Source: Chromobacterium haemolyticum DSM 19808 (GTDB lineage: Bacteria; Pseudomonadota; Gammaproteobacteria; Burkholderiales; Chromobacteriaceae). From it: DNA of 64,000 nt. The notes under the pieces were generated by a model, which was not told where the DNA came from, ran no database searches, and saw only the letters and a program-made list of their open reading frames with translations. Positions 1 to 64,000 of this stretch are shown in pieces. Where the stretch lies: contig NZ_JONK01000001.1 in the NCBI RefSeq assembly GCF_000711885.1, forward strand, positions 186,001 through 250,000. The letters run 5' to 3'. The position numbers were made by a program, and so were the translations under genes. Numbering within the stretch: position 1 is the first letter of the stretch; each line of letters begins with the position of its first letter.

Positions 1-202
1 ATTCAATGCCGCGGAAACGTACTTCTCCGCTTTTGTTGCGGAGAACCGGAGTGGTGCGGAGCAGGTAAACCTCGACCTCCCTGTGCTGGGCTATCCAGTC
101 TTTTTCTTCTTGATTGAGGTTGGTATGCAGTCCATCTATTCCGCAGGCTTGTAATTGAGTCAGTAGAATAAAGCACAGACCCCGGTAGTATTTTTGCACC
201 AT
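1..202 (-). CDS. Sensor histidine kinase, N-terminus only (BvgS/RocS type)
   Basis: The window edge cuts this gene; only 67 codons are visible. They encode a hydrophobic signal segment (CFILLTQLQA) and then LNQEEKDWIAQH...RGIE. That pattern is typical of the start of a periplasmic solute-binding (SBP_bac_3) sensor domain, as in BvgS, EvgS and RocS1. The ATG at 202 overlaps the stop of the upstream response-regulator gene as TGATG, so the two are probably translationally coupled. The likely role is an inner-membrane kinase that phosphorylates the neighbouring regulators. The kinase, receiver and Hpt domains lie outside the window, so the class is inferred from the N-terminus and context. Confidence 0.7.
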   Translation of the reverse strand, partial: MVQKYYRGLCFILLTQLQACGIDGLHTNLNQEEKDWIAQHREVEVYLLRTTPVLRNKSGEVRFRGIE

Positions 203-882
203 CACCTCAGCTTCGCATTCAGGACAAACAACTCCTGATCAGTTTGGATTCCCAGCTTTTGAAATGCAGCATGCTTTTGCGTGCTGATGGTTTTAATGCT
301 GCGTGAAAACTTCTCCGCAATCTGTTTAGTGCCCATTCCGTCCAGACAGCACCTTACTACCTCACGTTCGCGAGGTGATAGTTTGGCAAAAGGGTCTAGA
401 GCGGAAACATCTTTTTTAACTAGCGTGGAAACATCTTTTTTAAAGATGGTGTCGGAGAGCAGAATGTTGAGTTCGCTCATGACCTGTGGAGTTAGATAGA
501 TGCGACCGGCATTGACGGTGCGAATGGCGGCAGCCAAAGCTTCCACGGGTTGGGATTTGCTGAAAAAACCTCGTGCGCCAGCCTTTAGCATAATGTTGAT
601 GGTGCCGGGTAGATCACTGGCGGAGAGGACGAGGATTTTGCAACTGGGATAGCGCACTCTGATGGATTGAATTAGATTCAAGCCATCTATCTCGTTGTCG
701 CTCAGCGTAAAATCCATCAACAATACATCTGGTATAGATTCCCGCAATGCGGCCAGTAGCTGTTGGCTGCTCGCATAGCTTCCCGTAATTTTCAGATCTG
801 GGTATGCCATTAACTTTACTTCTAACCCAATCCGGATCAAATCATGATCATCTAGTATGATTATACTTATTTTTTTCCGCAT
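202..882 (-). CDS. NarL/FixJ-family response regulator
   Basis: This 226-residue two-component DNA-binding regulator has a receiver domain (about 1-125) with acidic pocket D11/D12, phospho-acceptor D57 (LLMDF) and K109. A LuxR-type helix-turn-helix (about 166-226) contains SPREREV and SIKTISTQK. It resembles BvgA, EvgA and RocA1. The linker carries an exact-length tandem duplication, KKDVSTLV followed by KKDVSALD, from two 24-bp units at 394-441. It is co-directional with the EAL regulator upstream and overlaps the sensor kinase gene downstream. Codon usage is AT-richer than in the genes beyond 3.3 kb, which suggests an accessory origin. Confidence 0.9.
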   Translation of the reverse strand: MRKKISIIILDDHDLIRIGLEVKLMAYPDLKITGSYASSQQLLAALRESIPDVLLMDFTLSDNEIDGLNLIQSIRVRYPSCKILVLSASDLPGTINIMLKAGARGFFSKSQPVEALAAAIRTVNAGRIYLTPQVMSELNILLSDTIFKKDVSTLVKKDVSALDPFAKLSPREREVVRCCLDGMGTKQIAEKFSRSIKTISTQKHAAFQKLGIQTDQELFVLNAKLR

Positions 883-974
883 GCTTTTGTCAATTTAAAT
901 TACATTGCCATAAAGTGACTGACTCGAGAAGCGTTTCGCTGCGCCTCGTGCTTTCAATATGGTACAAATCTGAA

Positions 975-2255
975 TCAGGTGCTCTTAAATTCGATTCTGT
1001 GCATGATATGCACCAGTTCTGTACATTCTTCTGCCACTTCCTCTAGCTTCTCGTGCTGATGTAGGATGTGTTCTAAATATTTCTCTGGTGGCATTGGAAA
1101 GTGCAAGCCAAAGCCCTGGCCGATTTCACAGCCCATTTTCAGTAGAGAGTCGGCGCAGGCCTCGTCTTCAATGCCTTCCGCGATGATTTTTAGTTTTAAT
1201 TTTTTTCCCAATAAAATCGATGAGCGCACTATTTCCCGGTGTTTGGCACTGCGTGGCATGGCTGCGACAAGTTCCCGGTCAAGTTTCAATTCGGTGAATG
1301 GCATACGGGAAACAATCTTTAGGGTTGATATGCCAATTCCGTAGTCATCACAGGCAATGGCGAAGCCATTGGCGCGCAGCTGATTAAGAGCCACCATCAG
1401 GTCCAAACCGTGTTCAAGTTCAACATTCTCGGTCAACTCAATTACCAGCAGTGATCTGGGTAGTCTTGTCAGATCCCAGCGTTTAATGATTTCTTCCGTC
1501 AAGCTGGGAGAAATTAGGGTGCTGGCGGAGGCGTTGATTGCGATAGGTAGAAAAACTCCGTTTCGCGCCAGCACCTGTTGAGTGGCGATGATGCGACTAA
1601 GTACGTGGAAAAATAGAAGTAGATCTAGCCCCAGTTTGTTAATGATGGGCAAAAATACATCCGGTGCGATATTGCCCAGTATAGGATGCCGGCAGCGTGC
1701 TAAAGCTTCCGCTCCAACGATCTTTCGATCGGCGAGGCGAACCTGAGGCTGTAGGGCAATTGAAATGCTGTTTTTAGAAAATAGGGCCTCTATGATTTCC
1801 TGCTCCTTAAAGCCATAGGCTGTTGGTGCAGATGGAGAGCGGGACGATAGGCTGAATACATTTTTGACATGCGAGAGAATGTGCATGCAATTTTGCTTAT
1901 TGAATGGCTTGCTTATTGAATTGACGTGTCGAAAATTGGCCTCATACGCCAATTGGGTGTGCGAGTGCAGTAGCACTTTATTCATTGAACTCAGCCAAAC
2001 AAGAATGGGTAATGAAGATATTGTTTGTTGCTTCAATAGGTTGTGCAGCTGTGAGATTAATTTTGCGCCGCCGCCATTGGGCATCAGAATATCGCATATC
2101 AATAAATCTACATTCTCTCGCTTAATAATATTAATTGCATCTGATATGTGGTTGACGTTGAATGTCTGGTTAATGCCGCAGTCCTGAAAAATGCGGCAAA
2201 CATGCGCGCTTTCCAATGGGTGATCATCTACTATCATTACATTTATATTATTCAT
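975..2255 (-). CDS. Receiver-EAL response regulator (c-di-GMP phosphodiesterase)
   Basis: This 426-residue protein has an N-terminal receiver (phospho-acceptor D55 in ICDILMP) and an EAL domain (about 152-405). The catalytic set looks complete: EALAR at 183, INAS, IELTEN, CDDYGIG, ELKLDR, AEGIED and GQGF. It should hydrolyse cyclic di-GMP under phosphorylation control. The architecture is that of RocR/PvrR, and the EAL-RR, NarL-RR, BvgS-type kinase order resembles the Pseudomonas Roc1/Sad locus. The frame stays open upstream to 2513, but homology begins at the ATG at 2255 (MNNINVMIVDDHP), preceded by an A/G-rich weak ribosome-binding site. The upstream 86 codons look non-coding. Confidence 0.88.
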   Translation of the reverse strand: MNNINVMIVDDHPLESAHVCRIFQDCGINQTFNVNHISDAINIIKRENVDLLICDILMPNGGGAKLISQLHNLLKQQTISSLPILVWLSSMNKVLLHSHTQLAYEANFRHVNSISKPFNKQNCMHILSHVKNVFSLSSRSPSAPTAYGFKEQEIIEALFSKNSISIALQPQVRLADRKIVGAEALARCRHPILGNIAPDVFLPIINKLGLDLLLFFHVLSRIIATQQVLARNGVFLPIAINASASTLISPSLTEEIIKRWDLTRLPRSLLVIELTENVELEHGLDLMVALNQLRANGFAIACDDYGIGISTLKIVSRMPFTELKLDRELVAAMPRSAKHREIVRSSILLGKKLKLKIIAEGIEDEACADSLLKMGCEIGQGFGLHFPMPPEKYLEHILHQHEKLEEVAEECTELVHIMHRIEFKST

Positions 2256-2458
2256 ATCGTTTTCTTTTTGGTTGCTGGAGTTATTGGGTTGGTGGTTTTC
2301 GCACGTTTTTATTGGGTTTGTGGCGTGGGTAGACCGTAATGTAAAAAAGTCACCCCATCTCACAATCTGCCAATCCTTGTTTGCGAACGGTGAATGATAA
2401 TGACTATGGTTTTTCATGCCATTATTTGGCACTGCATTGTCATTTTTGAGGTGGGCGA

Positions 2459-2680
2459 TTATTGTGATGCGGCAGGTATGCCTGGTGTGTTTATCCAAAA
2501 TCTCATATGGCATTCATCGTGAAATACAGGATGAAGAACAGAGGGAGCGATAAGTTTCTCGGGGGGCATGATATCGTTGACTACAGAATGTCCACTGATG
2601 AATGAGACTGCGTGGCTGGGCCGATCCTGTATTGATTTGTCTACAGCAAATATGCCCATAAATGATGAAGGAATTTTCAT
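2459..2680 (-). pseudogene. Possible GAF-domain remnant
   Basis: This open frame of 73 codons starts just after an in-frame TAG. The translation has the spacing of the core of a short GAF domain: VSFISGHSVVN, then LHPVFHD, then MRFWINTPG. These recall SFCxHxI...DxRF...IRFYAGxP in GAF sensor proteins. It stops where the domain should continue and lacks the beginning, so it is best read as a leftover of a larger signalling gene next to the two-component cluster. The similarity is by eye and weak; a chance open frame is possible. Confidence 0.3.
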
Positions 2681-2840
2681 TGGGGGACTCGTCGATAAAA
2701 GTCCCTATGGTAGAAATGGGCTGTTTGCTTCTACATAGGAATTATCCTAAAAAGATGCGCCTCGCCGTGTTCTGCGCTGCTTGTGAACATAGGTGGATTC
2801 TTCCGATTCCGTAGGCATTCCTGCTCTATGGGCATGAGTG

Positions 2841-2940
2841 GAGGTTCAGGAGCACACGGCGTTCCTCTCTGAATTCAAAGAAGCAGCCGTCAAACAGATC
2901 ATCGAGAGCCCGGACTCTGTAGCGGAGGTTTCCGCGCGAT
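2841..2940 (+). pseudogene. IS3-family orfA transposase remnant
   Basis: The plus-strand frame reads SEFKEAAVKQIIESPDSVAE and then VSAR before a TGA. This is the conserved start of IS3/IS911-type OrfA, whose helix-turn-helix begins (R)xFSxEFKxxAVxxVxxxxxSVAEVA. No start codon, downstream orfA/orfB or terminal repeats are seen, so only a short fragment survives. It marks a former insertion or recombination point between the two-component cluster and groEL. Confidence 0.5.
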
Positions 2941-3201
2941 GAGGGGGGCGGCTACAGCCGTACCAGTGGGGCAGGGTTTGGCTTAACTCGGACGCGACTT
3001 TGCCAGGGGGCCGAGTGAAGCACTGCAGATGATGTCGGGTTGTTGGTATTCATTCGCGACTCATGGCGGGCCAGTGGCGAGGTGTCTGGCTTTTGCCGGG
3101 AGTTGGGTGGTTTGCGTGGGAGTGGTGAGAAGTGGGGTAAATACCGCGCGGCCAGGATCATGCGGCAACATAGCACCAATGCCCTGCATGGTTATACAGC
3201 T

Positions 3202-3300
3202 CTAAAGCAGACTGTTGATGTGGCTTAAGTCCTGACACAGGCGCGGCAGCAGGGGCGGGATGGCATGCTGGCCGATACGAGCTGCGCAGATATCGATCAG
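3202..3300 (-). pseudogene. Fragment of a paralogue of the 14919-15227 gene
   Basis: The minus strand encodes LIDICAARIG...LPRLCQDLSHINSLL and a TAG stop at 3202. It matches the C-terminal half of the small helical protein at 14919-15227 (LIDIRAAHIS...LQRLCQGLSCINHLV). A block of about 20 codons in the middle is missing and there is no upstream part. It is therefore a truncated and internally deleted copy. The rest of 2696-3330 shows no convincing gene. Confidence 0.6.
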
Positions 3301-3330
3301 ACCCCACGATAGCACTGAGATTTTGGGCAT

Positions 3331-3356
3331 AAAAAAGCCCGCGCGTGAGCGCGGGC
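3331..3356 (-). terminator. Rho-independent terminator of groES-groEL
   Basis: On the minus strand, GCCCGCGC-TCAC-GCGCGGGC is followed by six T. It lies 30 nt past the groEL stop. Confidence 0.9.
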
Positions 3357-3385
3357 AAATGATGGAAGAGGACCAGGTCAGCGGA

Positions 3386-5005
<1,620 letters not shown>

Positions 5006-5031
5006 TTAACTCCTGTGATGATTGTAGGAAA

Positions 5032-5349
5032 TCAGGCAGCCTTGCGGCCGGATTGAGGGGCGTCTTCAACGACCCCGAAGACATCTTCTTCGCGAAGCAC
5101 CAAGTATTCCTGGTCGTTTAGCTTGACGGTCTGGCCGCCGTACTTGCCGAACAGAACCAGGTCGCCCACTTGCACCTGCATCGGCAACAATGTGCCGTCT
5201 TGCAGACGCTTGCCAGGGCCCACGGCGAGAACTTCGCCTTGTTCCGGTTTTTCAGCGGCGCTATCGGGAATGACGATGCCGGAAGCAGTCTGGCGGACTT
5301 TCTCGATCCGCTTGACGATAATCCGGTCGTGCAGAGGACGGATTTGCAT
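5032..5349 (-). CDS. groS: Co-chaperonin GroES (10 kDa)
   Basis: This 105-residue co-chaperonin forms the heptameric lid of GroEL. The beta-barrel signature [16 protein letters not shown], the mobile-loop region ([18 protein letters not shown]) and the GEVLAVGPG block are present. It runs somewhat longer than the usual 95-97 residues because of an extra tail ([11 protein letters not shown]). The ATG at 5349 is preceded by AGGAG. It is the first gene of the groESL operon. Confidence 0.97.
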
Positions 5350-5435
5350 ATCAATCTCCTGTGCGATTCAGATCATTGGAAACGGTTGGTAAGACCGAGC
5401 GGCAGGCGCGAAATGGCCCACGCTTACCGGTCAAA

Positions 5436-5454
5436 GTCAGCCGGTACGGCTGAC
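5436..5454. promoter_or_regulatory. Perfect palindrome in the groES leader
   Basis: GTCAGCCG-GTA-CGGCTGAC has 8-bp arms and a 3-nt centre. It lies between the sigma-32-like promoter and the groES start, so it falls in the 5-prime untranslated region. It could be an operator or an RNA hairpin. It is not a CIRCE element (TTAGCACTC/GAGTGCTAA). Confidence 0.5.
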
Positions 5455-5463
5455 CAAAGACGA

Positions 5464-5491
5464 AGTAAGGGCGGGCCAAAAACTTTTCAAG
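5464..5491 (-). promoter_or_regulatory. Sigma-32 (heat-shock) type promoter of groESL
   Basis: The minus strand has CTTGAA at 5491-5486, a 14-bp spacer and CCCTTACT at 5471-5464. This is close to the RpoH consensus CTTGAA-N13-15-CCCCATNT. It lies about 115 bp upstream of groES. Confidence 0.65.
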
Positions 5492-5515
5492 AGGTTTTTT
5501 GCAGAAAAAACGAGA

Positions 5516-6142
5516 CTACAAAATGATGCGCTCGACACGGCCAAAACGGTACTCCGTTCTGCTTGCCTTGCCTCCATGGCAGACGCGCGGCCTTAGGGGG
5601 CAGGGTGGTTTGCGCAGGCCTTCCTCGCCCAGGGTGTCGTCTTCGGCCAGGTCGCGCCATAGCCCGCCGTGTACAGGGCGGAACTGCCAGGAAACATAGC
5701 CTCGGCGGGAGGCCAACCGCATCAGGTCCGGGCCGTCGGGCGCTTCCATCAAGACACTTTCCTCTCCAGCGATAGGTGGCAGATCGCCGAAAGCCTGGCG
5801 GCAGGCCAGCTCTTCCCCCGCGGCCGCGCCTATGGTGTTGCAGCCGCGCCGCTCGTCGCGCAGCAGGTTCCAGGCGCCCAGCTGCCAGGCCGCGTCCAGA
5901 ATGTCTTCTTCTATCAGGGAGAGGGCGTCCCATCTGCGCGTCAGTTGCAAGGCCGATGCCGGCACTTGCCGAAGCAAGGGCTCGCCATTTTGGCCGCGGT
6001 CGGGCTCAGGGCGGCGGAAACCATGCCAGTGCAGCATCAACAGCAAGGGGGTATCGGGAAAGGGCACCGCGCTGAGACTGACCGCGAATAGCGGCAGGCG
6101 CATATGGCGGATTTGAGCGGACAAGGTATCGAATAACTCCAC
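5516..6142 (-). CDS. Conserved-looking hypothetical protein
   Basis: A soluble protein of about 208 residues with no signal peptide and no domain I recognise. The open frame runs up to a TTG at 6160. The GTG at 6142 is the better start because GGAG precedes it by 7 nt, whereas the TTG has none. The sequence is rich in Trp and Arg. The product ends in RVERIIL at the edge of the groES promoter region. Codon use and third-position GC match the surrounding housekeeping genes, which supports a real gene. Its function is unknown. Confidence 0.7.
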   Translation of the reverse strand: MELFDTLSAQIRHMRLPLFAVSLSAVPFPDTPLLLMLHWHGFRRPEPDRGQNGEPLLRQVPASALQLTRRWDALSLIEEDILDAAWQLGAWNLLRDERRGCNTIGAAAGEELACRQAFGDLPPIAGEESVLMEAPDGPDLMRLASRRGYVSWQFRPVHGGLWRDLAEDDTLGEEGLRKPPCPLRPRVCHGGKASRTEYRFGRVERIIL

Positions 6143-6193
6143 GGCAACACTCCATGACAATGGACGCGAAGATAGACATCAAGAGCGGCGGAG

Positions 6194-6345
6194 GACCTGT
6201 TTACGATCTGCTGGGCGTTGTGAGACGTGACACGGTGCATGAGCATTTTGAGCTCGTTTTCAACGCCGTATCGCCAAAGCGTAGCAGACCTTGAACAAGC
6301 TCGCAGCGGTTTTCGCCTTGCCTCGCGAGATCGTAAACAGGTGCT
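6194..6345 (+). repeat. Family A inverted-repeat element, copy A1
   Basis: This roughly 150-bp element begins GACCTGTTTACGATCTGCTG and ends CGCGAGATCGTAAACAGGT, so the ends are inverted copies of each other. The interior (TTCAACGCCGTATCGCC, TTTTCGCCTTG) is shared with the other copies in the window. It lies between the hypothetical gene at 5516 and the TIGR02450 gene. Confidence 0.8.
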
Positions 6346-6358
6346 CACGCGTGAAACT

Positions 6359-6377
6359 GCGTTTTGTTAGCCACTCT
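6359..6377 (-). repeat. Family B end fragment
   Basis: CGTTTTGTTAGCCACTCTA matches one end of the family B element at 55831 and 62864 (GTTTTGTTAGCGGCTCTTA). Only this end is recognisable. It again lies right next to a family A copy. Confidence 0.45.
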
Positions 6378-6436
6378 AAAGATAAAAAGATTGCCGGCAT
6401 GAGGCAAGCGTCAACCTGGTGATTACGGCTAGGCGT

Positions 6437-6664
6437 TTATTTCCATCCTTGCCGCCATTGCTTGTCGTCGCGCAGAACCTGCCACGGCACGGTTTGCTGG
6501 CGGCGGGTGTACACCGCCTCCAGCGTCACCGTGTCTACCGGGCTGTCGGGCGCGGGCCGTCCCAGCGCCACCACCAGGAAGTGTTTTTCCTTGTCGCGCG
6601 GCACGGCGGCGGTCCACTTGCTCAGCAGCAATTTTTCCGGGTTGAGCCGCCTAGTTGTCGCCAC
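6437..6664 (-). CDS. TIGR02450-family Trp-rich protein
   Basis: This 75-residue small soluble protein carries the family pattern NPEKLLLSKWTA, then EKHFLVV, LEAVYTRR and WxxLRDxxxWRQGW. The biochemical role of TIGR02450 proteins is not known; they recur in light/singlet-oxygen stress clusters. The start is a GTG at 6664 inside the end of the lipocalin gene (14-nt overlap), so it is probably coupled. It is the last gene of the ten-gene operon running down from 13877. Confidence 0.85.
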   Translation of the reverse strand: MATTRRLNPEKLLLSKWTAAVPRDKEKHFLVVALGRPAPDSPVDTVTLEAVYTRRQQTVPWQVLRDDKQWRQGWK

Positions 6665-7187
6665 GATTCTGACTCACCCAAATCAACTTCTCCGCGGGTA
6701 TGCCCAACTTGGCCGCCACCGCCAGCAGAGCGGTCTTGGCCTCGGGGGCGGGCTGCTTGTCGCGCGACAGCAGCCACAAGTAGTTCTTGTCGGGTCCCAC
6801 CACCACCGCCCAGCGATAGTCGGGGTCCAGCTCCGCCACGTGGTAGCCGCCGTAGAACGGGCCAAAGAAGGACACTTTCAGCGAGGCGACGTCGGCGGGG
6901 CCGTTGAACCAGGCCTTGCCCACGGCTTCGCGCCAGCTGGCGGCGGCGGTGTCAAAGCCGCGGTTGACCACGCGGATGCTGCCGTCGGTATTGCGGCTAT
7001 AGTCGGCGCTCACCGCTTGCAGGCCCCGTTCGAAACGGTGGTCCAGGCGGGCGATTTCATACCATCGCCCCTGATAGCGTTCCAGTTGGAAGCCTTGCAC
7101 TGGGGTGACGTCCGGCGGCGGCAGAGTGTTGCAGCCGGTGAGCGGCAATAGGGTAATAGCCAACAGGACCAAAGGTTTTTTCAACAT
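6651..7187 (-). CDS. blc: Outer-membrane lipocalin (Blc-like)
   Basis: This 178-residue lipoprotein has a type II signal (LLPLTGC, lipidation at Cys20), then the lipocalin fold. The first signature is YQGRWYEIARLDHRFERG, with FFGPFYGGYHVAELD and the third signature YLWLLSRDK. Bacterial Blc binds lysophospholipids or fatty acids and is linked to membrane repair. The frame extends further upstream into the photolyase gene, but the signal peptide fixes the start at the ATG at 7187, 7 nt after the photolyase stop. Its presence in an operon that modifies membrane fatty acids fits a lipid-handling role. Confidence 0.93.
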   Translation of the reverse strand: MLKKPLVLLAITLLPLTGCNTLPPPDVTPVQGFQLERYQGRWYEIARLDHRFERGLQAVSADYSRNTDGSIRVVNRGFDTAAASWREAVGKAWFNGPADVASLKVSFFGPFYGGYHVAELDPDYRWAVVVGPDKNYLWLLSRDKQPAPEAKTALLAVAAKLGIPAEKLIWVSQNRGDN

Positions 7188-7194
7188 ATCAGGC

Positions 7195-8724
7195 TCACAG
7201 TGTGTCGAGATTGGTTTGCAGCGTCGCCGCGTGAGCGGCGATAGCGGCTTGTTCGGCATCCGGCAGCTTGTCCAGCTGGCGATAGACCAGGCTGAGTCGC
7301 CGATTGGCCGCCAGCCGCGCGCGGTGGCGCTGGAAAAAATTCCAGTACAGGGCATTGAAGGGACAGGCGTCCCGGCCAATGCGCAGTTTGGGCTGGTAGC
7401 GGCAGCCGGCGCAGTAATCGCTCATGCGGCCTATATAAGCGGCGCTGCCGGCGTAGGGCTTGCTGCCGAGCAGCCCGCCGTCGGCGAACTGGCTCATGCC
7501 CAGAGTGTTGGGCAACTCCACCCATTCGAAGGCGTCGATGTAGACGCCCAAATACCATTCATGCAGCGCCTGCGGCGACAGTCCGGCTATCAGTCCGAAA
7601 TTACCGATCACCATCAGCCGCTGGATGTGGTGGGCGTAGGCGTCTTCCAGCGATTGGCCGATGGCGTGAGCAAGACACCGCATGCCCGTTTCGCCGTCCC
7701 AAAACCAGCGCGGCAGCGGCAGATTGTGCGACAGAGCGTTATTGTCGCGGTAGCCGGGCATCTTGGCCCAATAGACGCCTCGCACGTATTCGCGCCAGCC
7801 CAGTATCTGCCGCACAAAGCCCTCTACCGCGGCCAGTGGCGCGCGGCCTGCGCGCCAGGCGGCGATGGCGGCGTCCACCACCTCGCGCGGATTGAGCATT
7901 TTTACATTGAGGGCGAAGGAAAGCTGGGAGTGAAACAAGCGCCGCGCATGCCGGCTCATTGCGTCCTGATAAGCGCCAAAGTGCGGCAGCGTCCGCTCGA
8001 TGAAGTCGCACAGCAGGGCCTGCGCCTCGGCGCGTTTGAGCGGCCAGCGCAGCGCTTCGGCCTGAGGCTGACCGAAACTGTTCACGCCGGCGTCGTTTAT
8101 GGTTTGCCACAGCCCGCGGTGGTCATGCTCAGGGCGAGGGTCATTGGGTTCCGGCGGGCTGCCGGACCAGCGCTGACGGTTCTCGGCATCGAAATTCCAG
8201 CGCCCGTCGGCGGGTTCGCCGTTCTCGTCCACCAAAATGCCGTGCTTGCGCCGCAGGTGACGATATAGGGTCTCCTGCCTCCATTGCCGCCGCGCTCCGA
8301 AGAACGCGGCGGCATCGCCGCGAGCGGTGTAGAAGTGCTCGCTGTCCGCCATGTGGCATGGAATGGATAAATCCGCGCCCCAGCGGGCGAGTTGATGGTC
8401 CAGCCGCCATTCGTCCGGAGCCTGGTATTCCACCCTCGTCGCGCCGTAGTGGCGGATCAGCGCATCCAAATTGCCGATTAACGATTGGCGATTGCTTCCG
8501 TCGTCGATGGCGATGTAGCGCACTCGATGCCCCAAGGCCTTCAGTTGGCTTGCAAAATCACGCATCGCGGCGAAGATGGCCAGGATTTTCTGCGCGTGGT
8601 GGCGTACGTAATCCGTCTCCTGGCGGATTTCCATCATCACATGCACCACCTCGGGGTCGGGGGCGGTGAACCAACTATGGTTGGGGTTGAGCTGGTCGCC
8701 CAGAATCAGCCGCAAGAGGGTCAT
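7195..8724 (-). CDS. Iron-sulfur cryptochrome/photolyase (PhrB/FeS-BCP family)
   Basis: This 509-residue flavoprotein is of the COG3046 photolyase-related family, which repairs (6-4) photoproducts in Agrobacterium PhrB. The N-terminal domain starts LRLILGDQLNPNHSWF. Four cysteines expected to hold a [4Fe-4S] cluster are visible: MRCLAHA, and YCAGC plus DACPFN in the C-terminal region. The start ATG at 8724 overlaps the DUF2256 stop as ATGA and has AAGGA upstream; upstream in-frame codons look non-coding. DUF2256 and TIGR02450 neighbours are typical for this photolyase family. Confidence 0.94.
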   Translation of the reverse strand: MTLLRLILGDQLNPNHSWFTAPDPEVVHVMMEIRQETDYVRHHAQKILAIFAAMRDFASQLKALGHRVRYIAIDDGSNRQSLIGNLDALIRHYGATRVEYQAPDEWRLDHQLARWGADLSIPCHMADSEHFYTARGDAAAFFGARRQWRQETLYRHLRRKHGILVDENGEPADGRWNFDAENRQRWSGSPPEPNDPRPEHDHRGLWQTINDAGVNSFGQPQAEALRWPLKRAEAQALLCDFIERTLPHFGAYQDAMSRHARRLFHSQLSFALNVKMLNPREVVDAAIAAWRAGRAPLAAVEGFVRQILGWREYVRGVYWAKMPGYRDNNALSHNLPLPRWFWDGETGMRCLAHAIGQSLEDAYAHHIQRLMVIGNFGLIAGLSPQALHEWYLGVYIDAFEWVELPNTLGMSQFADGGLLGSKPYAGSAAYIGRMSDYCAGCRYQPKLRIGRDACPFNALYWNFFQRHRARLAANRRLSLVYRQLDKLPDAEQAAIAAHAATLQTNLDTL

Positions 8725-8879
8725 TGGGCCATGTCCTTCTGACGGCGGCAGCGTTCTGAGCAGTATTGGACGGCATCCCAATTATTGCGCCATTTTTTGC
8801 GCCAGCTCATGGGGTGGCCGCAGGCGGCGCAGCGCTTGGATGGTAGTGCCGCCTTATTGCCCTTGAATATCCGCGCCAT
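8721..8879 (-). CDS. DUF2256 small zinc-finger-like protein
   Basis: This 52-residue protein starts MARIFKGNKAALPSKRCAAC and contains the DUF2256 pattern CAACGHPMSWRKKW...YCSERC, with four cysteines likely to bind a metal. Its start overlaps the stop of the SnoaL-like gene (TGATG) and its stop overlaps the photolyase start (ATGA), so translation is coupled on both sides. DUF2256 proteins are habitual partners of FeS photolyases; the function is unknown. Confidence 0.9.
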   Translation of the reverse strand: MARIFKGNKAALPSKRCAACGHPMSWRKKWRNNWDAVQYCSERCRRQKDMAQ

Positions 8880-9313
8880 CACGCTACCTTCAGTTTTTTG
8901 CGCAGCCAGGCCACCGGCAGTCCAAGCAGGGGGATTTTCTCGAACAATTCTTCGGCGGCGTCCCAGTAATCGCGGTGCAGCGTGATTTTGCCGTCGGCAT
9001 CGAACTGGAAATGGCTGCCGCCGTGAATGTTGACCTTGCGTCCGGCATAGGCAAAATCGAAATCCCAGGTGATGAATGCCTGGTCGCCATCCCGTAGCGC
9101 GTGGATGACAGTGAAGCGGGGTTGTTCCAGCGTCTTGAACATGTGGTGAAACACCGCCTGGATTTTGGCCACGCCGCGCACGTCGTTGAAGGGGTCCTTG
9201 AAGCGCGCGTTTTCAGTGTAAAAGCGAGCGATGTCCGGCAAGGTTTGCGGTGTCAGCGTTTGATACCAGTCGAGCAAAGCTTGCCAATCGGCTTGAGTGG
9301 GGATGCGTTTCAT
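8879..9313 (-). CDS. SnoaL-like (NTF2-fold) protein
   Basis: This 144-residue protein has a cone-shaped NTF2/SnoaL fold, recognised from YQTLTPQTLPDIARFY...ARFKDPFNDVRG and the C-terminal HRDYWDAAEELFEKIP. Such proteins bind or isomerise small hydrophobic molecules. It is a constant member of ChrR/ECF-type singlet-oxygen clusters together with the SDR, DUF1365 and CFA-synthase genes. ATG 9313 overlaps the SDR stop (ATGA). The substrate is unknown. Confidence 0.85.
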   Translation of the reverse strand: MKRIPTQADWQALLDWYQTLTPQTLPDIARFYTENARFKDPFNDVRGVAKIQAVFHHMFKTLEQPRFTVIHALRDGDQAFITWDFDFAYAGRKVNIHGGSHFQFDADGKITLHRDYWDAAEELFEKIPLLGLPVAWLRKKLKVA

Positions 9314-10089
9314 GGTCGAGCCAACCTCGCGAGCAAAGGCAGCCGCAGCCGGTAAGGCAGCAGCCGCAGTAGTTTGAGCCATAAGGTGAAGCGCCACGGA
9401 AAGTGAATTTCAAACGCGCCGCGGGCCAGCCCGCGCATGATGTCGCGAGCCGCCTGACGCGGCGTGAGCAGGGCCGGCATGGAAAAATCGTTTTTGGCGG
9501 TGAGCGGTGTGGCCACGAAGCCGGGATTGATCAGATAAACCGCCACGCCATGCGGCTTGAGTTCCGCGTAGAGGATTTCCGCCAGATTGATCAGCGCCGC
9601 CTTGCCGGGGCCGTACACCGCGGCGCCCGGCAGGCCGACATAACCCGCCACACTGGCGATCAGCGCCACGCCGCCGCGGCCTTGCTCCGCCAGCGCCGGC
9701 AACACCACTTCCAGGCCGTGGTAGACGCCCAGCAGGTTGGTGTCGAGCAGGCCGCGGGTTTCATCGGCGTGCAGATCCAGGCAGGTTTGCGGACGGTAGT
9801 CCGCCGCGCAGAACACCACGAGGTCGGGCAGCGCGCCGGCGGCTTCCAGGCGCGACCAAGCGGCCCGCCAGGCGGCCGGATCGGTCACGTCCAGCGTTTC
9901 CACTTGCGCGCCCGGGCGCTCTGCCGCCAGCATGCGCATCGGCTCGGCGCGTCGGGCGGAGAGGATGACTTGGGCGCCGGCCGATAGCAGCTCGTCGGCC
10001 AATGCCGCGCCGATGCCGCTGGACGCGCCTATCACCCATACCCGGCGCGCGCGCCAATCGGCGATGCGAGGGTTAAGGCGGAGTGTCAT
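9310..10089 (-). CDS. Short-chain dehydrogenase/reductase
   Basis: This 259-residue classical SDR has the nucleotide-binding motif GASSGIG (about 21-27), the catalytic Ser in IASVAG and the Y-x3-K motif YGPGK, followed by NPGFVATPL. The C-terminus is basic and hydrophobic (LWLKLLRLLPYRLRLPLL), suggesting membrane association. It overlaps the DUF3833 gene upstream by 4 nt and the SnoaL gene downstream. A role in oxidising or reducing a modified fatty acid or other lipid product is inference from the operon. Confidence 0.9.
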   Translation of the reverse strand: MTLRLNPRIADWRARRVWVIGASSGIGAALADELLSAGAQVILSARRAEPMRMLAAERPGAQVETLDVTDPAAWRAAWSRLEAAGALPDLVVFCAADYRPQTCLDLHADETRGLLDTNLLGVYHGLEVVLPALAEQGRGGVALIASVAGYVGLPGAAVYGPGKAALINLAEILYAELKPHGVAVYLINPGFVATPLTAKNDFSMPALLTPRQAARDIMRGLARGAFEIHFPWRFTLWLKLLRLLPYRLRLPLLARLARP

Positions 10090-10619
10090 GATCCTGACTC
10101 CGGTTTGTGGAAAAACAGCGTGACCTCGCCCAAGCGGAAGCCAAACTTGCTCATGACCGCGCGGTTGAGCAGGCTGCGCTCGTCTTGCAGGAACATCCAG
10201 TCATCGAACTGGACCAGGTATTCCTCGCCCTCCACCGGCAACTTCAGCGTGTAGCGCCAGCGCAGCGCGTTGCCGGCCGTCTCGCCAATGGCTTCTCCCT
10301 CCACGTCGTCGGCCAGGCCGCGCCAGCGGCCCTGGCCGAGGGGCTTGAGCAGCCAGACGCGTTGTTGTCGGCTGCCGTCGCTGTAAAGAAAGCGCTCGGT
10401 CAACACCAACTCGTCGCCGTGGCGTTCGCCGTCCATGTCGACGGTGAAGCGCTTGAGCAGGCGGCCTTGCCGGTCCTGGTATATGCCCCAGGCCTTGGTT
10501 TGGCCAAGGAAAAACCGGCCGGGGTCCAGCGGCGGGCGGTTGGCGGCGTAATCTCCAACCGTTGGAGCGGCGCAGCCAGCCAGCAGGAGCATGGCGGCGA
10601 GCCAGAGGGGGGCGCGCAT
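10086..10619 (-). CDS. DUF3833 lipoprotein
   Basis: This 177-residue protein has a lipoprotein signal (MRAPLWLAAMLLLAGC) and the DUF3833 body (LDPGRFFLGQTKAWGIYQDR, VDMDGERHGDELVLTERF, YSDGSRQQRVW). The family has no assigned reaction but is regularly encoded beside cyclopropane-fatty-acid-synthase-like genes. Start ATG at 10619 follows the cfa-like stop by 2 nt. The calycin-like beta-rich pattern suggests lipid binding, which is inference. Confidence 0.88.
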   Translation of the reverse strand: MRAPLWLAAMLLLAGCAAPTVGDYAANRPPLDPGRFFLGQTKAWGIYQDRQGRLLKRFTVDMDGERHGDELVLTERFLYSDGSRQQRVWLLKPLGQGRWRGLADDVEGEAIGETAGNALRWRYTLKLPVEGEEYLVQFDDWMFLQDERSLLNRAVMSKFGFRLGEVTLFFHKPESGS

Positions 10620-10621
10620 GG

Positions 10622-11824
10622 TTACGCCCTTTGCAGCAGAAACTGCGACACGCCGATGCGTCCCGCATCGAAACCCGATTCGCAGTAGCACAGGTAAAGC
10701 CGCCACAGCCGAATGAAGGCCTCGTCGAAACCTTGGCCGCGAACGGCGTCCAGTTGGGTCTCGAAAGCCTCGCGCCAGCGGCGCAGCGTTTCCGCGTAGT
10801 CCGCGCCGAAATCCAGGCGCTTGCGGCAGGTCAGCCCGCTTTGATGCGCCGCGCGTTCAAAACGCTCGCGGCTGGGAAGCATGCCGCCGGGGAAGATAAA
10901 GGCCTGGATGAAATCGGTGCTGGCGCGGTAGGCCTCGAAACGGGATTCATCAATGGTGATGCTTTGCGCTAGCGCTTGGCCGCCCGGCTTGAGGCAGCGG
11001 CGCAGTGTGTCGAAATAGCCGCGCCAGTAGCGCTCGCCCACCGCCTCGAACATTTCGATCGACACGATGGCGTCGTATTGGCCGCTCAGGTCGCGGTAGT
11101 CGCGGTGTTCCAGTGTGACCAGCGGCTCCTTGGCCAGGCGGCGGCGGGCGAAGCTCAGTTGCGCATCCGAAATGGTGATGCCGTGCACGGAGACGCCGAG
11201 ACCGGCGGCGTGTTCGGCGAACCCTCCCCAGCCGCAGCCGATTTCCAGCACCCGCATGCCGGGGCGTAGCTGCAACTGCTCGCAGATGCGTTGGTACTTG
11301 CGCGCCTGCGCTTGGGCCAAGGGCTGGCTGTAGTCGCCGTCGAACCATGCGCTGGAGTAAGTCCAGCTGGGGTCCAGCCACAGTTTGTAAAAATCGTTGC
11401 CGATATCGTAATGGGCATGGATGTTGCGGCGGCTGCCGCGGCGGCTGTTGACGCGCAGGAGATGGCGCAGCCGGTGCCACAAACGCGCGGCCCAACGGCC
11501 CAGCGCCCCCAATTGCAAGGCGTCTTCATTGCGCAGCATCAGTTGCAGCAGCCCTGTCAGGTCCGGGCAGTCCAACCAGCCGTCGCGGTAGGCCTCGGCA
11601 AAGCCGATGTCGCCGCCGGACAGGATGCGGGCGCAGGCGCGCCAGTCCCGCAGCGTCAACTCCGCGCTGACGTGCGTTTGGGCCGCGCCAAACCATAAGG
11701 TCTCGCCATCTGGCGTGACCACTTTAAGGCTGCCGTGGCGCAATTGAGCCAGTATGGCGAGCAGCGCGCGCCCCGCCGCCGGAAACTTGGGGTGGGACAA
11801 GGAGAGGGGTTGGCTCGCGCTCAT
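10622..11824 (-). CDS. cfa: Cyclopropane-fatty-acid synthase family SAM methylase
   Basis: This 400-residue protein transfers a one-carbon unit from S-adenosylmethionine to unsaturated phospholipid acyl chains. SAM motif I is VLEIGCGWGGFAEHAA (about 193-208), preceded by the family-specific HAHYDIGNDFYKLWL and TYSSAWF. The true start is ATG 11824 (MSASQPLSL), overlapping the DUF1365 stop as ATGA; the open frame continues upstream as a shadow. In this cluster type the CFA-like enzyme may instead make methylated or furan-type fatty acids, as described for Rhodobacter photo-oxidative stress. Which product applies here cannot be told from sequence. Confidence 0.92.
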   Translation of the reverse strand: MSASQPLSLSHPKFPAAGRALLAILAQLRHGSLKVVTPDGETLWFGAAQTHVSAELTLRDWRACARILSGGDIGFAEAYRDGWLDCPDLTGLLQLMLRNEDALQLGALGRWAARLWHRLRHLLRVNSRRGSRRNIHAHYDIGNDFYKLWLDPSWTYSSAWFDGDYSQPLAQAQARKYQRICEQLQLRPGMRVLEIGCGWGGFAEHAAGLGVSVHGITISDAQLSFARRRLAKEPLVTLEHRDYRDLSGQYDAIVSIEMFEAVGERYWRGYFDTLRRCLKPGGQALAQSITIDESRFEAYRASTDFIQAFIFPGGMLPSRERFERAAHQSGLTCRKRLDFGADYAETLRRWREAFETQLDAVRGQGFDEAFIRLWRLYLCYCESGFDAGRIGVSQFLLQRA

Positions 11825-12597
11825 GGTTTCAGCTCCTGGCCACGGCTGAGGGCGGTGGCGGGGGGATGGGGTTTGCGGGAAAAGGGTACGCGTTTTAGCC
11901 AAAGCTTCAGCGCCTGCCAGTGAATGCGGGCGATGACGCCCAGGGTGAGCAGAGGCTGGCGCAGCAAGGCGGCCGCCGCTGTGGCCGAGCTTAAGGCGCG
12001 CAAGCGGCCGGATATCGAGGTGTGAAGCAGAGCGCCGTTGGCATCGTGATAATCGATCCGTGTCAGCGCGCGGCCCGCTTGTTCCACGAAGCGGAATTGA
12101 TAATGGCCTTCCACTTGGCAAAACGGGGAGACATGCAGCAGTTTGCGGCAGACCAACTGGCTGGAGGCGCTAATTGGCTCCCCGTCGGTTTGGCTGAGCA
12201 GGTAGCTATGTCTTTCGCCAAAGGTGTTGTTCACCTCGGCCAGCACGGCGATCAACTGGCCAGAGGCGTTGTGGCAGTGCCAGAAATTAACCGGATTGAA
12301 AACGTAACCGAACACGCGCGGGAAGGTTTGCAGCCAGACCTCGCCGTCGCAGGGAAGGCCGGCTTCGTCCAGGCGCGCGCGTATCCAGGGCAATAGCGGC
12401 GAGCCGTCGCGCGGGCCGTAGTCGCGCGTGCGCAGCGACAGCGGCCGGCGGCAGTCCACGCCAAACCATGGCCCGCGCATGTTTTCCAGCGAGGATAGCT
12501 TGAGCCGCAAGCAAAACACAGGGTAGACGAAGCGATTGGCGGCCGGGCGTAGGCGATGGTGCATCACGTGTCCGGTCAACAGATAGGCTGTGCTCAT
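11821..12597 (-). CDS. DUF1365 family protein
   Basis: This 258-residue protein has the family hallmarks HHRLRPAANRFVYPVFCLRL and FGYVFNPVNFWHCH, and an AEVNNTFGERHSYLL block. DUF1365 genes nearly always sit between an FAD amine-oxidase-like gene and a CFA-synthase-like gene, as here. A role in fatty-acid modification is inferred from that context. It starts 2 nt after the oxidoreductase stop. Confidence 0.9.
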   Translation of the reverse strand: MSTAYLLTGHVMHHRLRPAANRFVYPVFCLRLKLSSLENMRGPWFGVDCRRPLSLRTRDYGPRDGSPLLPWIRARLDEAGLPCDGEVWLQTFPRVFGYVFNPVNFWHCHNASGQLIAVLAEVNNTFGERHSYLLSQTDGEPISASSQLVCRKLLHVSPFCQVEGHYQFRFVEQAGRALTRIDYHDANGALLHTSISGRLRALSSATAAAALLRQPLLTLGVIARIHWQALKLWLKRVPFSRKPHPPATALSRGQELKP

Positions 12598-12599
12598 GT

Positions 12600-13877
12600 T
12601 TACAGCCTCGCCCAGGCGGGTGCCAGGCCAAAATCCTGTGCCACGCGCAAAGCCGATTTCAGGCCATCCTCATGGAAGCCGTAGCCCGTCCAGGCGCCGG
12701 TGAACCAGCAGCCGCGTCGCCCCTGGATTTTGGATAGCGCTTTTTGCGCGGCGATGGCGGCGTTGTCCAACAGCGGGTGTTCGTAATGGTAGCGGCCCAG
12801 CACTTTGGTCGGATCCGGCTCTTGTGTTGGATTAAGCGTGACCATCACCGGGGTTTCCACCGGCAGCGGCTGTAATCGGTTCAACAGATAGCTCACGCCC
12901 ACGGCGCGTCCATCGTCTTTTCCTTCGGCCAAGAAGTTCCAGGCCGCCCAGGCGCGAGGGCTGCGCGGCAGCAAGGAGACATCGGAGTGCAGCACGGCCT
13001 CATTGGCTTGGTAGCGCACCGCGGATAGCAGCGACCGTTCGCGCTCGTCGGCATCGGCCAGCAGCGCCAGCGTTTGAGGGGCGTGGGTGGCGAATACCAC
13101 GCTGTCGAAGCATTCCTCGCCATGCGCGGTCTGCACGCGCACTTGGCCATCCTCACGACAGACGCGCAGTACCGGGGTGGACAGCCTTATATCATCCAGC
13201 CCGTCCGCTATTTTTTCCACATACTGGCGCGCGCCATCCCGCACCGTCCGCCACTGCGGCCGGTTGCTCAACTGCAAGAGGCCGTGGTTGAGGCTGAAAC
13301 GCAGAAAGGTTTCCGCGGGGAAGGACAGGATATCGCGGCAGGGGCTGGACCAGATGGCCGCGGCCATCGGCAGCAGATAGTGATCGCGGAAGCGTGCGCC
13401 ATAGCGGTCCGCTTCAAGCAACAGGCCCAGCGTGAGCGGTGATTCGACGGCCCGTTTCAGGTTGCGGGGCGCCGCGCGGTTGAAACGGATAATGTCGGTC
13501 AGCATGCCCCAAAATCCGGGCGACAACAGATTGCGGCGTTGGGCGAACACGGTGTCCAGATTACTGCCCGCCCATTCCAGCTGGCCCTGGTCCAGTGAAA
13601 CGCTGAATGACATGTCGCTGGGGTGGCTGACGATGCCCAGCTCGGCAAATAGCGCGATCAGGTTAGGGTAGGTGCGATCGTTGTACACCAGAAAGCCCGT
13701 GTCCACGGCAAAGCGGACGCCGTCAATCGTGATGTCGACGGTATGGGCGTGGCCGCCCAGGTAATCGGCGTCTTCGAATAGGGTAATGTTGTGACCGCGG
13801 GCCAAAAAGTGCGCGCAGGCCAAACCGGAGATGCCGGCGCCAATGACGGCGATGTGTTGTCGCTGCTGAGTATTCAC
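12600..13877 (-). CDS. FAD/NAD(P)-binding amine-oxidase-like oxidoreductase
   Basis: This 425-residue flavoprotein has the dinucleotide-binding motif IGAGISGLACA (about 12-22), followed by GGHAHTVDI and FAVDTGFLVYN. This places it with the COG2907 group that accompanies DUF1365 and CFA synthase. The C-terminal FAD-contact region is GCWFTGAWTGYGFHEDGLKSAL. It is the first gene of the ten-gene operon. The start codon is GTG at 13877 with AGGA 7 nt upstream. It may desaturate or oxidise an acyl chain; the reaction is inferred, not shown. Confidence 0.9.
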   Translation of the reverse strand: MNTQQRQHIAVIGAGISGLACAHFLARGHNITLFEDADYLGGHAHTVDITIDGVRFAVDTGFLVYNDRTYPNLIALFAELGIVSHPSDMSFSVSLDQGQLEWAGSNLDTVFAQRRNLLSPGFWGMLTDIIRFNRAAPRNLKRAVESPLTLGLLLEADRYGARFRDHYLLPMAAAIWSSPCRDILSFPAETFLRFSLNHGLLQLSNRPQWRTVRDGARQYVEKIADGLDDIRLSTPVLRVCREDGQVRVQTAHGEECFDSVVFATHAPQTLALLADADERERSLLSAVRYQANEAVLHSDVSLLPRSPRAWAAWNFLAEGKDDGRAVGVSYLLNRLQPLPVETPVMVTLNPTQEPDPTKVLGRYHYEHPLLDNAAIAAQKALSKIQGRRGCWFTGAWTGYGFHEDGLKSALRVAQDFGLAPAWARL

Positions 13878-13937
13878 CGATGCGTCCTGTGGGCGTATGG
13901 GTTGAGCGGGATAACTTGGCAGCCGCTGGGCGGTGCT

Positions 13938-13999
13938 TTATATTCAGGATATAACCGGTTTGGAAAAAATGCTACCAATCAGTAAAAGGTGTTACCAAT
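13938..13999. promoter_or_regulatory. Divergent operator/promoter region of the stress operon and tetR
   Basis: The 120-bp gap contains a 17-bp inverted repeat TTATAT-TCAGG-ATATAA (13938-13954). It also contains a direct repeat TGCTACCAAT (13970-13979) and TGTTACCAAT (13990-13999) spaced by two helical turns, the second touching the tetR start codon. Either could bind the TetR protein. No ECF-type promoter was obvious. Confidence 0.45.
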
Positions 14000-14621
14000 G
14001 GGTATTTTGGGCAGGCTCAGCTTTAAAGATCAGGCTTTCAAGCTGCGTGAACAGGCGGTGTTGGACGCGACGACGCGCATGCTGGCGAGCAAGGGCTTCG
14101 ATCTCATGACCATGGACGATGTGGCGAACGAAGCGGGTATTTCCAAACCCAGCCTGTACAAGCATTTCAAATCCAAAGATGAGCTGGCCACCGAGGTGAT
14201 GATCCGTTTGCTGGACGATGCCCTGCGCTATTTGGCGCGACAAGACTCAAGGTTGAGCCCACTGGCCCGCCTGCGAGACCTCTTGGACTGGGCGCTAAGG
14301 GTGCGGCTGGCTGGCGGATTGCCCTTCTTGCCGTCAGCCAGCCCGCAAGTGCGCAGCATGTTGACGCGCAGCATGACTTACGTTGGCCGGGTCATTAAAT
14401 TGCACAAGACCTTGCAAGGCATCGTTGAGCAGGCCAAGAAACAAGGTGAATTGAAGGCGGAGATGCCAACGGATGTCATCCTTTTCAGCTACTACTCTCG
14501 AACCTGTGACCCAGCGGTGGAGTACCTGCGCGTGTACGGGAAATACCAGGATGAAGACATCATCAAGCACATGCTGCAGCTTTGTTTTGAAGGGATGTCC
14601 GCTGGCGCCGGGGCGGCGTAA
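13998..14621 (+). CDS. TetR-family transcriptional regulator
   Basis: This 207-residue regulator has an N-terminal TetR helix-turn-helix, MLASKGFDLMTMDDVANEAG and then SKPSLYKHFKSKDELA (about 25-68). The C-terminal ligand domain (FLPSASPQVRSMLTR...) is not assigned to a ligand. The ATG at 13998 is 8 nt after AAAGG; a GTG at 13989 is possible but lacks a site. It is transcribed divergently from the ten-gene stress operon and probably represses it and itself. In comparable clusters an ECF sigma factor with ChrR stands here. Confidence 0.9.
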   Translation: MGILGRLSFKDQAFKLREQAVLDATTRMLASKGFDLMTMDDVANEAGISKPSLYKHFKSKDELATEVMIRLLDDALRYLARQDSRLSPLARLRDLLDWALRVRLAGGLPFLPSASPQVRSMLTRSMTYVGRVIKLHKTLQGIVEQAKKQGELKAEMPTDVILFSYYSRTCDPAVEYLRVYGKYQDEDIIKHMLQLCFEGMSAGAGAA

Positions 14622-14695
14622 TCGAACTCTTGAAGCATGGTGTCTATACGCCGATTCATAACTGAGCATGGTTTGGCGGGATTGTGTGGAATGTG

Positions 14696-14842
14696 ATGAT
14701 GCAAGAGGAGTATGTGTTTGCGCAGCCATTCAATGGCGCCGCGCATGCCAATGTGTGGGGCATGCCCTTCATGAAAGCGGTGAAGTCCATTTATGAACTG
14801 GGAATGATTGCCGAAGGGCTTAAAAAAGCCGGCAGTCGTTAA
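14696..14842 (+). CDS. Small open frame, possibly a gene fragment
   Basis: 48 codons (MMQEEYVFAQPFNGAAHANV, ending MIAEGLKKAGSR) without a clear ribosome-binding site. The composition is protein-like and the helical end looks like the C-terminus of a larger protein, but I recognise no family. It fills most of the space between tetR and the hairpin at 14883. It may be a remnant. Confidence 0.3.
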   Translation: MMQEEYVFAQPFNGAAHANVWGMPFMKAVKSIYELGMIAEGLKKAGSR

Positions 14843-14882
14843 GGCGGCCGCGTTTGCGCAGCGCCGGTTCTTGACGTACAGC

Positions 14883-14912
14883 GCCCCAAGGAGCGCGGGC
14901 GCTTCTTGGGGC
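14883..14912. terminator. Strong hairpin between convergent genes
   Basis: GCCCCAAG-g-AGCGC-GG-GCGCT-t-CTTGGGGC forms a stem of about 14 bp. There is no clear T-run, but the position between the plus-strand tetR side and the 3-prime end of the bgl operon suggests bidirectional termination. Confidence 0.6.
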
Positions 14913-14918
14913 CTCAGC

Positions 14919-15227
14919 CTACACCAAGTGGTTAATGCAACTTAAGCCCTGACACAGGCGTTGCAGCACCGGCTCCAACAGTGCCGCGGCGTCCTCGCTG
15001 CTCAACAGCAAGGGTTCGTCTCGGCGTTGCAGCAGAGTCAGGATGGCTTGCAGACTGATATGGGCTGCGCGGATGTCGATCAAGCCTTGCATCAGGCTGG
15101 CGTCCATCTCTTCGCATTGTTGGGCCAATTGCTGGCCCAAGTGTGGCAATGTGGTCTGATCCTGGGCGTCGAACAGCTTCTGGTTCAACAGCTTTAATTG
15201 CTCCATGGCGGGCAAGGCAGTATTCAT
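14919..15227 (-). CDS. Small helical hypothetical protein
   Basis: This 102-residue protein is almost entirely predicted helical (MEQLKLLNQKLFDAQ, LLQRRDEPLLL, LEPVLQRLCQGLSCINHLV), with no signal peptide or known motif. It lies 31 nt downstream of the porin gene and is probably the last gene of the beta-glucoside operon. A decayed paralogue is present at 3202-3300, so the family exists in more than one copy in this genome. Function unknown. Confidence 0.7.
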   Translation of the reverse strand: MNTALPAMEQLKLLNQKLFDAQDQTTLPHLGQQLAQQCEEMDASLMQGLIDIRAAHISLQAILTLLQRRDEPLLLSSEDAAALLEPVLQRLCQGLSCINHLV

Positions 15228-15258
15228 CGCGGTATTCCCTTGGCTTGACCAACTTGAA

Positions 15259-16659
15259 TTAGAAGTTGATAGCGGTTTTTAGGCCCACTACCCAGGCGTC
15301 GGAAGTTTGGGCAATGCCGCCAGGGCGTCCCCAATACTGGATCAAGGGTTGTAACTCCAGCCATGGGGTCACCTTGAAACGGTAGTACAGCTCGGCATTC
15401 ACGGAAGACTCCGGCAACGGTGCATAACGCGGATCGCTATAGTCTTCGACTCCGCTTTGCTGGTTCAGGAAGTTCTGGCTACGGCGAAAATTGGAGCTGC
15501 CTTGCATTTTGGCTACGCCTAGCGCCAGCCAGTCGTTTGGCCGAGCGTCGAAAGGGCCACGATAACGCAGGGCCAGAGCAGTGGAATAACGGGACTTATT
15601 GCTGCGCTGCTCCGCTAAACCCAGGCTCCAGGCCAGGCTCAAGCCCCGGTTGGCGCTATCGGCGTGGCGAGTCAGTTGCTGGTTGAAGCCGGTATACAGG
15701 AACCAAGTGTTGCGGTACTGGCGATAGCCCGCTGGATCAACGGTGCCGGGGCCGCCGGACTGGCCAAGGTAGAGGTCGGTTTGCTTGGCATTGGTGTACA
15801 GCAGACCCAGGCTGTAAATGCCCGGCAGTCCGAAGCGCCGGGTGCGCCACTCGGCTTCCAGCGGCAGCAGAATGCCCCGGCTGCCGTCGGTGGACACGCT
15901 CCAGGCGTGGCTGCGCGACGGCGCTTGCGGGTTTTGCTCCAGCAAGCCGGTCAAGAGGGTCAGTTCCGGGGTGAGTCGGTACTGCAAGGTGCTGCCCCAG
16001 TAATGCACGTTCCAGTTGTACCAGGTGCCGGAGTCCGCCGATTTGCCGCCGCACAGGCTGAGCATCTGGAAGTCGCAGGGAATGATCTGGTCGAAGTCCT
16101 GCACCTTGTTCATCAGTCCTATCCGCCACTGCAACTTGCCGTCAAGAAAGCTTCTCCTGAAATTCAGCCAGCCCAGCCGGGTAATGGATTGGCCGCCCCA
16201 GCTTTCCTGCGTCAGATCGTTAAAACCTATACGGGGATCTTGCAGCCGCGTGCTAGTCAGGTTGTTGTCATGGTTGCGGTTGACGATATTGCCCTCGATC
16301 GCGGCATCGGGAATGCCGGTCAGCGCTTCCAGGCTTTGGGTGAAGGTCAGCGAAAGCTGATCGATGTACTCGGCTTTCTTGTCCGTGTTGTAACCGCCTT
16401 TGGCGTTGTAGGCGGTTTGGCTGACGTGGGCCAGGCGATAGCGAAAACCATATCGTTCCAGCCAGTTGCGAATGCCGGTATCGGTACTGAGCAAATCGCC
16501 GGCCTGTGGTTCGAAGCCAAGCACCGTGCCATCCCATGCGGGGATGTCATCGCGGCCGCTATCGGCTTGCGTGATGGCCGGACTCAGCAGAATGCCCACG
16601 GTCAGGCCCAAGGCCAGCGGGAGGGAACGCGGGTCGGTAGTAGAGAACAGGATAGGCAT
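15259..16659 (-). CDS. OprB-family carbohydrate-selective porin
   Basis: This 466-residue outer-membrane beta-barrel has a Sec signal peptide (LPLALGLTVGILLSPAITQA, cleavage before DSG) and the OprB pattern: WLERYGFRYRLAHVSQTAYN, LEGN-type strand repeats, AWSLGLAEQ, ELYYRFKVTPWLELQPLIQYW near the end and a terminal aromatic strand (LKTAINF). It should let beta-glucosides or oligosaccharides cross the outer membrane, taking the place of E. coli BglH. ATG 16659 has AGGAG; the frame opens a little further upstream but without signal-peptide logic. Confidence 0.9.
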   Translation of the reverse strand: MPILFSTTDPRSLPLALGLTVGILLSPAITQADSGRDDIPAWDGTVLGFEPQAGDLLSTDTGIRNWLERYGFRYRLAHVSQTAYNAKGGYNTDKKAEYIDQLSLTFTQSLEALTGIPDAAIEGNIVNRNHDNNLTSTRLQDPRIGFNDLTQESWGGQSITRLGWLNFRRSFLDGKLQWRIGLMNKVQDFDQIIPCDFQMLSLCGGKSADSGTWYNWNVHYWGSTLQYRLTPELTLLTGLLEQNPQAPSRSHAWSVSTDGSRGILLPLEAEWRTRRFGLPGIYSLGLLYTNAKQTDLYLGQSGGPGTVDPAGYRQYRNTWFLYTGFNQQLTRHADSANRGLSLAWSLGLAEQRSNKSRYSTALALRYRGPFDARPNDWLALGVAKMQGSSNFRRSQNFLNQQSGVEDYSDPRYAPLPESSVNAELYYRFKVTPWLELQPLIQYWGRPGGIAQTSDAWVVGLKTAINF

Positions 16660-16740
16660 GTTGGTCTCCTGATACTCAGGCGGCGGCATAGGCGCAGGCA
16701 AAACTAGCCCCTGGCCTATGACAGCGCCTGTTGTGGGTGT

Positions 16741-16759
16741 GGCCTGCCGCTGGCAGGCC
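16741..16759. terminator. Intercistronic hairpin between bglA and the porin gene
   Basis: GGCCTGCC-GCT-GGCAGGCC is a perfect 8-bp stem without a T-run in the operon direction. It may stabilise or attenuate the bgl message between bglA and the porin gene. Confidence 0.45.
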
Positions 16760-16780
16760 TAGGGGTTTTTGCAGTTGGGC

Positions 16781-18181
<1,401 letters not shown>

Positions 18182-18201
18182 TCATCTCCTGATTGCGGTG
18201 G

Positions 18202-20177
<1,976 letters not shown>

Positions 20178-20224
20178 TGTTGATGTCTCGACTGGTCAAA
20201 CCAGCCGGTGAGTAAAGATCAGGC

Positions 20225-21043
20225 TTATAGACGGCTAATATGAATGGCGAGGAACATCATCTCGTCCAACTCAAGCTCCTTCCGGTGCTGCTCCCAAACA
20301 TAAGCACCAACGCTCTCCGCGCTGCGCCATGCTTGCGGGTAGCTTGCCTTCACCGCCGCATGCAAACAGGTGTCTCCAGCAGGCAATGACTGCTGGGACA
20401 ACACGCGTTGCGCAAAAAACTTCAGGTGGGCAATGAAGCGGTGGTAGCTCAGCGCTTGCTGGTCAAGCTCATGCCCTTGCTGATAGGTGACGATCCGCAG
20501 CACCTGCTGCATCAGCTGGGTAATGGCTTGCATCTCCGGAGCCTCGCTATTCATTTGGGCGTTGGCCAAATGCCAGGCGATGAAACCGGCCTCATCCTCC
20601 GGCAGGGTCAGTCCCAATCGCTGCTCTATCAGCGCCAGCGCTTGCAGGCCAATGGCGAATTCTTTCGGGTAGAACCTGCGCATTTCCCATTGCAGCGCGT
20701 TGTGGAGGGCAATGCCCTGACGATGGCGTTCAAGCGCGAAATGGCAGTGATCCAGCAAAGCCAGGTAAACCTCCTCGGGCAGCCTGCCCAATTGATTTTT
20801 CGCCAGGTTGAGGATGTCGGTGCAGACCGCCATCACCTCGGTGGGGATGGCGCTCAAGACTTCGCTCAAGCGGGACATCAGCTCATGGTTTTGCAAGGCG
20901 AAGAGTTTTTCTACCAGCGCAGGGTCCAGCGCGTCGCCCGGCCGCTTTTGAAACCCCAGGCCGCAGCCCATGGCCACCAGCTCATGCTGGTGTTCATCCA
21001 ACACGAGGGCGGCATTGTTGTTCAAGACTTTGCTGATTTTCAT
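20225..21043 (-). CDS. bglG: BglG/LicT-family transcriptional antiterminator
   Basis: This 272-residue protein has an N-terminal co-antiterminator RNA-binding domain (MKISKVLNNNAALVLDE, about 1-55) and two PTS regulation domains (about 70-165 and 170-272). Conserved His residues are in LLDHCHFALERH, FIAWHLANAQ, YHRFIAHLKFF and the terminal IHISRL. It binds the RAT upstream of bglF when not phosphorylated by EIIB. ATG 21043 is chosen over 21052 because the upstream AGGA then has proper spacing. First gene of the bgl operon. Confidence 0.95.
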   Translation of the reverse strand: MKISKVLNNNAALVLDEHQHELVAMGCGLGFQKRPGDALDPALVEKLFALQNHELMSRLSEVLSAIPTEVMAVCTDILNLAKNQLGRLPEEVYLALLDHCHFALERHRQGIALHNALQWEMRRFYPKEFAIGLQALALIEQRLGLTLPEDEAGFIAWHLANAQMNSEAPEMQAITQLMQQVLRIVTYQQGHELDQQALSYHRFIAHLKFFAQRVLSQQSLPAGDTCLHAAVKASYPQAWRSAESVGAYVWEQHRKELELDEMMFLAIHISRL

Positions 21044-21061
21044 AGCGCGCATCCTGAAAAC

Positions 21062-21092
21062 AAAAAAACCTGACGGCTTGGCCTGTCGTCAG
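21062..21092 (-). terminator. Leader terminator upstream of bglG
   Basis: The minus strand has CTGACG...CGTCAG followed by seven T, 19 nt before the bglG start. It looks like the first attenuator of the operon. No convincing RAT overlaps it, unlike the one before bglF. Confidence 0.75.
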
Positions 21093-21230
21093 CGGATGGA
21101 ACCATTGGGTGGCAAAAAATACAACTTAATTTGTTAAAAATATATCGTTTCGAAACAGCCAGGGGCAGACGCCCGGCAGGAGGGGCTGCTGGAGGCGGTT
21201 TTGTCGCAGTGGAGAAAAAGAGGGAAGGCG

Positions 21231-21506
21231 TCATTTCGGTCCCCAAGTCAGCGTTGGACACCTATCGGTCGGGGGGCATGGAGCGGCGTCGGGGCAAAGG
21301 CTGTGCAACTGACTGGCGAAGTCGTCCAGCACCGTGGTGGTGGCACAGGCCAGATGCCCCAAACGGGGCTGCAGTGTTTGTGTGGCGTGGAACTGGAAGG
21401 CGTCAAGCGCGTGACGCAGGGTGGCAAGGCAGTTCAAGGCCAGAGCGCAGGCGGCCAGGGTTTGGGATGGCGGGGGGTGGGGGGCAGGACTGCGGAAGTG
21501 AGTCAT
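21231..21506 (-). CDS. Small helical hypothetical protein
   Basis: This 91-residue frame has a good ribosome-binding site (AGAGG 7 nt before ATG 21506). The middle is a regular amphipathic helix region (LAACALALNCLATLRHALDA, FASQLHSLC), flanked by Pro-rich ends. No family recognised. It is of the same general type as the small helical protein at 14919 and lies upstream of bglG on the same strand, so it might be co-transcribed. Confidence 0.45.
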   Translation of the reverse strand: MTHFRSPAPHPPPSQTLAACALALNCLATLRHALDAFQFHATQTLQPRLGHLACATTTVLDDFASQLHSLCPDAAPCPPTDRCPTLTWGPK

Positions 21507-21621
21507 TGTATGCCTCTTTGTGATTTTTCGGTTTACTTTTTTATTAATTCTACCCTGTACGTGGTTATTGTAAACAGTGTGCGTTGATTAAATAAGGAGA
21601 AAGTACACGTAGAGTAGAAAA

Positions 21622-21951
21622 GTGGACACAAAAATCAAGATTGGCAGGCAAGTTCAGATTTTGCGCAAGCGCAAAGGTCTGTCCCAAGATGCTTTGGCAG
21701 AGATGGTGGGCATTGACGCTAAATCGCTGAGCCGCATAGAGCGCGGCGCGCATTACCCCGCCATTGAGACGCTAGAGCGGTTGGCCAACGCTATGAAGCT
21801 GGAACTGAAGGATTTCTTCGATTTCGACGGCCGCCCCTCCGTGGAGGAGATGCGAAGTCAGATTATGCGTAGCGCGCAAGCTGCTGGCGCTGACGAGGTG
21901 GAACGCATGGTTGCTGCGTTGCATTCCATTTTTTCATCAGGTGAAAAGTAA
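21622..21951 (+). CDS. XRE-family helix-turn-helix regulator
   Basis: This 109-residue regulator has a Cro/C1-type HTH at about 8-62 (GRQVQILRKRKGLSQDALAE, IDAKSLSRIERGAHYPA), then a helical C-terminus that may dimerise. The start codon is GTG at 21622, the only possible start after an in-frame TAG; a site AAGGAG lies rather far upstream, so initiation may be weak. The chemoreceptor fragment follows in the same reading frame 24 nt after its stop. Confidence 0.85.
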   Translation: MDTKIKIGRQVQILRKRKGLSQDALAEMVGIDAKSLSRIERGAHYPAIETLERLANAMKLELKDFFDFDGRPSVEEMRSQIMRSAQAAGADEVERMVAALHSIFSSGEK

Positions 21952-21975
21952 TCATTCACACTAGAGGCTTGGTCC

Positions 21976-22983
21976 TTGAGCCACACCATGCGAGATAATA
22001 TCAAGGAAATGGGGGCGGCAGTTTCAGAAGCCCGCCATGCCGAAACGAGAATAACTGCACTTAGCGAGGCCAATCAAAAAATTCAAATAATTACACAATC
22101 TATAGCCACTATTACAGACCAAACTAATCTGTTGGCGCTGAATGCAGCGATTGAAGCTGCGCGTGCGGGTGAGCATGGGCGGGGTTTTGCTGTGGTGGCT
22201 GATGAAGTACGTAAGTTAGCTCAGAACGCGTCGAATGCGACCGATGAAATTACCGGGATTATCAATAGCTTAGGGGTTCTAATTCAGGAGAATACAGAGT
22301 CGGTACAGGGTATTATTATTAGTACTCGGCTTGGCATGGAAAAAGCGGAGCATGCAAATAAAGCTATCGGCGAGTTAGTGCAGGATATCGAGACCAATGT
22401 TATTGCAGCTCAAAAAATAAGCCAAGCTAGTCACGAACAAATGTCACGCCTAGAAATTATGCGAAATCAGTTAGAGGCCTTGTTAACTACTTTGAGTGAT
22501 AATGCCCACAAGGTTCACACAACAGGGATAATTAGCCAAGTGTTATACAAGGCTTCTTCGGATTTGCGCAGCATTATGAGTCATTTTCAATTTGATGAAA
22601 ACTTTCCCGCGTTACCTGCAGAAAATGAAAGTAGGAAACTGCCACGTATGCGTCAACATATTTTGGTGCAGGTAAAGGATGGCGATAATTTTCGTGATGC
22701 TATAACGGATGACTTTAGTTTGTCAGGGGTTAAGTTGCGCCTACCTTTAGCGTTACATTTCGCAAAGGGCGAATTAATAGAGTTGCAGGTTGCACTTCCT
22801 CAAGACAGTATCGAAGACTATCGAAAACAAGAACCATTGCTACTGTCGGCATGTGTAAAGTGGATAAAAAAAGAGAGCGATGGTGAAATTTATGGGTTGG
22901 AATTTAAAAATATTCAGCCAAATCAGCAAACAAAAATAAAATACTGCTTTGATTTTTACAATCAAAGTTCGACCTTCTCTTAA
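21976..22983 (+). CDS. Soluble chemoreceptor-type protein with C-terminal PilZ domain
   Basis: 335 residues from a TTG at 21976 (GAGG 8 nt upstream); ATG 21988 is the alternative. Residues 1-180 are a methyl-accepting chemotaxis signalling hairpin with the conserved tip [20 protein letters not shown]. Residues 219-325 are a PilZ domain with both c-di-GMP motifs: RKLPR (220-224) and DFSLSG (246-251). There is no membrane segment, sensor domain or HAMP; the frame begins within the first signalling helix. It is either a truncated receptor or a cytoplasmic receptor that senses c-di-GMP. The DNA is much AT-richer than its surroundings, suggesting acquisition. Confidence 0.8.
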
Positions 22984-23287
22984 GGCTATTTTGAAAATTG
23001 AGGTGCAAATTAAAGTTAAGTCGAACCTGCGCTAATGGTTGCACGGGTTGGTGATTTCATGCGTTAAAAATACGTCTGCCTAAGCGGTCAATTTTCGTTC
23101 AGGGTCGATTCTGACTTTTACTGAAAGATAGAACCGGATGTTTACCCAATGCAAAGATTGAATATCCGGTTTTGCTTCCGAGCGAACTCCCTGAGTTGGT
23201 CACACTAGTGGCCGTTTCGGCCGACAAACCGACACTAGGGTTCTTCTCCGCACGCAACCTTATGAACGGCTACCTTATCGGGGTAAG
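22984..23287. other. Gene-free AT-rich spacer
   Basis: No coding region is supported. It holds an inverted repeat AACCGGAT (23132-23139) with ATCCGGTT (23164-23171) followed by T residues, possibly a terminator for the chemoreceptor gene. CACTAG-type inverted arms are near 23205-23240. Confidence 0.5.
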
Positions 23288-23317
23288 ACAAAGGCCCTAC
23301 AATTGCAGGGCCTTTGT
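23288..23317. terminator. Bidirectional terminator downstream of nrdB
   Basis: ACAAAGGCCCT-N8-AGGGCCTTTGT has 11-bp perfect arms followed by a T-rich run on the plus strand. It lies 110 nt beyond the nrdB stop. Confidence 0.8.
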
Positions 23318-23424
23318 TTCTCGTAAAGCAAGATTTCAAGCTTTCGGATTTCCGACAGTATTGGCCACGAAATGAAAAATTATACGTCGAAAATGAAAAA
23401 TTATCTGTCGCCCGACGACAGCTA

Positions 23425-24504
23425 TCAATCCCAGCTCAACGCCCCACCCGTCTGATATTCCGTAACCCGCGTCTCAAAGAAGTTCTTCTCTTTCTTCAAG
23501 TCGATCATTTCGCTCATCCACGGGAAGGGGTTGTTCACGCCGGGGTAGAGCTGGTCCAGGCCAATCTGCTGCATGCGGCGGTTGGCGATGAAGCGCAGGT
23601 ATTCCTTGAACATGCTGGCGTTCAGGCCCAGCACGCCGCGCGGCATGGTGTCTTCGGCGTAAGCGTATTCCAGTTCCACCGCGTGCTTGAACAGTTCGGT
23701 GATCTCGGCCTTGAAGCTTTCGGTCCAGATTTCCGGTTGCTCCAGCTTGATGGTGTTGATCAGGTCGATGCCAAAGTTGCAGTGCATGGACTCGTCGCGC
23801 AGGATGTACTGGTACTGTTCCGCGGCGCCGGTCATTTTGTTCTGGCGGCCCAGCGCCAGGATTTGCACAAAGCCCACGTAGAAGAACAGGCCTTCCATGA
23901 TGCAGGCAAACACGATCAGGGATTTGAGCAGCTTCTGGTCGTTTTCCAGCGTGCCGGTCTTGAAGGCCGGGTCGCACAGTACGTCGATGAAGGGGATCAG
24001 GAATTCATCTTTGTCGCGGATGGATTTGATTTCGTTGTAGGCGTTGAAGACTTCGCCTTCGTCCAGGCCCAGGCTTTCCACGATGTATTGGTAGGCGTGG
24101 GTGTGGATGGCTTCGTCAAAGGCCTGACGCAGCAGGAACTGGCGGCATTCCGGGCTGGTGATCTGGCGGTAGGTGCCCAGCACGATGTTGTTGGCGGCCA
24201 GGGAGTCCGCGGTGACGAAGAAGCCGAGGTTGCGCTTGACGATGCGCATTTCGTCTTCGGTCAGCTGGCCGGTTTTCCACTGTTCGATGTCGCGCTGCAT
24301 GTTCACTTCTTGCGGCATCCAGTGGTTGGCGCATTGGGCCAGGTATTTTTCCCATGCCCATTTGTGTTTGAAAGGCACGAGCTGGTTGACGTCGGTGGTG
24401 CCGTTGATCACTTTTTTGTCCACCACGTTGACGCGGCCGGCGGCGATGGCGCCCGCGGAGGGGGCGGCCGGTTTGGTTTCGATGGTGTCGTCAAAGTTCA
24501 GCAT
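23425..24504 (-). CDS. nrdB: Class Ia ribonucleotide reductase beta subunit
   Basis: This 359-residue diiron-tyrosyl radical subunit partners NrdA. Metal ligands are visible as Asp in VTADSL, ExxH in DEAIHTHAY, Glu in CIMEGLFF and the RDESMH motif. The radical Tyr is the Y of THAY. The true start is ATG 24504 ([11 protein letters not shown]) after AGGAG; the upstream open frame belongs to no gene. nrdB is separated from nrdA by three small genes but is likely on the same transcript. Confidence 0.96.
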
Positions 24505-24523
24505 TAAGGGCTCCTGTTTGGAT

Positions 24524-24748
24524 TTATTCCGCGTCCGGCGCGGTGATTTGGGGCGGCAGCGGCTGCTTGTCGCCAGCCAGGCTGGGGCTGAGCGGCAGGC
24601 TGCTTTTGCGCAGTATTTGTATCTGGCGCGGCGCGGCGGCAAGTGCCGGCACCGGGTCCAGGTCCACGTGCAGGCTGCCCAGTTTTCGGTAGCCTGCGTC
24701 TTTGCCATGTTCGCCATGGCGGGCGATACAGAATGCGGTGGCGCTCAT
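24524..24748 (-). CDS. Small hypothetical protein before nrdB
   Basis: This 74-residue frame has AAGGA 8 nt before ATG 24748. The sequence ([19 protein letters not shown]...) has the look of a compact beta protein with a Pro-rich tail. No family recognised. It is sandwiched 13 nt after the preceding gene and 19 nt before nrdB, so it is probably co-transcribed. Confidence 0.6.
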
Positions 24749-24761
24749 GAGCAGCGTCCTT

Positions 24762-25148
24762 TCAGAAGCGCAGCTGTTGGCTGAGGCGGTGGATTAGCTG
24801 GCGTTCGCTGCTTTCCTCCTGCTCCACCTGGCTGCCGCGCGGCTGCCGCAGCTTCAGCAGCTGGCGGTATTGCCGGTTGGCTTGTTCTATGTCTTGCTTG
24901 AGCAGCTCTATTTGCTGCTGCAGTTCTTCCGGCTGGCAGTACACCACCAGCGCGTCCGCTTCCACCCAGGCTTTGCGCCACACTTTCTGGCGCGGCAGGC
25001 GGCGGGCTTCGTTGAACAGGTCCTTCCATTCGCAGGGCGGGGCCTGGTTCAGCGTCAGGTACATATTGAACAGCACAAACTGCTTGTCGGGGTTGTGGGT
25101 TCTTTGTTCGCAAAACCCGTTGATCCGGATATTTTCAAACGCTTGCAT
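24762..25148 (-). CDS. Hypothetical coiled-coil protein between nrdA and nrdB
   Basis: 128 residues: an N-terminal globular part (MQAFENIRINGFCEQRTHNP, FVLFNMYLTLNQ) and a C-terminal coiled coil (PEELQQQIELLKQDIEQANR onward, about 73-128). AGGAGG sits 4-5 nt before ATG 25148. The frame stays open far upstream, but codon quality and the ribosome-binding site fix this start. Its place within the nrd operon suggests a link to nucleotide metabolism; no function is known. Confidence 0.65.
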   Translation of the reverse strand: MQAFENIRINGFCEQRTHNPDKQFVLFNMYLTLNQAPPCEWKDLFNEARRLPRQKVWRKAWVEADALVVYCQPEELQQQIELLKQDIEQANRQYRQLLKLRQPRGSQVEQEESSERQLIHRLSQQLRF

Positions 25149-25336
25149 CTGACCTCCTGCTGAAGCCTTGCTGGTGGCGGCGGGGCCGTGGGCCTCGTCT
25201 TCCTGGAACCCGCTCAACACCCGCCGCGCTCGCTTGCTTGGTCTTGAGCTGTTTCCGTCCGTCCGCATCGCGGGCTGGCCGGCGTTTCCATCCCGAAGCC
25301 GCCTGAGGGCAAGCGGCTTGAGGCTGGGGTTGCCGT

Positions 25337-25717
25337 TTACTGCTGCGGCGCGTCCTGGTACTGCACCAGGCCGTAAATCTTCCACTGGCCGTCCACCCGT
25401 TTCAGGTGGTAGCCGGTGCAGTATTCCCAGGCCGGCTGGTCCTGGCGCTGTACGGTCCAGCGCACGCGGGCGCTGGCGGCGTCTTCGCCAAAATTCAGCA
25501 CGCTGTCCAGTTGGTGACTGGCGCTGATGAAGCCCTGGCTGCGGTACCACTCCAGCAAGGCGGTGGTGGTGTCGCGCAGCGATGTCATGTTGTCCCAGCT
25601 GCTCAGGTCTCCCTGATGGATGGCGGTGAAGGGCACGGTGAAGTGCGCGGTCACTTGGGGCACGTCCAGCTGGCTGTAGCCCACTGCGTAGCTGTTGAAA
25701 AATTCTTCTATATTCAT
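25337..25717 (-). CDS. NTF2-like (SnoaL/ketosteroid-isomerase fold) protein
   Basis: 126 residues with the NTF2-like pattern: NSYAVGYSQLDVPQVTAHF at the start, and GEDAASARVRWTVQRQDQPA with GYHLKRVDGQWKIYGL at the end. Such proteins are often small ligand-binding or stress proteins. It is the first small gene after nrdA. ATG 25717 follows GGGGAAA. Confidence 0.75.
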   Translation of the reverse strand: MNIEEFFNSYAVGYSQLDVPQVTAHFTVPFTAIHQGDLSSWDNMTSLRDTTTALLEWYRSQGFISASHQLDSVLNFGEDAASARVRWTVQRQDQPAWEYCTGYHLKRVDGQWKIYGLVQYQDAPQQ

Positions 25718-25790
25718 CCGGTTTCCCCTGGTTTTGCATGTGTGCTGCGTCCGCTGCCGTTACGGTCTGGCGCGGTTTGTTGCTGCGTTC

Positions 25791-25834
25791 CCCATTGGCC
25801 AGCCGTCTGGACGGGCAGGCGGCTGGCCAATGGG
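25791..25834. repeat. Perfect 15-bp inverted repeat downstream of nrdA
   Basis: CCCATTGGCCAGCCG and CGGCTGGCCAATGGG are separated by 14 nt, forming a long GC-rich stem. It sits between the nrdA stop and the next gene, with no T-run. It could act as a terminator, a processing site or a protein-binding site. Confidence 0.7.
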
Positions 25835-25965
25835 TGGGGCGGCCGGATTGTGGGGCCATTTCACAGCCTGCTGCGGGCAGAGGGCTGTGAGATGGAGCCT
25901 GGCCGGGGCCAGGCTAGACCAGCCCCGAGGGGCCGGCCGTTCAAGCCAGGATGGCTGCTTCCGCC

Positions 25966-28821
25966 TTACTGGCAGCTCTCGCAATCCGGGTTGTCGATGC
26001 TGCAGAACTTGGCGTCGGTGGCCGGGGTGTTGTCCACCACGGCTTCCGGAGCCGCGGCCGGTTGGCTGTGGCTGTTGGACACCGCGTTCAGTTCGCCGCC
26101 GCGCCCGGTGGATTTCTCGGCGCTGGTGGCGGCCAGGGTGCGCAGGTAGTAGGTGGTTTTCAGGCCGCGCAACCAGGCGTGCTTGTACAGCTCGTCCAGT
26201 TTCTTGCCGGAAGCGCCCGCCATGTACAGGTTCAGGGACTGAGCCTGGTCGATCCACTTTTGACGGCGGGAGGCCGCTTCCACCAGCCAGCGCGGGTCCA
26301 GCTCGAATGCGGTGGCGTAGATGGCTTTCAGTTCGGCCGGCACGCGGTCGATCTGGCCCAGGCTGCCGTCAAAGTATTTGAGGTCGGCCACCATCACTTC
26401 GTCCCACAGGCCGGCGGCTTTCAGGTCGCGCACCAGGTATTCGTTGGTGACGGTGAATTCGCCGGACAGGTTGGATTTGACGAACAGGTTCTGGTAGGTC
26501 GGTTCGATGCTTGCCGACACGCCGATGATGTTGGCGATGGTGGCGGTGGGTGCGATGGCCAGGCAGTTGCTGTTGCGCATGCCGTGGGTTTTCACGCGTT
26601 CACGCAGCGCGTTCCAGTCCATGCGTTCGCTGCGGTCTACTTCCAGGAAGCCGCCGCGTTCGGCCGCCAGCAGGTTGATGCTGTCGTGCGGCAGGATGCC
26701 GCGGTCCCACAGGCTGCCCTTGTAGGACGGGTAGCGGCCGCGTTCTTCCGCCAGTTCGGTGGAAGCCCAGTAAGCGTAGTAGGCCACCATTTCCATGGAT
26801 TCGTCGGCAAACTCCACCGCGGCGTCGGAGCCGTAGGGCACGCGCTTCTGGTGCAGGCAGTCCTGGAAGCCCATGATGCCCATGCCCACCGGACGGTGTT
26901 TCAGGTTGGAGTTGCGCGCCTTCTTCACCGGGTAGAAGTTGATGTCGATCACGTTGTCCAGCATGCGCAGGGCGATGCGGATGGTGCGCTGCAGTTTTTC
27001 GGAGTCCAGGCTGCCGTCTGCCTTCAGGTGGGCGGACAGGTTGACGGAACCCAGGTTGCAGACCGCGATTTCGTCCTCATTGGTGTTGAGGGTGATCTCG
27101 GTGCAAAGGTTGGAGCTGTGCACCACGCCCATGTGCTGCTGCGGGCTGCGGATGTTGCACGGGTCCTTGAAGGTCATCCACGGGTGGCCGGTTTCAAACA
27201 GCATGGTCAGCATTTTGCGCCACAGGGACAGCGCCGGGATGCGCTTGTACACCTTGAGCTCGCCGCGCTCGCCCATGGCTTCGTATTCCTTGTAGCGCTT
27301 CTCGAAGGCCGCGCCGTACAGGTCGTGCAGGTCCGGGGCTTCGGACGGGGACAGCAGGGCCCAGTCCGCGCCTTCCATCACCCGCTTCATGAACAGGTCC
27401 GGAATCCAGTTGGCGGTGTTCATGTCGTGGGTGCGGCGGCGGTCGTCGCCGGTGTTCTTGCGCAGCTCCAGGAATTCTTCGATGTCCGCGTGCCAGGTTT
27501 CCAGATAGGCGCAGACGGCGCCTTTGCGCTTGCCGCCCTGGTTCACCGCCACGGCGGTGTCGTTGACCACTTTCAGGAACGGCACCACGCCCTGGGATTT
27601 GCCGTTGGTGCCCTTGATGTGGGAGCCCATGGCGCGCACGGAGGTCCAGTCATTGCCCAGGCCGCCGGCAAACTTGGACAGCAGGGCGTTTTCCTTGATG
27701 CCTTCGTAGATGCCGTCCAGGTCGTCGGCAATGGTGGTGAGGTAGCAGCTGGACAGTTGGCTGCGACGGGTGCCGGAGTTGAACAGGGTGGGGGTGGACG
27801 ACATGAAGTCGAAGCTGGAGAGCACGTTGTAGAACTCGATGGCGCGCTCTTCGCGGTTCACTTCGTTCAACGCCAGGCCCATGGCCACGCGCATGTAGAA
27901 GGCCTGCGGCATTTCGATGCGGGCGCCGTCCACGTGCAGGAAGTAGCGGTCGAACAGGGTTTGCAGGCCCAGGTAGCCAAACTTCAGGTCGCGGTTGGCG
28001 TCCAGCGCGGCGCCCATTTTTTTCAGGTCGTATTCGCCCAGTCTTTCATCCAGCAGTTCGGCGTCGATGCCTTTCTTGATGAAAGTGGGGAAGTACAGCG
28101 CGTACTGCTTGGCCATTTCTTCCTGGCTGACGGCTTCGCCCAGGATTTCCAGGCGGATGTTGTTCAGCAGCAGGCGGGCGGTCACGTAATCGTAAGCCGG
28201 GTCCTGCTCAATCATGGAACGGGCGGCCAGGATGGCGGATTTGTTGACTTCGTCTTCGCTGACGCCGTCGTAAATGTTCTTCAGGGTTTCGCTGAGGATG
28301 GCGTCGATATCGATGCCTGCCAGGTTTTGGCTGGCGGATTCGATGGTGGCGCGCAGGCGGGCCACGTCCAGCGGCAGCTTGCGGCCGTCTTTGCGCACCA
28401 CGTTGATCTGCACCTGGGTCAGGGCTTCGCCGCGGGCGGCGCGCTCTTGGGAGCGCTGTTCGCGGTACAGCACGTAGGCGCGGGCTACATCATGCTCGCC
28501 AAAGCGCATCAGAGACAGTTCCACCTGGTCCTGGATGTCTTCAATGTGGATGGCTCCGCCTTCCGGCTTGCGGCGCATCAGGGCGCTGGCCACTTGTTCG
28601 CTCAGCTGGGCGACTTTTTCGCGCAGGCTGGCGGAGGTGGCGCCCTGGTGGCCCATGACCGCCAGGAAGGCTTTGGTCATGGCGATGGAGATCTTGACGG
28701 GTTCGAACGGCACCACCGCACCGTTGCGACGGATGGTTTTGTACTGGCTGAAATCGGCTTTGGGCGCGGCTGCGCGGCCGAGTTCTGCGGCGGTCTGCCC
28801 TTCAAAGGTGGTCAATTGCAT
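25966..28821 (-). CDS. nrdA: Class Ia ribonucleotide reductase alpha subunit
   Basis: This 951-residue catalytic subunit reduces ribonucleoside diphosphates. The N-terminus carries two ATP-cone domains (about 27-118 and 140-230), the arrangement seen in Pseudomonas-type NrdA. Active-site cysteines appear in SSCYLT, SSNLCTEI and AVCNLGSVNL, with the NCLAIAPTATIANI block and terminal redox pair PDCESCQ. Start ATG 28821 (MQLTTFEGQ). NrdR and DnaA-like boxes lie upstream. Confidence 0.97.
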   Translation of the reverse strand: MQLTTFEGQTAAELGRAAAPKADFSQYKTIRRNGAVVPFEPVKISIAMTKAFLAVMGHQGATSASLREKVAQLSEQVASALMRRKPEGGAIHIEDIQDQVELSLMRFGEHDVARAYVLYREQRSQERAARGEALTQVQINVVRKDGRKLPLDVARLRATIESASQNLAGIDIDAILSETLKNIYDGVSEDEVNKSAILAARSMIEQDPAYDYVTARLLLNNIRLEILGEAVSQEEMAKQYALYFPTFIKKGIDAELLDERLGEYDLKKMGAALDANRDLKFGYLGLQTLFDRYFLHVDGARIEMPQAFYMRVAMGLALNEVNREERAIEFYNVLSSFDFMSSTPTLFNSGTRRSQLSSCYLTTIADDLDGIYEGIKENALLSKFAGGLGNDWTSVRAMGSHIKGTNGKSQGVVPFLKVVNDTAVAVNQGGKRKGAVCAYLETWHADIEEFLELRKNTGDDRRRTHDMNTANWIPDLFMKRVMEGADWALLSPSEAPDLHDLYGAAFEKRYKEYEAMGERGELKVYKRIPALSLWRKMLTMLFETGHPWMTFKDPCNIRSPQQHMGVVHSSNLCTEITLNTNEDEIAVCNLGSVNLSAHLKADGSLDSEKLQRTIRIALRMLDNVIDINFYPVKKARNSNLKHRPVGMGIMGFQDCLHQKRVPYGSDAAVEFADESMEMVAYYAYWASTELAEERGRYPSYKGSLWDRGILPHDSINLLAAERGGFLEVDRSERMDWNALRERVKTHGMRNSNCLAIAPTATIANIIGVSASIEPTYQNLFVKSNLSGEFTVTNEYLVRDLKAAGLWDEVMVADLKYFDGSLGQIDRVPAELKAIYATAFELDPRWLVEAASRRQKWIDQAQSLNLYMAGASGKKLDELYKHAWLRGLKTTYYLRTLAATSAEKSTGRGGELNAVSNSHSQPAAAPEAVVDNTPATDAKFCSIDNPDCESCQ

Positions 28822-28886
28822 GTAGCCCTCGATAAGGTGGGTGGTTGCGTCCTTCCGTTACTGCGTTTCCCATGGGGCAGGCCGGC

Positions 28887-28929
28887 TGTGGACAAATCTG
28901 TTGAAAAGCTGTGCGCGAGCTGTGGGTAA
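28887..28929 (-). promoter_or_regulatory. Two DnaA-box-like sites upstream of nrdA
   Basis: On the minus strand TTGTCCACA (28895-28887) and TTACCCACA (28929-28921) fit the DnaA-box pattern TTNTNCACA exactly or with one mismatch. They lie between the NrdR boxes and nrdA. DnaA is known to act at E. coli nrdAB. Confidence 0.5.
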
Positions 28930-28977
28930 ACACAATATGTATTGTTTGTAGCTCGCGGAACACCCAAATTCTAGTGT
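28930..28977. promoter_or_regulatory. Pair of NrdR boxes upstream of nrdA
   Basis: ACACAATATGTATTGT (28930-28945) and ACCCAAATTCTAGTGT (28962-28977) match the NrdR consensus ACACTATATCTAGTGT at about 13-14 of 16 positions. They are 32 bp apart, the usual three-turn spacing. They should mediate NrdR repression of the nrd operon. Confidence 0.8.
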
Positions 28978-28989
28978 TGAGTATGGGGC

Positions 28990-29270
28990 AGTACAAGTCT
29001 TGACAGCGGAAGATTTAATGGCTGTTTTGGAGAGGATGGGGGGCGAAAGCCCGTGGTTGCTGGCTTTGCGGGGCGTGAGATTTTTTTTGGCCGGCCGACA
29101 CATTTCATTCTGTAGCCAAGAAACCTTGTTGAAACAAGCCGCAGCGCAGTGAGCGGCGCGGGCCACTAGATGTTGTGGATTTGCATCATGGCGCGGGCAG
29201 TGCTGAGTTGGAGGAAAGTGGTGCGTAATTGGTGTGTTGGGTTTTTGGCCTGTCTGATCGCGCAATCAAT
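28990..29270. other. Spacer between nrdA promoter and pgeF terminator
   Basis: No gene is supported here. A short open frame on the plus strand from 29170 runs into the family A element and has no ribosome-binding site. Confidence 0.5.
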
Positions 29271-29295
29271 GAAAAGCCCCGCGCGCAGCGGGGCT
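29271..29295 (-). terminator. Terminator downstream of pgeF
   Basis: On the minus strand AGCCCCGC-TGCGC-GCGGGGCT is followed by TTTC. It lies beyond the family A element after pgeF. Confidence 0.75.
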
Positions 29296-29313
29296 CTGGG
29301 GCGGATGTCTTGG

Positions 29314-29455
29314 GACCTGTTCACGATCTCGCGAGCTAAGGTAAGACAAGGCGAAAACGGCTGAAAAAGCGGAATGTACGTGTGGTACGTGAGCATTTCG
29401 AAGCCGGTTTCAACGCTGTATCGCCGACGCGCAGCGGATCGTAAACAGATTCTTA
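29314..29455 (-). repeat. Family A element, copy A2 (inverted orientation)
   Basis: GACCTGTTCACGATCTCGCG at one end and GCGGATCGTAAACAGATTCT at the other. The interior is the reverse complement of the other copies (GACAAGGCGAAAACG, AAAAGCGGAATGTAC). Its right end TTCTTA contributes the TAA stop of pgeF. Confidence 0.85.
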
Positions 29456-30208
29456 CTCCAGCCAGATCAGGCTGGCCATGCGGCCGGTCTGGCCGTCGCG
29501 GCGGTAGGAGAAGAAGCGCGCGCGGTCTATCACCGTGCATTCCTCGCCGCCGTAGATTTGCTCCACGCCGGCGGCGTTCAGGCGCTGGCGCGCCAGCGCG
29601 TAGATGTCGGCCAGGTATTTGCCGTCGCCAATGTCGCTGAAGGCGGCCGCGGCGGCCGGGTTGCGTTCCATGAAGGCGGCGCGCACTTCCGCGCCCACTT
29701 CAAAGGCATCCGGGCCGATGGCGGGGCCCAGCCAGGCCATCAGCCGCGCCGGGCGCTCGTTGCAGGCGGCCACGGCGGCTTCTATCACGCCGTCGCACAA
29801 CCCGCGCCAGCCGGCGTGGGCGGCGGCCACTACGGTGCCTTCGCTATTGCACAGCAAGAGCGGCAGGCAGTCCGCGGTCATCACCGCGCACACCGTGCCG
29901 GGCTGGCGGCTGAAGCTGGCGTCGGCGTCCGGGGGCTGGGCGCCCACCTCGGCCGCGTTCAGCACCGTCACGCCGTGCACCTGATTCAGCCAGGCCGGCT
30001 CCGCCGGCAGTTGTTGGCGCAGCAGCGCGCGGTTGGTGGCCACGGCGGCCGGATCGTCGCCCACGTGCAGGCCCAGGTTCAAGCTGTGAAAGGGCGCGGC
30101 GCTGACGCCGCCGTTGCGGGTGGTGATCAGGGTGCGCACATTCGGCGGCGCCGGCCAGTCGGCTTCCAGCCAGTCCGGCGCTTGCTTGGCGGACAGCTCA
30201 GCGGACAT
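29453..30208 (-). CDS. pgeF: PgeF/YfiH multicopper-fold purine hydrolase-like protein
   Basis: 251 residues of the laccase-domain (COG1496) family, implicated in peptidoglycan editing. Metal ligands lie in NQVHG, MTADCLP and AAHAGWRG, and the C-terminal Arg-rich FFSYRRDGQTGRMASLIWL is typical. It overlaps the rluD 3-prime end by 11 nt, as in the rluD-yfiH pair of enterobacteria. Its stop codon is formed by the adjoining family A repeat. Confidence 0.93.
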   Translation of the reverse strand: MSAELSAKQAPDWLEADWPAPPNVRTLITTRNGGVSAAPFHSLNLGLHVGDDPAAVATNRALLRQQLPAEPAWLNQVHGVTVLNAAEVGAQPPDADASFSRQPGTVCAVMTADCLPLLLCNSEGTVVAAAHAGWRGLCDGVIEAAVAACNERPARLMAWLGPAIGPDAFEVGAEVRAAFMERNPAAAAAFSDIGDGKYLADIYALARQRLNAAGVEQIYGGEECTVIDRARFFSYRRDGQTGRMASLIWLE

Positions 30209-31301
30209 AGATTACCTCCACGTCGCCGTCGTCTTCTTCGTCCTCATCGTCCCATTCTTCGTCTTCCGTATCGTCCAGCAACTGCGGCATCGGCGCGGCG
30301 TCGGCGGTGTCGCCGTCTCCGCGCAGCACGTCCAGCAGGTGGCGCAGGTCGTCCGGCAGCGGCGCTTTCCAGTTGCGCTCCTCGCCGCTGGCCGGGTGCA
30401 CCAGGGTCAGCGAGTAAGCGTGCAGCGCTTGGCGGCCCAGCGCCTTGACCGCTGCGGCGATGTCTTCGTCCATCTTGTGCCGCAGGTTGCCGTAGATCGG
30501 GTCGCCGGCCAGCGGGTGGTTGGCTTCGCGCATGTGCACGCGGATCTGGTGGGTGCGGCCGGTTTCCAGCTTGCACTCGATATAGGAGTGGCTGGCGAAG
30601 CGCTCCAGCACCCGCACATGGGTGATGGCCTGTTTGCCGCCAAACTTCAGCACCGCCATTTTCAGGCGGTTGTGCGGGTCGCGGCCCATCTGGGTTTCGA
30701 TGGTGCCGTCAAACGGCACGTTGCCGTCGGCGATGGCGCGATAGATGCGCTTGACGGTGCGCGCCTGCAATTGGCGGACCAGTTCGGTCTGGGCCGGCAG
30801 CGTCTTGGCCACCACCATCAAGCCGCTCGTGTCCTTGTCCAGCCGGTGCACAATGCCGGCGCGCGGCACTTGGGCCAGCGCCGGGCAGTGGTGCAGCAGG
30901 CCGTTGAGCAGGGTGCCGCTCCAGTTGCCGGAGGCAGGGTGCACCACCAGGCCGGCCGGCTTGTTGATCACCAGGATGTGGTCGTCTTCAAAAATGATGG
31001 GCAAGTCCATGGCTTCCGGCTGGAAGGCCATCTCTTCGTTGCTGCGCATCAGAGTGACATCCAGCTTCTCGCCCCCCAGCACCTTGGTCTTGGGCGCGGC
31101 GGTTTTGCCGTCCAGCAGCACGTGGCCATCTTTGATCCATTGCGTAAGGCGGCTGCGCGAGTATTCCGGCATCAATTTCGCCAGCGCGGCATCCAGCCGT
31201 TCGCCGCCCAGCGACAGCGGAACATCAAGTTGTTGTGTAGCGGATATCTCGTTTTCCGAGATGTCGCTATAATCGTCCGGGTCAAAGTAAGGATCAGTCA
31301 T
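30198..31301 (-). CDS. rluD: 23S rRNA pseudouridine synthase RluD
   Basis: 367 residues: S4 RNA-binding domain (about 30-90, ERLDAALAKLMPEYSRSRLTQW) and a TruA/RluA catalytic domain with Asp in GIVHRLDKDTSGLMVVAK. RluD modifies helix 69 of 23S rRNA. The tail is very acidic (DEEWDDEDEEDDGD). ATG 31301 is used as start; it shares two bases with the bamD start on the other strand, so there is no intergenic space. Confidence 0.94.
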   Translation of the reverse strand: MTDPYFDPDDYSDISENEISATQQLDVPLSLGGERLDAALAKLMPEYSRSRLTQWIKDGHVLLDGKTAAPKTKVLGGEKLDVTLMRSNEEMAFQPEAMDLPIIFEDDHILVINKPAGLVVHPASGNWSGTLLNGLLHHCPALAQVPRAGIVHRLDKDTSGLMVVAKTLPAQTELVRQLQARTVKRIYRAIADGNVPFDGTIETQMGRDPHNRLKMAVLKFGGKQAITHVRVLERFASHSYIECKLETGRTHQIRVHMREANHPLAGDPIYGNLRHKMDEDIAAAVKALGRQALHAYSLTLVHPASGEERNWKAPLPDDLRHLLDVLRGDGDTADAAPMPQLLDDTEDEEWDDEDEEDDGDVEVIYVR

Positions 31302-32091
31302 GAAAAGATACGTTGTCGCTGCAATGTTGGTGATGGGGCTTGCCGGTTGTGCAACCACGGAAACCTACGATGAGACTCGCGGCTGGACCGTGGAAAAGCT
31401 GTATTCGGAAGCGCATGATGAGTTGAACAGCGGCAATTATACCCGCGCTGTCAAGCTCTACGAAACGCTGGAAGCGCGTTTCCCTTACGGGCGTTACGCT
31501 CAGCAGGCGCAGATGGACCTGGCTTATACCCATTACAAGGATAACGAGCCGGAGCAGGCCATCGCCTCCGCCGACCGTTTCATCAAGCTTCATCCCACCC
31601 ATCCAAACCTGGACTACCTCTATTATCTGAAAGGCTTGGTGTTTTACAACGATGATTCCGGCTTGCTGGCCAAATGGGCCGGCCAGGACATGAGCGAGCG
31701 CGATCCGCGCGCCGCGCGCGAGGCCTTCACCGCCTTCCGCGAACTGGTGACGCGCTTCCCCAACAGCATTTACAAGGAAGACGCCTCCAAGAAGATGGAG
31801 CGGCTGCTGGACGCGCTGGGCGGCAACGAGATGCACGTAGCCCGCTATTACATGAAGCGCGGCGCTTACCTAGCCGCCGCCAACCGCGCCCAGGGCGTGG
31901 TGAAGAACTACGCCAACACCAAGTACCCGGAAGAGGCGCTGGGCATCATGGTGGCGGCTTACGACAAGCTGTCCATGCCGCAACTGCGCGACGACGCCAA
32001 GCGCGTGCTGGCGCTGAACTACCCCAACAGCGAATACCTGAAAGAGGGCTGGTCCATTGAGGACATGCCGTGGTGGAAACTGTGGAAGTAA
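31300..32091 (+). CDS. bamD: Outer-membrane assembly lipoprotein BamD
   Basis: 263 residues: lipoprotein signal (MLVMGLAGC, lipidated Cys17) and TPR-like helices (NSGNYTRAVKLYETLEARFP, AQQAQMDLAYTHYK, EQAIASADRFIKLHP). It is the essential lipoprotein partner of BamA in beta-barrel insertion. AAGGATC precedes ATG 31300. The divergent rluD arrangement is conserved in other proteobacteria, but here the start codons overlap. Confidence 0.96.
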   Translation: MKRYVVAAMLVMGLAGCATTETYDETRGWTVEKLYSEAHDELNSGNYTRAVKLYETLEARFPYGRYAQQAQMDLAYTHYKDNEPEQAIASADRFIKLHPTHPNLDYLYYLKGLVFYNDDSGLLAKWAGQDMSERDPRAAREAFTAFRELVTRFPNSIYKEDASKKMERLLDALGGNEMHVARYYMKRGAYLAAANRAQGVVKNYANTKYPEEALGIMVAAYDKLSMPQLRDDAKRVLALNYPNSEYLKEGWSIEDMPWWKLWK

Positions 32092-32110
32092 GCTGGCCTT
32101 GAATGGTTTG

Positions 32111-32138
32111 AAAGCCCCCGGATTCCGGGGGCTTTTTG
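32111..32138 (+). terminator. Terminator of bamD
   Basis: AGCCCCCGGA-TTCCGGGGGCT followed by TTTTTG, 20 nt after the bamD stop. Confidence 0.93.
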
Positions 32139-32233
32139 TTTGATGCCGGGCAAGTTGCGTGGGGCCATGGTTTGAGGGTAATGCTTTTGGGATGATAGGA
32201 TCTCAAGCTTTAAGCCGATAATCATAATTAGTC

Positions 32234-33748
32234 ATGTCCAAAACCTTCGCTTCCCTGTTGGTGCTGGCCGCCTTGTGCGCGCCGGTTGCCGCCGCCACAA
32301 AGCCAGACGTCGTCCTACTGAAAGAGCGTTACCCGGAAAAGCTGTCCTACGACGGCTCGGCGCAACTGCTGAGCGCCGGCGACGGCGAACTGAACGATTC
32401 CGTCATGGGCTTGATTGATGCGCTCAAGCTGCGTTTCCCTTGGCATGAGCTGTGGGCGTTGCGTTCGGCCAACGGCTTGACCTTGCGTCAGGGGCGAACG
32501 GAGGCGGCCTTGCCTTTGCCCAAGGGCAGTTATTTCACCACCAGCTATATGGCGATGTCGCGAGACGGCCTGACCTTGGCTTTTGGCACTGGCCGGGACG
32601 GCAAACTGGAGGCTGTGCGCTGGCGGCGCGGCGGCGCGCTGGAGACGCTGGTGCCTGCGGGCCAAGCCTGGCTGTCCGGCGTCACAGATATCAGCGCCGA
32701 CGGCCGCACGGTGATTGGCTGGCTGCTGAGCGACGAAAAAGCGATGCTGCGCGGCTTCCAATGGGTGGAGGGCAAGGGGTTCAGCTTGTTGCCGGAACCC
32801 ATGAGCCTGCCGCTGGCGCTGAGCGCGGATGGGGCGGTAACGGCCGGTCTTGCCTTGCGCGGCAATCTGGACATGCTGCGGCGGATGCGGCGCATGCAAG
32901 ATTTCATGAACGAAAGCCCGCTGATGAGTGATGGCGAGGTGACTAAGCTGCAAGTTTCCGGCGTCCATCCGGGGCGCGGGGATGTGGCCGGCTACTTCAA
33001 GCATGCCGACACCGGCGTTTGGCACGGCTTTGTCTGGAATCCGGACGAGGGCAAGCCAAGCCGGCGCGAGCCCTTGCCGTGGCAGGCCGAGGCGGAAGGC
33101 AAGACGGCTGACGCGCAAGTGCTGGCCTTGGCCGGCATGGGCGGCGAGGATGGCAATATCTTCATGGAGAGCGACGCCGTGCGTTGGCGTGCGGGCGAGG
33201 GCGTCAGCGTGATCCGCGCCAAGTCCGTGCTGGAGAGTTTGTCCGCGGATGGGCGCACGGTTTTTGTGTCCTTTAACCGGGAAAGCGACCATAGCCGCGC
33301 CTTCGTGCAAGTCTCGCCGGAGGGCGAGGTGGATCTGGAGGCGGCGGTGCGCGCGGAAACTCGCAAGGAGAGCCTGGGGATGTTCTTGCGCTCGGTCTCC
33401 GAGGATGGCCGCTACTTATGGCTGAACTCGTTCACGGCAGACGGGACGTTCCCGCTGCGCTTGGAAAACGGCAAGCTGGCGCCGTTCTCGCCGGTGATCG
33501 ATGATCTGACGTTGACCGCTTTTAGTCAGGACGGTCGCGTGGTGGCGGGTACCTCCACCCAGCCGGAGCAGGGCGGATACGCCACTTTACGCTGGCGTTT
33601 TGGCGCGCCGAAGACACAGCGCCTGTTCTGCCCGGGCGAGGAGCGGAGCAGCAGCCATATCGTCATGTCCGGTGACGGCAAGGTGGTGGCAGCGGGTCAG
33701 GAGAAGCACGGCAAGGTGCATACTTGCCTGTTCGGGCCTTTGGATTAA
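32234..33748 (+). CDS. Secreted repeat protein, probable beta-propeller (HAF-like repeats)
   Basis: 504 residues with a Sec signal (SLLVLAALCAPVAAA). At least seven S-x-DG repeats are spread along the chain: MSRDGLTLAFG, ISADGRTVIGW, LSADGAVTAGL, LSADGRTVFVS, VSEDGRYLWLN, FSQDGRVVAGT and MSGDGKVVAAG. This spacing is that of HAF/PEP-CTERM-like periplasmic beta-propellers. The function is unknown. The TAA stop at 33746 is part of a family A repeat end. Alone on its transcript as far as can be seen. Confidence 0.8.
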   Translation: MSKTFASLLVLAALCAPVAAATKPDVVLLKERYPEKLSYDGSAQLLSAGDGELNDSVMGLIDALKLRFPWHELWALRSANGLTLRQGRTEAALPLPKGSYFTTSYMAMSRDGLTLAFGTGRDGKLEAVRWRRGGALETLVPAGQAWLSGVTDISADGRTVIGWLLSDEKAMLRGFQWVEGKGFSLLPEPMSLPLALSADGAVTAGLALRGNLDMLRRMRRMQDFMNESPLMSDGEVTKLQVSGVHPGRGDVAGYFKHADTGVWHGFVWNPDEGKPSRREPLPWQAEAEGKTADAQVLALAGMGGEDGNIFMESDAVRWRAGEGVSVIRAKSVLESLSADGRTVFVSFNRESDHSRAFVQVSPEGEVDLEAAVRAETRKESLGMFLRSVSEDGRYLWLNSFTADGTFPLRLENGKLAPFSPVIDDLTLTAFSQDGRVVAGTSTQPEQGGYATLRWRFGAPKTQRLFCPGEERSSSHIVMSGDGKVVAAGQEKHGKVHTCLFGPLD

Positions 33749-33792
33749 GAGCCTGTTCAAAGGACTGCTACGCTTCGGCGATCCGCGCCGCC
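33746..33792 (+). repeat. Family A left-end fragment, copy A3
   Basis: TAAGAGCCTGTTCAAAGGA, then TGCTACGCTTCGGCGATC, resembles the start of family A. The rest is lost. The TAA is the stop codon of the preceding gene. From here to 34053 no gene is seen. Confidence 0.45.
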
Positions 33793-34053
33793 TTGACTCC
33801 CAGACACGTCATGTCACAACAGCCCCGCGCCTCAGCAATCGCGGCGCTCGGGATTGGCCTCTAGAAGTGAAGGATCTGGTGGACGTGCTTCGCAGCATGT
33901 CCGCTTGTGATTGTTATGCCTGATCTGGGCGGGTCATGGCAAGGGCGCCTTCATTGGTCCGCCGGTGTTTGGATTCTTCCCCCGTAGGCCAACCTTGTCA
34001 TGTCCCCGCCTTGCCGTTTTCGTGGTTTGGCGCCACTTGCTCAGGAGGCTGCA

Positions 34054-34553
34054 ATGACGCAGTCTGCTCGCAATAAATCCAAACCCCTCGCACCCAAGGC
34101 ATCCGGCGTGCGCTAGACCATCGATTCTCCGCAACAGCAGGCTTTGTCGTGCTCGCGTTATCGCTTCGTCTCGCTGGAAACCAAAGAAATCCGCCTGCCT
34201 TTTGTCCGCTATATTCCGGGGTGCAATCATCCGCATTACTGGCAGCCGGAGGCAACTCAGGATTACGAGAGAGCTTGCTTCCTGGGTCGCTAGTACGCCG
34301 CCCATCTGGCTCAACTGCTGAAAAACACCAGTTGTACATCGGGCACGGTTTATTGCACCACATTGCGCGCGACATCGATTGCAGCGACCGCAGCCATCGC
34401 CACGGCTTGCAACTGGGCTTTCTCAATTATCTGGAAGTACTGCTGGGCCTGGCCGGGCCGCGGTTGAATCTGTACCACCACGTGGGGGCGGTGCATGAGT
34501 TGCACCGTAGCCTGGGCGTGTTGGTGTGGTTGGAACGCAAGCACAAATGCTGA
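34054..34553 (+). pseudogene. Broken gene of unknown family
   Basis: It starts with a good ribosome-binding site (AGGAGG before ATG 34054). It is interrupted by in-frame TAG codons at 34114-34116 and 34291-34293 and then shifts frame near 34320-34345. The second part reads GLLHHIARDIDCSDRSHRHG and LEVLLGLAGPRLNLYHHVGA and ends at 34553. The intact protein would be about 165 residues with several His and Trp residues; I do not recognise it. Confidence 0.6.
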
Positions 34554-34763
34554 TCGCGGCTGGGGTGAATGACAAGGCCTCGCGGGAGCGGAGTCTTGGG
34601 AGGGTTGATAAGCCCAGTTCTCTGGTATGCACTGGGTTAATTGATTATGTTTTGTGAATATTCTGGTTTTTGAATGTTTCTTGCCGTGGCTATGATTCTG
34701 GTTTGCGCGCCTCGGACCAGGGAGTGGCACGCATTTTTAACCTACTACCAGGATGGATGAAAC

Positions 34764-35561
34764 ATGAAACAAAGAGTGTTGGCGGTTAGCCTGGTATTGT
34801 TTACCGTCGGAGCAAGCGCGGCGGATTTTGAATGGCTGGATACGGGGTTGACGGATTGCGCGGGGCGGGATGTGGGCAGTACCAGCGGCAGTGTTCCCGA
34901 TAATCATTATGCGGCAAGCGGACTGACCGCCGTGTGTTGGGACGGAAAGGCATATTCGAACCGCAATAGCCCCGGCGTAGCATTTTGCACCTACAAGAAC
35001 ATCAGCCGCGCTGCATGCGTCGGTGGCATCAATACCGGGAAGGCGTATGCCGCGGCGCCGGTCAAGGAGTTCGCCTGGGAGGAGAAGGGGGTTGGAGATT
35101 GTGCTGGTCGAGACGTGAACGCGAGTTATGGCTCCAGCCTGCCCTCTAAGGAGCTGGCTACGGTAGGGACGATAGCAGTGTGCTGGGATGGCAAGACTTA
35201 CAATAACGTCAATAGTCCGGGGCAGGCGTTCTGCACTTACAAATCGGTAACGGTGGAAAGCTGTACGGGCGGACGCAACCCCGGCTGGGTGTACGCGCCG
35301 GCCAAGGTTGCCGTAATGAAATGGCAGGCTGGGGGTATTGGCGACTGCACGGGGCAGGACTATGCGCAAACGGACGGGAAGACGCCGCACCCCAATTATC
35401 TGATTGAAGGCACAACGGCCGTGTGCTGGGACGGGGCTGAGCATTCGAACAGCAATGCGCCGGGGAAAGCGTTTTGCACCTATAAAACAGTGAAGTCGGG
35501 GCAATGTACTGGGGGGCGAAATCCAGGCTGGATGTACTCGCCAGCTCGGGGCGTCAATTGA
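34764..35561 (+). CDS. Secreted protein with three Cys-rich repeats
   Basis: 265 residues with a signal peptide (VLAVSLVLFTVGASA) followed by three repeats of about 80 residues. Each repeat has the pattern DCxGxD...AVCWDGK...N-x-PGxAFCTYK...CxGGxNxGxxYxPA, with four Cys per repeat (12 in total), probably two disulfides per domain. Aromatic residues at fixed places (Trp in CWDG, Tyr in CTYK) suggest a ligand- or carbohydrate-binding module. I recognise no named family. The start ATG 34764 follows GGATGAAAC. It stands alone, flanked by a pseudogene and a family A repeat. Confidence 0.82.
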   Translation: MKQRVLAVSLVLFTVGASAADFEWLDTGLTDCAGRDVGSTSGSVPDNHYAASGLTAVCWDGKAYSNRNSPGVAFCTYKNISRAACVGGINTGKAYAAAPVKEFAWEEKGVGDCAGRDVNASYGSSLPSKELATVGTIAVCWDGKTYNNVNSPGQAFCTYKSVTVESCTGGRNPGWVYAPAKVAVMKWQAGGIGDCTGQDYAQTDGKTPHPNYLIEGTTAVCWDGAEHSNSNAPGKAFCTYKTVKSGQCTGGRNPGWMYSPARGVN

Positions 35562-35571
35562 AAGAGGTGTT

Positions 35572-35712
35572 GAGAACCTGTTCACGATCTGCTGCGCTGC
35601 GGCATACGGCGTTAAAAACAAGCTCAAAATGCTTATGTACCACGTGTACATTCCGCTTTTTCGCTCGTTTTCGCCCTGTCACGCCTTAGCCCGCGAGATT
35701 GTGAACACGTGC
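35572..35712 (+). repeat. Family A element, copy A4
   Basis: GAGAACCTGTTCACGATCTG at the left and CCGCGAGATTGTGAACACG at the right, with interior GTACCACGTGTACATTCCGC and TTTTCGCTCGTTTTCGCC. It lies 10 nt past the stop of the Cys-repeat protein gene. Confidence 0.9.
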
Positions 35713-35748
35713 AGAAAGAGGCTTTTCAAGGATTCTGATGCGGATGGA

Positions 35749-35774
35749 CAATGCCCCGCGGAAGCGGGGCATTG
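35749..35774. terminator. Hairpin downstream of the PII gene
   Basis: CAATGCCCCGC and GCGGGGCATTG arms of 11 bp with a 4-nt loop, 12 nt past the glnB stop. There is no T-run. Confidence 0.6.
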
Positions 35775-35785
35775 AAGAGGTAAAC

Positions 35786-36175
<390 letters not shown>

Positions 36176-36178
36176 TTA

Positions 36179-36213
36179 TTAAGCGGCGGGCATCCGGGCA
36201 ATTAGCCGCTTAA
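36179..36213. promoter_or_regulatory. Inverted repeat in the glnB-purL divergent region
   Basis: TTAAGCGGC (36179-36187) and GCCGCTTAA (36205-36213) form 9-bp perfect arms 17 bp apart. They lie just upstream of a TATTAT -10 candidate for purL (about 36234). It is a possible operator; the binding protein is unknown. Confidence 0.45.
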
Positions 36214-36272
36214 AACAAACAGTGAATTGCTGTATTATGACGCGCTTTCCTGATACTTGTCGCGGGTGTCTA

Positions 36273-39200
36273 ATGTCTTACCTTACCAAGCTCCGTGGCG
36301 GCGTTGCGCTGTCGCCGTTCCGTCTTGAAAAACTGCTTGCCGCAGCCGCCGAAGCCGGGCTGCCGGATCTCAGCATCAGTGCCGAATTCTGGCATTTCGC
36401 CGAAAGCGAAACCGAACTGACGTTGGAAGAGCAGGCCACCTTGGGCAAGTTGCTGAGCTACGGCGAAGCGCCGTTGGCCGGCCAGCCGGATGGCGAACTG
36501 TTTCTGGTGACGCCGCGATTGGGCACTTTGTCGCCCTGGGCCTCCAAGGCCACCGATATCGCCCAGCACTGCGGGCTGGGAGGGATTCTCCGCATCGAAC
36601 GCGGCACCGCCTTCTGGGTTAAGTCCGCACAATCATCTTTAAATGAAGAGGCTCGTCATATTTTGACGGGCCTCTTGCACGATAGGATGACGGAAACGGT
36701 GCTGCCGTCGCTGGACGACGCCGCACGCCTGTTTGTCCATCAAGATCCGCAGCCGATGACGTCGGTGGACATCCTCGCCGGCGGCCGCGCGGCGCTGGAG
36801 GCTGCCAACGCCGATCTGGGCCTGGCCTTGTCCGAGGACGAAGTGGATTACCTGGTGGAAAACTTCACCAAGATGCGGCGCAACCCCACCGATGTGGAAT
36901 TGATGATGTTTGCGCAGGCCAACTCCGAGCACTGCCGCCACAAGATCTTCAACGCCAAATTCATCATCGACGGCGAAGAGCAGGAAAAGTCGCTGTTCCG
37001 CATGATCCGGGACACCCACGACGCCAATCCGCAAGGCACGCTGGTGGCGTACAAGGACAACGCCTCGGTGATCGAAGGCGCTTTCATCGAGCGCTTCTAC
37101 CCGCAGCCGGAAGGCCACGCTTACGCTTACCACAGCGAACCCACCGATATCCTGATGAAGGTGGAGACGCACAACCACCCGACGGCGATTTCACCGTTCG
37201 CCGGCGCATCCACCGGCAACGGCGGCGAGATCCGCGACGAGGGCGCCACCGGCCGCGGCTCGCGCCCCAAGGCCGGCATGACCGGCTTCACCGTGTCCAA
37301 CCTGAACATTCCGGGCTTTGTGCAGCCGTGGGAGCGTTACAGCGACACGGCGGCGCAGTACGGCAAGCCGGAGCGCATCGCCTCCGCCTTGCAGATCATG
37401 CTGGAAGGCCCGATCGGCGGCGCGGCGTTTAACAATGAATTCGGCCGCCCCAATCTGACCGGCTATTTCCGCACCTTCGAAGAAGAGGTAGAAGGCGAGA
37501 TGCGCGGCTATCACAAGCCGATCATGATCGCCGGCGGCCTGGGCAACATCCAGCAGCAGCAAATTCACAAGAACGAGATTCCGGAAGGCGCGCTGCTGAT
37601 TCAACTGGGCGGCCCCAGCTTGCTGATCGGCCTGGGCGGCGGCGCGGCTTCGTCGATGGACACCGGCGCCAACAGCGCGGACTTGGACTTTGACTCCGTG
37701 CAGCGCGGCAACCCGGAAATCGAACGTCGCTGTCAGGAAGTGATCGACCGCTGCTGGCAGATGGGCGACGCCAACCCCATCGTGTCCATTCACGACGTGG
37801 GCGCCGGCGGCCTGTCCAACGCCTTTCCGGAACTGGTGAACGACGCCGGCCGCGGCGCCGTCTTCCATTTGCGCAAAGTGCATCTGGAAGAAAAGGGCAT
37901 GACGCCGATGCAGATCTGGTCCAACGAGTCGCAGGAGCGCTATGTGATGGCGGTGCTGCCGCAGGACCTGGAGCGCTTCAGCGCGCTGTGCGAACGCGAG
38001 CGTTGCCCGTTCGCGGTGCTGGGCGTGGCCACCGACGACGGCCATCTGCAAGTGCGCGACGATCACTTCGACAACAATCCGGTGGACATGCCGCTGGAGG
38101 TGCTGTTGGGCAAGCCGCCGCGCATGACCCGCGACGTGACCACCCGCGAGCGCGATTTGAGCATCTTCGATGCTTCGCGCTTTGAACTGAAGGAAACCGC
38201 GTTGCGCGTGCTGCGCAACCCGACGGTGGCGGACAAGTCCTTCCTGATCACCATCGGAGACCGCACCGTGGGCGGCATGACCGCGCGGGATCAAATGGTG
38301 GGTCGCTGGCAGGTGCCGGTGGCGGACGTCGCCGTCACCACCATGGGTTTCAACACCTATCGCGGCGAAGCGATGGCAATGGGCGAACGCACGCCCACCG
38401 CCTTGTTCGACGCGCCGGCCTCCGGCCGCATGGCGATAGGCGAGGCGTTGACCAATATCGCCGCGTCCTTCGTCGGCCACCTGGGCAACGTCAAACTGTC
38501 CGCCAACTGGATGGCCGCCGCGGGCCACCCGGGCGAGGAAGCGCGTCTGTACCGCACGGTGGAAGCGGTGTCCAAGCTGAGCCAGGACCTGGGCATCAGC
38601 ATCCCTGTGGGCAAGGATTCCTTGTCGATGAAGACGGTGTGGGAAGAGGCCGGCGAGAAGAAAGCCGTGACCGCGCCGCTGTCGCTGATCATTTCCGCTT
38701 TTTCCCCGGTGGAAGACGTGCGCAAAACCGCCACGCCGGAGCTGAAAGAGGACAAGGACACCGACCTGATCCTGATCGATCTGGGCTACGGCCGTTGCCG
38801 TTTGGGCGGCTCCATTTACGGCCAGGTGTGGAAAGCGATGGAGGGCAAGGCGCCGGATGTGGAGAGCCCGCACCAGTTGGCGGCCTTCTTCAACACCGTG
38901 CAGACGCTGTTGCGCGACGATATGTTGCTGGCCTACCACGACCGTTCCGACGGCGGCCTGTTCGTGACCTTGTCGGAAATGATGTTCGCCGGCCATATCG
39001 GCGTCACCATCGATCTGCAGGAACTGGTGATCGAGCGCAAGAACACCCAGCGCATTATCGACGACTTCGTTCAGCCCACTCAGGAAGCCGCCACCCATGG
39101 CCGCCTGATGCGGGTGCTGTTCAATGAAGAGCTGGGCGCGGTGTTGCAGGTGAAGAAATCCGACACGCCGGAGGTGATCTCGCGCTTCATGAAGGCCGGC

Positions 39201-40232
39201 ATCGGCCGCGAGCTGTTTGTGATCGGCCGCGTCAACAACAAGGATCGCCTGGTCATCAAGCACCGCGGCGTGGAGCTGTTCAACGAGAGCCGTTCCGATC
39301 TGCATCGCGAGTGGTCCGAGACCAGCGCCCGCATGCAGCGCCTGCGCGACAATCCGGCGTGCGCAGACAGCGAGCATCTGCTGCGCTCCAGCCCGAAAGC
39401 GCCGGGCCTGAGCGCCAAGCTGAGCTTTGACGTGCACGCCGATCCGGCGGCGCCTTTCATCGCCAGCGGCGCGCGTCCGCGCCTGGCGGTGCTGCGCGAG
39501 CAGGGCGTCAACGGTCAGTTGGAGATGGCGGCGGCTTTCGACCGAGCCGGTTTCGACACCGTGGACGTGCACATGAGCGACATCATCAGCGGTCGCGTGT
39601 CGCTGGCGGACTTCAAGGGCTTGGCCGCCTGCGGCGGCTTCAGCTACGGCGACGTGCTGGGCGCCGGCGAGGGTTGGGCCAAGAGCATTCTGTTCAATCC
39701 GCGCGCCCGCGAGCAGTTCGAGGCCTTCTTCGGTCGCGCCGACACGTTCGCGCTGGGCGTGTGCAACGGCTGCCAGATGATGTCCAATCTGTCGTCCATC
39801 ATTCCGGGCGCGGAGCACTGGCCGAAGTTCCATCGCAACGCTTCCGAGCAGTTCGAGGCGCGCTTCGCCATGGTGGAAGTGACGGCCTCGCCGTCCATCT
39901 TCTTGTCCGACATGGCGGGCAGCCAGCTGCCGGTGGTGGTCAGCCACGGCGAAGGCCGCGCGGTATTCGCGCCTGGCGCGCAGGAGCAGGCGCTGACGGC
40001 GTTGCGCTACGTCGATTTTGACGGCCGCGCCACTCAAACCTATCCGCTGAACCCCAACGGTTCGCCGGCCGGCATTACCGGGGTGACCACGGCCGATGGC
40101 CGCTTCACCATCATGATGCCGCATCCGGAGCGGGTGTTCCGCACGGTGCAGAACAGCTGGCATCCGGCAGACTGGGGCGAGAACGGCGGCTGGTATCGGA
40201 TGTTCGCCACCGCTCGCCGCTGGGTGGGCTGA
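36273..40232 (+). CDS. purL: Phosphoribosylformylglycinamidine synthase
   Basis: 1319 residues, large single-chain PurL. It converts FGAR to FGAM with ATP and glutamine in purine synthesis. Order: N-terminal PurS-like and linker region, two AIR-synthase-like ATP domains ([42 protein letters not shown]), and a C-terminal glutaminase with Cys in [12 protein letters not shown] and the catalytic HPE of MPHPERVFR. The start is ATG 36273 ([10 protein letters not shown]), the in-frame ATG that begins homology. Confidence 0.97.
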
Positions 40233-40284
40233 GCGGCAAGCTCACGGCGGGCCGTTTGTCCGGCCCCGCCTGGCGTTATATGCG

Positions 40285-40312
40285 AACGGAAGCTTTGGCT
40301 TCCGTTTTTTTT
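40285..40312 (+). terminator. Terminator of purL
   Basis: AACGGAAGC-TTTG-GCTTCCGTT followed by six T, 53 nt after the purL stop. Confidence 0.93.
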
Positions 40313-40316
40313 GGTT

Positions 40317-41237
40317 TCAGCGCGCCTTAAGCCCGTGGCCGGCGTTGCGGGCGGCCGCGCGCACGGCTTCCAGCAGCAGCCGGGCTTTGCGCGGGATGCG
40401 GCGGTTGGCGAAGACGGCGTGCATTTGCGGGTTGTCGCCGTGGCTGGAGACGATGCGGTAGTCCGGGCACAGCCGCAGTAGTTGGCCGGAGCGGACCAGC
40501 GGCTCGGCCAGCCAGTCTCCCAGGCGGGCGACGCCCAGGCCGGCCAGCACGGCGTTGAGCACGGCGCTGCCGGAGCTGACGCGGTGCCAGGGCGTGAGAT
40601 TGAGGCTGAGCTGATGGCCGGCGGAGATAAAGTTCCAGGCTTTCAGCACGCGCGGCGCGGAGTGGATCACTACCCGGTGTTCCGGCAATTGTTCCGGCGT
40701 TTGCGGAGCGCCATGGCGGGCGACATAGTCCGGGCTGGCGTAGAGGTGGCGCTGATAATCCCACAGCGGGTAGCCGATCAGCTCGCTGGAGGCGGGGAAG
40801 GCGCCGCGGATGCTGAAGTCCAGCTTTTCGCGGATCGGGTCCAAGATGGTGTCGCTGTACAGCACGTCGAAGCGCAGTTCCGGGTTGGCGTCGGCCATGC
40901 GCGCCAGCACCGGCGGCAGCAGCGCGTGGCTCATCGCCTCCGGCGCGGAAAAACGCAGCAGGCCGCGCGGGGCCTCGCTCAAGGCGGCCAGCTCGTCTTC
41001 GGCTTCTTCCTGCAGGTCCAGCATCTTGCGCGCGGAGACGTAATAGCTTTCGCCGGCCAAGGTCAGGTTGACCTGTTTTTGCGAGCGAGCCAGCAAGCTG
41101 CCGCCCAGCGCTTCTTCCAGCGCCTGCACCGCGCGGGTGACGCTGCTGGGCGAGGTGCCCAGCTGGCGCGCGGCGGCGACAAAGCTTTTTCTTTCCACCA
41201 CCGCGCAGAATACGCGCAATTCCCACAGCGATTTCAT
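40317..41237 (-). CDS. LysR-family transcriptional regulator
   Basis: 306 residues: winged HTH at the N-terminus (LRVFCAVVERKSFVAAARQL, SPSSVTRAVQALEEALG) and a periplasmic-binding-like effector domain. GAGGTCGGG precedes ATG 41237, which is preferred over the upstream in-frame ATG. It is divergent from a TauE/SafE transporter gene, with two overlapping palindromes in the gap, so it probably controls that exporter. The effector is unknown. Confidence 0.92.
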   Translation of the reverse strand: MKSLWELRVFCAVVERKSFVAAARQLGTSPSSVTRAVQALEEALGGSLLARSQKQVNLTLAGESYYVSARKMLDLQEEAEDELAALSEAPRGLLRFSAPEAMSHALLPPVLARMADANPELRFDVLYSDTILDPIREKLDFSIRGAFPASSELIGYPLWDYQRHLYASPDYVARHGAPQTPEQLPEHRVVIHSAPRVLKAWNFISAGHQLSLNLTPWHRVSSGSAVLNAVLAGLGVARLGDWLAEPLVRSGQLLRLCPDYRIVSSHGDNPQMHAVFANRRIPRKARLLLEAVRAAARNAGHGLKAR

Positions 41238-41256
41238 CCCGACCTCGGTCATCTTG

Positions 41257-41283
41257 ATTGCGATTTTCGCAATACGGTATTGC
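41257..41283. promoter_or_regulatory. Overlapping palindromes between lysR and the TauE/SafE gene
   Basis: ATTGCGA-TTT-TCGCAAT (41257-41273) and GCAATAC-G-GTATTGC (41269-41283) share the GCAAT at the centre. They are well placed as LysR recognition and activation half-sites. Confidence 0.6.
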
Positions 41284-41352
41284 AAGCACGGGCCGCTGGC
41301 AAGGCATAGAATCTTGTCCTAACTGTAAGCGGCACGGAGCCGGGAGAAGTGA

Positions 41353-42117
41353 ATGCTGTTGACCTTGAGTTTTCTGTGTGTGATTTCCTTTGCCGCCGGC
41401 CTGGTGGACGCGGCGGTGGGCGGCGGCGGGCTGATCCAGATTCCGGCCTTGTTCAGCGCCTTGCCCAATCTGGCGCCGGCCACGGTGTTCGGCACCAATA
41501 AGCTGGCCGCGGCGATGGGCACGCTGTCCGCCGCGCGTTCTTATCTGAAGCGGGTCCGGGTGCCGTGGCGCTTGGTGTTGCCGGCGGCGGCGGCGGCCTT
41601 CTTCATGTCCATCGCGGGCGCGGCCACAGTCAGCTTGATCGACAAAGCGGTGTTGCGGCCCATGGTGCTGGCGCTGCTGGTGGTGATGGCGGTGTACACC
41701 TTGTGGAAGAAGGATTTCGGTTCCCTGCACAAGCCGGTGGCGATAGGGCGGCGCGAGATGGCGATAGGCATGGCCATCGGCGGCGCGATCGGTTTTTACG
41801 ATGGCCTGTTCGGCCCCGGCACCGGCAGCTTCCTGATGTTTTTGTTTATCCGCTTTTTCGCCTTCGACTTTCTGCACGCTTCGGCATCGGCCAAGGTGGT
41901 GAACCTGACCACCAACTGCGCCGCCTTGCTCTTCTTCATTCCCGCCGGCCACGTGCTGTTCCAGTACGCGCTGCCGATGGCGGCCTGCAATATGGCCGGG
42001 GCGATGGTGGGAAGCTGGGTGGCGATGAAGAAAGGCACGGGCTTTGTGCGGGTGTTGTTCCTGTTGCTGACCAGTACGCTCATCCTCAAGCTGGGCTGGG
42101 ACATCTTCCACGGTTGA
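41353..42117 (+). CDS. TauE/SafE-family membrane transporter
   Basis: 254 residues with about eight hydrophobic segments and the family motifs GLVDAAVGGGGLIQIPAL and FGTNKLAAAMGT in the first half and GFYDGLFGPGTGSFL in the second. Members export sulfite, sulfoacetate or related anions; the substrate here is unknown. It is divergent from a LysR gene that probably regulates it. ATG 41353 has GGGAGAAG upstream. Confidence 0.9.
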   Translation: MLLTLSFLCVISFAAGLVDAAVGGGGLIQIPALFSALPNLAPATVFGTNKLAAAMGTLSAARSYLKRVRVPWRLVLPAAAAAFFMSIAGAATVSLIDKAVLRPMVLALLVVMAVYTLWKKDFGSLHKPVAIGRREMAIGMAIGGAIGFYDGLFGPGTGSFLMFLFIRFFAFDFLHASASAKVVNLTTNCAALLFFIPAGHVLFQYALPMAACNMAGAMVGSWVAMKKGTGFVRVLFLLLTSTLILKLGWDIFHG

Positions 42118-42147
42118 TCCGCTGTGCAAGGCTGGCCGCGCTTTGGC

Positions 42148-42200
42148 GGTACGGCTTGGGAAGGGCGTTAAACGCCGCTTTCCCGGCCGCCTTGTTTTTG
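42148..42200 (+). terminator. Imperfect hairpin after the transporter gene
   Basis: GGGAAGGGCGT-TAA-ACGCCGCTTTCCC-type stem followed within 15 nt by CTTGTTTTTG. This is a weak terminator candidate for the transporter gene. Confidence 0.4.
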
Positions 42201-42299
42201 TCCTCGCGACCTTGAGCAGGCATCGAGGCCAAGCCTGCTTTTGAACTCTGGCGCGGCGTCCTTTATCATGCGGGATGTCCTGACCCTCGCCGAGAGTTT

Positions 42300-42590
42300 A
42301 TGCACCCATCACGTTGTCCGCCCCCCGCGCGGGCGCGGCATTTGCGCGAGCTGCCCAATATCGGCCCCAGCCTGGCCGACGACCTGCGCCTGCTCGGCAT
42401 TGAGCAGCCGTCGCAGTTGCGCGGCGCCGAGCCTTTGCGACTTTACCATCGTTTGTGCGAATTGACCGGAACCCGGCAGGACCCGTGCGTGCTGGATACG
42501 CTGATGTCGGTGGTGCACTACATGGACACCGGCGAGGCGCGGCTGTGGTGGAGCTTTACCGCGGAACGCAAGGCGAAGGGCGGTTACTGA
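42300..42590 (+). CDS. Helix-hairpin-helix protein (Cdd1/mitomycin-resistance-like)
   Basis: 96 residues with LRELPNIGPSLADDLRLLGI, a helix-hairpin-helix DNA-binding motif. It continues QLRGAEPLRLYHRLCELTG and DPCVLDTLMSVVHYMDTGEA, the pattern of the Cdd1/McrB small family (Pfam 11731). Its stop overlaps the first pqiA start (TGATG). The reason for its presence upstream of pqi genes is not clear. Confidence 0.85.
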   Translation: MHPSRCPPPARARHLRELPNIGPSLADDLRLLGIEQPSQLRGAEPLRLYHRLCELTGTRQDPCVLDTLMSVVHYMDTGEARLWWSFTAERKAKGGY

Positions 42591-43216
42591 TGTCGCGGCC
42601 GGATGCGGATTCCAAACTGACGGCCTGCCATGATTGCGACTTGCTGATGCGGGTGCCGTTGAGGGGCGAGGGGCGGGCCTGCTGCCCGCGCTGCGGCGCG
42701 CTGGTGCGCCATTACGGCGCGCAGCGACAGGATGCCGAACTGGCCTTGCTGTTGACCGGGGTGATCGCCTTTCTGTTGGCCAACGTCTATCCGGTGGTGA
42801 CGCTGGAGGCCGCCGGGGCCCGCAGCGCGGCCACCTTGTGGCAGACGGTGGTGGCGCTGGAGCGCCAGGGCATGCTGTCGGTGGCCATGCTGGTGATGTT
42901 CACCGGCATTGTGATGCCGTCGCTGGAGCTGGGCAGCATGCTTTACGTGCGGCTGCCGCTGGCCTTCGGCCATGTGCCGCGCGGCTTTCCCTGGCTGATG
43001 CGGCTGAAGATATTGACCCGTCCGTGGTGCATGGTGGAGGTGTTTCTGTTGGGCATCCTGGTGTCTTTGGTGAAGCTGGTCAGCCTGGCCACCGTGCACG
43101 TGGGCGTGGGCCTGATGGCCTTGTTCGCCTTGATCATGCTGATGGCGGCCACCGCCAGCCGTTTCAATCCGGAAGATTTGTGGGAGCGTTATCAGCAATG
43201 TCGGGCTACCGCGTGA
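42590..43216 (+). CDS. pqiA: PqiA-family membrane protein, first half-type
   Basis: 208 residues: a cytoplasmic zinc ribbon (CHDC...CCPRC) and four predicted membrane segments with the PqiA features FLLANVYPVVTLE and MPSLELGSMLY. E. coli PqiA is about 417 residues with two such modules; here each is a separate gene. PqiA works with PqiB/PqiC in envelope lipid transport. ATG 42590 overlaps the upstream stop. Confidence 0.92.
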   Translation: MSRPDADSKLTACHDCDLLMRVPLRGEGRACCPRCGALVRHYGAQRQDAELALLLTGVIAFLLANVYPVVTLEAAGARSAATLWQTVVALERQGMLSVAMLVMFTGIVMPSLELGSMLYVRLPLAFGHVPRGFPWLMRLKILTRPWCMVEVFLLGILVSLVKLVSLATVHVGVGLMALFALIMLMAATASRFNPEDLWERYQQCRATA

Positions 43217-43830
43217 AAACCGCCGTCCAGTCCGGCCTGTGGCTGTGTCACGGATGCGGCTTGTTATGCCGCGCCGGCGAAGGCGCTCAATCCTGCCCGC
43301 GCTGCCATGCCGCTTTGCACTCGCGCAAGCCGCACAGCCTGCAGCGCAGCTGGGCTCTGCTGCTGGCGGCGATGGTGGCCTATCTGCCCGCCAACCTGCT
43401 GCCTATCATGGAAACCTCCACCATCATGGGCATGCAGAACGACACCATCATGAGTGGGGTAGTGTATTTGTGGAAGTCCGGCTCCTGGCCGCTGGCGCTG
43501 GTGGTATTCACCGCCAGCGTGCTGGTGCCGCTGTTGAAAATTCTGGCCTTGTTGTTATTGCTGGCGACGGTACAGTTGGGTTCCGGCTGGGCGCCGCGGC
43601 AGCGGACGCGGTTGTATCGGGTGGTGGAGGTGATAGGCCCGTGGTCGATGTTGGATATTTACGTGGTGGCCCTGATGGTGGCATTGGTGCAATGGCAGTC
43701 GCTGGCGTCGATCAAGGCCGGGCCGGGGGCCATAGCTTTTGGCGCGGTGGTGGTGCTGACCATGGTGGCGGCGATGAGTTTCGATCCCAGGCTGATCTGG
43801 GATCAGGTAAAGGAAGACGATGAGCAGTGA
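43198..43830 (+). CDS. pqiA: PqiA-family membrane protein, second half-type
   Basis: 210 residues with a zinc ribbon (CHGCGLLC...CPRC) and the module AAMVAYLPANLLPIMETSTI, KSGSWPLALVVFTASVLVPL and VIGPWSMLDIYVVAL. It corresponds to the C-terminal half of E. coli PqiA. It overlaps the preceding pqiA by 19 nt and pqiB by 11 nt, so translation is coupled. Confidence 0.92.
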   Translation: MSGYRVKTAVQSGLWLCHGCGLLCRAGEGAQSCPRCHAALHSRKPHSLQRSWALLLAAMVAYLPANLLPIMETSTIMGMQNDTIMSGVVYLWKSGSWPLALVVFTASVLVPLLKILALLLLLATVQLGSGWAPRQRTRLYRVVEVIGPWSMLDIYVVALMVALVQWQSLASIKAGPGAIAFGAVVVLTMVAAMSFDPRLIWDQVKEDDEQ

Positions 43831-45448
43831 TCAACCCGAAAACCCGGCCGCAGCCGGCGAGGATTTGCCGGCCGCGGTGCCGGTGAAGCGGCGGCGCTGG
43901 TCGCCGTCGCTGGTGTGGCTGATTCCGGTGGTGGCGGCGGTGATTGGCGGCTGGCTGGCGGTGAACGCGGTGTTGTCGCGCGGGCCCACCATCACCATCG
44001 CCTTTCAGAACGCGGAAGGGCTGGAAGCCGGCAAGACCCGGATCAAGTACAAGGACGTGGAGATCGGCGAGGTAAAGGCGGTGTCGGTGAGCCCGGATCG
44101 TCAATCCATTCTGGTGACCGCGGAGCTGAGCAAGAAGGTGGACGATTACCTGGTGGCGGACAGCCGCTTTTGGGTGGTTCGGCCCCGTATTTCCGGCGGC
44201 AGCGTGTCTGGTCTGGGCACGGTGCTGGGCGGCTCCTACATCGGCATGGACGTGGGCAAGAGCAAGGAGCGCCGCACCGAGTTCAAGGGCCTGGAAGTGC
44301 CACCCATCATCAACGCGGACTTGCCGGGCAAGATGTTCGTGTTGCGTTCCGACAACCTGGGCTCGCTCAACGCCGGCTCGCCGGTCTATTTCCGACGCGT
44401 GCCGGTGGGGCAGGTGGTGGGCTATGAACTGGACCCGGCGGGCAGCGCGGTGAAGCTGTCGGTTTTCATTAACGCGCCTTACGATCACTTCGTTACCGTC
44501 AACAGCCGCTTTTGGCACGCCAGCGGCATCGACGTGGCCATCGGCGCCAACGGTTTGAGCGTCAATACCCAGTCATTGGCGGCGATCGCCTTGGGCGGCA
44601 TCGCCTTCGAAACTCCGCTTAGCGATGGGCCGGACAAGGCGCCTGACGCCAAATACTTATTCTTGCTCAACGAAACCCGAGAGAAGGCGCTGCAGAATCG
44701 CGACCGCGAAACCCAATCCTTCCGGCTGAAGTTCCGTCAGTCGGTGCGGGGCTTGACCGTGGGCGCGCCGGTGGATTTCCGCGGGATTACATTTGGCGAG
44801 GTCACCGCCATCGGCATCGAATACGCGCCGGCGCGCAAGGACTTCGACATGACGGTGGATATCCGCACCTATCCCAGCCGGCTCAACACCCTGTCCGGCG
44901 ACCACAGCCTGTCGGCCAAGATTTCCGTGGAGTCGCTGGTGCGCAACGGCCTGCGCGCTCAACTGCGCTCCGGCAGCCTGATCACCGGTCAGCTTTACGT
45001 GGCGCTGGACTTCTTCCCCGAGGCCAAGCCGGCCAAGGTGTCGGTGCGCAACGGCATGACCGAGCTGCCGACGCTGCCGGGCGACCTGGAAGAGCTGCAG
45101 CGGGTGTTGCAGCGCATTGCGCGCCGCCTGGACAAGGTGCCGTTCGACAGCATAGGCGCGGAATTGAATCAATCGTTGAAATCGCTGCACCAGACGCTGG
45201 ACGGCATGCGCAAACTGTCCGAGAACATGGACGGCAAGGTGCTGCCGCAGGCGGTGAAAACGCTGGAGGACCTGCAAAAGACGTTGGAAAGCACGCGTCA
45301 GGCGATGCAGGCGGATTCGCCGCTGCAGCAGGACGTGCGCGCCGCCGCGCAAGAGGTGTCGGAAACCGCGCGCAGCTTCCGCGCGCTGGCCGATTACCTG
45401 GACCGCCATCCGGAGGCGTTGATACGCGGCAAGGGAGAGAAAAAATGA
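43820..45448 (+). CDS. pqiB: PqiB, MCE-domain lipid transport protein
   Basis: 542 residues: one N-terminal membrane anchor (LVWLIPVVAAVIGGWLA, about 32-48), three MCE domains (starting near 58, 170 and 290, e.g. ITIAFQNAEGLEAGKTRIKY) and a C-terminal helical tube region (about 400-530). In E. coli PqiB forms a syringe-like hexamer bridging inner and outer membranes for lipid movement. ATGA-type overlaps on both sides show a single operon. Confidence 0.95.
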   Translation: MSSDQPENPAAAGEDLPAAVPVKRRRWSPSLVWLIPVVAAVIGGWLAVNAVLSRGPTITIAFQNAEGLEAGKTRIKYKDVEIGEVKAVSVSPDRQSILVTAELSKKVDDYLVADSRFWVVRPRISGGSVSGLGTVLGGSYIGMDVGKSKERRTEFKGLEVPPIINADLPGKMFVLRSDNLGSLNAGSPVYFRRVPVGQVVGYELDPAGSAVKLSVFINAPYDHFVTVNSRFWHASGIDVAIGANGLSVNTQSLAAIALGGIAFETPLSDGPDKAPDAKYLFLLNETREKALQNRDRETQSFRLKFRQSVRGLTVGAPVDFRGITFGEVTAIGIEYAPARKDFDMTVDIRTYPSRLNTLSGDHSLSAKISVESLVRNGLRAQLRSGSLITGQLYVALDFFPEAKPAKVSVRNGMTELPTLPGDLEELQRVLQRIARRLDKVPFDSIGAELNQSLKSLHQTLDGMRKLSENMDGKVLPQAVKTLEDLQKTLESTRQAMQADSPLQQDVRAAAQEVSETARSFRALADYLDRHPEALIRGKGEKK

Positions 45449-46035
45449 AGTCCATCGCGTTGAGTCTGATCATGCTGGCGCTGCTGAGCGCCTGCGCCTC
45501 GCCGCCCACCACCTTTCACCAGCTGCGTCCGGCGCTGCCGGCGGCGGCCAATCCCGCGCAAGGCGTCAGCGTCATGGTGGGTCCAGCCTCGCTGCCGGCT
45601 GGGCTGGAGCGGCCGCAACTAGTGGTGGAGGATGCGGTCGGCAATGTCGAGTTGCTGGATCTGCAGCGTTGGGCCGGGCCGTTGGACCGCATGCTGACGC
45701 AAGCCGTGGCGGCGGATGTGTCCCGCGCTCTGGGCTTGGCCAGCGTGTACGCTTATCCGCAGCCGGGCATGGGCGGAGGGGATGTCCGCTTATTGCTGGA
45801 TGTGCGCCAACTGCGGCTGAGGCCGGGGCGCGACGCCTCGCTGGAAGTGGCGTGGCAGGCGCTGTCGGCACAGGGCGACAAGAAACCGCTGGCCAGCGGC
45901 TATTTCCAGCAGAGCCGGCCCTTGGCGACGAATGACGCGGCAGCGGCCGTGGCCGGCCTGCAGGCGCTGGTGACCGAGCTGAGCCGCCGCGTGGCCGACG
46001 AGCTGGGGCCCGCCCTGGCGGGATTCAAGGGCTAG
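45445..46035 (+). CDS. pqiC: PqiC/ABC-type auxiliary lipoprotein
   Basis: 196 residues with a lipoprotein signal (LIMLALLSAC) and the DUF330 body (PPTTFHQLRP, VMVGPASLPAGLERPQLVV, DRMLTQAVAADVSRALG). PqiC is the outer-membrane lipoprotein of the Pqi system. It overlaps pqiB by 4 nt and is convergent with the amidase gene, with 11 nt of 3-prime overlap. Confidence 0.92.
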   Translation: MKSIALSLIMLALLSACASPPTTFHQLRPALPAAANPAQGVSVMVGPASLPAGLERPQLVVEDAVGNVELLDLQRWAGPLDRMLTQAVAADVSRALGLASVYAYPQPGMGGGDVRLLLDVRQLRLRPGRDASLEVAWQALSAQGDKKPLASGYFQQSRPLATNDAAAAVAGLQALVTELSRRVADELGPALAGFKG

Positions 46036-47536
46036 GCGGCGCCGGCGGACGCCGGTGCGCCCATGGACGCGCCTGTTCCAGCTGGCGCGCGAGCTGAAGC
46101 AGCGTGAGATCGTCGCCGCAGCGCGCGACGAATTGCACGCCTATGGGCAGCCCCGCCTGATTCCAGTGCAGCGGCACGCTCATCGCGGGTTGTCCGCTCA
46201 TATTGAAGGGAATGGTCCAGCCCAGGTATTCCATCAGGCGGCGCGAGGTGGCCGGGATCAACTGGCCGAAGCGCAAGGTCCAGTCCCAGCCCAGCTTGCC
46301 CAGCATCCAGCGCGAGATCGTGGCCTCGGCCGCGCTGGGCCCCAGGCCGCCGACCAGGGCGGGCGGCTGATTCAGCGTAGGGGTCGCCAGCACGTCGTAG
46401 CGCTGATGAAAGGTCTCCATGATCCTGGCCTGCTCCCAGGCGAAACCGCGCGCCCAGGCCAGCTCACCGGCGCTGAGGCGCTCGCCGTAGCGCGCCAGCG
46501 CCCAGCTGGCCGCCTCCAGTTGCTCGTGACGCGCCGGCTTGCCGGTGCGGCGCTCGATGTCGCGCAGCAGTCCCGCCATTTCCCCGCAGATGATCGTCAG
46601 CATGGCGCGGTTGTACTCCTCCGGAGACGCCAACGGCGGGGCCGCTTCTTCCACCTCATGCCCCAGATCGGCCAGCAAGGCCAATGCGCCGTCCAGCGCG
46701 GCAGCGCAATCCGGGTGCAGCGCGCCGCCCAGAATGGGGCGCTTGCTCCAGGCGATGCGCAGCTTACCGGGCTCGCGTTGGTGCGCGGCGAAGAAGCTTT
46801 GCTCCGGCGCAGGCCAGTAATAAGCCTCGCCGCCGCGCGGACCGCCAGCCAGCAAATCCAGCATCGCCGCGCTGTCGCGCACGCTGCGCGTCAACGCGTG
46901 TTGGCAGACCAGGCCTTGCCAGCCCTCGCTGTAGTCCGGTCCGGCCGGGCCGCGGCCCCGGGTGGGCTTGAGGCCGAACACGCCGCAGTTGGAGGCGGGG
47001 ATGCGGATGGAGCCGCCGCCGTCGCCGCCGTGGGCGATGGGCACGATGCCGGCGGCCACCGCGGCCGCCGAGCCGCCGCTGGAGCCGCCAGGCGTCCGGC
47101 TCAGATCCCAGGGGTTGCGGCTGAGGCCGTAGACTTCGGATTCGGTGTAGGGGCTGAGGCCCAGTTCCGGGGTGGCGGTTTTGCCGATGAAGATCAGGCC
47201 GCCCTGGCGGTAGCGCTGGATAATGTCTGCGTCGCGCGGCGCGGTGTAGCCGTCAAACAGGCGGCTGCCGTTGCGGGTGGGGACGCCGGCGATATCGGCC
47301 AGCAAGTCCTTGATCAAGACTGGGCTGCCAGCGAGCGGGCCGCCGCCCTGCGGCTGCGCCAATTGCGTTTGGGCCAGTTCCGGCAGCGGCAGGCACACCG
47401 CGTTCAGCGCCGGATTCCACCGTTCCAGCCTGGCTTGGGCGGCCGCCGTCGCCTCGCTGGCGGCAATCTCGCCGCGGGCGATCAGCTGGGCCAGGCCGAT
47501 GCCATCGTAGTCTTCATATTCTTTGAAACAGATCAT
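46025..47536 (-). CDS. Amidase (amidase-signature family)
   Basis: 503 residues with the Ser-cisSer-Lys machinery: Lys in [12 protein letters not shown] and Ser in [17 protein letters not shown], followed by [20 protein letters not shown]. It hydrolyses an amide (aliphatic, aryl or 6-aminohexanoate-type); the substrate cannot be read from sequence. ATG 47536 has AGGAGG 6 nt upstream. The C-terminal tail is Pro-rich. Monocistronic. Confidence 0.9.
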
Positions 47537-47693
47537 GTCTGCCTCCTGAAATTTGCATGGAATGGTGGGGCCTTTTCGCTGTTTGCCATTGTAATGAAAT
47601 GTTGTGCATTGTTGTTCAGGCCGCAACAAAATAAAATCGAATACGCATATTGTTTGGTTGCTTTAATGCTTTTTAAATTAGAAGGGGGTGGCA

Positions 47694-48557
47694 ATGCCGA
47701 ATGGAAAAAGGCGCTCTTGCATTGCTCTTATGCTGGCCATGCTGGCGACCGGCGCGCTGGCTGCCGAGACGCCCGGGCGTTTGCGCGCCCAAGGCAAGGA
47801 GTCTGTGTATGCGTATGCCGAGTTGGCCAAGGGCAGGGAGGTGTTTGACGCCTTCCGCGCGCTGGCTCCGGGCGCCGAGCTGCGCTACCGCCTTTATCCG
47901 CATCCGCCGCGGCAGGGCGTGAGCCTGTCTTGGCGCGATGGCGGCAACATCAGGGGGCTGGTGCGCCTGGCCGGCGACAACAGCTTCACCATGGCGCAAC
48001 TGTCGGGGCTGGAACGGCGCAACGCCTGGCTGGTGGCCAGCTTGTCGCCGGCGGAGCTGAGCTGGCGGCCGGTGGTGCGCAGCAGCGGCCTGCCGGCCAA
48101 CGTCCGGCGACTGGGCGATTTGCGGTTGGAGTGCCTGGTGGGCGCGCAGGGTCGGGTCAGTCTGCGCGATGAGCGCAAAATAGCCTGCCTGCCGCCGCCC
48201 AATGCCACGTGTCAGGATGATGTGGTGGCGTGCGCGCGGCGCGCCTCGGTGGTCTTGGGCGAGGCCATGCTCAAAGGGCTAACGCGCTTGCAGGGGGAGA
48301 AGAATCCCTATGAGCAAGGGCGCGCCCAGTATCTATTCATCGCGGACAAGCCGGTGTTCAGCGTCACGCTGCAGGAGGGCGGCCGGCAGTTCACCCTGCC
48401 GGCGATCTGGCTGTATGGCCGCGCCGAACCGTTTACGCCGTTTTTCCAGTGGCCGTATCCGCGCGAATATTTGTACTCGGTGCCGCTGGAGGTGGGCGAG
48501 TGGTCCGATGACGCCCTGGTGGAGCTGGAACCCATGGTGGCGGAGGGCGGCAAATGA
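47694..48557 (+). CDS. Secreted hypothetical protein
   Basis: 287 residues with a signal peptide (SCIALMLAMLATGALA). The mature part has Trp/Tyr-rich beta-type sequence, four Cys in pairs (LRLECLVG, IACLPPPNATC, DDVVACARRAS) and a conserved-looking end (WPYPREYLYSVPLEVGEWSD). No family recognised. ATG 47694 follows GAAGGGGG. It overlaps the following lipoprotein gene by 4 nt, so the two probably act together in the envelope. Confidence 0.7.
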   Translation: MPNGKRRSCIALMLAMLATGALAAETPGRLRAQGKESVYAYAELAKGREVFDAFRALAPGAELRYRLYPHPPRQGVSLSWRDGGNIRGLVRLAGDNSFTMAQLSGLERRNAWLVASLSPAELSWRPVVRSSGLPANVRRLGDLRLECLVGAQGRVSLRDERKIACLPPPNATCQDDVVACARRASVVLGEAMLKGLTRLQGEKNPYEQGRAQYLFIADKPVFSVTLQEGGRQFTLPAIWLYGRAEPFTPFFQWPYPREYLYSVPLEVGEWSDDALVELEPMVAEGGK

Positions 48558-48955
48558 GGTTGGGATGGATATTGGCCTTGGGTTGCGCTTGCTGGCTGAG
48601 CGCGTGCGTCAGCAGCGGCAGCCAGCATTTGGAGGGCGTGGATGAGCCGGCGGTGAAGCGCGTGCTTCAGCGCGGCGGCGGGCGGCACGAAGTGCTGGCG
48701 GCTTTTGGCGAGCCGCAGGACAAGATCAAGTTCGCCAATGAGCGCGAACTGTGGGTCTACAGCTACATCCAGTACCGGGCGCAATTGCAGAACTTCACTG
48801 ATCTGGCGCCCTTGATCGGCGCGCAGAATCGCTTCGACAAAGAGCTGGTGCTACTGTTCGACCCCGGCGGCAAGGTGCTGCAATGGCGGCTGTCCACCCG
48901 CGAGGAAGTGCGGGGCACCGGCTTGCTGAACCAGCCGCTGCCGGACGAGCGCTGA
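48554..48955 (+). CDS. BamE/SmpA-like lipoprotein
   Basis: 133 residues: lipoprotein signal ([11 protein letters not shown]) and a BLIP/BamE-type fold pattern, [20 protein letters not shown], then PQDK and [10 protein letters not shown]. It is not in the position of BamE itself and is shorter in the linker, so it is a SmpA-domain relative. It starts inside the stop of the upstream secreted-protein gene (ATGA). Role inferred as outer-membrane associated. Confidence 0.75.
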
Positions 48956-49124
48956 AGGGCGGCGCGGATGCCGCGTAGCCAGTTGCGGCGGCATCCCCTA
49001 CAATACGGCCAAATGCAACAGCGGACTTGCCGGTGGTTGCGGGTTGCCCGGTCGCCTGTCTTGGGTTGAAGAGACGGGGCGGGCGCCGCAGCGGTCGCAA
49101 GCCGCTTTTTTATTACGGAACGAA

Positions 49125-49856
49125 ATGATGGAACCAGTGCGCCTGTCGAAACGCATGGCCGAGTTGGGGCTGTGCTCGCGCCGCGAGGCCGATAGCTATA
49201 TCGAACAAGGGTGGGTGAAAGTGGACGGCGAGGTGGCCGTTCTCGGACAGAAAGTGCTGCCGCACAATCTGATCGAGGTGGATAAGAAGGCCCAGGACGC
49301 GCAGGCCTCGCGCGTCACCATCCTATTGAACAAACCCATGGGCTATGTGTCCGGACAAGCCGAGGATGGCTACGAGCCGGCGGTGGTGCTGGTCAAGCCG
49401 GAGAACCAGTGGGCGGAGGACAAGAGCCGTCGCCGGTTTTCCCCGCAGCATTTGAAAGGGCTGGCGCCGGCCGGCCGTCTGGATATCGACTCGGTGGGCC
49501 TGCTGATCCTGACCCAGGACGGCCGAGTGGCCAAGCAGCTTATCGGCGAGAACTCCAGCGTGGACAAGGAGTACCTGGTGCGCGTGGAAGGCGAACTTTC
49601 CGACGAAGGTTTGCGTCTGCTCAATCATGGTCTGGAGCTGGATGGTAAAAAATTGCTGCCTGCCACGGTGGCATGGCAGAACGAGGACCAGTTGCGCTTT
49701 GTGCTGCGCGAAGGCAAGAAACGCCAGATTCGCCGCATGTGCGAGCTGGTGGGGCTGCGCGTGGTGGGTCTGAAGCGGATTCGCATCGGCAAGGTCAAGC
49801 TGGGCAATCTGCCCACCGGCCAATGGCGCTATCTGCGCGACGACGAATCATTTTAA
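49125..49856 (+). CDS. RsuA-family pseudouridine synthase (RluF-like)
   Basis: About 243 residues: S4 domain ([20 protein letters not shown], about 6-60) and the catalytic domain with Asp in [17 protein letters not shown], then [20 protein letters not shown] and [13 protein letters not shown]. The spacing and C-terminal signature resemble RluF (23S U2604) more than RsuA or RluB. The start may be ATG 49125 or 49128. Confidence 0.87.
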
Positions 49857-49875
49857 TCCGGCTGGGCGACCGGCT

Positions 49876-49970
49876 GTTAGAACGTGTTGACGATCTTGCG
49901 AGCAAGGGCGAGACGGCGTGCTCGCCCGCTGTGGCTTGTGACGAGCAGTGGGGAGTGAACAGGTTTCTAG
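49876..49970 (+). repeat. Degenerate family A element, copy A5
   Basis: TTAGAACGTGTTGACGATCT at the left and GTGAACAGGTTTCTAG at the right keep the family A ends. The interior is shorter and altered. Confidence 0.6.
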
Positions 49971-49980
49971 AGGGGGATGC

Positions 49981-50982
49981 ATGTTAGGGCGCTTGTTGCA
50001 AAGATGGGGGCTGGATGCCGAAAGCCGGCAGCAGCAGCGGGAGTTGACGCAGGCGATAGAGTGCCTGATCGACGGCACGGACAAGCGCTTGCGCCTGACT
50101 CCCGGCTATCTGGAGGCGCTGGCGCCGGGCATGCGCGTTACCCAGGCTTATCTGTCCGAGTTGCCGAACCGAATGCCGGAGCCGCTGGAGTTATCCTTGC
50201 GCGGCTTTGCGCAGGACCCGAGGTTGGGTTTGTTGTTTTCCGGACCGGCCAGCCTGCTGTCCTGCCTGCGGCAGAGCGAGCCCCTGCGCAACTTTTTCTT
50301 GTCCGCCAGCCAGGGCGACGAGGCCTGGGCTTTACTGTCGATGGTGCGCAGCGAAACCGGCCGCCTGGGCGTGGCGATGGAGGGGGGAGAGTTGCGGCGC
50401 GAGGTGCCGCAGCAAGTGGTGAGCTTTGACGGCCATCGCTTGGCGATGCCCTGCGCGTCGCGCGAGCTGCTGCGCGAGAGCAGTGCGCGGCGCAGCGAGG
50501 AGATGCTGACCACGGTGATTGCGCGGCGCTTGAGCTTGCTGGAGCAGCTGCGTCAGACGCTGGACAACGAGATGTCGCGGCTACAGTTGCGTTTGAGCGT
50601 GCTGCGTTGCGAGGCCGGCACCGTGGTGGATGGAGCCTCGGACGGATCTCCTCTGCCTGACACCTGCGAAGGGGTGCAGCGACGCATGGAAGAGATCGAG
50701 CCGCAGTTGCGCGAGGCGCGCGGCGCGCTGAGTCTTGAGGGCCTGTTGGAAACCGTGCGCCATGTGTTGGAGCATCCTGCGGATTATTTCCGCTTGGAAT
50801 GGCGGACCTTGTACTTGAACCGCATGGGGGTGAAGCAGGATGCGCCCGGCGAGGACGCCACCGAGCTGGAGTTCGAGGAACTAGTGCTGGGGCAGGCTCA
50901 GCCTTTGCGTCGGGCCTTGATGCCGGTGCGGGTGACGCGTCAGGCCTTGGCGGAACTGGAACGGGAGTTCGGCAGCGACTGA
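49981..50982 (+). CDS. Hypothetical protein
   Basis: 333 residues, soluble, Leu- and Arg-rich, largely helical with a probable coiled coil at about 170-215 (RRLSLLEQLRQTLDNEMSRL). No signal peptide, membrane segment or recognised domain. AGGGGG precedes ATG 49981, immediately after a degenerate family A element. It ends in a terminator-bearing region. Codon use is typical of the genome, supporting a real gene. Confidence 0.75.
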   Translation: MLGRLLQRWGLDAESRQQQRELTQAIECLIDGTDKRLRLTPGYLEALAPGMRVTQAYLSELPNRMPEPLELSLRGFAQDPRLGLLFSGPASLLSCLRQSEPLRNFFLSASQGDEAWALLSMVRSETGRLGVAMEGGELRREVPQQVVSFDGHRLAMPCASRELLRESSARRSEEMLTTVIARRLSLLEQLRQTLDNEMSRLQLRLSVLRCEAGTVVDGASDGSPLPDTCEGVQRRMEEIEPQLREARGALSLEGLLETVRHVLEHPADYFRLEWRTLYLNRMGVKQDAPGEDATELEFEELVLGQAQPLRRALMPVRVTRQALAELEREFGSD

Positions 50983-51066
50983 AACAGATCCTGCTTCGTC
51001 AAAGCGGGCTGTGCAAAGCCGAAACAAGGGCTATGCTGGAACTGTAGAGTCGCTTTCGATCAGCCT

Positions 51067-51114
51067 TCAGGGCGGCTGATTGAGTCTGCCCCGGCACCAG
51101 GCCGGGGTTTTTTT
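51067..51114 (+). terminator. Tandem hairpins ending in a rho-independent terminator
   Basis: A first hairpin, TCAGCC-TTCAGG-GCGGCTGA, ends near 51080. A terminator follows, CCCCGGC-ACCAG-GCCGGGG (51089-51107), with seven T. It terminates the gene at 49981; the two-hairpin layout also resembles the 3-prime end of a small RNA. Confidence 0.88.
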
Positions 51115-51234
51115 GTGCCGGCCGCATCGCGATGGGATATTTTGCGGCCGGAACGCGCGATATGCCCGTCAGGGCTTGCTTTGTGCTATCCTTGCGCCCC
51201 TCTTCAGCAACGACTGTGACCCGTCACTCAAGCC

Positions 51235-51597
51235 ATGAAAGATCCTTGCGATCACTACACCTTCGATCTGATTGGCGGCGTCCGCAAAAAGCCGGGGCGT
51301 AAGCCCTTGGGCGAGCGCGCGATGACCGTGGCCGAGCGCAAGCGCCGCAGCCGCGAACTGCGTCGCAGTCGTCTGCAGGAGCTGTCGGTGACGGTGGAGC
51401 TGAGCCGCGACGCGCAGAAGTCCCTGGACAAGATGATAGAGTGGTGGGGTGTCAGCAAGAAGGAGGCGATCAATCGCGCGCTGATGATAGCCTGTCAATC
51501 GCAAACCGGGCGCACCGCTCAGCTGTTTGAATTCGAGCCGCCGCCGGAGGCGCGGCGCAAGGGTAAGAAGGCGGCGGGCGGCAAGCCCGATGCTTGA
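51235..51597 (+). CDS. Small basic protein, probable DNA-binding (RHH-like)
   Basis: 120 residues, strongly basic. It has KKPGRKPLGERAMTVAERKR (AT-hook-like GRKP), then LQELSVTVELSRDAQKSLDK and VSKKEAINRALMIAC, which has the strand-helix-helix look of ribbon-helix-helix regulators related to plasmid copy-control proteins. The C-terminus is a Lys-rich tail. The RHH assignment is by pattern only. Confidence 0.65.
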   Translation: MKDPCDHYTFDLIGGVRKKPGRKPLGERAMTVAERKRRSRELRRSRLQELSVTVELSRDAQKSLDKMIEWWGVSKKEAINRALMIACQSQTGRTAQLFEFEPPPEARRKGKKAAGGKPDA

Positions 51598-51613
51598 AGC
51601 GGAACGGACATGC

Positions 51614-51642
51614 AAAAGGCCGGGCAAATTGCCCGGCCTTTT
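51614..51642 (+). terminator. Terminator after the small basic protein gene
   Basis: AAAAGGCCGGGCAA-A-TTGCCCGGCCTTTT with trailing TTC; works in both directions. Confidence 0.9.
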
Positions 51643-51664
51643 TCTATTGAAGCATGGGTTTGGC

Positions 51665-51713
51665 GTCTGTTTGAGATTTTGTCCTCGCTCCCGAGAGCGT
51701 AAACAGGTTCTTA
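51665..51713 (+). repeat. Family A right-end fragment, copy A6
   Basis: GAGAGCGTAAACAGGTTCTTA preserves the right end of family A with a shortened left part (GTCTGTTTGAGATTTTGTCC). The terminal TTA is the TAA stop of the Hsp70-like gene read on the minus strand. Confidence 0.55.
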
Positions 51714-52976
51714 GCCGTAGCGTTTAGCCGCCTCGATCGCCAGGCCGCTGCCGATGCTGCCGAACAGGTCGCCCTCTACGTGACGGGCTTGGGGCAGCAG
51801 GCGCTTGATGCTGTCGCGCAGCGCCGGCACGCCGCTGGAGCCGCCGGTGAAGAAGACAGTGTCGATGTCGCCGGCCTGGGTGCAGGCGTCCGTTAGCAAT
51901 TGCCGCACGGTGGCGCCAATCTGGGTCAGCATCGCGTCGATGCTCTGGTTGAACTGATCGCGGCTCAACTCGCAGCGCAAGCCCGACTCTATGTGGCCGA
52001 GGTCCAACTGATGGAAGGCTTCGTCCGACAGCGCGATCTTGGCGGTTTCCACCTGCATTGCCAGCCGGTGGCCGGCGCGGTCTTGGATCAGGCGGAACAG
52101 TCGATCCAGAACCTGGGGTTGCGCGGCATCGCGATGCACGTCTTGCAGGTCCATCCAGGCTTTGCGGGTGTATGCGAAGTTGATGGTGTGCCAGGTGGCC
52201 AGGTTGAAATATTGGCTGGACGGCATCTCCGCGTTATTGCGCAAGCGGCTTTTGAAGCCGAACAGAGGCATTACGCCGTGCAGGCTCAATTGCTTGTCGA
52301 AGTCCGTGCCGCCGATATGCACGCCGCCGGTGGCGAGGATGTCGTCGCGGCGCTCGTCCAGGCGATGGCGCTCGGGCGCCAGCCGGATCAGGGTGAAGTC
52401 CGAGGTGCCGCCGCCGATGTCGACGATCAGCACCAGCTCTTCGCGGTCCAGCCGGGCTTCGTAGTCGAAGGCGGCTGCGATGGGTTCGAACTGGAAGGAC
52501 ACTTCTTTGAAACCGACCTGGCGCGCAATCTCGCCCAGCGTCGACTCCGCTTCGGCGTCGGCCTTGGGGTTGTCGTCGACAAAGTGGACGGGTCGGCCCA
52601 GCACCACTTGTTCGAATGGGCGGTCGGCGGCGCGGTCGGCGCGCAATTTCAGCTCCTGGATGAACAGGCTGAGCAGGTGGCGGAAGGGAAGCGCCTTGCC
52701 TTGCACTTCGGTCTGGCTGTCGATCAGGTTGGAGCCCAGCAGGCTTTTCAGCGAACGCATCAGCCGGCCTTCGTAGCCTTCCATGTATTCCTGCAGCGCC
52801 AGCCGGCCGAACACGGAATGATCCTCCTCGTAGTTGAAGAAAACCACCGAGGGCAAGGTGATCTTGCCGTCCTCCAGCGTCAGTAGAGTGGCTTGGTTCG
52901 GGCGCAGCCATCCCACGGTGGAGTTGGATGTGCCAAAGTCAATGCCGCAGGCGCGGGCCGTAGTCTGCGTGTTCAT
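51711..52976 (-). CDS. Hsp70-like protein of the YegD type
   Basis: 421 residues, only the ATPase half of Hsp70. Phosphate-1 loop is ACGIDFGTSNSTVGW (about 9-23), phosphate-2 VLIVDIGGGTSDFTL and adenosine motif VFFTGGSSGVPALRDSI. No substrate-binding domain. YegD-type proteins are orphan DnaK relatives of unsettled function. ATG 52976 has GGGAGGG; the upstream open frame is antisense to the next gene. The stop codon is contributed by a family A fragment. Confidence 0.9.
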   Translation of the reverse strand: MNTQTTARACGIDFGTSNSTVGWLRPNQATLLTLEDGKITLPSVVFFNYEEDHSVFGRLALQEYMEGYEGRLMRSLKSLLGSNLIDSQTEVQGKALPFRHLLSLFIQELKLRADRAADRPFEQVVLGRPVHFVDDNPKADAEAESTLGEIARQVGFKEVSFQFEPIAAAFDYEARLDREELVLIVDIGGGTSDFTLIRLAPERHRLDERRDDILATGGVHIGGTDFDKQLSLHGVMPLFGFKSRLRNNAEMPSSQYFNLATWHTINFAYTRKAWMDLQDVHRDAAQPQVLDRLFRLIQDRAGHRLAMQVETAKIALSDEAFHQLDLGHIESGLRCELSRDQFNQSIDAMLTQIGATVRQLLTDACTQAGDIDTVFFTGGSSGVPALRDSIKRLLPQARHVEGDLFGSIGSGLAIEAAKRYG

Positions 52977-53190
52977 ATTCCCTCCCGTAAAGCGAGGCGC
53001 GATGGTACGCGGATTGACGCGGCAAGGGAAGGCTTTAGCTGCCGAATCAAGCGTTTTGTCGCGCAGGCGTCGTCGATTGCGCCTGCCTTTTGGCCGGGGC
53101 GCGCGGTGGCCGCGGTGTAATGGGTATATGCTGAAAGCGCGTTCCGCATGAGCTGGCGCGGATAATGGACTGAATGGAAAGGATCCGGGC

Positions 53191-53859
53191 ATGAATAAAC
53201 TGATCGTGATGTTTGTTGCATTGGCGCTGGGCAGCGGCAGCCTGTCCGGCTGCGCGAATATGTCCGAAACACAGAAGGACACCGGTACCGGCGCGGCAAT
53301 TGGGGCCGTGGCCGGCGCGGTGCTGGGTGGCCTGACCGCGGGAGGCAATCCGGGCCGTAGCGCGGCCACCGGGGCGGCCTTGGGCGCGGCGCTGGGCGCT
53401 GGCGGCGGTTATTTGTGGTCCAAGCACATGCAGGAGCAGAAGGCCGCGATGGAACAAGCGACCAAGGGTTCCGGCGTTAGCGTCAGCCAGACCGCCGACA
53501 ATCAACTGAAGCTGGATATTCCCAGCGATGTGTCTTTCGACGTGGGGCGTTACGATATCAAGCCCAATCTGCGGCCGATTCTCGATCGTTTCGCCGCCAC
53601 CTTGAATCAGAATCCGGTGACCACGGTGAGCATCGTTGGCCATGCCGATAATACCGGTACCAATGCGGTCAACGACCCGCTATCGCTAAATCGTGCTCGT
53701 GCTACGCGCGACTATCTGACCGCGCGTGGCGTGGCCGAGGGGCGGATCAGCATTACTGGCCGCGGATCGCATGAGCCGGTGGCTAGCAACGCCAGCGCGG
53801 CGGGGCGGGCGAAGAACAGGCGAGTGGAAATCTTCGTGGGCGAGGCCGCGCGCGGCTAA
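53191..53859 (+). CDS. OmpA-family lipoprotein (YiaD-like)
   Basis: 222 residues: lipoprotein signal (LALGSGSLSGCANMS), a Gly-zipper hydrophobic region (GTGAAIGAVAGAVLGGLTAG; further repeats to about residue 75) and a C-terminal OmpA peptidoglycan-binding domain (SDVSFDVGRYDIKPNL, VSIVGHADNTGTNAVN, LSLNRARATRDYL, GRGSHEPVASN). It anchors the outer membrane to peptidoglycan. The TAA stop is the first base triplet of a family A element. Confidence 0.92.
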   Translation: MNKLIVMFVALALGSGSLSGCANMSETQKDTGTGAAIGAVAGAVLGGLTAGGNPGRSAATGAALGAALGAGGGYLWSKHMQEQKAAMEQATKGSGVSVSQTADNQLKLDIPSDVSFDVGRYDIKPNLRPILDRFAATLNQNPVTTVSIVGHADNTGTNAVNDPLSLNRARATRDYLTARGVAEGRISITGRGSHEPVASNASAAGRAKNRRVEIFVGEAARG

Positions 53860-54005
53860 GAACCTGTTTACGATCTGCTGCGCGTCGTGAGACGTCGTAT
53901 GGTGAGTGCCGTTTCGAAATGCTCATGCACCACTCCTACATTCCGCTTTTTCGCTCGTTTTCGCCTTGTCTCGCTCTTGCTCGCGAGATTGTGAACAGGT
54001 TCTAA
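53857..54005 (+). repeat. Family A element, copy A7
   Basis: TAAGAACCTGTTTACGATCT at the left and AGATTGTGAACAGGTTCTAA at the right: nearly perfect 20-bp terminal inverted repeats. Interior GCTTCGAAATG-type and CATTCCGCTTTTTCGC blocks are shared with A4, A8, A9 and A10. The first TAA is the stop of the OmpA-like gene. Confidence 0.95.
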
Positions 54006-54179
54006 GGCGAGGGGTTGGCGGGAGGGGCGGGCGTCGCAGGCGACGCGCCGCCCTTTTTCTTTTGCCGACTCTTGCCGTGCATGTGAGCGCCAATTGTTAA
54101 ATTTCAAATGTAATACGTAATATATTTTAAAGTGCCGCTTTGCTAGAATGTCGGCCACGATAAACGAGCATTTTCAGGC

Positions 54180-55247
54180 ATGGCGACAGACATTTATTCG
54201 CGTATCCGGCAGGCGGCGTTCGAGCTGGTGGGCGAGGGCGTATGGCCGACGGTGCTGGAGGTTCGGGCCAGAATCGGCGCGGGCTCCAACACGACGATCA
54301 ACAACACCTTGAAAGAATGGCGACAGGAGTTTTTGTCGCGGGTGGCGATCTCGTCACGGCGGCCGGATTGGCCGGCCGGCCTGGCCGAAGCTTTCGAACA
54401 GGTATGGCAGCGGGCCTGCGACGAAGCGGATGGGCGGCTGGAGTCTTTGCGTCAGGACGCGGAAACCGCAGTGGCGCAGGCCGCGGCGGAGACTCGAGAG
54501 CTAAAGGACAGCTTGGCTGCGCGCCAGGCCGAGCTGCAATCCGCCTTGCGTGAGCTAGAGTTGCGGGCCGCGCGGTTGGCGGACCTGGAAGGACGCTTGC
54601 AGGGAGAGGAAACCCGGCGTCAGATGTTGGAGCGGGCGGGGCGGGAGCAGGAGGCGAGGCTGGAGCAGGCCCGGAAGGAAATGGCCGAGGTCCGGCGTCA
54701 GGCTGAGCAGCGTCAGCAGGAGCTTGAGGAGCGCGCGGAGCAGAAGGTGCAGGAGGCGCGCGAAGAAGCCGCCAGACGCGAGTCCCTGGCTTATGAGCGT
54801 CTGGAAGGTTTGCGGCTGAGGCTTTACGAGCAAATGGAAGAGGAGCGCCGGGCCATGCAACAGGCGCAGGCCCGCCAGGAAGAGGCTTTGCAACAAAGCC
54901 GGCGCGAGCGGACTCGACTGGAGGGGGAGTGGCGCGACCGCCTCGCAGAGCGCGAGCGAGACAACGGCAGGCTGGAGGCGAGGCTGGAGTGGCTGGAAGG
55001 GCGCAACGCGGCTTTGGAGCAGGACGCGCTGAGGCAGGCTGTGCAATTGGAACAGACCTCGGCACGCTTGCTGGACATGGCCAGCGAGAACAGCCGGCTG
55101 GCCGGAGAGATGAATCTGGGCGCCGAGCGGCAACTGGCGCGTCTGGTGGAGTTGCTGGCCGTCTCGCGTCAGGAGCTGTTGACGTTGGACGAGGCCGGCT
55201 TGCGCGAGTGGTTGGGCCGGCAGCTGCAATTGCCCCTATTAGGCTAA
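54180..55247 (+). CDS. KfrA-like DNA-binding coiled-coil protein
   Basis: 355 residues: an N-terminal KfrA_N-type DNA-binding domain (IYSRIRQAAFELVGEGVWPT, VRARIGAGSNTTINNTLKEW, about 1-60) followed by a very long Glu/Arg/Ala coiled coil (about 75-330). KfrA proteins of IncP plasmids are autoregulators that form filaments; chromosomal relatives are poorly studied. The upstream region contains an AT-rich stretch (TTAAATTTCAAATGTAATAC) that may be its own target. Confidence 0.85.
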   Translation: MATDIYSRIRQAAFELVGEGVWPTVLEVRARIGAGSNTTINNTLKEWRQEFLSRVAISSRRPDWPAGLAEAFEQVWQRACDEADGRLESLRQDAETAVAQAAAETRELKDSLAARQAELQSALRELELRAARLADLEGRLQGEETRRQMLERAGREQEARLEQARKEMAEVRRQAEQRQQELEERAEQKVQEAREEAARRESLAYERLEGLRLRLYEQMEEERRAMQQAQARQEEALQQSRRERTRLEGEWRDRLAERERDNGRLEARLEWLEGRNAALEQDALRQAVQLEQTSARLLDMASENSRLAGEMNLGAERQLARLVELLAVSRQELLTLDEAGLREWLGRQLQLPLLG

Positions 55248-55348
55248 CTGCGCTCCGGACGCGTGTTTCTACTAAGTGCTTGCCACGATGTCGCTTGTAG
55301 CGGGCTTTGTTAGTTTGTCGAGATAGGATTGTCTTTATTGGAGGCAAT

Positions 55349-55585
55349 ATGACTTTCGGCGAATACTACCGCGCCCCGGCGCTGATCTCCTTGCTGGCCT
55401 TGTTCGTGTGGTGTGGATTGTGCTGGGCGGACGCTGGATCTTTCTGGCAGGGCTTGCTGGCTATGGTTACGGGCAAAAATCTGTCCATTCTGTCCGGTCT
55501 GGTCGTGTTTTGGATTTTGGAGCTGGCGGGGCGAGTGTGGTTGCGGCCTCGAGAGGGGCGCGATTCAATGCGTTTGCAGCTCTAG
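55349..55585 (+). CDS. Small membrane protein
   Basis: 78 residues with two predicted membrane segments (LISLLALFVWCGLCW and SILSGLVVFWILELAGRVWL). TGGAGG precedes ATG 55349. No family recognised. A terminator follows immediately. Confidence 0.65.
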   Translation: MTFGEYYRAPALISLLALFVWCGLCWADAGSFWQGLLAMVTGKNLSILSGLVVFWILELAGRVWLRPREGRDSMRLQL

Positions 55586-55607
55586 CCGGTGAAGCCGGCC
55601 TGATAAT

Positions 55608-55637
55608 GAAAAAGCGCGCCTGTTGGCGCGCTTTTTC
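55608..55637 (+). terminator. Terminator after the small membrane protein gene
   Basis: GAAAAAGCGCGCC-TGTT-GGCGCGCTTTTTC, perfect 13-bp arms with a T-run. Confidence 0.92.
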
Positions 55638-55689
55638 ATGGTCGGAAGGTATTTCCAGCGCCGTATCACTGAAGCGCGGCAAGCGCTTG

Positions 55690-55832
55690 GAGCCTATTTG
55701 CGATCTGCCGCGCGTCGGCGATACGGCGTTGAAAACCGCTTCGAAATGTTCATACGCCACCTGTACATTCCGCTTTTTCGCTCGTTTCCGCCTTGTCTCG
55801 TCTTAGCTCGCGAGATCGTAAACAGGTTCTTA
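55690..55832 (+). repeat. Family A element, copy A8
   Basis: GAGCCTATTTGCGATCTGCC at the left and CGCGAGATCGTAAACAGGTT at the right; interior TTCGAAATGTTCATACGCCA and TTCCGCTTTTTCGCTCG. It is directly followed by family B copy B1 with a shared TA. Confidence 0.92.
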
Positions 55833-55947
55833 GAGCCGCTAACAAAACCTCGCAGAGAACCTGAGCCAAGGCGCGCCGACGCTGGCAGTACAAGTGGTAC
55901 GACAAGGAGGCGCAACGCAGGATCAGGGGTTTTGTTAGCGGGTCTTA
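55831..55947 (+). repeat. Family B element, copy B1
   Basis: AGAGCCGCTAACAAAACC at the left and GGTTTTGTTAGCGGGTCTTA at the right are inverted copies. Interior: GGCGCGCCGACGCTGGCAG, TACAAGTGGTACGACAAGG, AGGCGCAACGCAGGATCAGG. Reverse orientation relative to B2. The terminal TTA forms the stop codon of msrC on the minus strand. Confidence 0.92.
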
Positions 55948-56427
55948 AAACAGGCGGGTAAGACCCGCCGCGATGCGTTCCAGGTATTCGGCGTCCACCG
56001 CGTCGAAGCTGGCTAGTTCGCTGGAGTCCACGTCCAGCACCGCGACCACTTCGCCGTCGGCGTTGCGGACCGGCACCACGATTTCCGAGCGCGCGCTGGA
56101 TGAGCAGGCGATATGACCGGGAAAGGCGTCGACATCTTCCACCACCAGGGTGGCGCCGGCCTGCCAGGCGCTGCCGCACACGCCTTTGCCGAAGGGGATG
56201 CGGGTGCAGGCGATTGGGCCCTGGAAGGGACCTAGCACCAATTGTTTGTCCTTGACCAGATAAAAGCCGGTCCACAGCCAATCGAAGCTGCTGTGCAAGG
56301 CGGCGCAGAGATTGGCCAGCGCGGCGATTTGGTCCGTCTCGGATTCAATCAGCGCCAGCGCCTGCGGCAATAGGGTTTGGTAGCGCTCTTGTTTGTCTGC
56401 GCCGTGGACGATCAGGTGTTCTGCCAT
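55945..56427 (-). CDS. msrC: Free methionine-(R)-sulfoxide reductase (GAF domain)
   Basis: 160 residues, a single GAF domain that reduces free Met-R-sulfoxide. The three redox cysteines are visible in PIACTRIPFGKGVCGSAW and GHIACSSSARSEIVVPV, and LDVDSSELASFDAVDAEYLE closes the domain. ATG 56427 (MAEHLIVHG) is chosen because it begins homology; the frame is open 18 codons further. The stop codon TAA is part of family B copy B1. Confidence 0.93.
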   Translation of the reverse strand: MAEHLIVHGADKQERYQTLLPQALALIESETDQIAALANLCAALHSSFDWLWTGFYLVKDKQLVLGPFQGPIACTRIPFGKGVCGSAWQAGATLVVEDVDAFPGHIACSSSARSEIVVPVRNADGEVVAVLDVDSSELASFDAVDAEYLERIAAGLTRLF

Positions 56428-56479
56428 GGGTATGTCGGGGTGTGGCTTGGGAAGGCGATAGCATACACAGCGGACGGAC

Positions 56480-56510
56480 AAAAAGAAAACGCCGCCCGGC
56501 GGGGCGGCGT
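56480..56510 (-). terminator. Terminator of phbB
   Basis: Minus strand ACGCCGCC-N6-GGCGGCGT followed by TTTTCTTTTT, 24 nt past the phbB stop. Confidence 0.9.
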
Positions 56511-56533
56511 CGCATGGCGGGCAGCGGCCCGGT

Positions 56534-57274
56534 TTACATCATGTGCTGGCCGCCGTTCATCGCCACGTTGGCGCCGGTGATGAAGCCCGCCTGTTCGGAG
56601 GCGAGGAAGGTCACCAAGGCGGCGATTTCCTCGGGCTTGCCCAAGCGGCCCACCGGAATCTGGGCGATGATCTTGTTGCGAACGTCTTCCGCCACCGCCA
56701 TCACCATATCAGTGGCGATGTAGCCGGGCGAAATGGTGTTGACGGTCACGCCCTTGCGCGCCACTTCCTGCGCCAAGGCCATGGTGAAACCGTGCATGCC
56801 GGCCTTGGCCGCGGAGTAGTTGGTCTGGCCGAACTGGCCCTTCTGGCCGTTGATCGACGAAATGTTGATGATGCGGCCGAAGCCCCGGTCGCTCATCCCG
56901 TCCACCACCGGCTTGGTCATATTGAAAAGCGAATCCAGATTGGTGCGCAGCACCGCGTCCCAGTCTTCCTTGGTCTGCTTCTTGAAGCTGCAGTCGCGGG
57001 TAATGCCGGCGTTATTGACCAGCACGTCGATCGGCCCCAGGTCTTTGGCCACCTTTTCGGCCAGTCCCTTGCAGGCTGCGGTGTCGGTGACATCGCATTG
57101 ATAGGCGTGGATATCCTTCAGTCCCAGCCCCTTCATGTCGGCGAGCCAGGCTTGCTCGCGGCCGGGCTTACTGTAGGTGGTGACTACGATGTGACCGCTT
57201 TCAGCGAGGGCTTTGCAGATGGCGGTGCCAATACCGCCCATGCCGCCGGTTACGAGTGCGATTCGCTTAGTCAT
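56534..57274 (-). CDS. phbB: Acetoacetyl-CoA reductase
   Basis: 246 residues, NADPH-dependent SDR of polyhydroxybutyrate synthesis. It has VTGGMGGIGTAICKAL, NNAGITRDCSFKKQTKEDW, the catalytic Ser in NISSINGQKGQFGQTNY with YSAAKAG, and GYIATDMV. The KKQT and NGQKGQFGQ segments are typical of PhaB rather than FabG. No phaA or phaC is adjacent in the window. Own terminator downstream. Confidence 0.95.
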   Translation of the reverse strand: MTKRIALVTGGMGGIGTAICKALAESGHIVVTTYSKPGREQAWLADMKGLGLKDIHAYQCDVTDTAACKGLAEKVAKDLGPIDVLVNNAGITRDCSFKKQTKEDWDAVLRTNLDSLFNMTKPVVDGMSDRGFGRIINISSINGQKGQFGQTNYSAAKAGMHGFTMALAQEVARKGVTVNTISPGYIATDMVMAVAEDVRNKIIAQIPVGRLGKPEEIAALVTFLASEQAGFITGANVAMNGGQHMM

Positions 57275-57388
57275 GGTGCTGGCTCCTTATTAGCTGTCTG
57301 TCTGGATATGCTTATGCGATACGACTTTCAGTTTTTTAGGATAAATGAATTACCCGTGTATGTGAATGGAAAGTACGCATACCTTTCG

Positions 57389-58264
57389 TCACGGCTTGGA
57401 TGGTGAAAGTTCATCCGTTAGACGCTGCAGCAAAGACAGCCGGGACTTGACGATGGCGCCGGATTCACATGCGGTCATGATGGCACAGTTCGGTTCCACG
57501 CGGTGCGAACAATTGTGAAAGCGGCATTGACCTATCAGCGGGCGCATTTCCGGGAAGTAACGGGTCAGTTCCGCGGCTTTCAAATGCTTGAGGCCAAACT
57601 CTTGCAAGCCGGGGGAATCAATCAGGTGGCTGTCCGCGTTCAGATGGTAGAGCGTGGCGTGGGTGGTGGTGTGGCGGCCGGAGTCCAAGGCGGTGGAGAT
57701 GTCGCCGATGCGGGCATTGGCGTCCGGCAGCAGCGCATTGGTCAGCGTGGATTTGCCCATGCCGGACTGGCCGACGAAAACGCTGGTCTGGCCTTGCAGC
57801 AGCGGCAGCAACGGCGCGACATCCTGCTTGGCGGACAGGGTGACCACCTTGTAGCCCAGGCGCCGGTACAGGTCCAGTTTGAGCAGCAAGCTCGCGGTTT
57901 CCGGCAAGTCCGCCTTGTTGACCACGATGACGGGGTCGATGTCGCCGGCTTCCGCCGCGATCAGGCAGCGGCCCAGCAACTCCTCGTTGGGGCTGGGCAC
58001 CGCGGCGATCACGAACAGGATGCGGCTTACATTGGCGGCGATGACCTTGGTTTTCCAGTCGTCCTGGCGATAGAGCAGGCTGCGGCGCTCCTGCGAGCGC
58101 TCGATGACCGCCTGTTCCTTGTTTTGCACCAGAATGTCCACCCAGTCGCCGCAGGCGAAGTCGACGCGCTTGCCGCGGGTGGTGCAATCGTAAACTTGGC
58201 CCTCGGATTCGACGATGAAACGGCGGCCGTGGCTGCGGATGATTTGTCCAGTCTGACCTGTCAT
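57389..58264 (-). CDS. rsgA: Ribosome small-subunit GTPase RsgA
   Basis: 291 residues: OB-fold (about 1-65), circularly permuted GTPase with G4 VVNKADLPE before G1 GQSGMGKSTLTN and G3 DSPGLQEFG, and a zinc knuckle CRFHNCSHRVEPNC near the end. It assists late 30S subunit maturation. The start overlaps the phhB stop (ATGA). Confidence 0.96.
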   Translation of the reverse strand: MTGQTGQIIRSHGRRFIVESEGQVYDCTTRGKRVDFACGDWVDILVQNKEQAVIERSQERRSLLYRQDDWKTKVIAANVSRILFVIAAVPSPNEELLGRCLIAAEAGDIDPVIVVNKADLPETASLLLKLDLYRRLGYKVVTLSAKQDVAPLLPLLQGQTSVFVGQSGMGKSTLTNALLPDANARIGDISTALDSGRHTTTHATLYHLNADSHLIDSPGLQEFGLKHLKAAELTRYFPEMRPLIGQCRFHNCSHRVEPNCAIMTACESGAIVKSRLSLLQRLTDELSPSKP

Positions 58265-58587
58265 GGGCGAGCCAGCAGCGCTTCGGTCTTGGCCGCGCAG
58301 ATGAAGTCGTTCAGTGTCAGGCCGCCGGCGTCGTGGGTGCTGAAGTTGACGACGACGCGGTTGTAATGCACGGACATGTCCGGGTGGTGGTCTTCGCGAT
58401 GGGCGATCCAGGCCAGTGCGTTGACGAAAGCCATGGTGTCGTGGAAGTCGGCGAAGGGGAAGGTTTTGGTCAGTTCGATGCCGCGGATGTTCCAGCCGGG
58501 CAGCGAGCCCATCAATTGATTGACGGTGCTGGCGGCCAGCGGGTTGGCGCCGTGTTGGGCTTCGCAGGACAGTTCAAGCAGGTTCAT
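58261..58587 (-). CDS. phhB: Pterin-4a-carbinolamine dehydratase
   Basis: 108 residues with the active-site block AHREDHHPDMSVHYNRV and FAFVNALAW-type core (TMAFVNALAWIAH). It recycles 4a-hydroxytetrahydropterin after aromatic amino acid hydroxylation. It starts 1 nt after the M48 peptidase stop region and overlaps rsgA by 4 nt. Confidence 0.95.
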   Translation of the reverse strand: MNLLELSCEAQHGANPLAASTVNQLMGSLPGWNIRGIELTKTFPFADFHDTMAFVNALAWIAHREDHHPDMSVHYNRVVVNFSTHDAGGLTLNDFICAAKTEALLARP

Positions 58588-58588
58588 G

Positions 58589-59833
58589 TCAGCGGTTTCC
58601 TTGTAGATGGTTGATGCGCAGCGCGGCGGGCGGGTGCGAGTCGTAAAAGGCGGAGTGCAGCGGATCCGGCGTCAGCGTGGACGCGTTGTCGCGATAGAGT
58701 TTGACCAGGGCCGACACCAGTTTGCCGGCGTCGGTTTCGTTGGCGGCAAATTCGTCGGCCTCGTATTCGTGGCGGCGCGACAGGCTGCTGGACAGCGGCG
58801 TGAACGGAAAGGTGAAGGCCGGTACCGCGGTGAAGAACAGGATGAGCGCCATTGCGGTGCTGGGCGTGGAAACGCCCAGGCCGGCGTAGAACCACGGCGC
58901 ATCCAGCAACTGGCCTAGCAGGAACAGGAAGCCCAGGGACAGCGCAAAGGCCAGCGCGATGCGCTTGGCGATGTGGCGGCGCTTGAAGTGGCCCAGCTCA
59001 TGCGCCAGCACCGCCTCGATCTCTGCGTGGTCCAGTTGCCCCAGCAGGGTATCGAAAAACACAATGCGCTTGCCGGCGCCGAAGCCGGTAAAGTAGGCGT
59101 TGCCGTGGCTGGAGCGGCGCGAGCCGTCCATTACGAACACGCCCTGGCTTTTGAAGCCGGCGCGTTGCAGCAGCGCTTCGATGCGAGCCTTGAGTTCCAG
59201 GTCTTGCAGCGGTGAGAACTTATTGAACAGCGGGGCGATCAGCGTGGGGTAGAGCGCCACCATCAGTAGCTGGAAGCCGGTCCAGACCAGCCACACCCAC
59301 AGCCACCACAGCGGACCGGAGATGTCCATCAGCCACAGAATCAGCGTCACCAGAGGCAAGCCGATGGCGGCGCCTAGCAGCAGGCCCTTGATCTGGTCGA
59401 TGATGAACAACCTGGGCGTGGTTTTGTTGAAGCCGAAGCGGGCCTCGATGCCGAAGGTGGAGTATAGGCTGAGCGGAAAGCTGATGCAGCCGGTCAGCAC
59501 CGATACGCCCACGATCAGTAGCAGGCCGGACAGAAGCGGCGAGGCGCTGGCGTTGGCGGCGATGCCGGCCAAGTACTGCAGCACGCCGCCAAAGGTCAGC
59601 ACCAGGATCACTAGACTGTCCAGCAAGGCGGAAAACAGGCTGAAGCGAGTTTTGGCGATGCAATAATCGGCGGCCAACTGATGTTGTTGCAAGGTGATGG
59701 CGTCGCGGAAGGCCGCGGGCACTTCCGCGCGGTGGCGGGCAATGTGGCGGGCATGACGCCAGCCTAGCCAGAGTTTTAGCGCGAGGGTGGCCGCCAGCGC
59801 GGCCAGGAAGAGAGAGCTGAATGCCTCGGTCAT
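58589..59833 (-). CDS. M48-family membrane metalloprotease (Ste24/CAAX type)
   Basis: 414 residues with about six to seven membrane segments. Zinc motif is [10 protein letters not shown] (HExxH) with the third ligand Glu in [10 protein letters not shown], and [18 protein letters not shown] before it. This is the bacterial Ste24p-like arrangement. It probably takes part in membrane-protein quality control, as no CAAX processing is known in bacteria. First gene of the peptidase-phhB-rsgA operon, divergent from orn. Confidence 0.93.
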
Positions 59834-59914
59834 CGGAGTCCGTTATCTGCTGTCAGGTTTGCCGCCAGCGCGGCAATGAAGGAAAATGGCAGGGTTTTGC
59901 AAAGATTGGCAAGT

Positions 59915-60460
59915 ATGACACAAGATCAAATGAACCTCATCTGGCTCGACATGGAAATGACGGGCCTGAATCCTGAGACCGACCGCATCATCGAAGTCGC
60001 GATGATCGTTACCGACAGCCAACTGAACGTGGTGGCGGAATCGCCGGTGCTGGTGATCCACCAGCCGGACGAGGTGTTGGACGGCATGGACGACTGGAAC
60101 AAGAATACCCATGGTAAAAGCGGCCTGATCGAGAAGGTCAAGGCCTCCACCTTGGGCGAAGCCGAGGCCGAGCAGATACTGCTGGACTTCATGGCTCGGT
60201 ACGTGCCGCCGCGGATCACGCCCATGTGCGGCAACACCATTCATCAGGACCGCCGATTCATGGTGCGCTGGATGCCCAAGCTGGAGGAGTATTTCCACTA
60301 TCGCAACCTGGATGTGTCTACCTTGAAAGAGCTGTGCAAGCGCTGGAAGCCGGAAGTGGCGCGTGGCGTGGTCAAACGCGGCAAACACGAGGCGCTGGCG
60401 GATATTCTGGAATCCATTGAGGAGTTGCGTTACTACCGCGAGCATTTCCTCAAGCTCTAA
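59915..60460 (+). CDS. orn: Oligoribonuclease
   Basis: 181 residues, the same length as E. coli Orn. DEDDh exonuclease that degrades dinucleotides, including pGpG from c-di-GMP turnover. Catalytic residues: WLDMEMTGL (D, E), [11 protein letters not shown] (D) and GKHEALADI (H, D). The end YYREHFLKL is diagnostic. The start ATG 59915 gives the family length. The TAA stop is the first triplet of a family A element. Confidence 0.96.
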
Positions 60461-60606
60461 GAACCTGTTTACGATCTGCTGTGCGTCGTGGGACGGCCCA
60501 TGGTGAGTGCCGCTTCGAAATGCTCATGTACCGTGTGTACACTCCGCTTTCTCAGCGGTTTTCGCCTTGTCTCGCCCTGGCTCGCGAGATCGTAAACGGG
60601 TTTTAA
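60458..60606 (+). repeat. Family A element, copy A9
   Basis: TAAGAACCTGTTTACGATCT and AGATCGTAAACGGGTTTTAA ends; interior CTTCGAAATGCTCATGTACC and TTTTCGCCTTGTCTCGCCC. It lies between orn and pgi; its first TAA ends orn. Confidence 0.95.
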
Positions 60607-60704
60607 GAGTCAGTGCCAAGCGGCTCAAGCGGTAATCGGGGGGCGGCTCCATGATGGGGCTTGCTCCTTTACTTTTGGCGAAATTTATTCCATCGGCAAT
60701 CTAT

Positions 60705-62354
60705 ATGGCTTCGCATCGCACGTCCGACATTAACTCAACCCGGGTCTGGGCCCGTTTGCATCAACATCAGCGCGCTACCCGGCACATGCATATGCGTGAG
60801 CTGTTCGATGCCGATCCGCAGCGCTTTCAGCGTTTTTCGCTGGAATTGGACGGCCTGTTGCTGGATTACTCCAAGAACCGCATCACCGAACGCACGCTTG
60901 AGCTGTTGTTCGAGCTGGCGCGGGAGGCCGATTTGGCCGGCTGGATGGAGAAAATGCGGAGCGGCGAGCGCATCAATGTCAGTGAAGACCGCGCGGTGTT
61001 GCACACCGCGTTGCGTTTGCCGGCTGGGGCGACACTGGTGCTGGACGGTTGCGAGCTAGTGGCCGAGGTGCAAGCGGTGCTCGCGCGGATGCGCGCGTTC
61101 AGCGAGCAGGTTCGCGGCGGCGAGTGGAAAGGCTTCAGCGGCCGGCGCATCCGCCACGTGGTCAACCTGGGCATAGGCGGGTCCGACCTGGGGCCGCTGA
61201 TGGTGAAGGAAGCGCTGGCCGCGTATGCGACGCCGGAGCTGGACGTGCATTTCGTCTCCAATGTGGACGGCGCGCACGTGGCGCGCACGCTGGAACGGCT
61301 GGATCCCGCCGAAACCTTGTTCATCATCGCCTCCAAATCCTTCACCACGCCGGAGACCTTGCTGAACGCGCAGGCTGCGCGGCAATGGTTTTTGCAAGCT
61401 GGAAGCGAGGCCGACATCGCGCGCCATTTCGTCGCGGTGTCCACCAATCAAGCGGCGGTGGAGGCTTTCGGCATCGATCCCGCTCACATGTTCGGCTTTT
61501 GGGATTGGGTGGGCGGCCGCTATTCCACCTGGTCCGCGATCGGCTTGCCGGTGATGTTGGCGATAGGTTTCGATCATTTTCAGGACTTCCTGGCCGGCGG
61601 CCACGCGATGGACCGGCATTTCTTTTCCGCGCCGTTCGCCGCCAATATGCCGGTGCTGCTCGCCTTGATAGGGGTTTGGTATAACACCTTCTACCGTGCC
61701 CACACCCATGCCATCATGCCTTACGACCACGGCTTGCGACGCTTGCCGGCTCATGTGCAGCAATTGGACATGGAGTCCAACGGCAAGCGCGTCGGACGTT
61801 ACGGCGAGGCGCTGGATTTCGACACCGGCCCGGTGATCTGGGGCGAGGAGGGCGCCAACAGCCAGCACGCTTTTTTCCAGTTGCTGCATCAAGGGACGCG
61901 GCTGGTGCCTTGCGACTTCATCATTCCGATGCGCAGCCATTACCCGGTGGCGGATCAGCACCAGGTTCTGGTGGCCAACTGCCTGGCTCAGACCGAGGCG
62001 CTGATGCGCGGCAAGGGCGAGGCCGAGGCGATGCGTGAGCTGGCGCATCTGCCGGGCGAACAATTGGACATGTTGCTGCCGCAGAAGCTGTTCCCGGGCA
62101 ACCAACCGTCTAACACCCTGGCGCTGGATGAAGTAAGTCCGTACAGCGTGGGCATGTTGCTGGCCCTGTATGAGCACAAGGTGTTTGTGCAGGGAGTGAT
62201 CTGGGGGATCAACTCCTTCGATCAATGGGGGGTGGAGTATGGTAAGCAGCTGGCGCGCCGGATTTTGCCCGAGCTGATGGCCGATGACGACGCGCTGGCG
62301 CACGATAGCTCCACCAACGGCTTGATTCGCCATTTCAAATCGCGACAATCTTAA
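60705..62354 (+). CDS. pgi: Glucose-6-phosphate isomerase
   Basis: 549 residues, equal to E. coli Pgi, interconverting glucose-6-P and fructose-6-P. Signatures [20 protein letters not shown] and [20 protein letters not shown] are exact. Substrate Ser/Thr loops: GIGGSDLGP and [13 protein letters not shown] 60705 (MASHRTSD) gives the normal length; the frame is open 18 codons further to 60651, with only weak ribosome-binding sites at either. Confidence 0.97.
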
Positions 62355-62365
62355 GAGAAAGCGCC

Positions 62366-62866
62366 ATGCAAGAAAGCCTGGAGTTGGCCCGCCGTTTAGG
62401 CGAGCGTTTGCTGGCGGCGGGCGAGAGTGTCGCCGCCGCCGAGTCCTGCACCGGCGGCATGATCGCCGCGGCGCTGACCGACATTGCCGGTAGCTCGGCT
62501 TGGTTTGGCTACGGCGTGGTCACTTACAGCAATGAGGCCAAGCAAGGTCTGCTGAAGGTGGAAGACAGCGCCTTGCGGGAGCACGGCGCTGTCAGCGAGG
62601 CGGTGGTGCGGCAGATGGCTGCCGGGGTGCAAAGCCTGTCCGGCGCGGATTGGAGCGTGGCGGTGTCCGGCGTGGCCGGCCCCGGCGGAGGCACGGCAGC
62701 CAAGCCGGTGGGGCTGGTTTGGTTCGGCATTGCCGGTCCAGATGGCTGGAATGAGGCGTTCAGCTGTCGCTTTGACGGTGATCGAGGCCAGGTGCGCACG
62801 CAAACGGTGATGCGCGCCTTGCAGCGCTTGGATGAGTTGGTGGCCGAGCGTAGCCGCTTGGCTTAG
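62366..62866 (+). CDS. pncC: NMN amidohydrolase PncC (CinA C-terminal domain)
   Basis: 166 residues, a stand-alone CinA_C domain that deamidates nicotinamide mononucleotide. Motifs [31 protein letters not shown] and [18 protein letters not shown]. It lies 11 nt after pgi. The TAG stop is within the first bases of family B copy B2. Confidence 0.94.
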
Positions 62867-62981
62867 ACCCGCTAACAAAACCCCTGATCCTGCGTTGCGC
62901 CTCCTTGTCGTACCACTTGTACTGCCTGCGTCGGCGCGCCTTGGCTCAGGTTCTCTGCGAGGTTTTGTTAGCGGCTCTTAG
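62864..62981 (-). repeat. Family B element, copy B2
   Basis: GACCCGCTAACAAAACCCCT at the left and GAGGTTTTGTTAGCGGCTCT at the right; interior GTCGTACCACTTGTACTGCC and TGCGTCGGCGCGCCTTGG. Reverse complement of B1 over its length. Directly followed by family A copy A10 with a shared TA. Confidence 0.92.
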
Positions 62982-63114
62982 AGCCTGTTCAAGATCCGCT
63001 GCGCGTCGTGAGGCGCCTCGCGGTGAGTGCGGCTTCGAAATGCTCATGTACCACGCGTACATTCCGCTTTCTCAGCCATTTTCGCCTTGGTTCGCTAGAT
63101 CGTGAACACGCCCT
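62979..63114 (+). repeat. Family A element, copy A10
   Basis: GAGCCTGTTCAAGATCCGCT and GCTAGATCGTGAACACGCC ends, interior CTTCGAAATGCTCATGTACC and ACATTCCGCTTTCTCAGCC. It lies between B2 and the 3-prime end of xerC. Confidence 0.9.
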
Positions 63115-63129
63115 TGGCTCGCAGGGCGT

Positions 63130-64000
63130 TTAATCCTTTTTTTCCGGCTTCTTGCGCGCACGCGGATGTGCGCCGTCGTAGACCTTTGCCAGGTGCTGGA
63201 AATCCAGCGCGGTATAGATCTGAGTGCTGGACAGATTGGCGTGTCCCAAGAGTTCTTGCACTGCGCGCAAGTCGCCGGATGACTGCAGCAGGTGGGAGGC
63301 GAAGGAATGGCGGAGCATGTGCGGATGCACGTGTTGCTGCGCGCCGGTCTTGATCGCCCAGTCGCGCAAGCGTTTCTCCACCTGGCGGCCGCCCAGTCGC
63401 CTGCCGTGACGGGCGATGAACACCGCGCGCTCGTCCGGCGCGGCCTGGCGCTGCGCCAGCCAGCGCTGCAGGCAGACGCGCGCCTCGGCGCCCAGCGGCG
63501 CGATGCGCTCCTTGCCGCCTTTGCCGCGGATGCGCAGCAGGTCGTCTGAAAAGTCCAGGTCCTCCAGGTTCAACCCCACCGCTTCGGATAGTCGCAGTCC
63601 GCAGGAGTAAATCAGCTCGAACAGCGCGCGGTCGCGTATGGAGAGCGCGTCGGGGTCGTCGATGCGGTCCAGCAGGGCCGCGGTGCTGTCCACCGGCAAA
63701 GCCTTGGGCAGCGGTTTGTCCTGTTTGGGCGCGCGCAGGCCTTGGCTGGGGTCGTCCGCGCGCTGTCCGCTGTCCAGCAGCCATTGGTAGAAACGGCGCC
63801 AGGCGGAGAGCTTGCGCGCCAGGCTGCGGCTATGCAGGCCCTGAGCGTGTAGTTTGGCTAGGGTTTTGCGCAGCTGTGCGTGCTCGGCACGTTCCAGAGG
63901 GGTGGGCTGAAGCAGGGCCGCCAGCTGTTCCAGGTCGCGCAAGTAGGCGGCGGAAGTGTGGTTGCTGCGGCCGGCCAACGCCAGCGAGGCGGCAAAGCGC
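63130..64000 (-). CDS. xerC: Tyrosine recombinase XerC, N-terminus cut by window edge
   Basis: 290 residues visible; the frame is still open at base 64000, so the beginning lies outside. Catalytic residues: Arg in YSCGLRLSEAVGL, Lys in RGKGGKERIAPL, HxxR in HPHMLRHSFASHLL, His in LLGHANLSSTQ and Tyr in QIYTALDF. XerC acts with XerD at dif to resolve chromosome dimers. The N-terminal SAM-like domain starts near the edge (YLRDLEQLAALLQ). XerC rather than XerD is favoured by the Lys-rich end and family resemblance. Confidence 0.93.
   Translation of the reverse strand, partial: RFAASLALAGRSNHTSAAYLRDLEQLAALLQPTPLERAEHAQLRKTLAKLHAQGLHSRSLARKLSAWRRFYQWLLDSGQRADDPSQGLRAPKQDKPLPKALPVDSTAALLDRIDDPDALSIRDRALFELIYSCGLRLSEAVGLNLEDLDFSDDLLRIRGKGGKERIAPLGAEARVCLQRWLAQRQAAPDERAVFIARHGRRLGGRQVEKRLRDWAIKTGAQQHVHPHMLRHSFASHLLQSSGDLRAVQELLGHANLSSTQIYTALDFQHLAKVYDGAHPRARKKPEKKD

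Follow-up and report, generated by a model that had tools for sequence, protein, structure and literature searches.

Family B copies in the window

The window, that is, the whole 64,000-nt stretch of Chromobacterium haemolyticum DSM 19808 DNA analyzed here, carries two full copies of a short repeated element, family B. Each copy is 112 bp long. One lies at 62866..62977 on the + strand and the other at 55833..55944 on the − strand, as read directly from the sequence and supported by matches in the same genome. The initial annotation had proposed two full copies in opposite orientations; this is correct, and exact bounds can now be given, each copy being flanked by TTA. Both copies are part of a longer inverted repeat (132 nt, 96% complementary). 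Direct reading also agrees with the ends and interior that had been described: the ends are GA[C/G]CCGCTAACAAAACC, and the interior has TTGTACTGCCTGCG near CGCCTTG, with TTGTACTGCCAGCG instead in the copy at 55833. The + copy opens with the terminal inverted repeat GACCCGCTAACAAAACC (62866..62882, +), identical to the ends of an insertion sequence (IS), and closes with GAGCCGCTAACAAAACC, as read on the − strand (62961..62977), which also matches IS ends. Between the ends lies a conserved hairpin core, at 62884..62952 (+) and 55858..55926 (−), scoring 84.4 and 80.1 bits, respectively, with covariance model R1.

The flanking duplications are shared with genes and with other repeats. To the left of the + copy, TTA (62863..62865) gives the TA of the cinA (PF02464) stop codon TAG (62864-62866), and the element itself contributes the G. 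The TTA on its right (62978..62980) doubles as the left TTA of the next family A element. The − copy is bounded on the left by a TTA (55830..55832) that doubles as the right TTA of the preceding family A element, and on the right by a TTA (55945..55947) that reads TAA on the − strand, the stop of a GAF-domain gene (55945-56481). Each full copy thus meets a family A element across one common TTA.

A single family B end had also been placed at 6359. The end is real, spanning about 6350..6376 and followed by TAA at 6377-6379; by eye, against locus L248, it fits a second subfamily and not the end of the full copies. Separately, 54180-55247 encodes a protein with a KfrA_N domain (PF11740, 4e-27). 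This DNA-binding domain is of the plasmid type, and the contig is 460 kb long.

Family A elements are about 150 bp long with ends like GAGCCTGTTTACGATCT, and lie at 62981-63127, 55683-55832, 53856-54006, 29308-29448, 60457-60607, and 35573-35723; two of them abut family B copies. Three family A copies match a second covariance model, R2, weakly (E 0.0014, 0.0034, and 1). The first two matches cover the interiors at 55718..55804 (+) and 29338..29424 (−) and are not among the R1 matches. Family A may be a remote relative of the elements that carry the hairpin core.

Family B in the host genome and its family

Family B is a multicopy element with the features of a miniature inverted-repeat transposable element (MITE): it is short, has inverted ends, is flanked by a target duplication, occurs in many copies, and has no transposase gene. 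In its own genome, BLAST returned 41 matches, one of them merely 24 nt long, and the covariance model returned 76 core matches at E<=0.01, of which 73 were at E<=0.001 (150 of 5694 candidates scored). These numbers far exceed chance. Across the bacterial family, family B was matched in 49/61 genomes and 7/10 genera (E<=0.001). We examined 30 loci of the own genome. Both ends could be measured in 28 of them; of the other two, one showed no end match and one was truncated by its contig. Identical 3-nt flanks were found in 23 of the 28 copies (TTA in 14, TAA in nine). Lengths were 111-113 bp in 24 copies, 134 bp in three, and 98 bp in one.

The own genome holds further variants. The 134-bp form (L024, L026, and L027) has a 22-nt insertion near the apex and is reminiscent of the long and short forms of Correia elements. 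Loci L229, L230, L232, L234, and L248 represent more subfamilies with other ends, for example GAGCGGCTAACAAAACT and ends in AAAATCC.

Gene context was taken from crude reading-frame calls at loci L001-L059 of the family, 56 of which had flanking frames (3/59 were omitted). Twenty elements lay between tandem genes, 13 between convergent and seven between divergent genes, and 16 inside a called frame. A called stop codon fell <=10 nt from an element end in 26/56 loci. The target TTA/TAA is a stop codon on one strand, so that a stop is kept after insertion.

An insertion sequence shares the ends of family B

In the draft own genome, many occurrences of the family B end sequence are about 350 bp or less from where a contig stops, a pattern that a multicopy IS would produce. 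We read nine of these contig ends, and all start with GACCCGCTAACAAAACC after TTA or TAA. Beyond GACCCGCTAACAAAACC, eight show one or other end of a single IS; the ninth halts after 18 nt. Both kinds of IS end, with the same terminal sequence and target duplication as family B, are therefore present at contig ends of the own genome, while the full-length copy is known from a genome of the same genus. There, a complete IS of 863 bp (L108:991-1853) is flanked by TTA, and its terminal 17 nt are those of family B. We take this IS to be of the IS5 type. Its two reading frames match DUF4096 (PF13340, 1.5e-25) and DDE_Tnp_1 (PF01609, 5.8e-13); DUF4096 is a domain of the IS4/5 family (Pfam). Based on the shared ends, it is probable that this IS moves family B in trans. 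The hairpin core was not seen in the IS by eye; family B therefore has only its ends in common with it.

The distribution of the IS is narrower than that of family B. Its 5' end was matched in 19/61 genomes of the family (E<=0.001), some of these matches being partial, compared with 49/61 for family B. For three family genomes with no IS-end match (G051, G059, and G002), the pairs listed included none of IS size in which these ends face inward, and the IS therefore appears to come and go.

The core is a covarying hairpin

The core consists of outer, middle, and apical stems with internal loops between them. Three alignments were used: A1, with 26 cores (eight from the own family and 18 from the order scan); A2, with 111 matches from 96 loci (104 distinct rows, and including 25/26 A1 loci); and A3, with 69 matches that the class and phylum searches gave at 47 loci, 23 of these loci being already within A2. 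R1 was built from A1 and R2 from A2.

We show that the stems covary in all three alignments. In A1, 13/23 pairs change on both sides, and covariation is 0.352 compared with 0.153 (sd 0.011) in shuffled alignments and at most 0.085 in slid structures. In A2 and A3, whose rows were fitted to the model structure, covariation is 0.526 compared with 0.162 (sd 0.007) and 0.610 compared with 0.159 (sd 0.010), respectively; in A2, paired cells make up 89.4% compared with 68.2 (sd 0.6), and 21/23 pairs show changes on both sides. Slid structures score 0.04-0.12 across the three alignments. One measure, the number of further standard pair types, gives the A3 structure no support (60 observed; 486/500 shuffles reach 60) and is weaker in A2 (27/500 shuffles reach the observed value) and A1 (9/500). 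The middle stem of the Correia core is unpaired in the common register, as seen in L104.

Several unpaired bases in A3 are conserved at 0.97-1.00. Because the stems vary with their complementarity mostly kept, and several bases of the internal loops do not change, the core strand is probably read in folded form. Palindrome-correcting template switching could also keep the pairing, although it should erase the mismatches of the internal loops too. A peptide reading of the core was set aside, since the apical loop (4-7 nt) varies in length by single bases.

The core extends across Pseudomonadota with different ends

The hairpin core is not confined to the order. A profile search of Neisseriales genomes had been suggested; our model searches found the core in the order, the class, and the phylum. 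With R1 at E<=0.001, and counting the own genome, matches occurred in 157/399 genomes and 79/158 genera of the order and in 59/369 genomes and 50/272 genera of the class. With R2 at E<=1e-4, matches occurred in 70/299 genomes and 43/154 genera of the phylum. Outside the class lay 39 of these 70, 29 of them in one family code (f244). The E-values of both models rest on short calibrations, and some weak single matches may be chance. A direct BLAST search with the window element across the 399 genomes of the order, own family included and two candidates scored per genome, gave matches at E<=0.01 in 66 genomes and 45/158 genera. The common ancestor in Neisseriales that had been proposed is thus too narrow a frame, and an origin in Neisseriales only was rejected on these searches across order, class, and phylum.

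The same core is housed between different ends. By eye, differing inverted repeats surround it at seven loci (L089, L095, L099, L100, L102, L103, and L104), and it has ends of its own at L197 (Cupriavidus) and L224 (Neisseria sp.) and in genomes G102 and G713. Ends resembling those of family B are found on relatives in Methylobacillus and Acidovorax. Named records contained one exact core pattern of 27 nt in 45 stretches, and its carriers comprise Neisseria gonorrhoeae, N. viridiae, other Neisseria, Chromobacterium, Vogesella, Crenobacter, Methylobacillus, Acidovorax, Cupriavidus, Chitinibacter, and others.

Two-hairpin forms also occur. At 19/47 loci, two cores lie back to back with their starts 106-111 nt apart; the copies read in G102 and G713, which have ends of their own, measure about 270-285 bp. 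When single copies are folded, two arms extend from an outer stem. At L163, L170, L179, L293, L298, and other loci, an outer stem and two long arms surround a short CCGAAGG-type hairpin.

It is reasonably probable that Correia elements belong, as a single branch, to a superfamily that spans Pseudomonadota. Whatever the ends, its members would be defined by a hairpin core of the form GCGTTGC-stem-CTTG-apical stem-CTGCG-stem-GCGCCTTG. This core would be a module complete in itself, under selection for some function, that has come to be enclosed by the terminal repeats of unrelated insertion sequences and exists in one-hairpin and two-hairpin forms. In the open-licence literature, to the extent that its text was available, we found no report of such a superfamily or of the Correia core outside Neisseria.

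DNA or RNA

The hairpin may act as DNA or as RNA. If it acts as RNA, a copy within a transcript would fold, be bound or cut, or steady the messenger, and selection on such use would maintain the core. Structured RNAs typically show covarying stems together with conserved loops, and Correia elements are reported to be bound by RNase III in mRNA (PMC2649163, PMC2229807). However, wobble pairs are scarce on both strands. For the 14 freely varying pairs, with one row per locus (90 loci), we counted 1049 Watson-Crick (WC), 11 GU, 23 AC, and 152 other pairs; as a reference, the acceptor stems of 15 tRNA genes have 100 WC and five GU. The 20 pairs of A3 gave 1140 WC, 14 GU, 45 AC, and 126 other pairs. 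There is no wobble signature in these counts for an RNA of the + strand, which was set aside.

The excess of AC over GU on the + strand (45 to 14 in A3) is equivalent to wobble on the complementary strand. It would fit an RNA of the opposite strand and counts to that extent against a DNA role. Sign tests by locus gave 36 to 8 (A2) and 22 to 5 (A3), with rows that are non-independent and with one edge column supplying 19 (A2) and nine (A3) of the AC cells. The pair counts disfavor an RNA of the + strand and lean weakly to the other strand or to DNA.

Under DNA folding parameters, the complementary strand has the better fold in 108/120 loci, which suits an RNA of that strand, but with RNA parameters the strands are about equal (the + strand folds better in 64 of the 120 loci and the − strand in 53). 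Nor is there a marked orientation bias toward tandem genes, between which 13 elements have the same orientation and seven the opposite one. Rfam gave no gathering-level match in the window, nor on any element in 17 loci, which also speaks against RNA. Below the gathering level, matches touched elements at L104 (AaHKsRNA41) and L170 (mir-561 and M23), and gathering-level matches fell outside the cores at L089 (5_ureB_sRNA) and L160 (tRNA). Overall, we favor a DNA hairpin that helps the 112-bp element to join its ends, at just short of even odds, and regard an RNA role as less likely.

Relationship to Correia elements

Work on Correia elements (CREE/NEMIS), regarded as a feature peculiar to Neisseria, goes back to the 1980s. 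The initial annotation had noted a resemblance of family B to these elements, with shared blocks in the same order, and this is confirmed. N. gonorrhoeae, N. viridiae, and Neisseria sp. MAGs each supplied two Correia-type copies for alignment with the window element, and one other copy brought the number to seven. Local alignment scores were 64-80, compared with shuffle maxima of 35-49, and none of 1000 dinucleotide shuffles reached the observed score in any of the seven comparisons. The proposed check, similarity outside the ends beyond chance, therefore comes out in favor of kinship, and the similarity is located in the interior.

L104, which combines Correia ends with the core, was a hit of the BLAST search across the order, at 81% over 53 nt and E 6.6e-7. 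Since N. viridiae L228 has an identical aligned core, the family code of L104 (f44) is taken as Neisseriaceae.

The ends give a different result. Shared ends had been claimed as well; the 24-nt ends alone are at chance level for six of the seven copies. The seventh, with an AACAAAA end variant, matches the family B ends at a score reached by 2/2000 shuffles. AACAAAA is one of two published Correia end variants (PMC2649163), and a link to the family B ends through it is conceivable on this sequence match.

Could family B be Correia proper, either taken up from Neisseria or passed down from an ancestor in Neisseriales? The strong similarity of the core and the fit of one end variant (2/2000) are what such an origin would produce, but the ends are at chance for 6/7 copies, the target duplication and lengths differ from those given in PMC2649163 and PMC3898611, family B-like ends occur in Methylobacillus and Acidovorax, and the core is found throughout the phylum. 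This origin is already largely contradicted, and we consider it very improbable. Family B is a relative of Correia and not a Correia element proper, as judged from the sequences, because the ends are at chance (6/7) and the target duplications differ. Chance or convergence of G+C-rich palindromes, which would draw on palindromic repeats being common and on covariance models that may catch unrelated hairpins, is hardly credible as the source of the shared core given 0/1000 shuffles in 7/7 comparisons, the 45 stretches of named records with the exact 27-nt pattern, and unpaired A3 bases at 0.97-1.00 with failing slid structures; for the Correia link, the shuffles already contradict it.

IS1106, an IS5-family element, has been suggested as the mobilizer of Correia elements (PMC2649163, PMC5039591, PMC3898611), and the 2009 paper among them describes the mobilizing mechanism as undetermined at that time (PMC2649163). 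We looked for an autonomous Correia partner by scanning 30 of 68 transposase matches in eight f44 genomes for Correia ends. Two of the 30 had any Correia end (one a single end, one an outward pair), there was no inward pair around a transposase, and the candidates were rejected. In four f44 genomes, there was no inward pair of exact Correia ends 600-2500 bp apart among the pairs listed. Genome G103 (f44, 1.83 Mb) has inward pairs of Correia ends of 155 bp (C1:840044-840198) and 68 bp (90899-90966), and seven of 107-109 bp; these lengths are near the published Correia length classes.

A proposal for family B

We propose, with a probability of roughly 0.6, that family B, a 112-bp non-autonomous transposon (MITE), is mobilized in trans by an IS5-type element that shares its ends and TTA flanks, and that the conserved hairpin of its interior acts as DNA. 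The 863-bp element with DUF4096 and DDE_Tnp_1 frames would supply the transposase. The interior does not derive from that IS; the hairpin is common to Correia and to many other MITE-like repeats of Pseudomonadota, each with its own ends. In the least certain step, the hairpin would act through cruciform extrusion or through folding of single-stranded DNA. It could then draw together both ends of a very short element, and its fixed loop bases might be presented to a host factor. Under this proposal, the core plus any suitable ends would make a mobilizable element. Counting against it, the IS is absent from most genomes that carry the MITE.

The kinship of Correia with Chromobacterium elements that share their ends with a recognizable IS provides a tractable relative in which trans-transposition and the role of the core can be studied. 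Furthermore, if the hairpin is a module moved between transposon ends, MITEs would be under selection for an internal folded motif. Such selection is not predicted by the usual view, in which MITEs are decayed insertion sequences.

Comparison with known systems

Family B and Correia elements are alike in size class (112 bp compared with 104-108 bp), inverted ends, lack of genes, and high copy number. Their core blocks also occur in the same order, and the characteristic Correia core is present in family B. They differ in several other respects, for which we refer to the Correia descriptions in the papers cited. The 26-bp Correia ends read TATAG[CT]GGATTAA... (PMC2649163), whereas those of family B read GASCCGCTAACAAAACC. 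Correia elements duplicate a TA target (PMC3898611), whereas 23/28 family B copies are flanked by TTA or TAA. Most Correia elements are 104-108 or 153-157 bp long, whereas 24/28 family B copies are 111-113 bp. A possible further difference concerns the IHF site (long form) and the end promoters of Correia elements: scans by consensus alone matched the IHF consensus in neither of the two window copies and detected nothing like a sigma-70 site around the copy at 62866 (62800-63050). Finally, Correia elements are described as found only in, or unique to, Neisseria (PMC2649163, PMC5039591).

The second comparison is with REP, BIME, and REPIN sequences. REPs are described as 20-40 bp long with a GTAG or CGTC tag and as often associated with RAYT transposases (PMC3733652). 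Like these, family B is a repeated extragenic hairpin, and some relatives also occur as inverted pairs (19/47 loci). Unlike them, family B ends in inverted repeats of 17 nt and is flanked by target duplications. A REP identity was set aside. Family B is an IS5-associated relative of Correia inside a wider hairpin-core superfamily.
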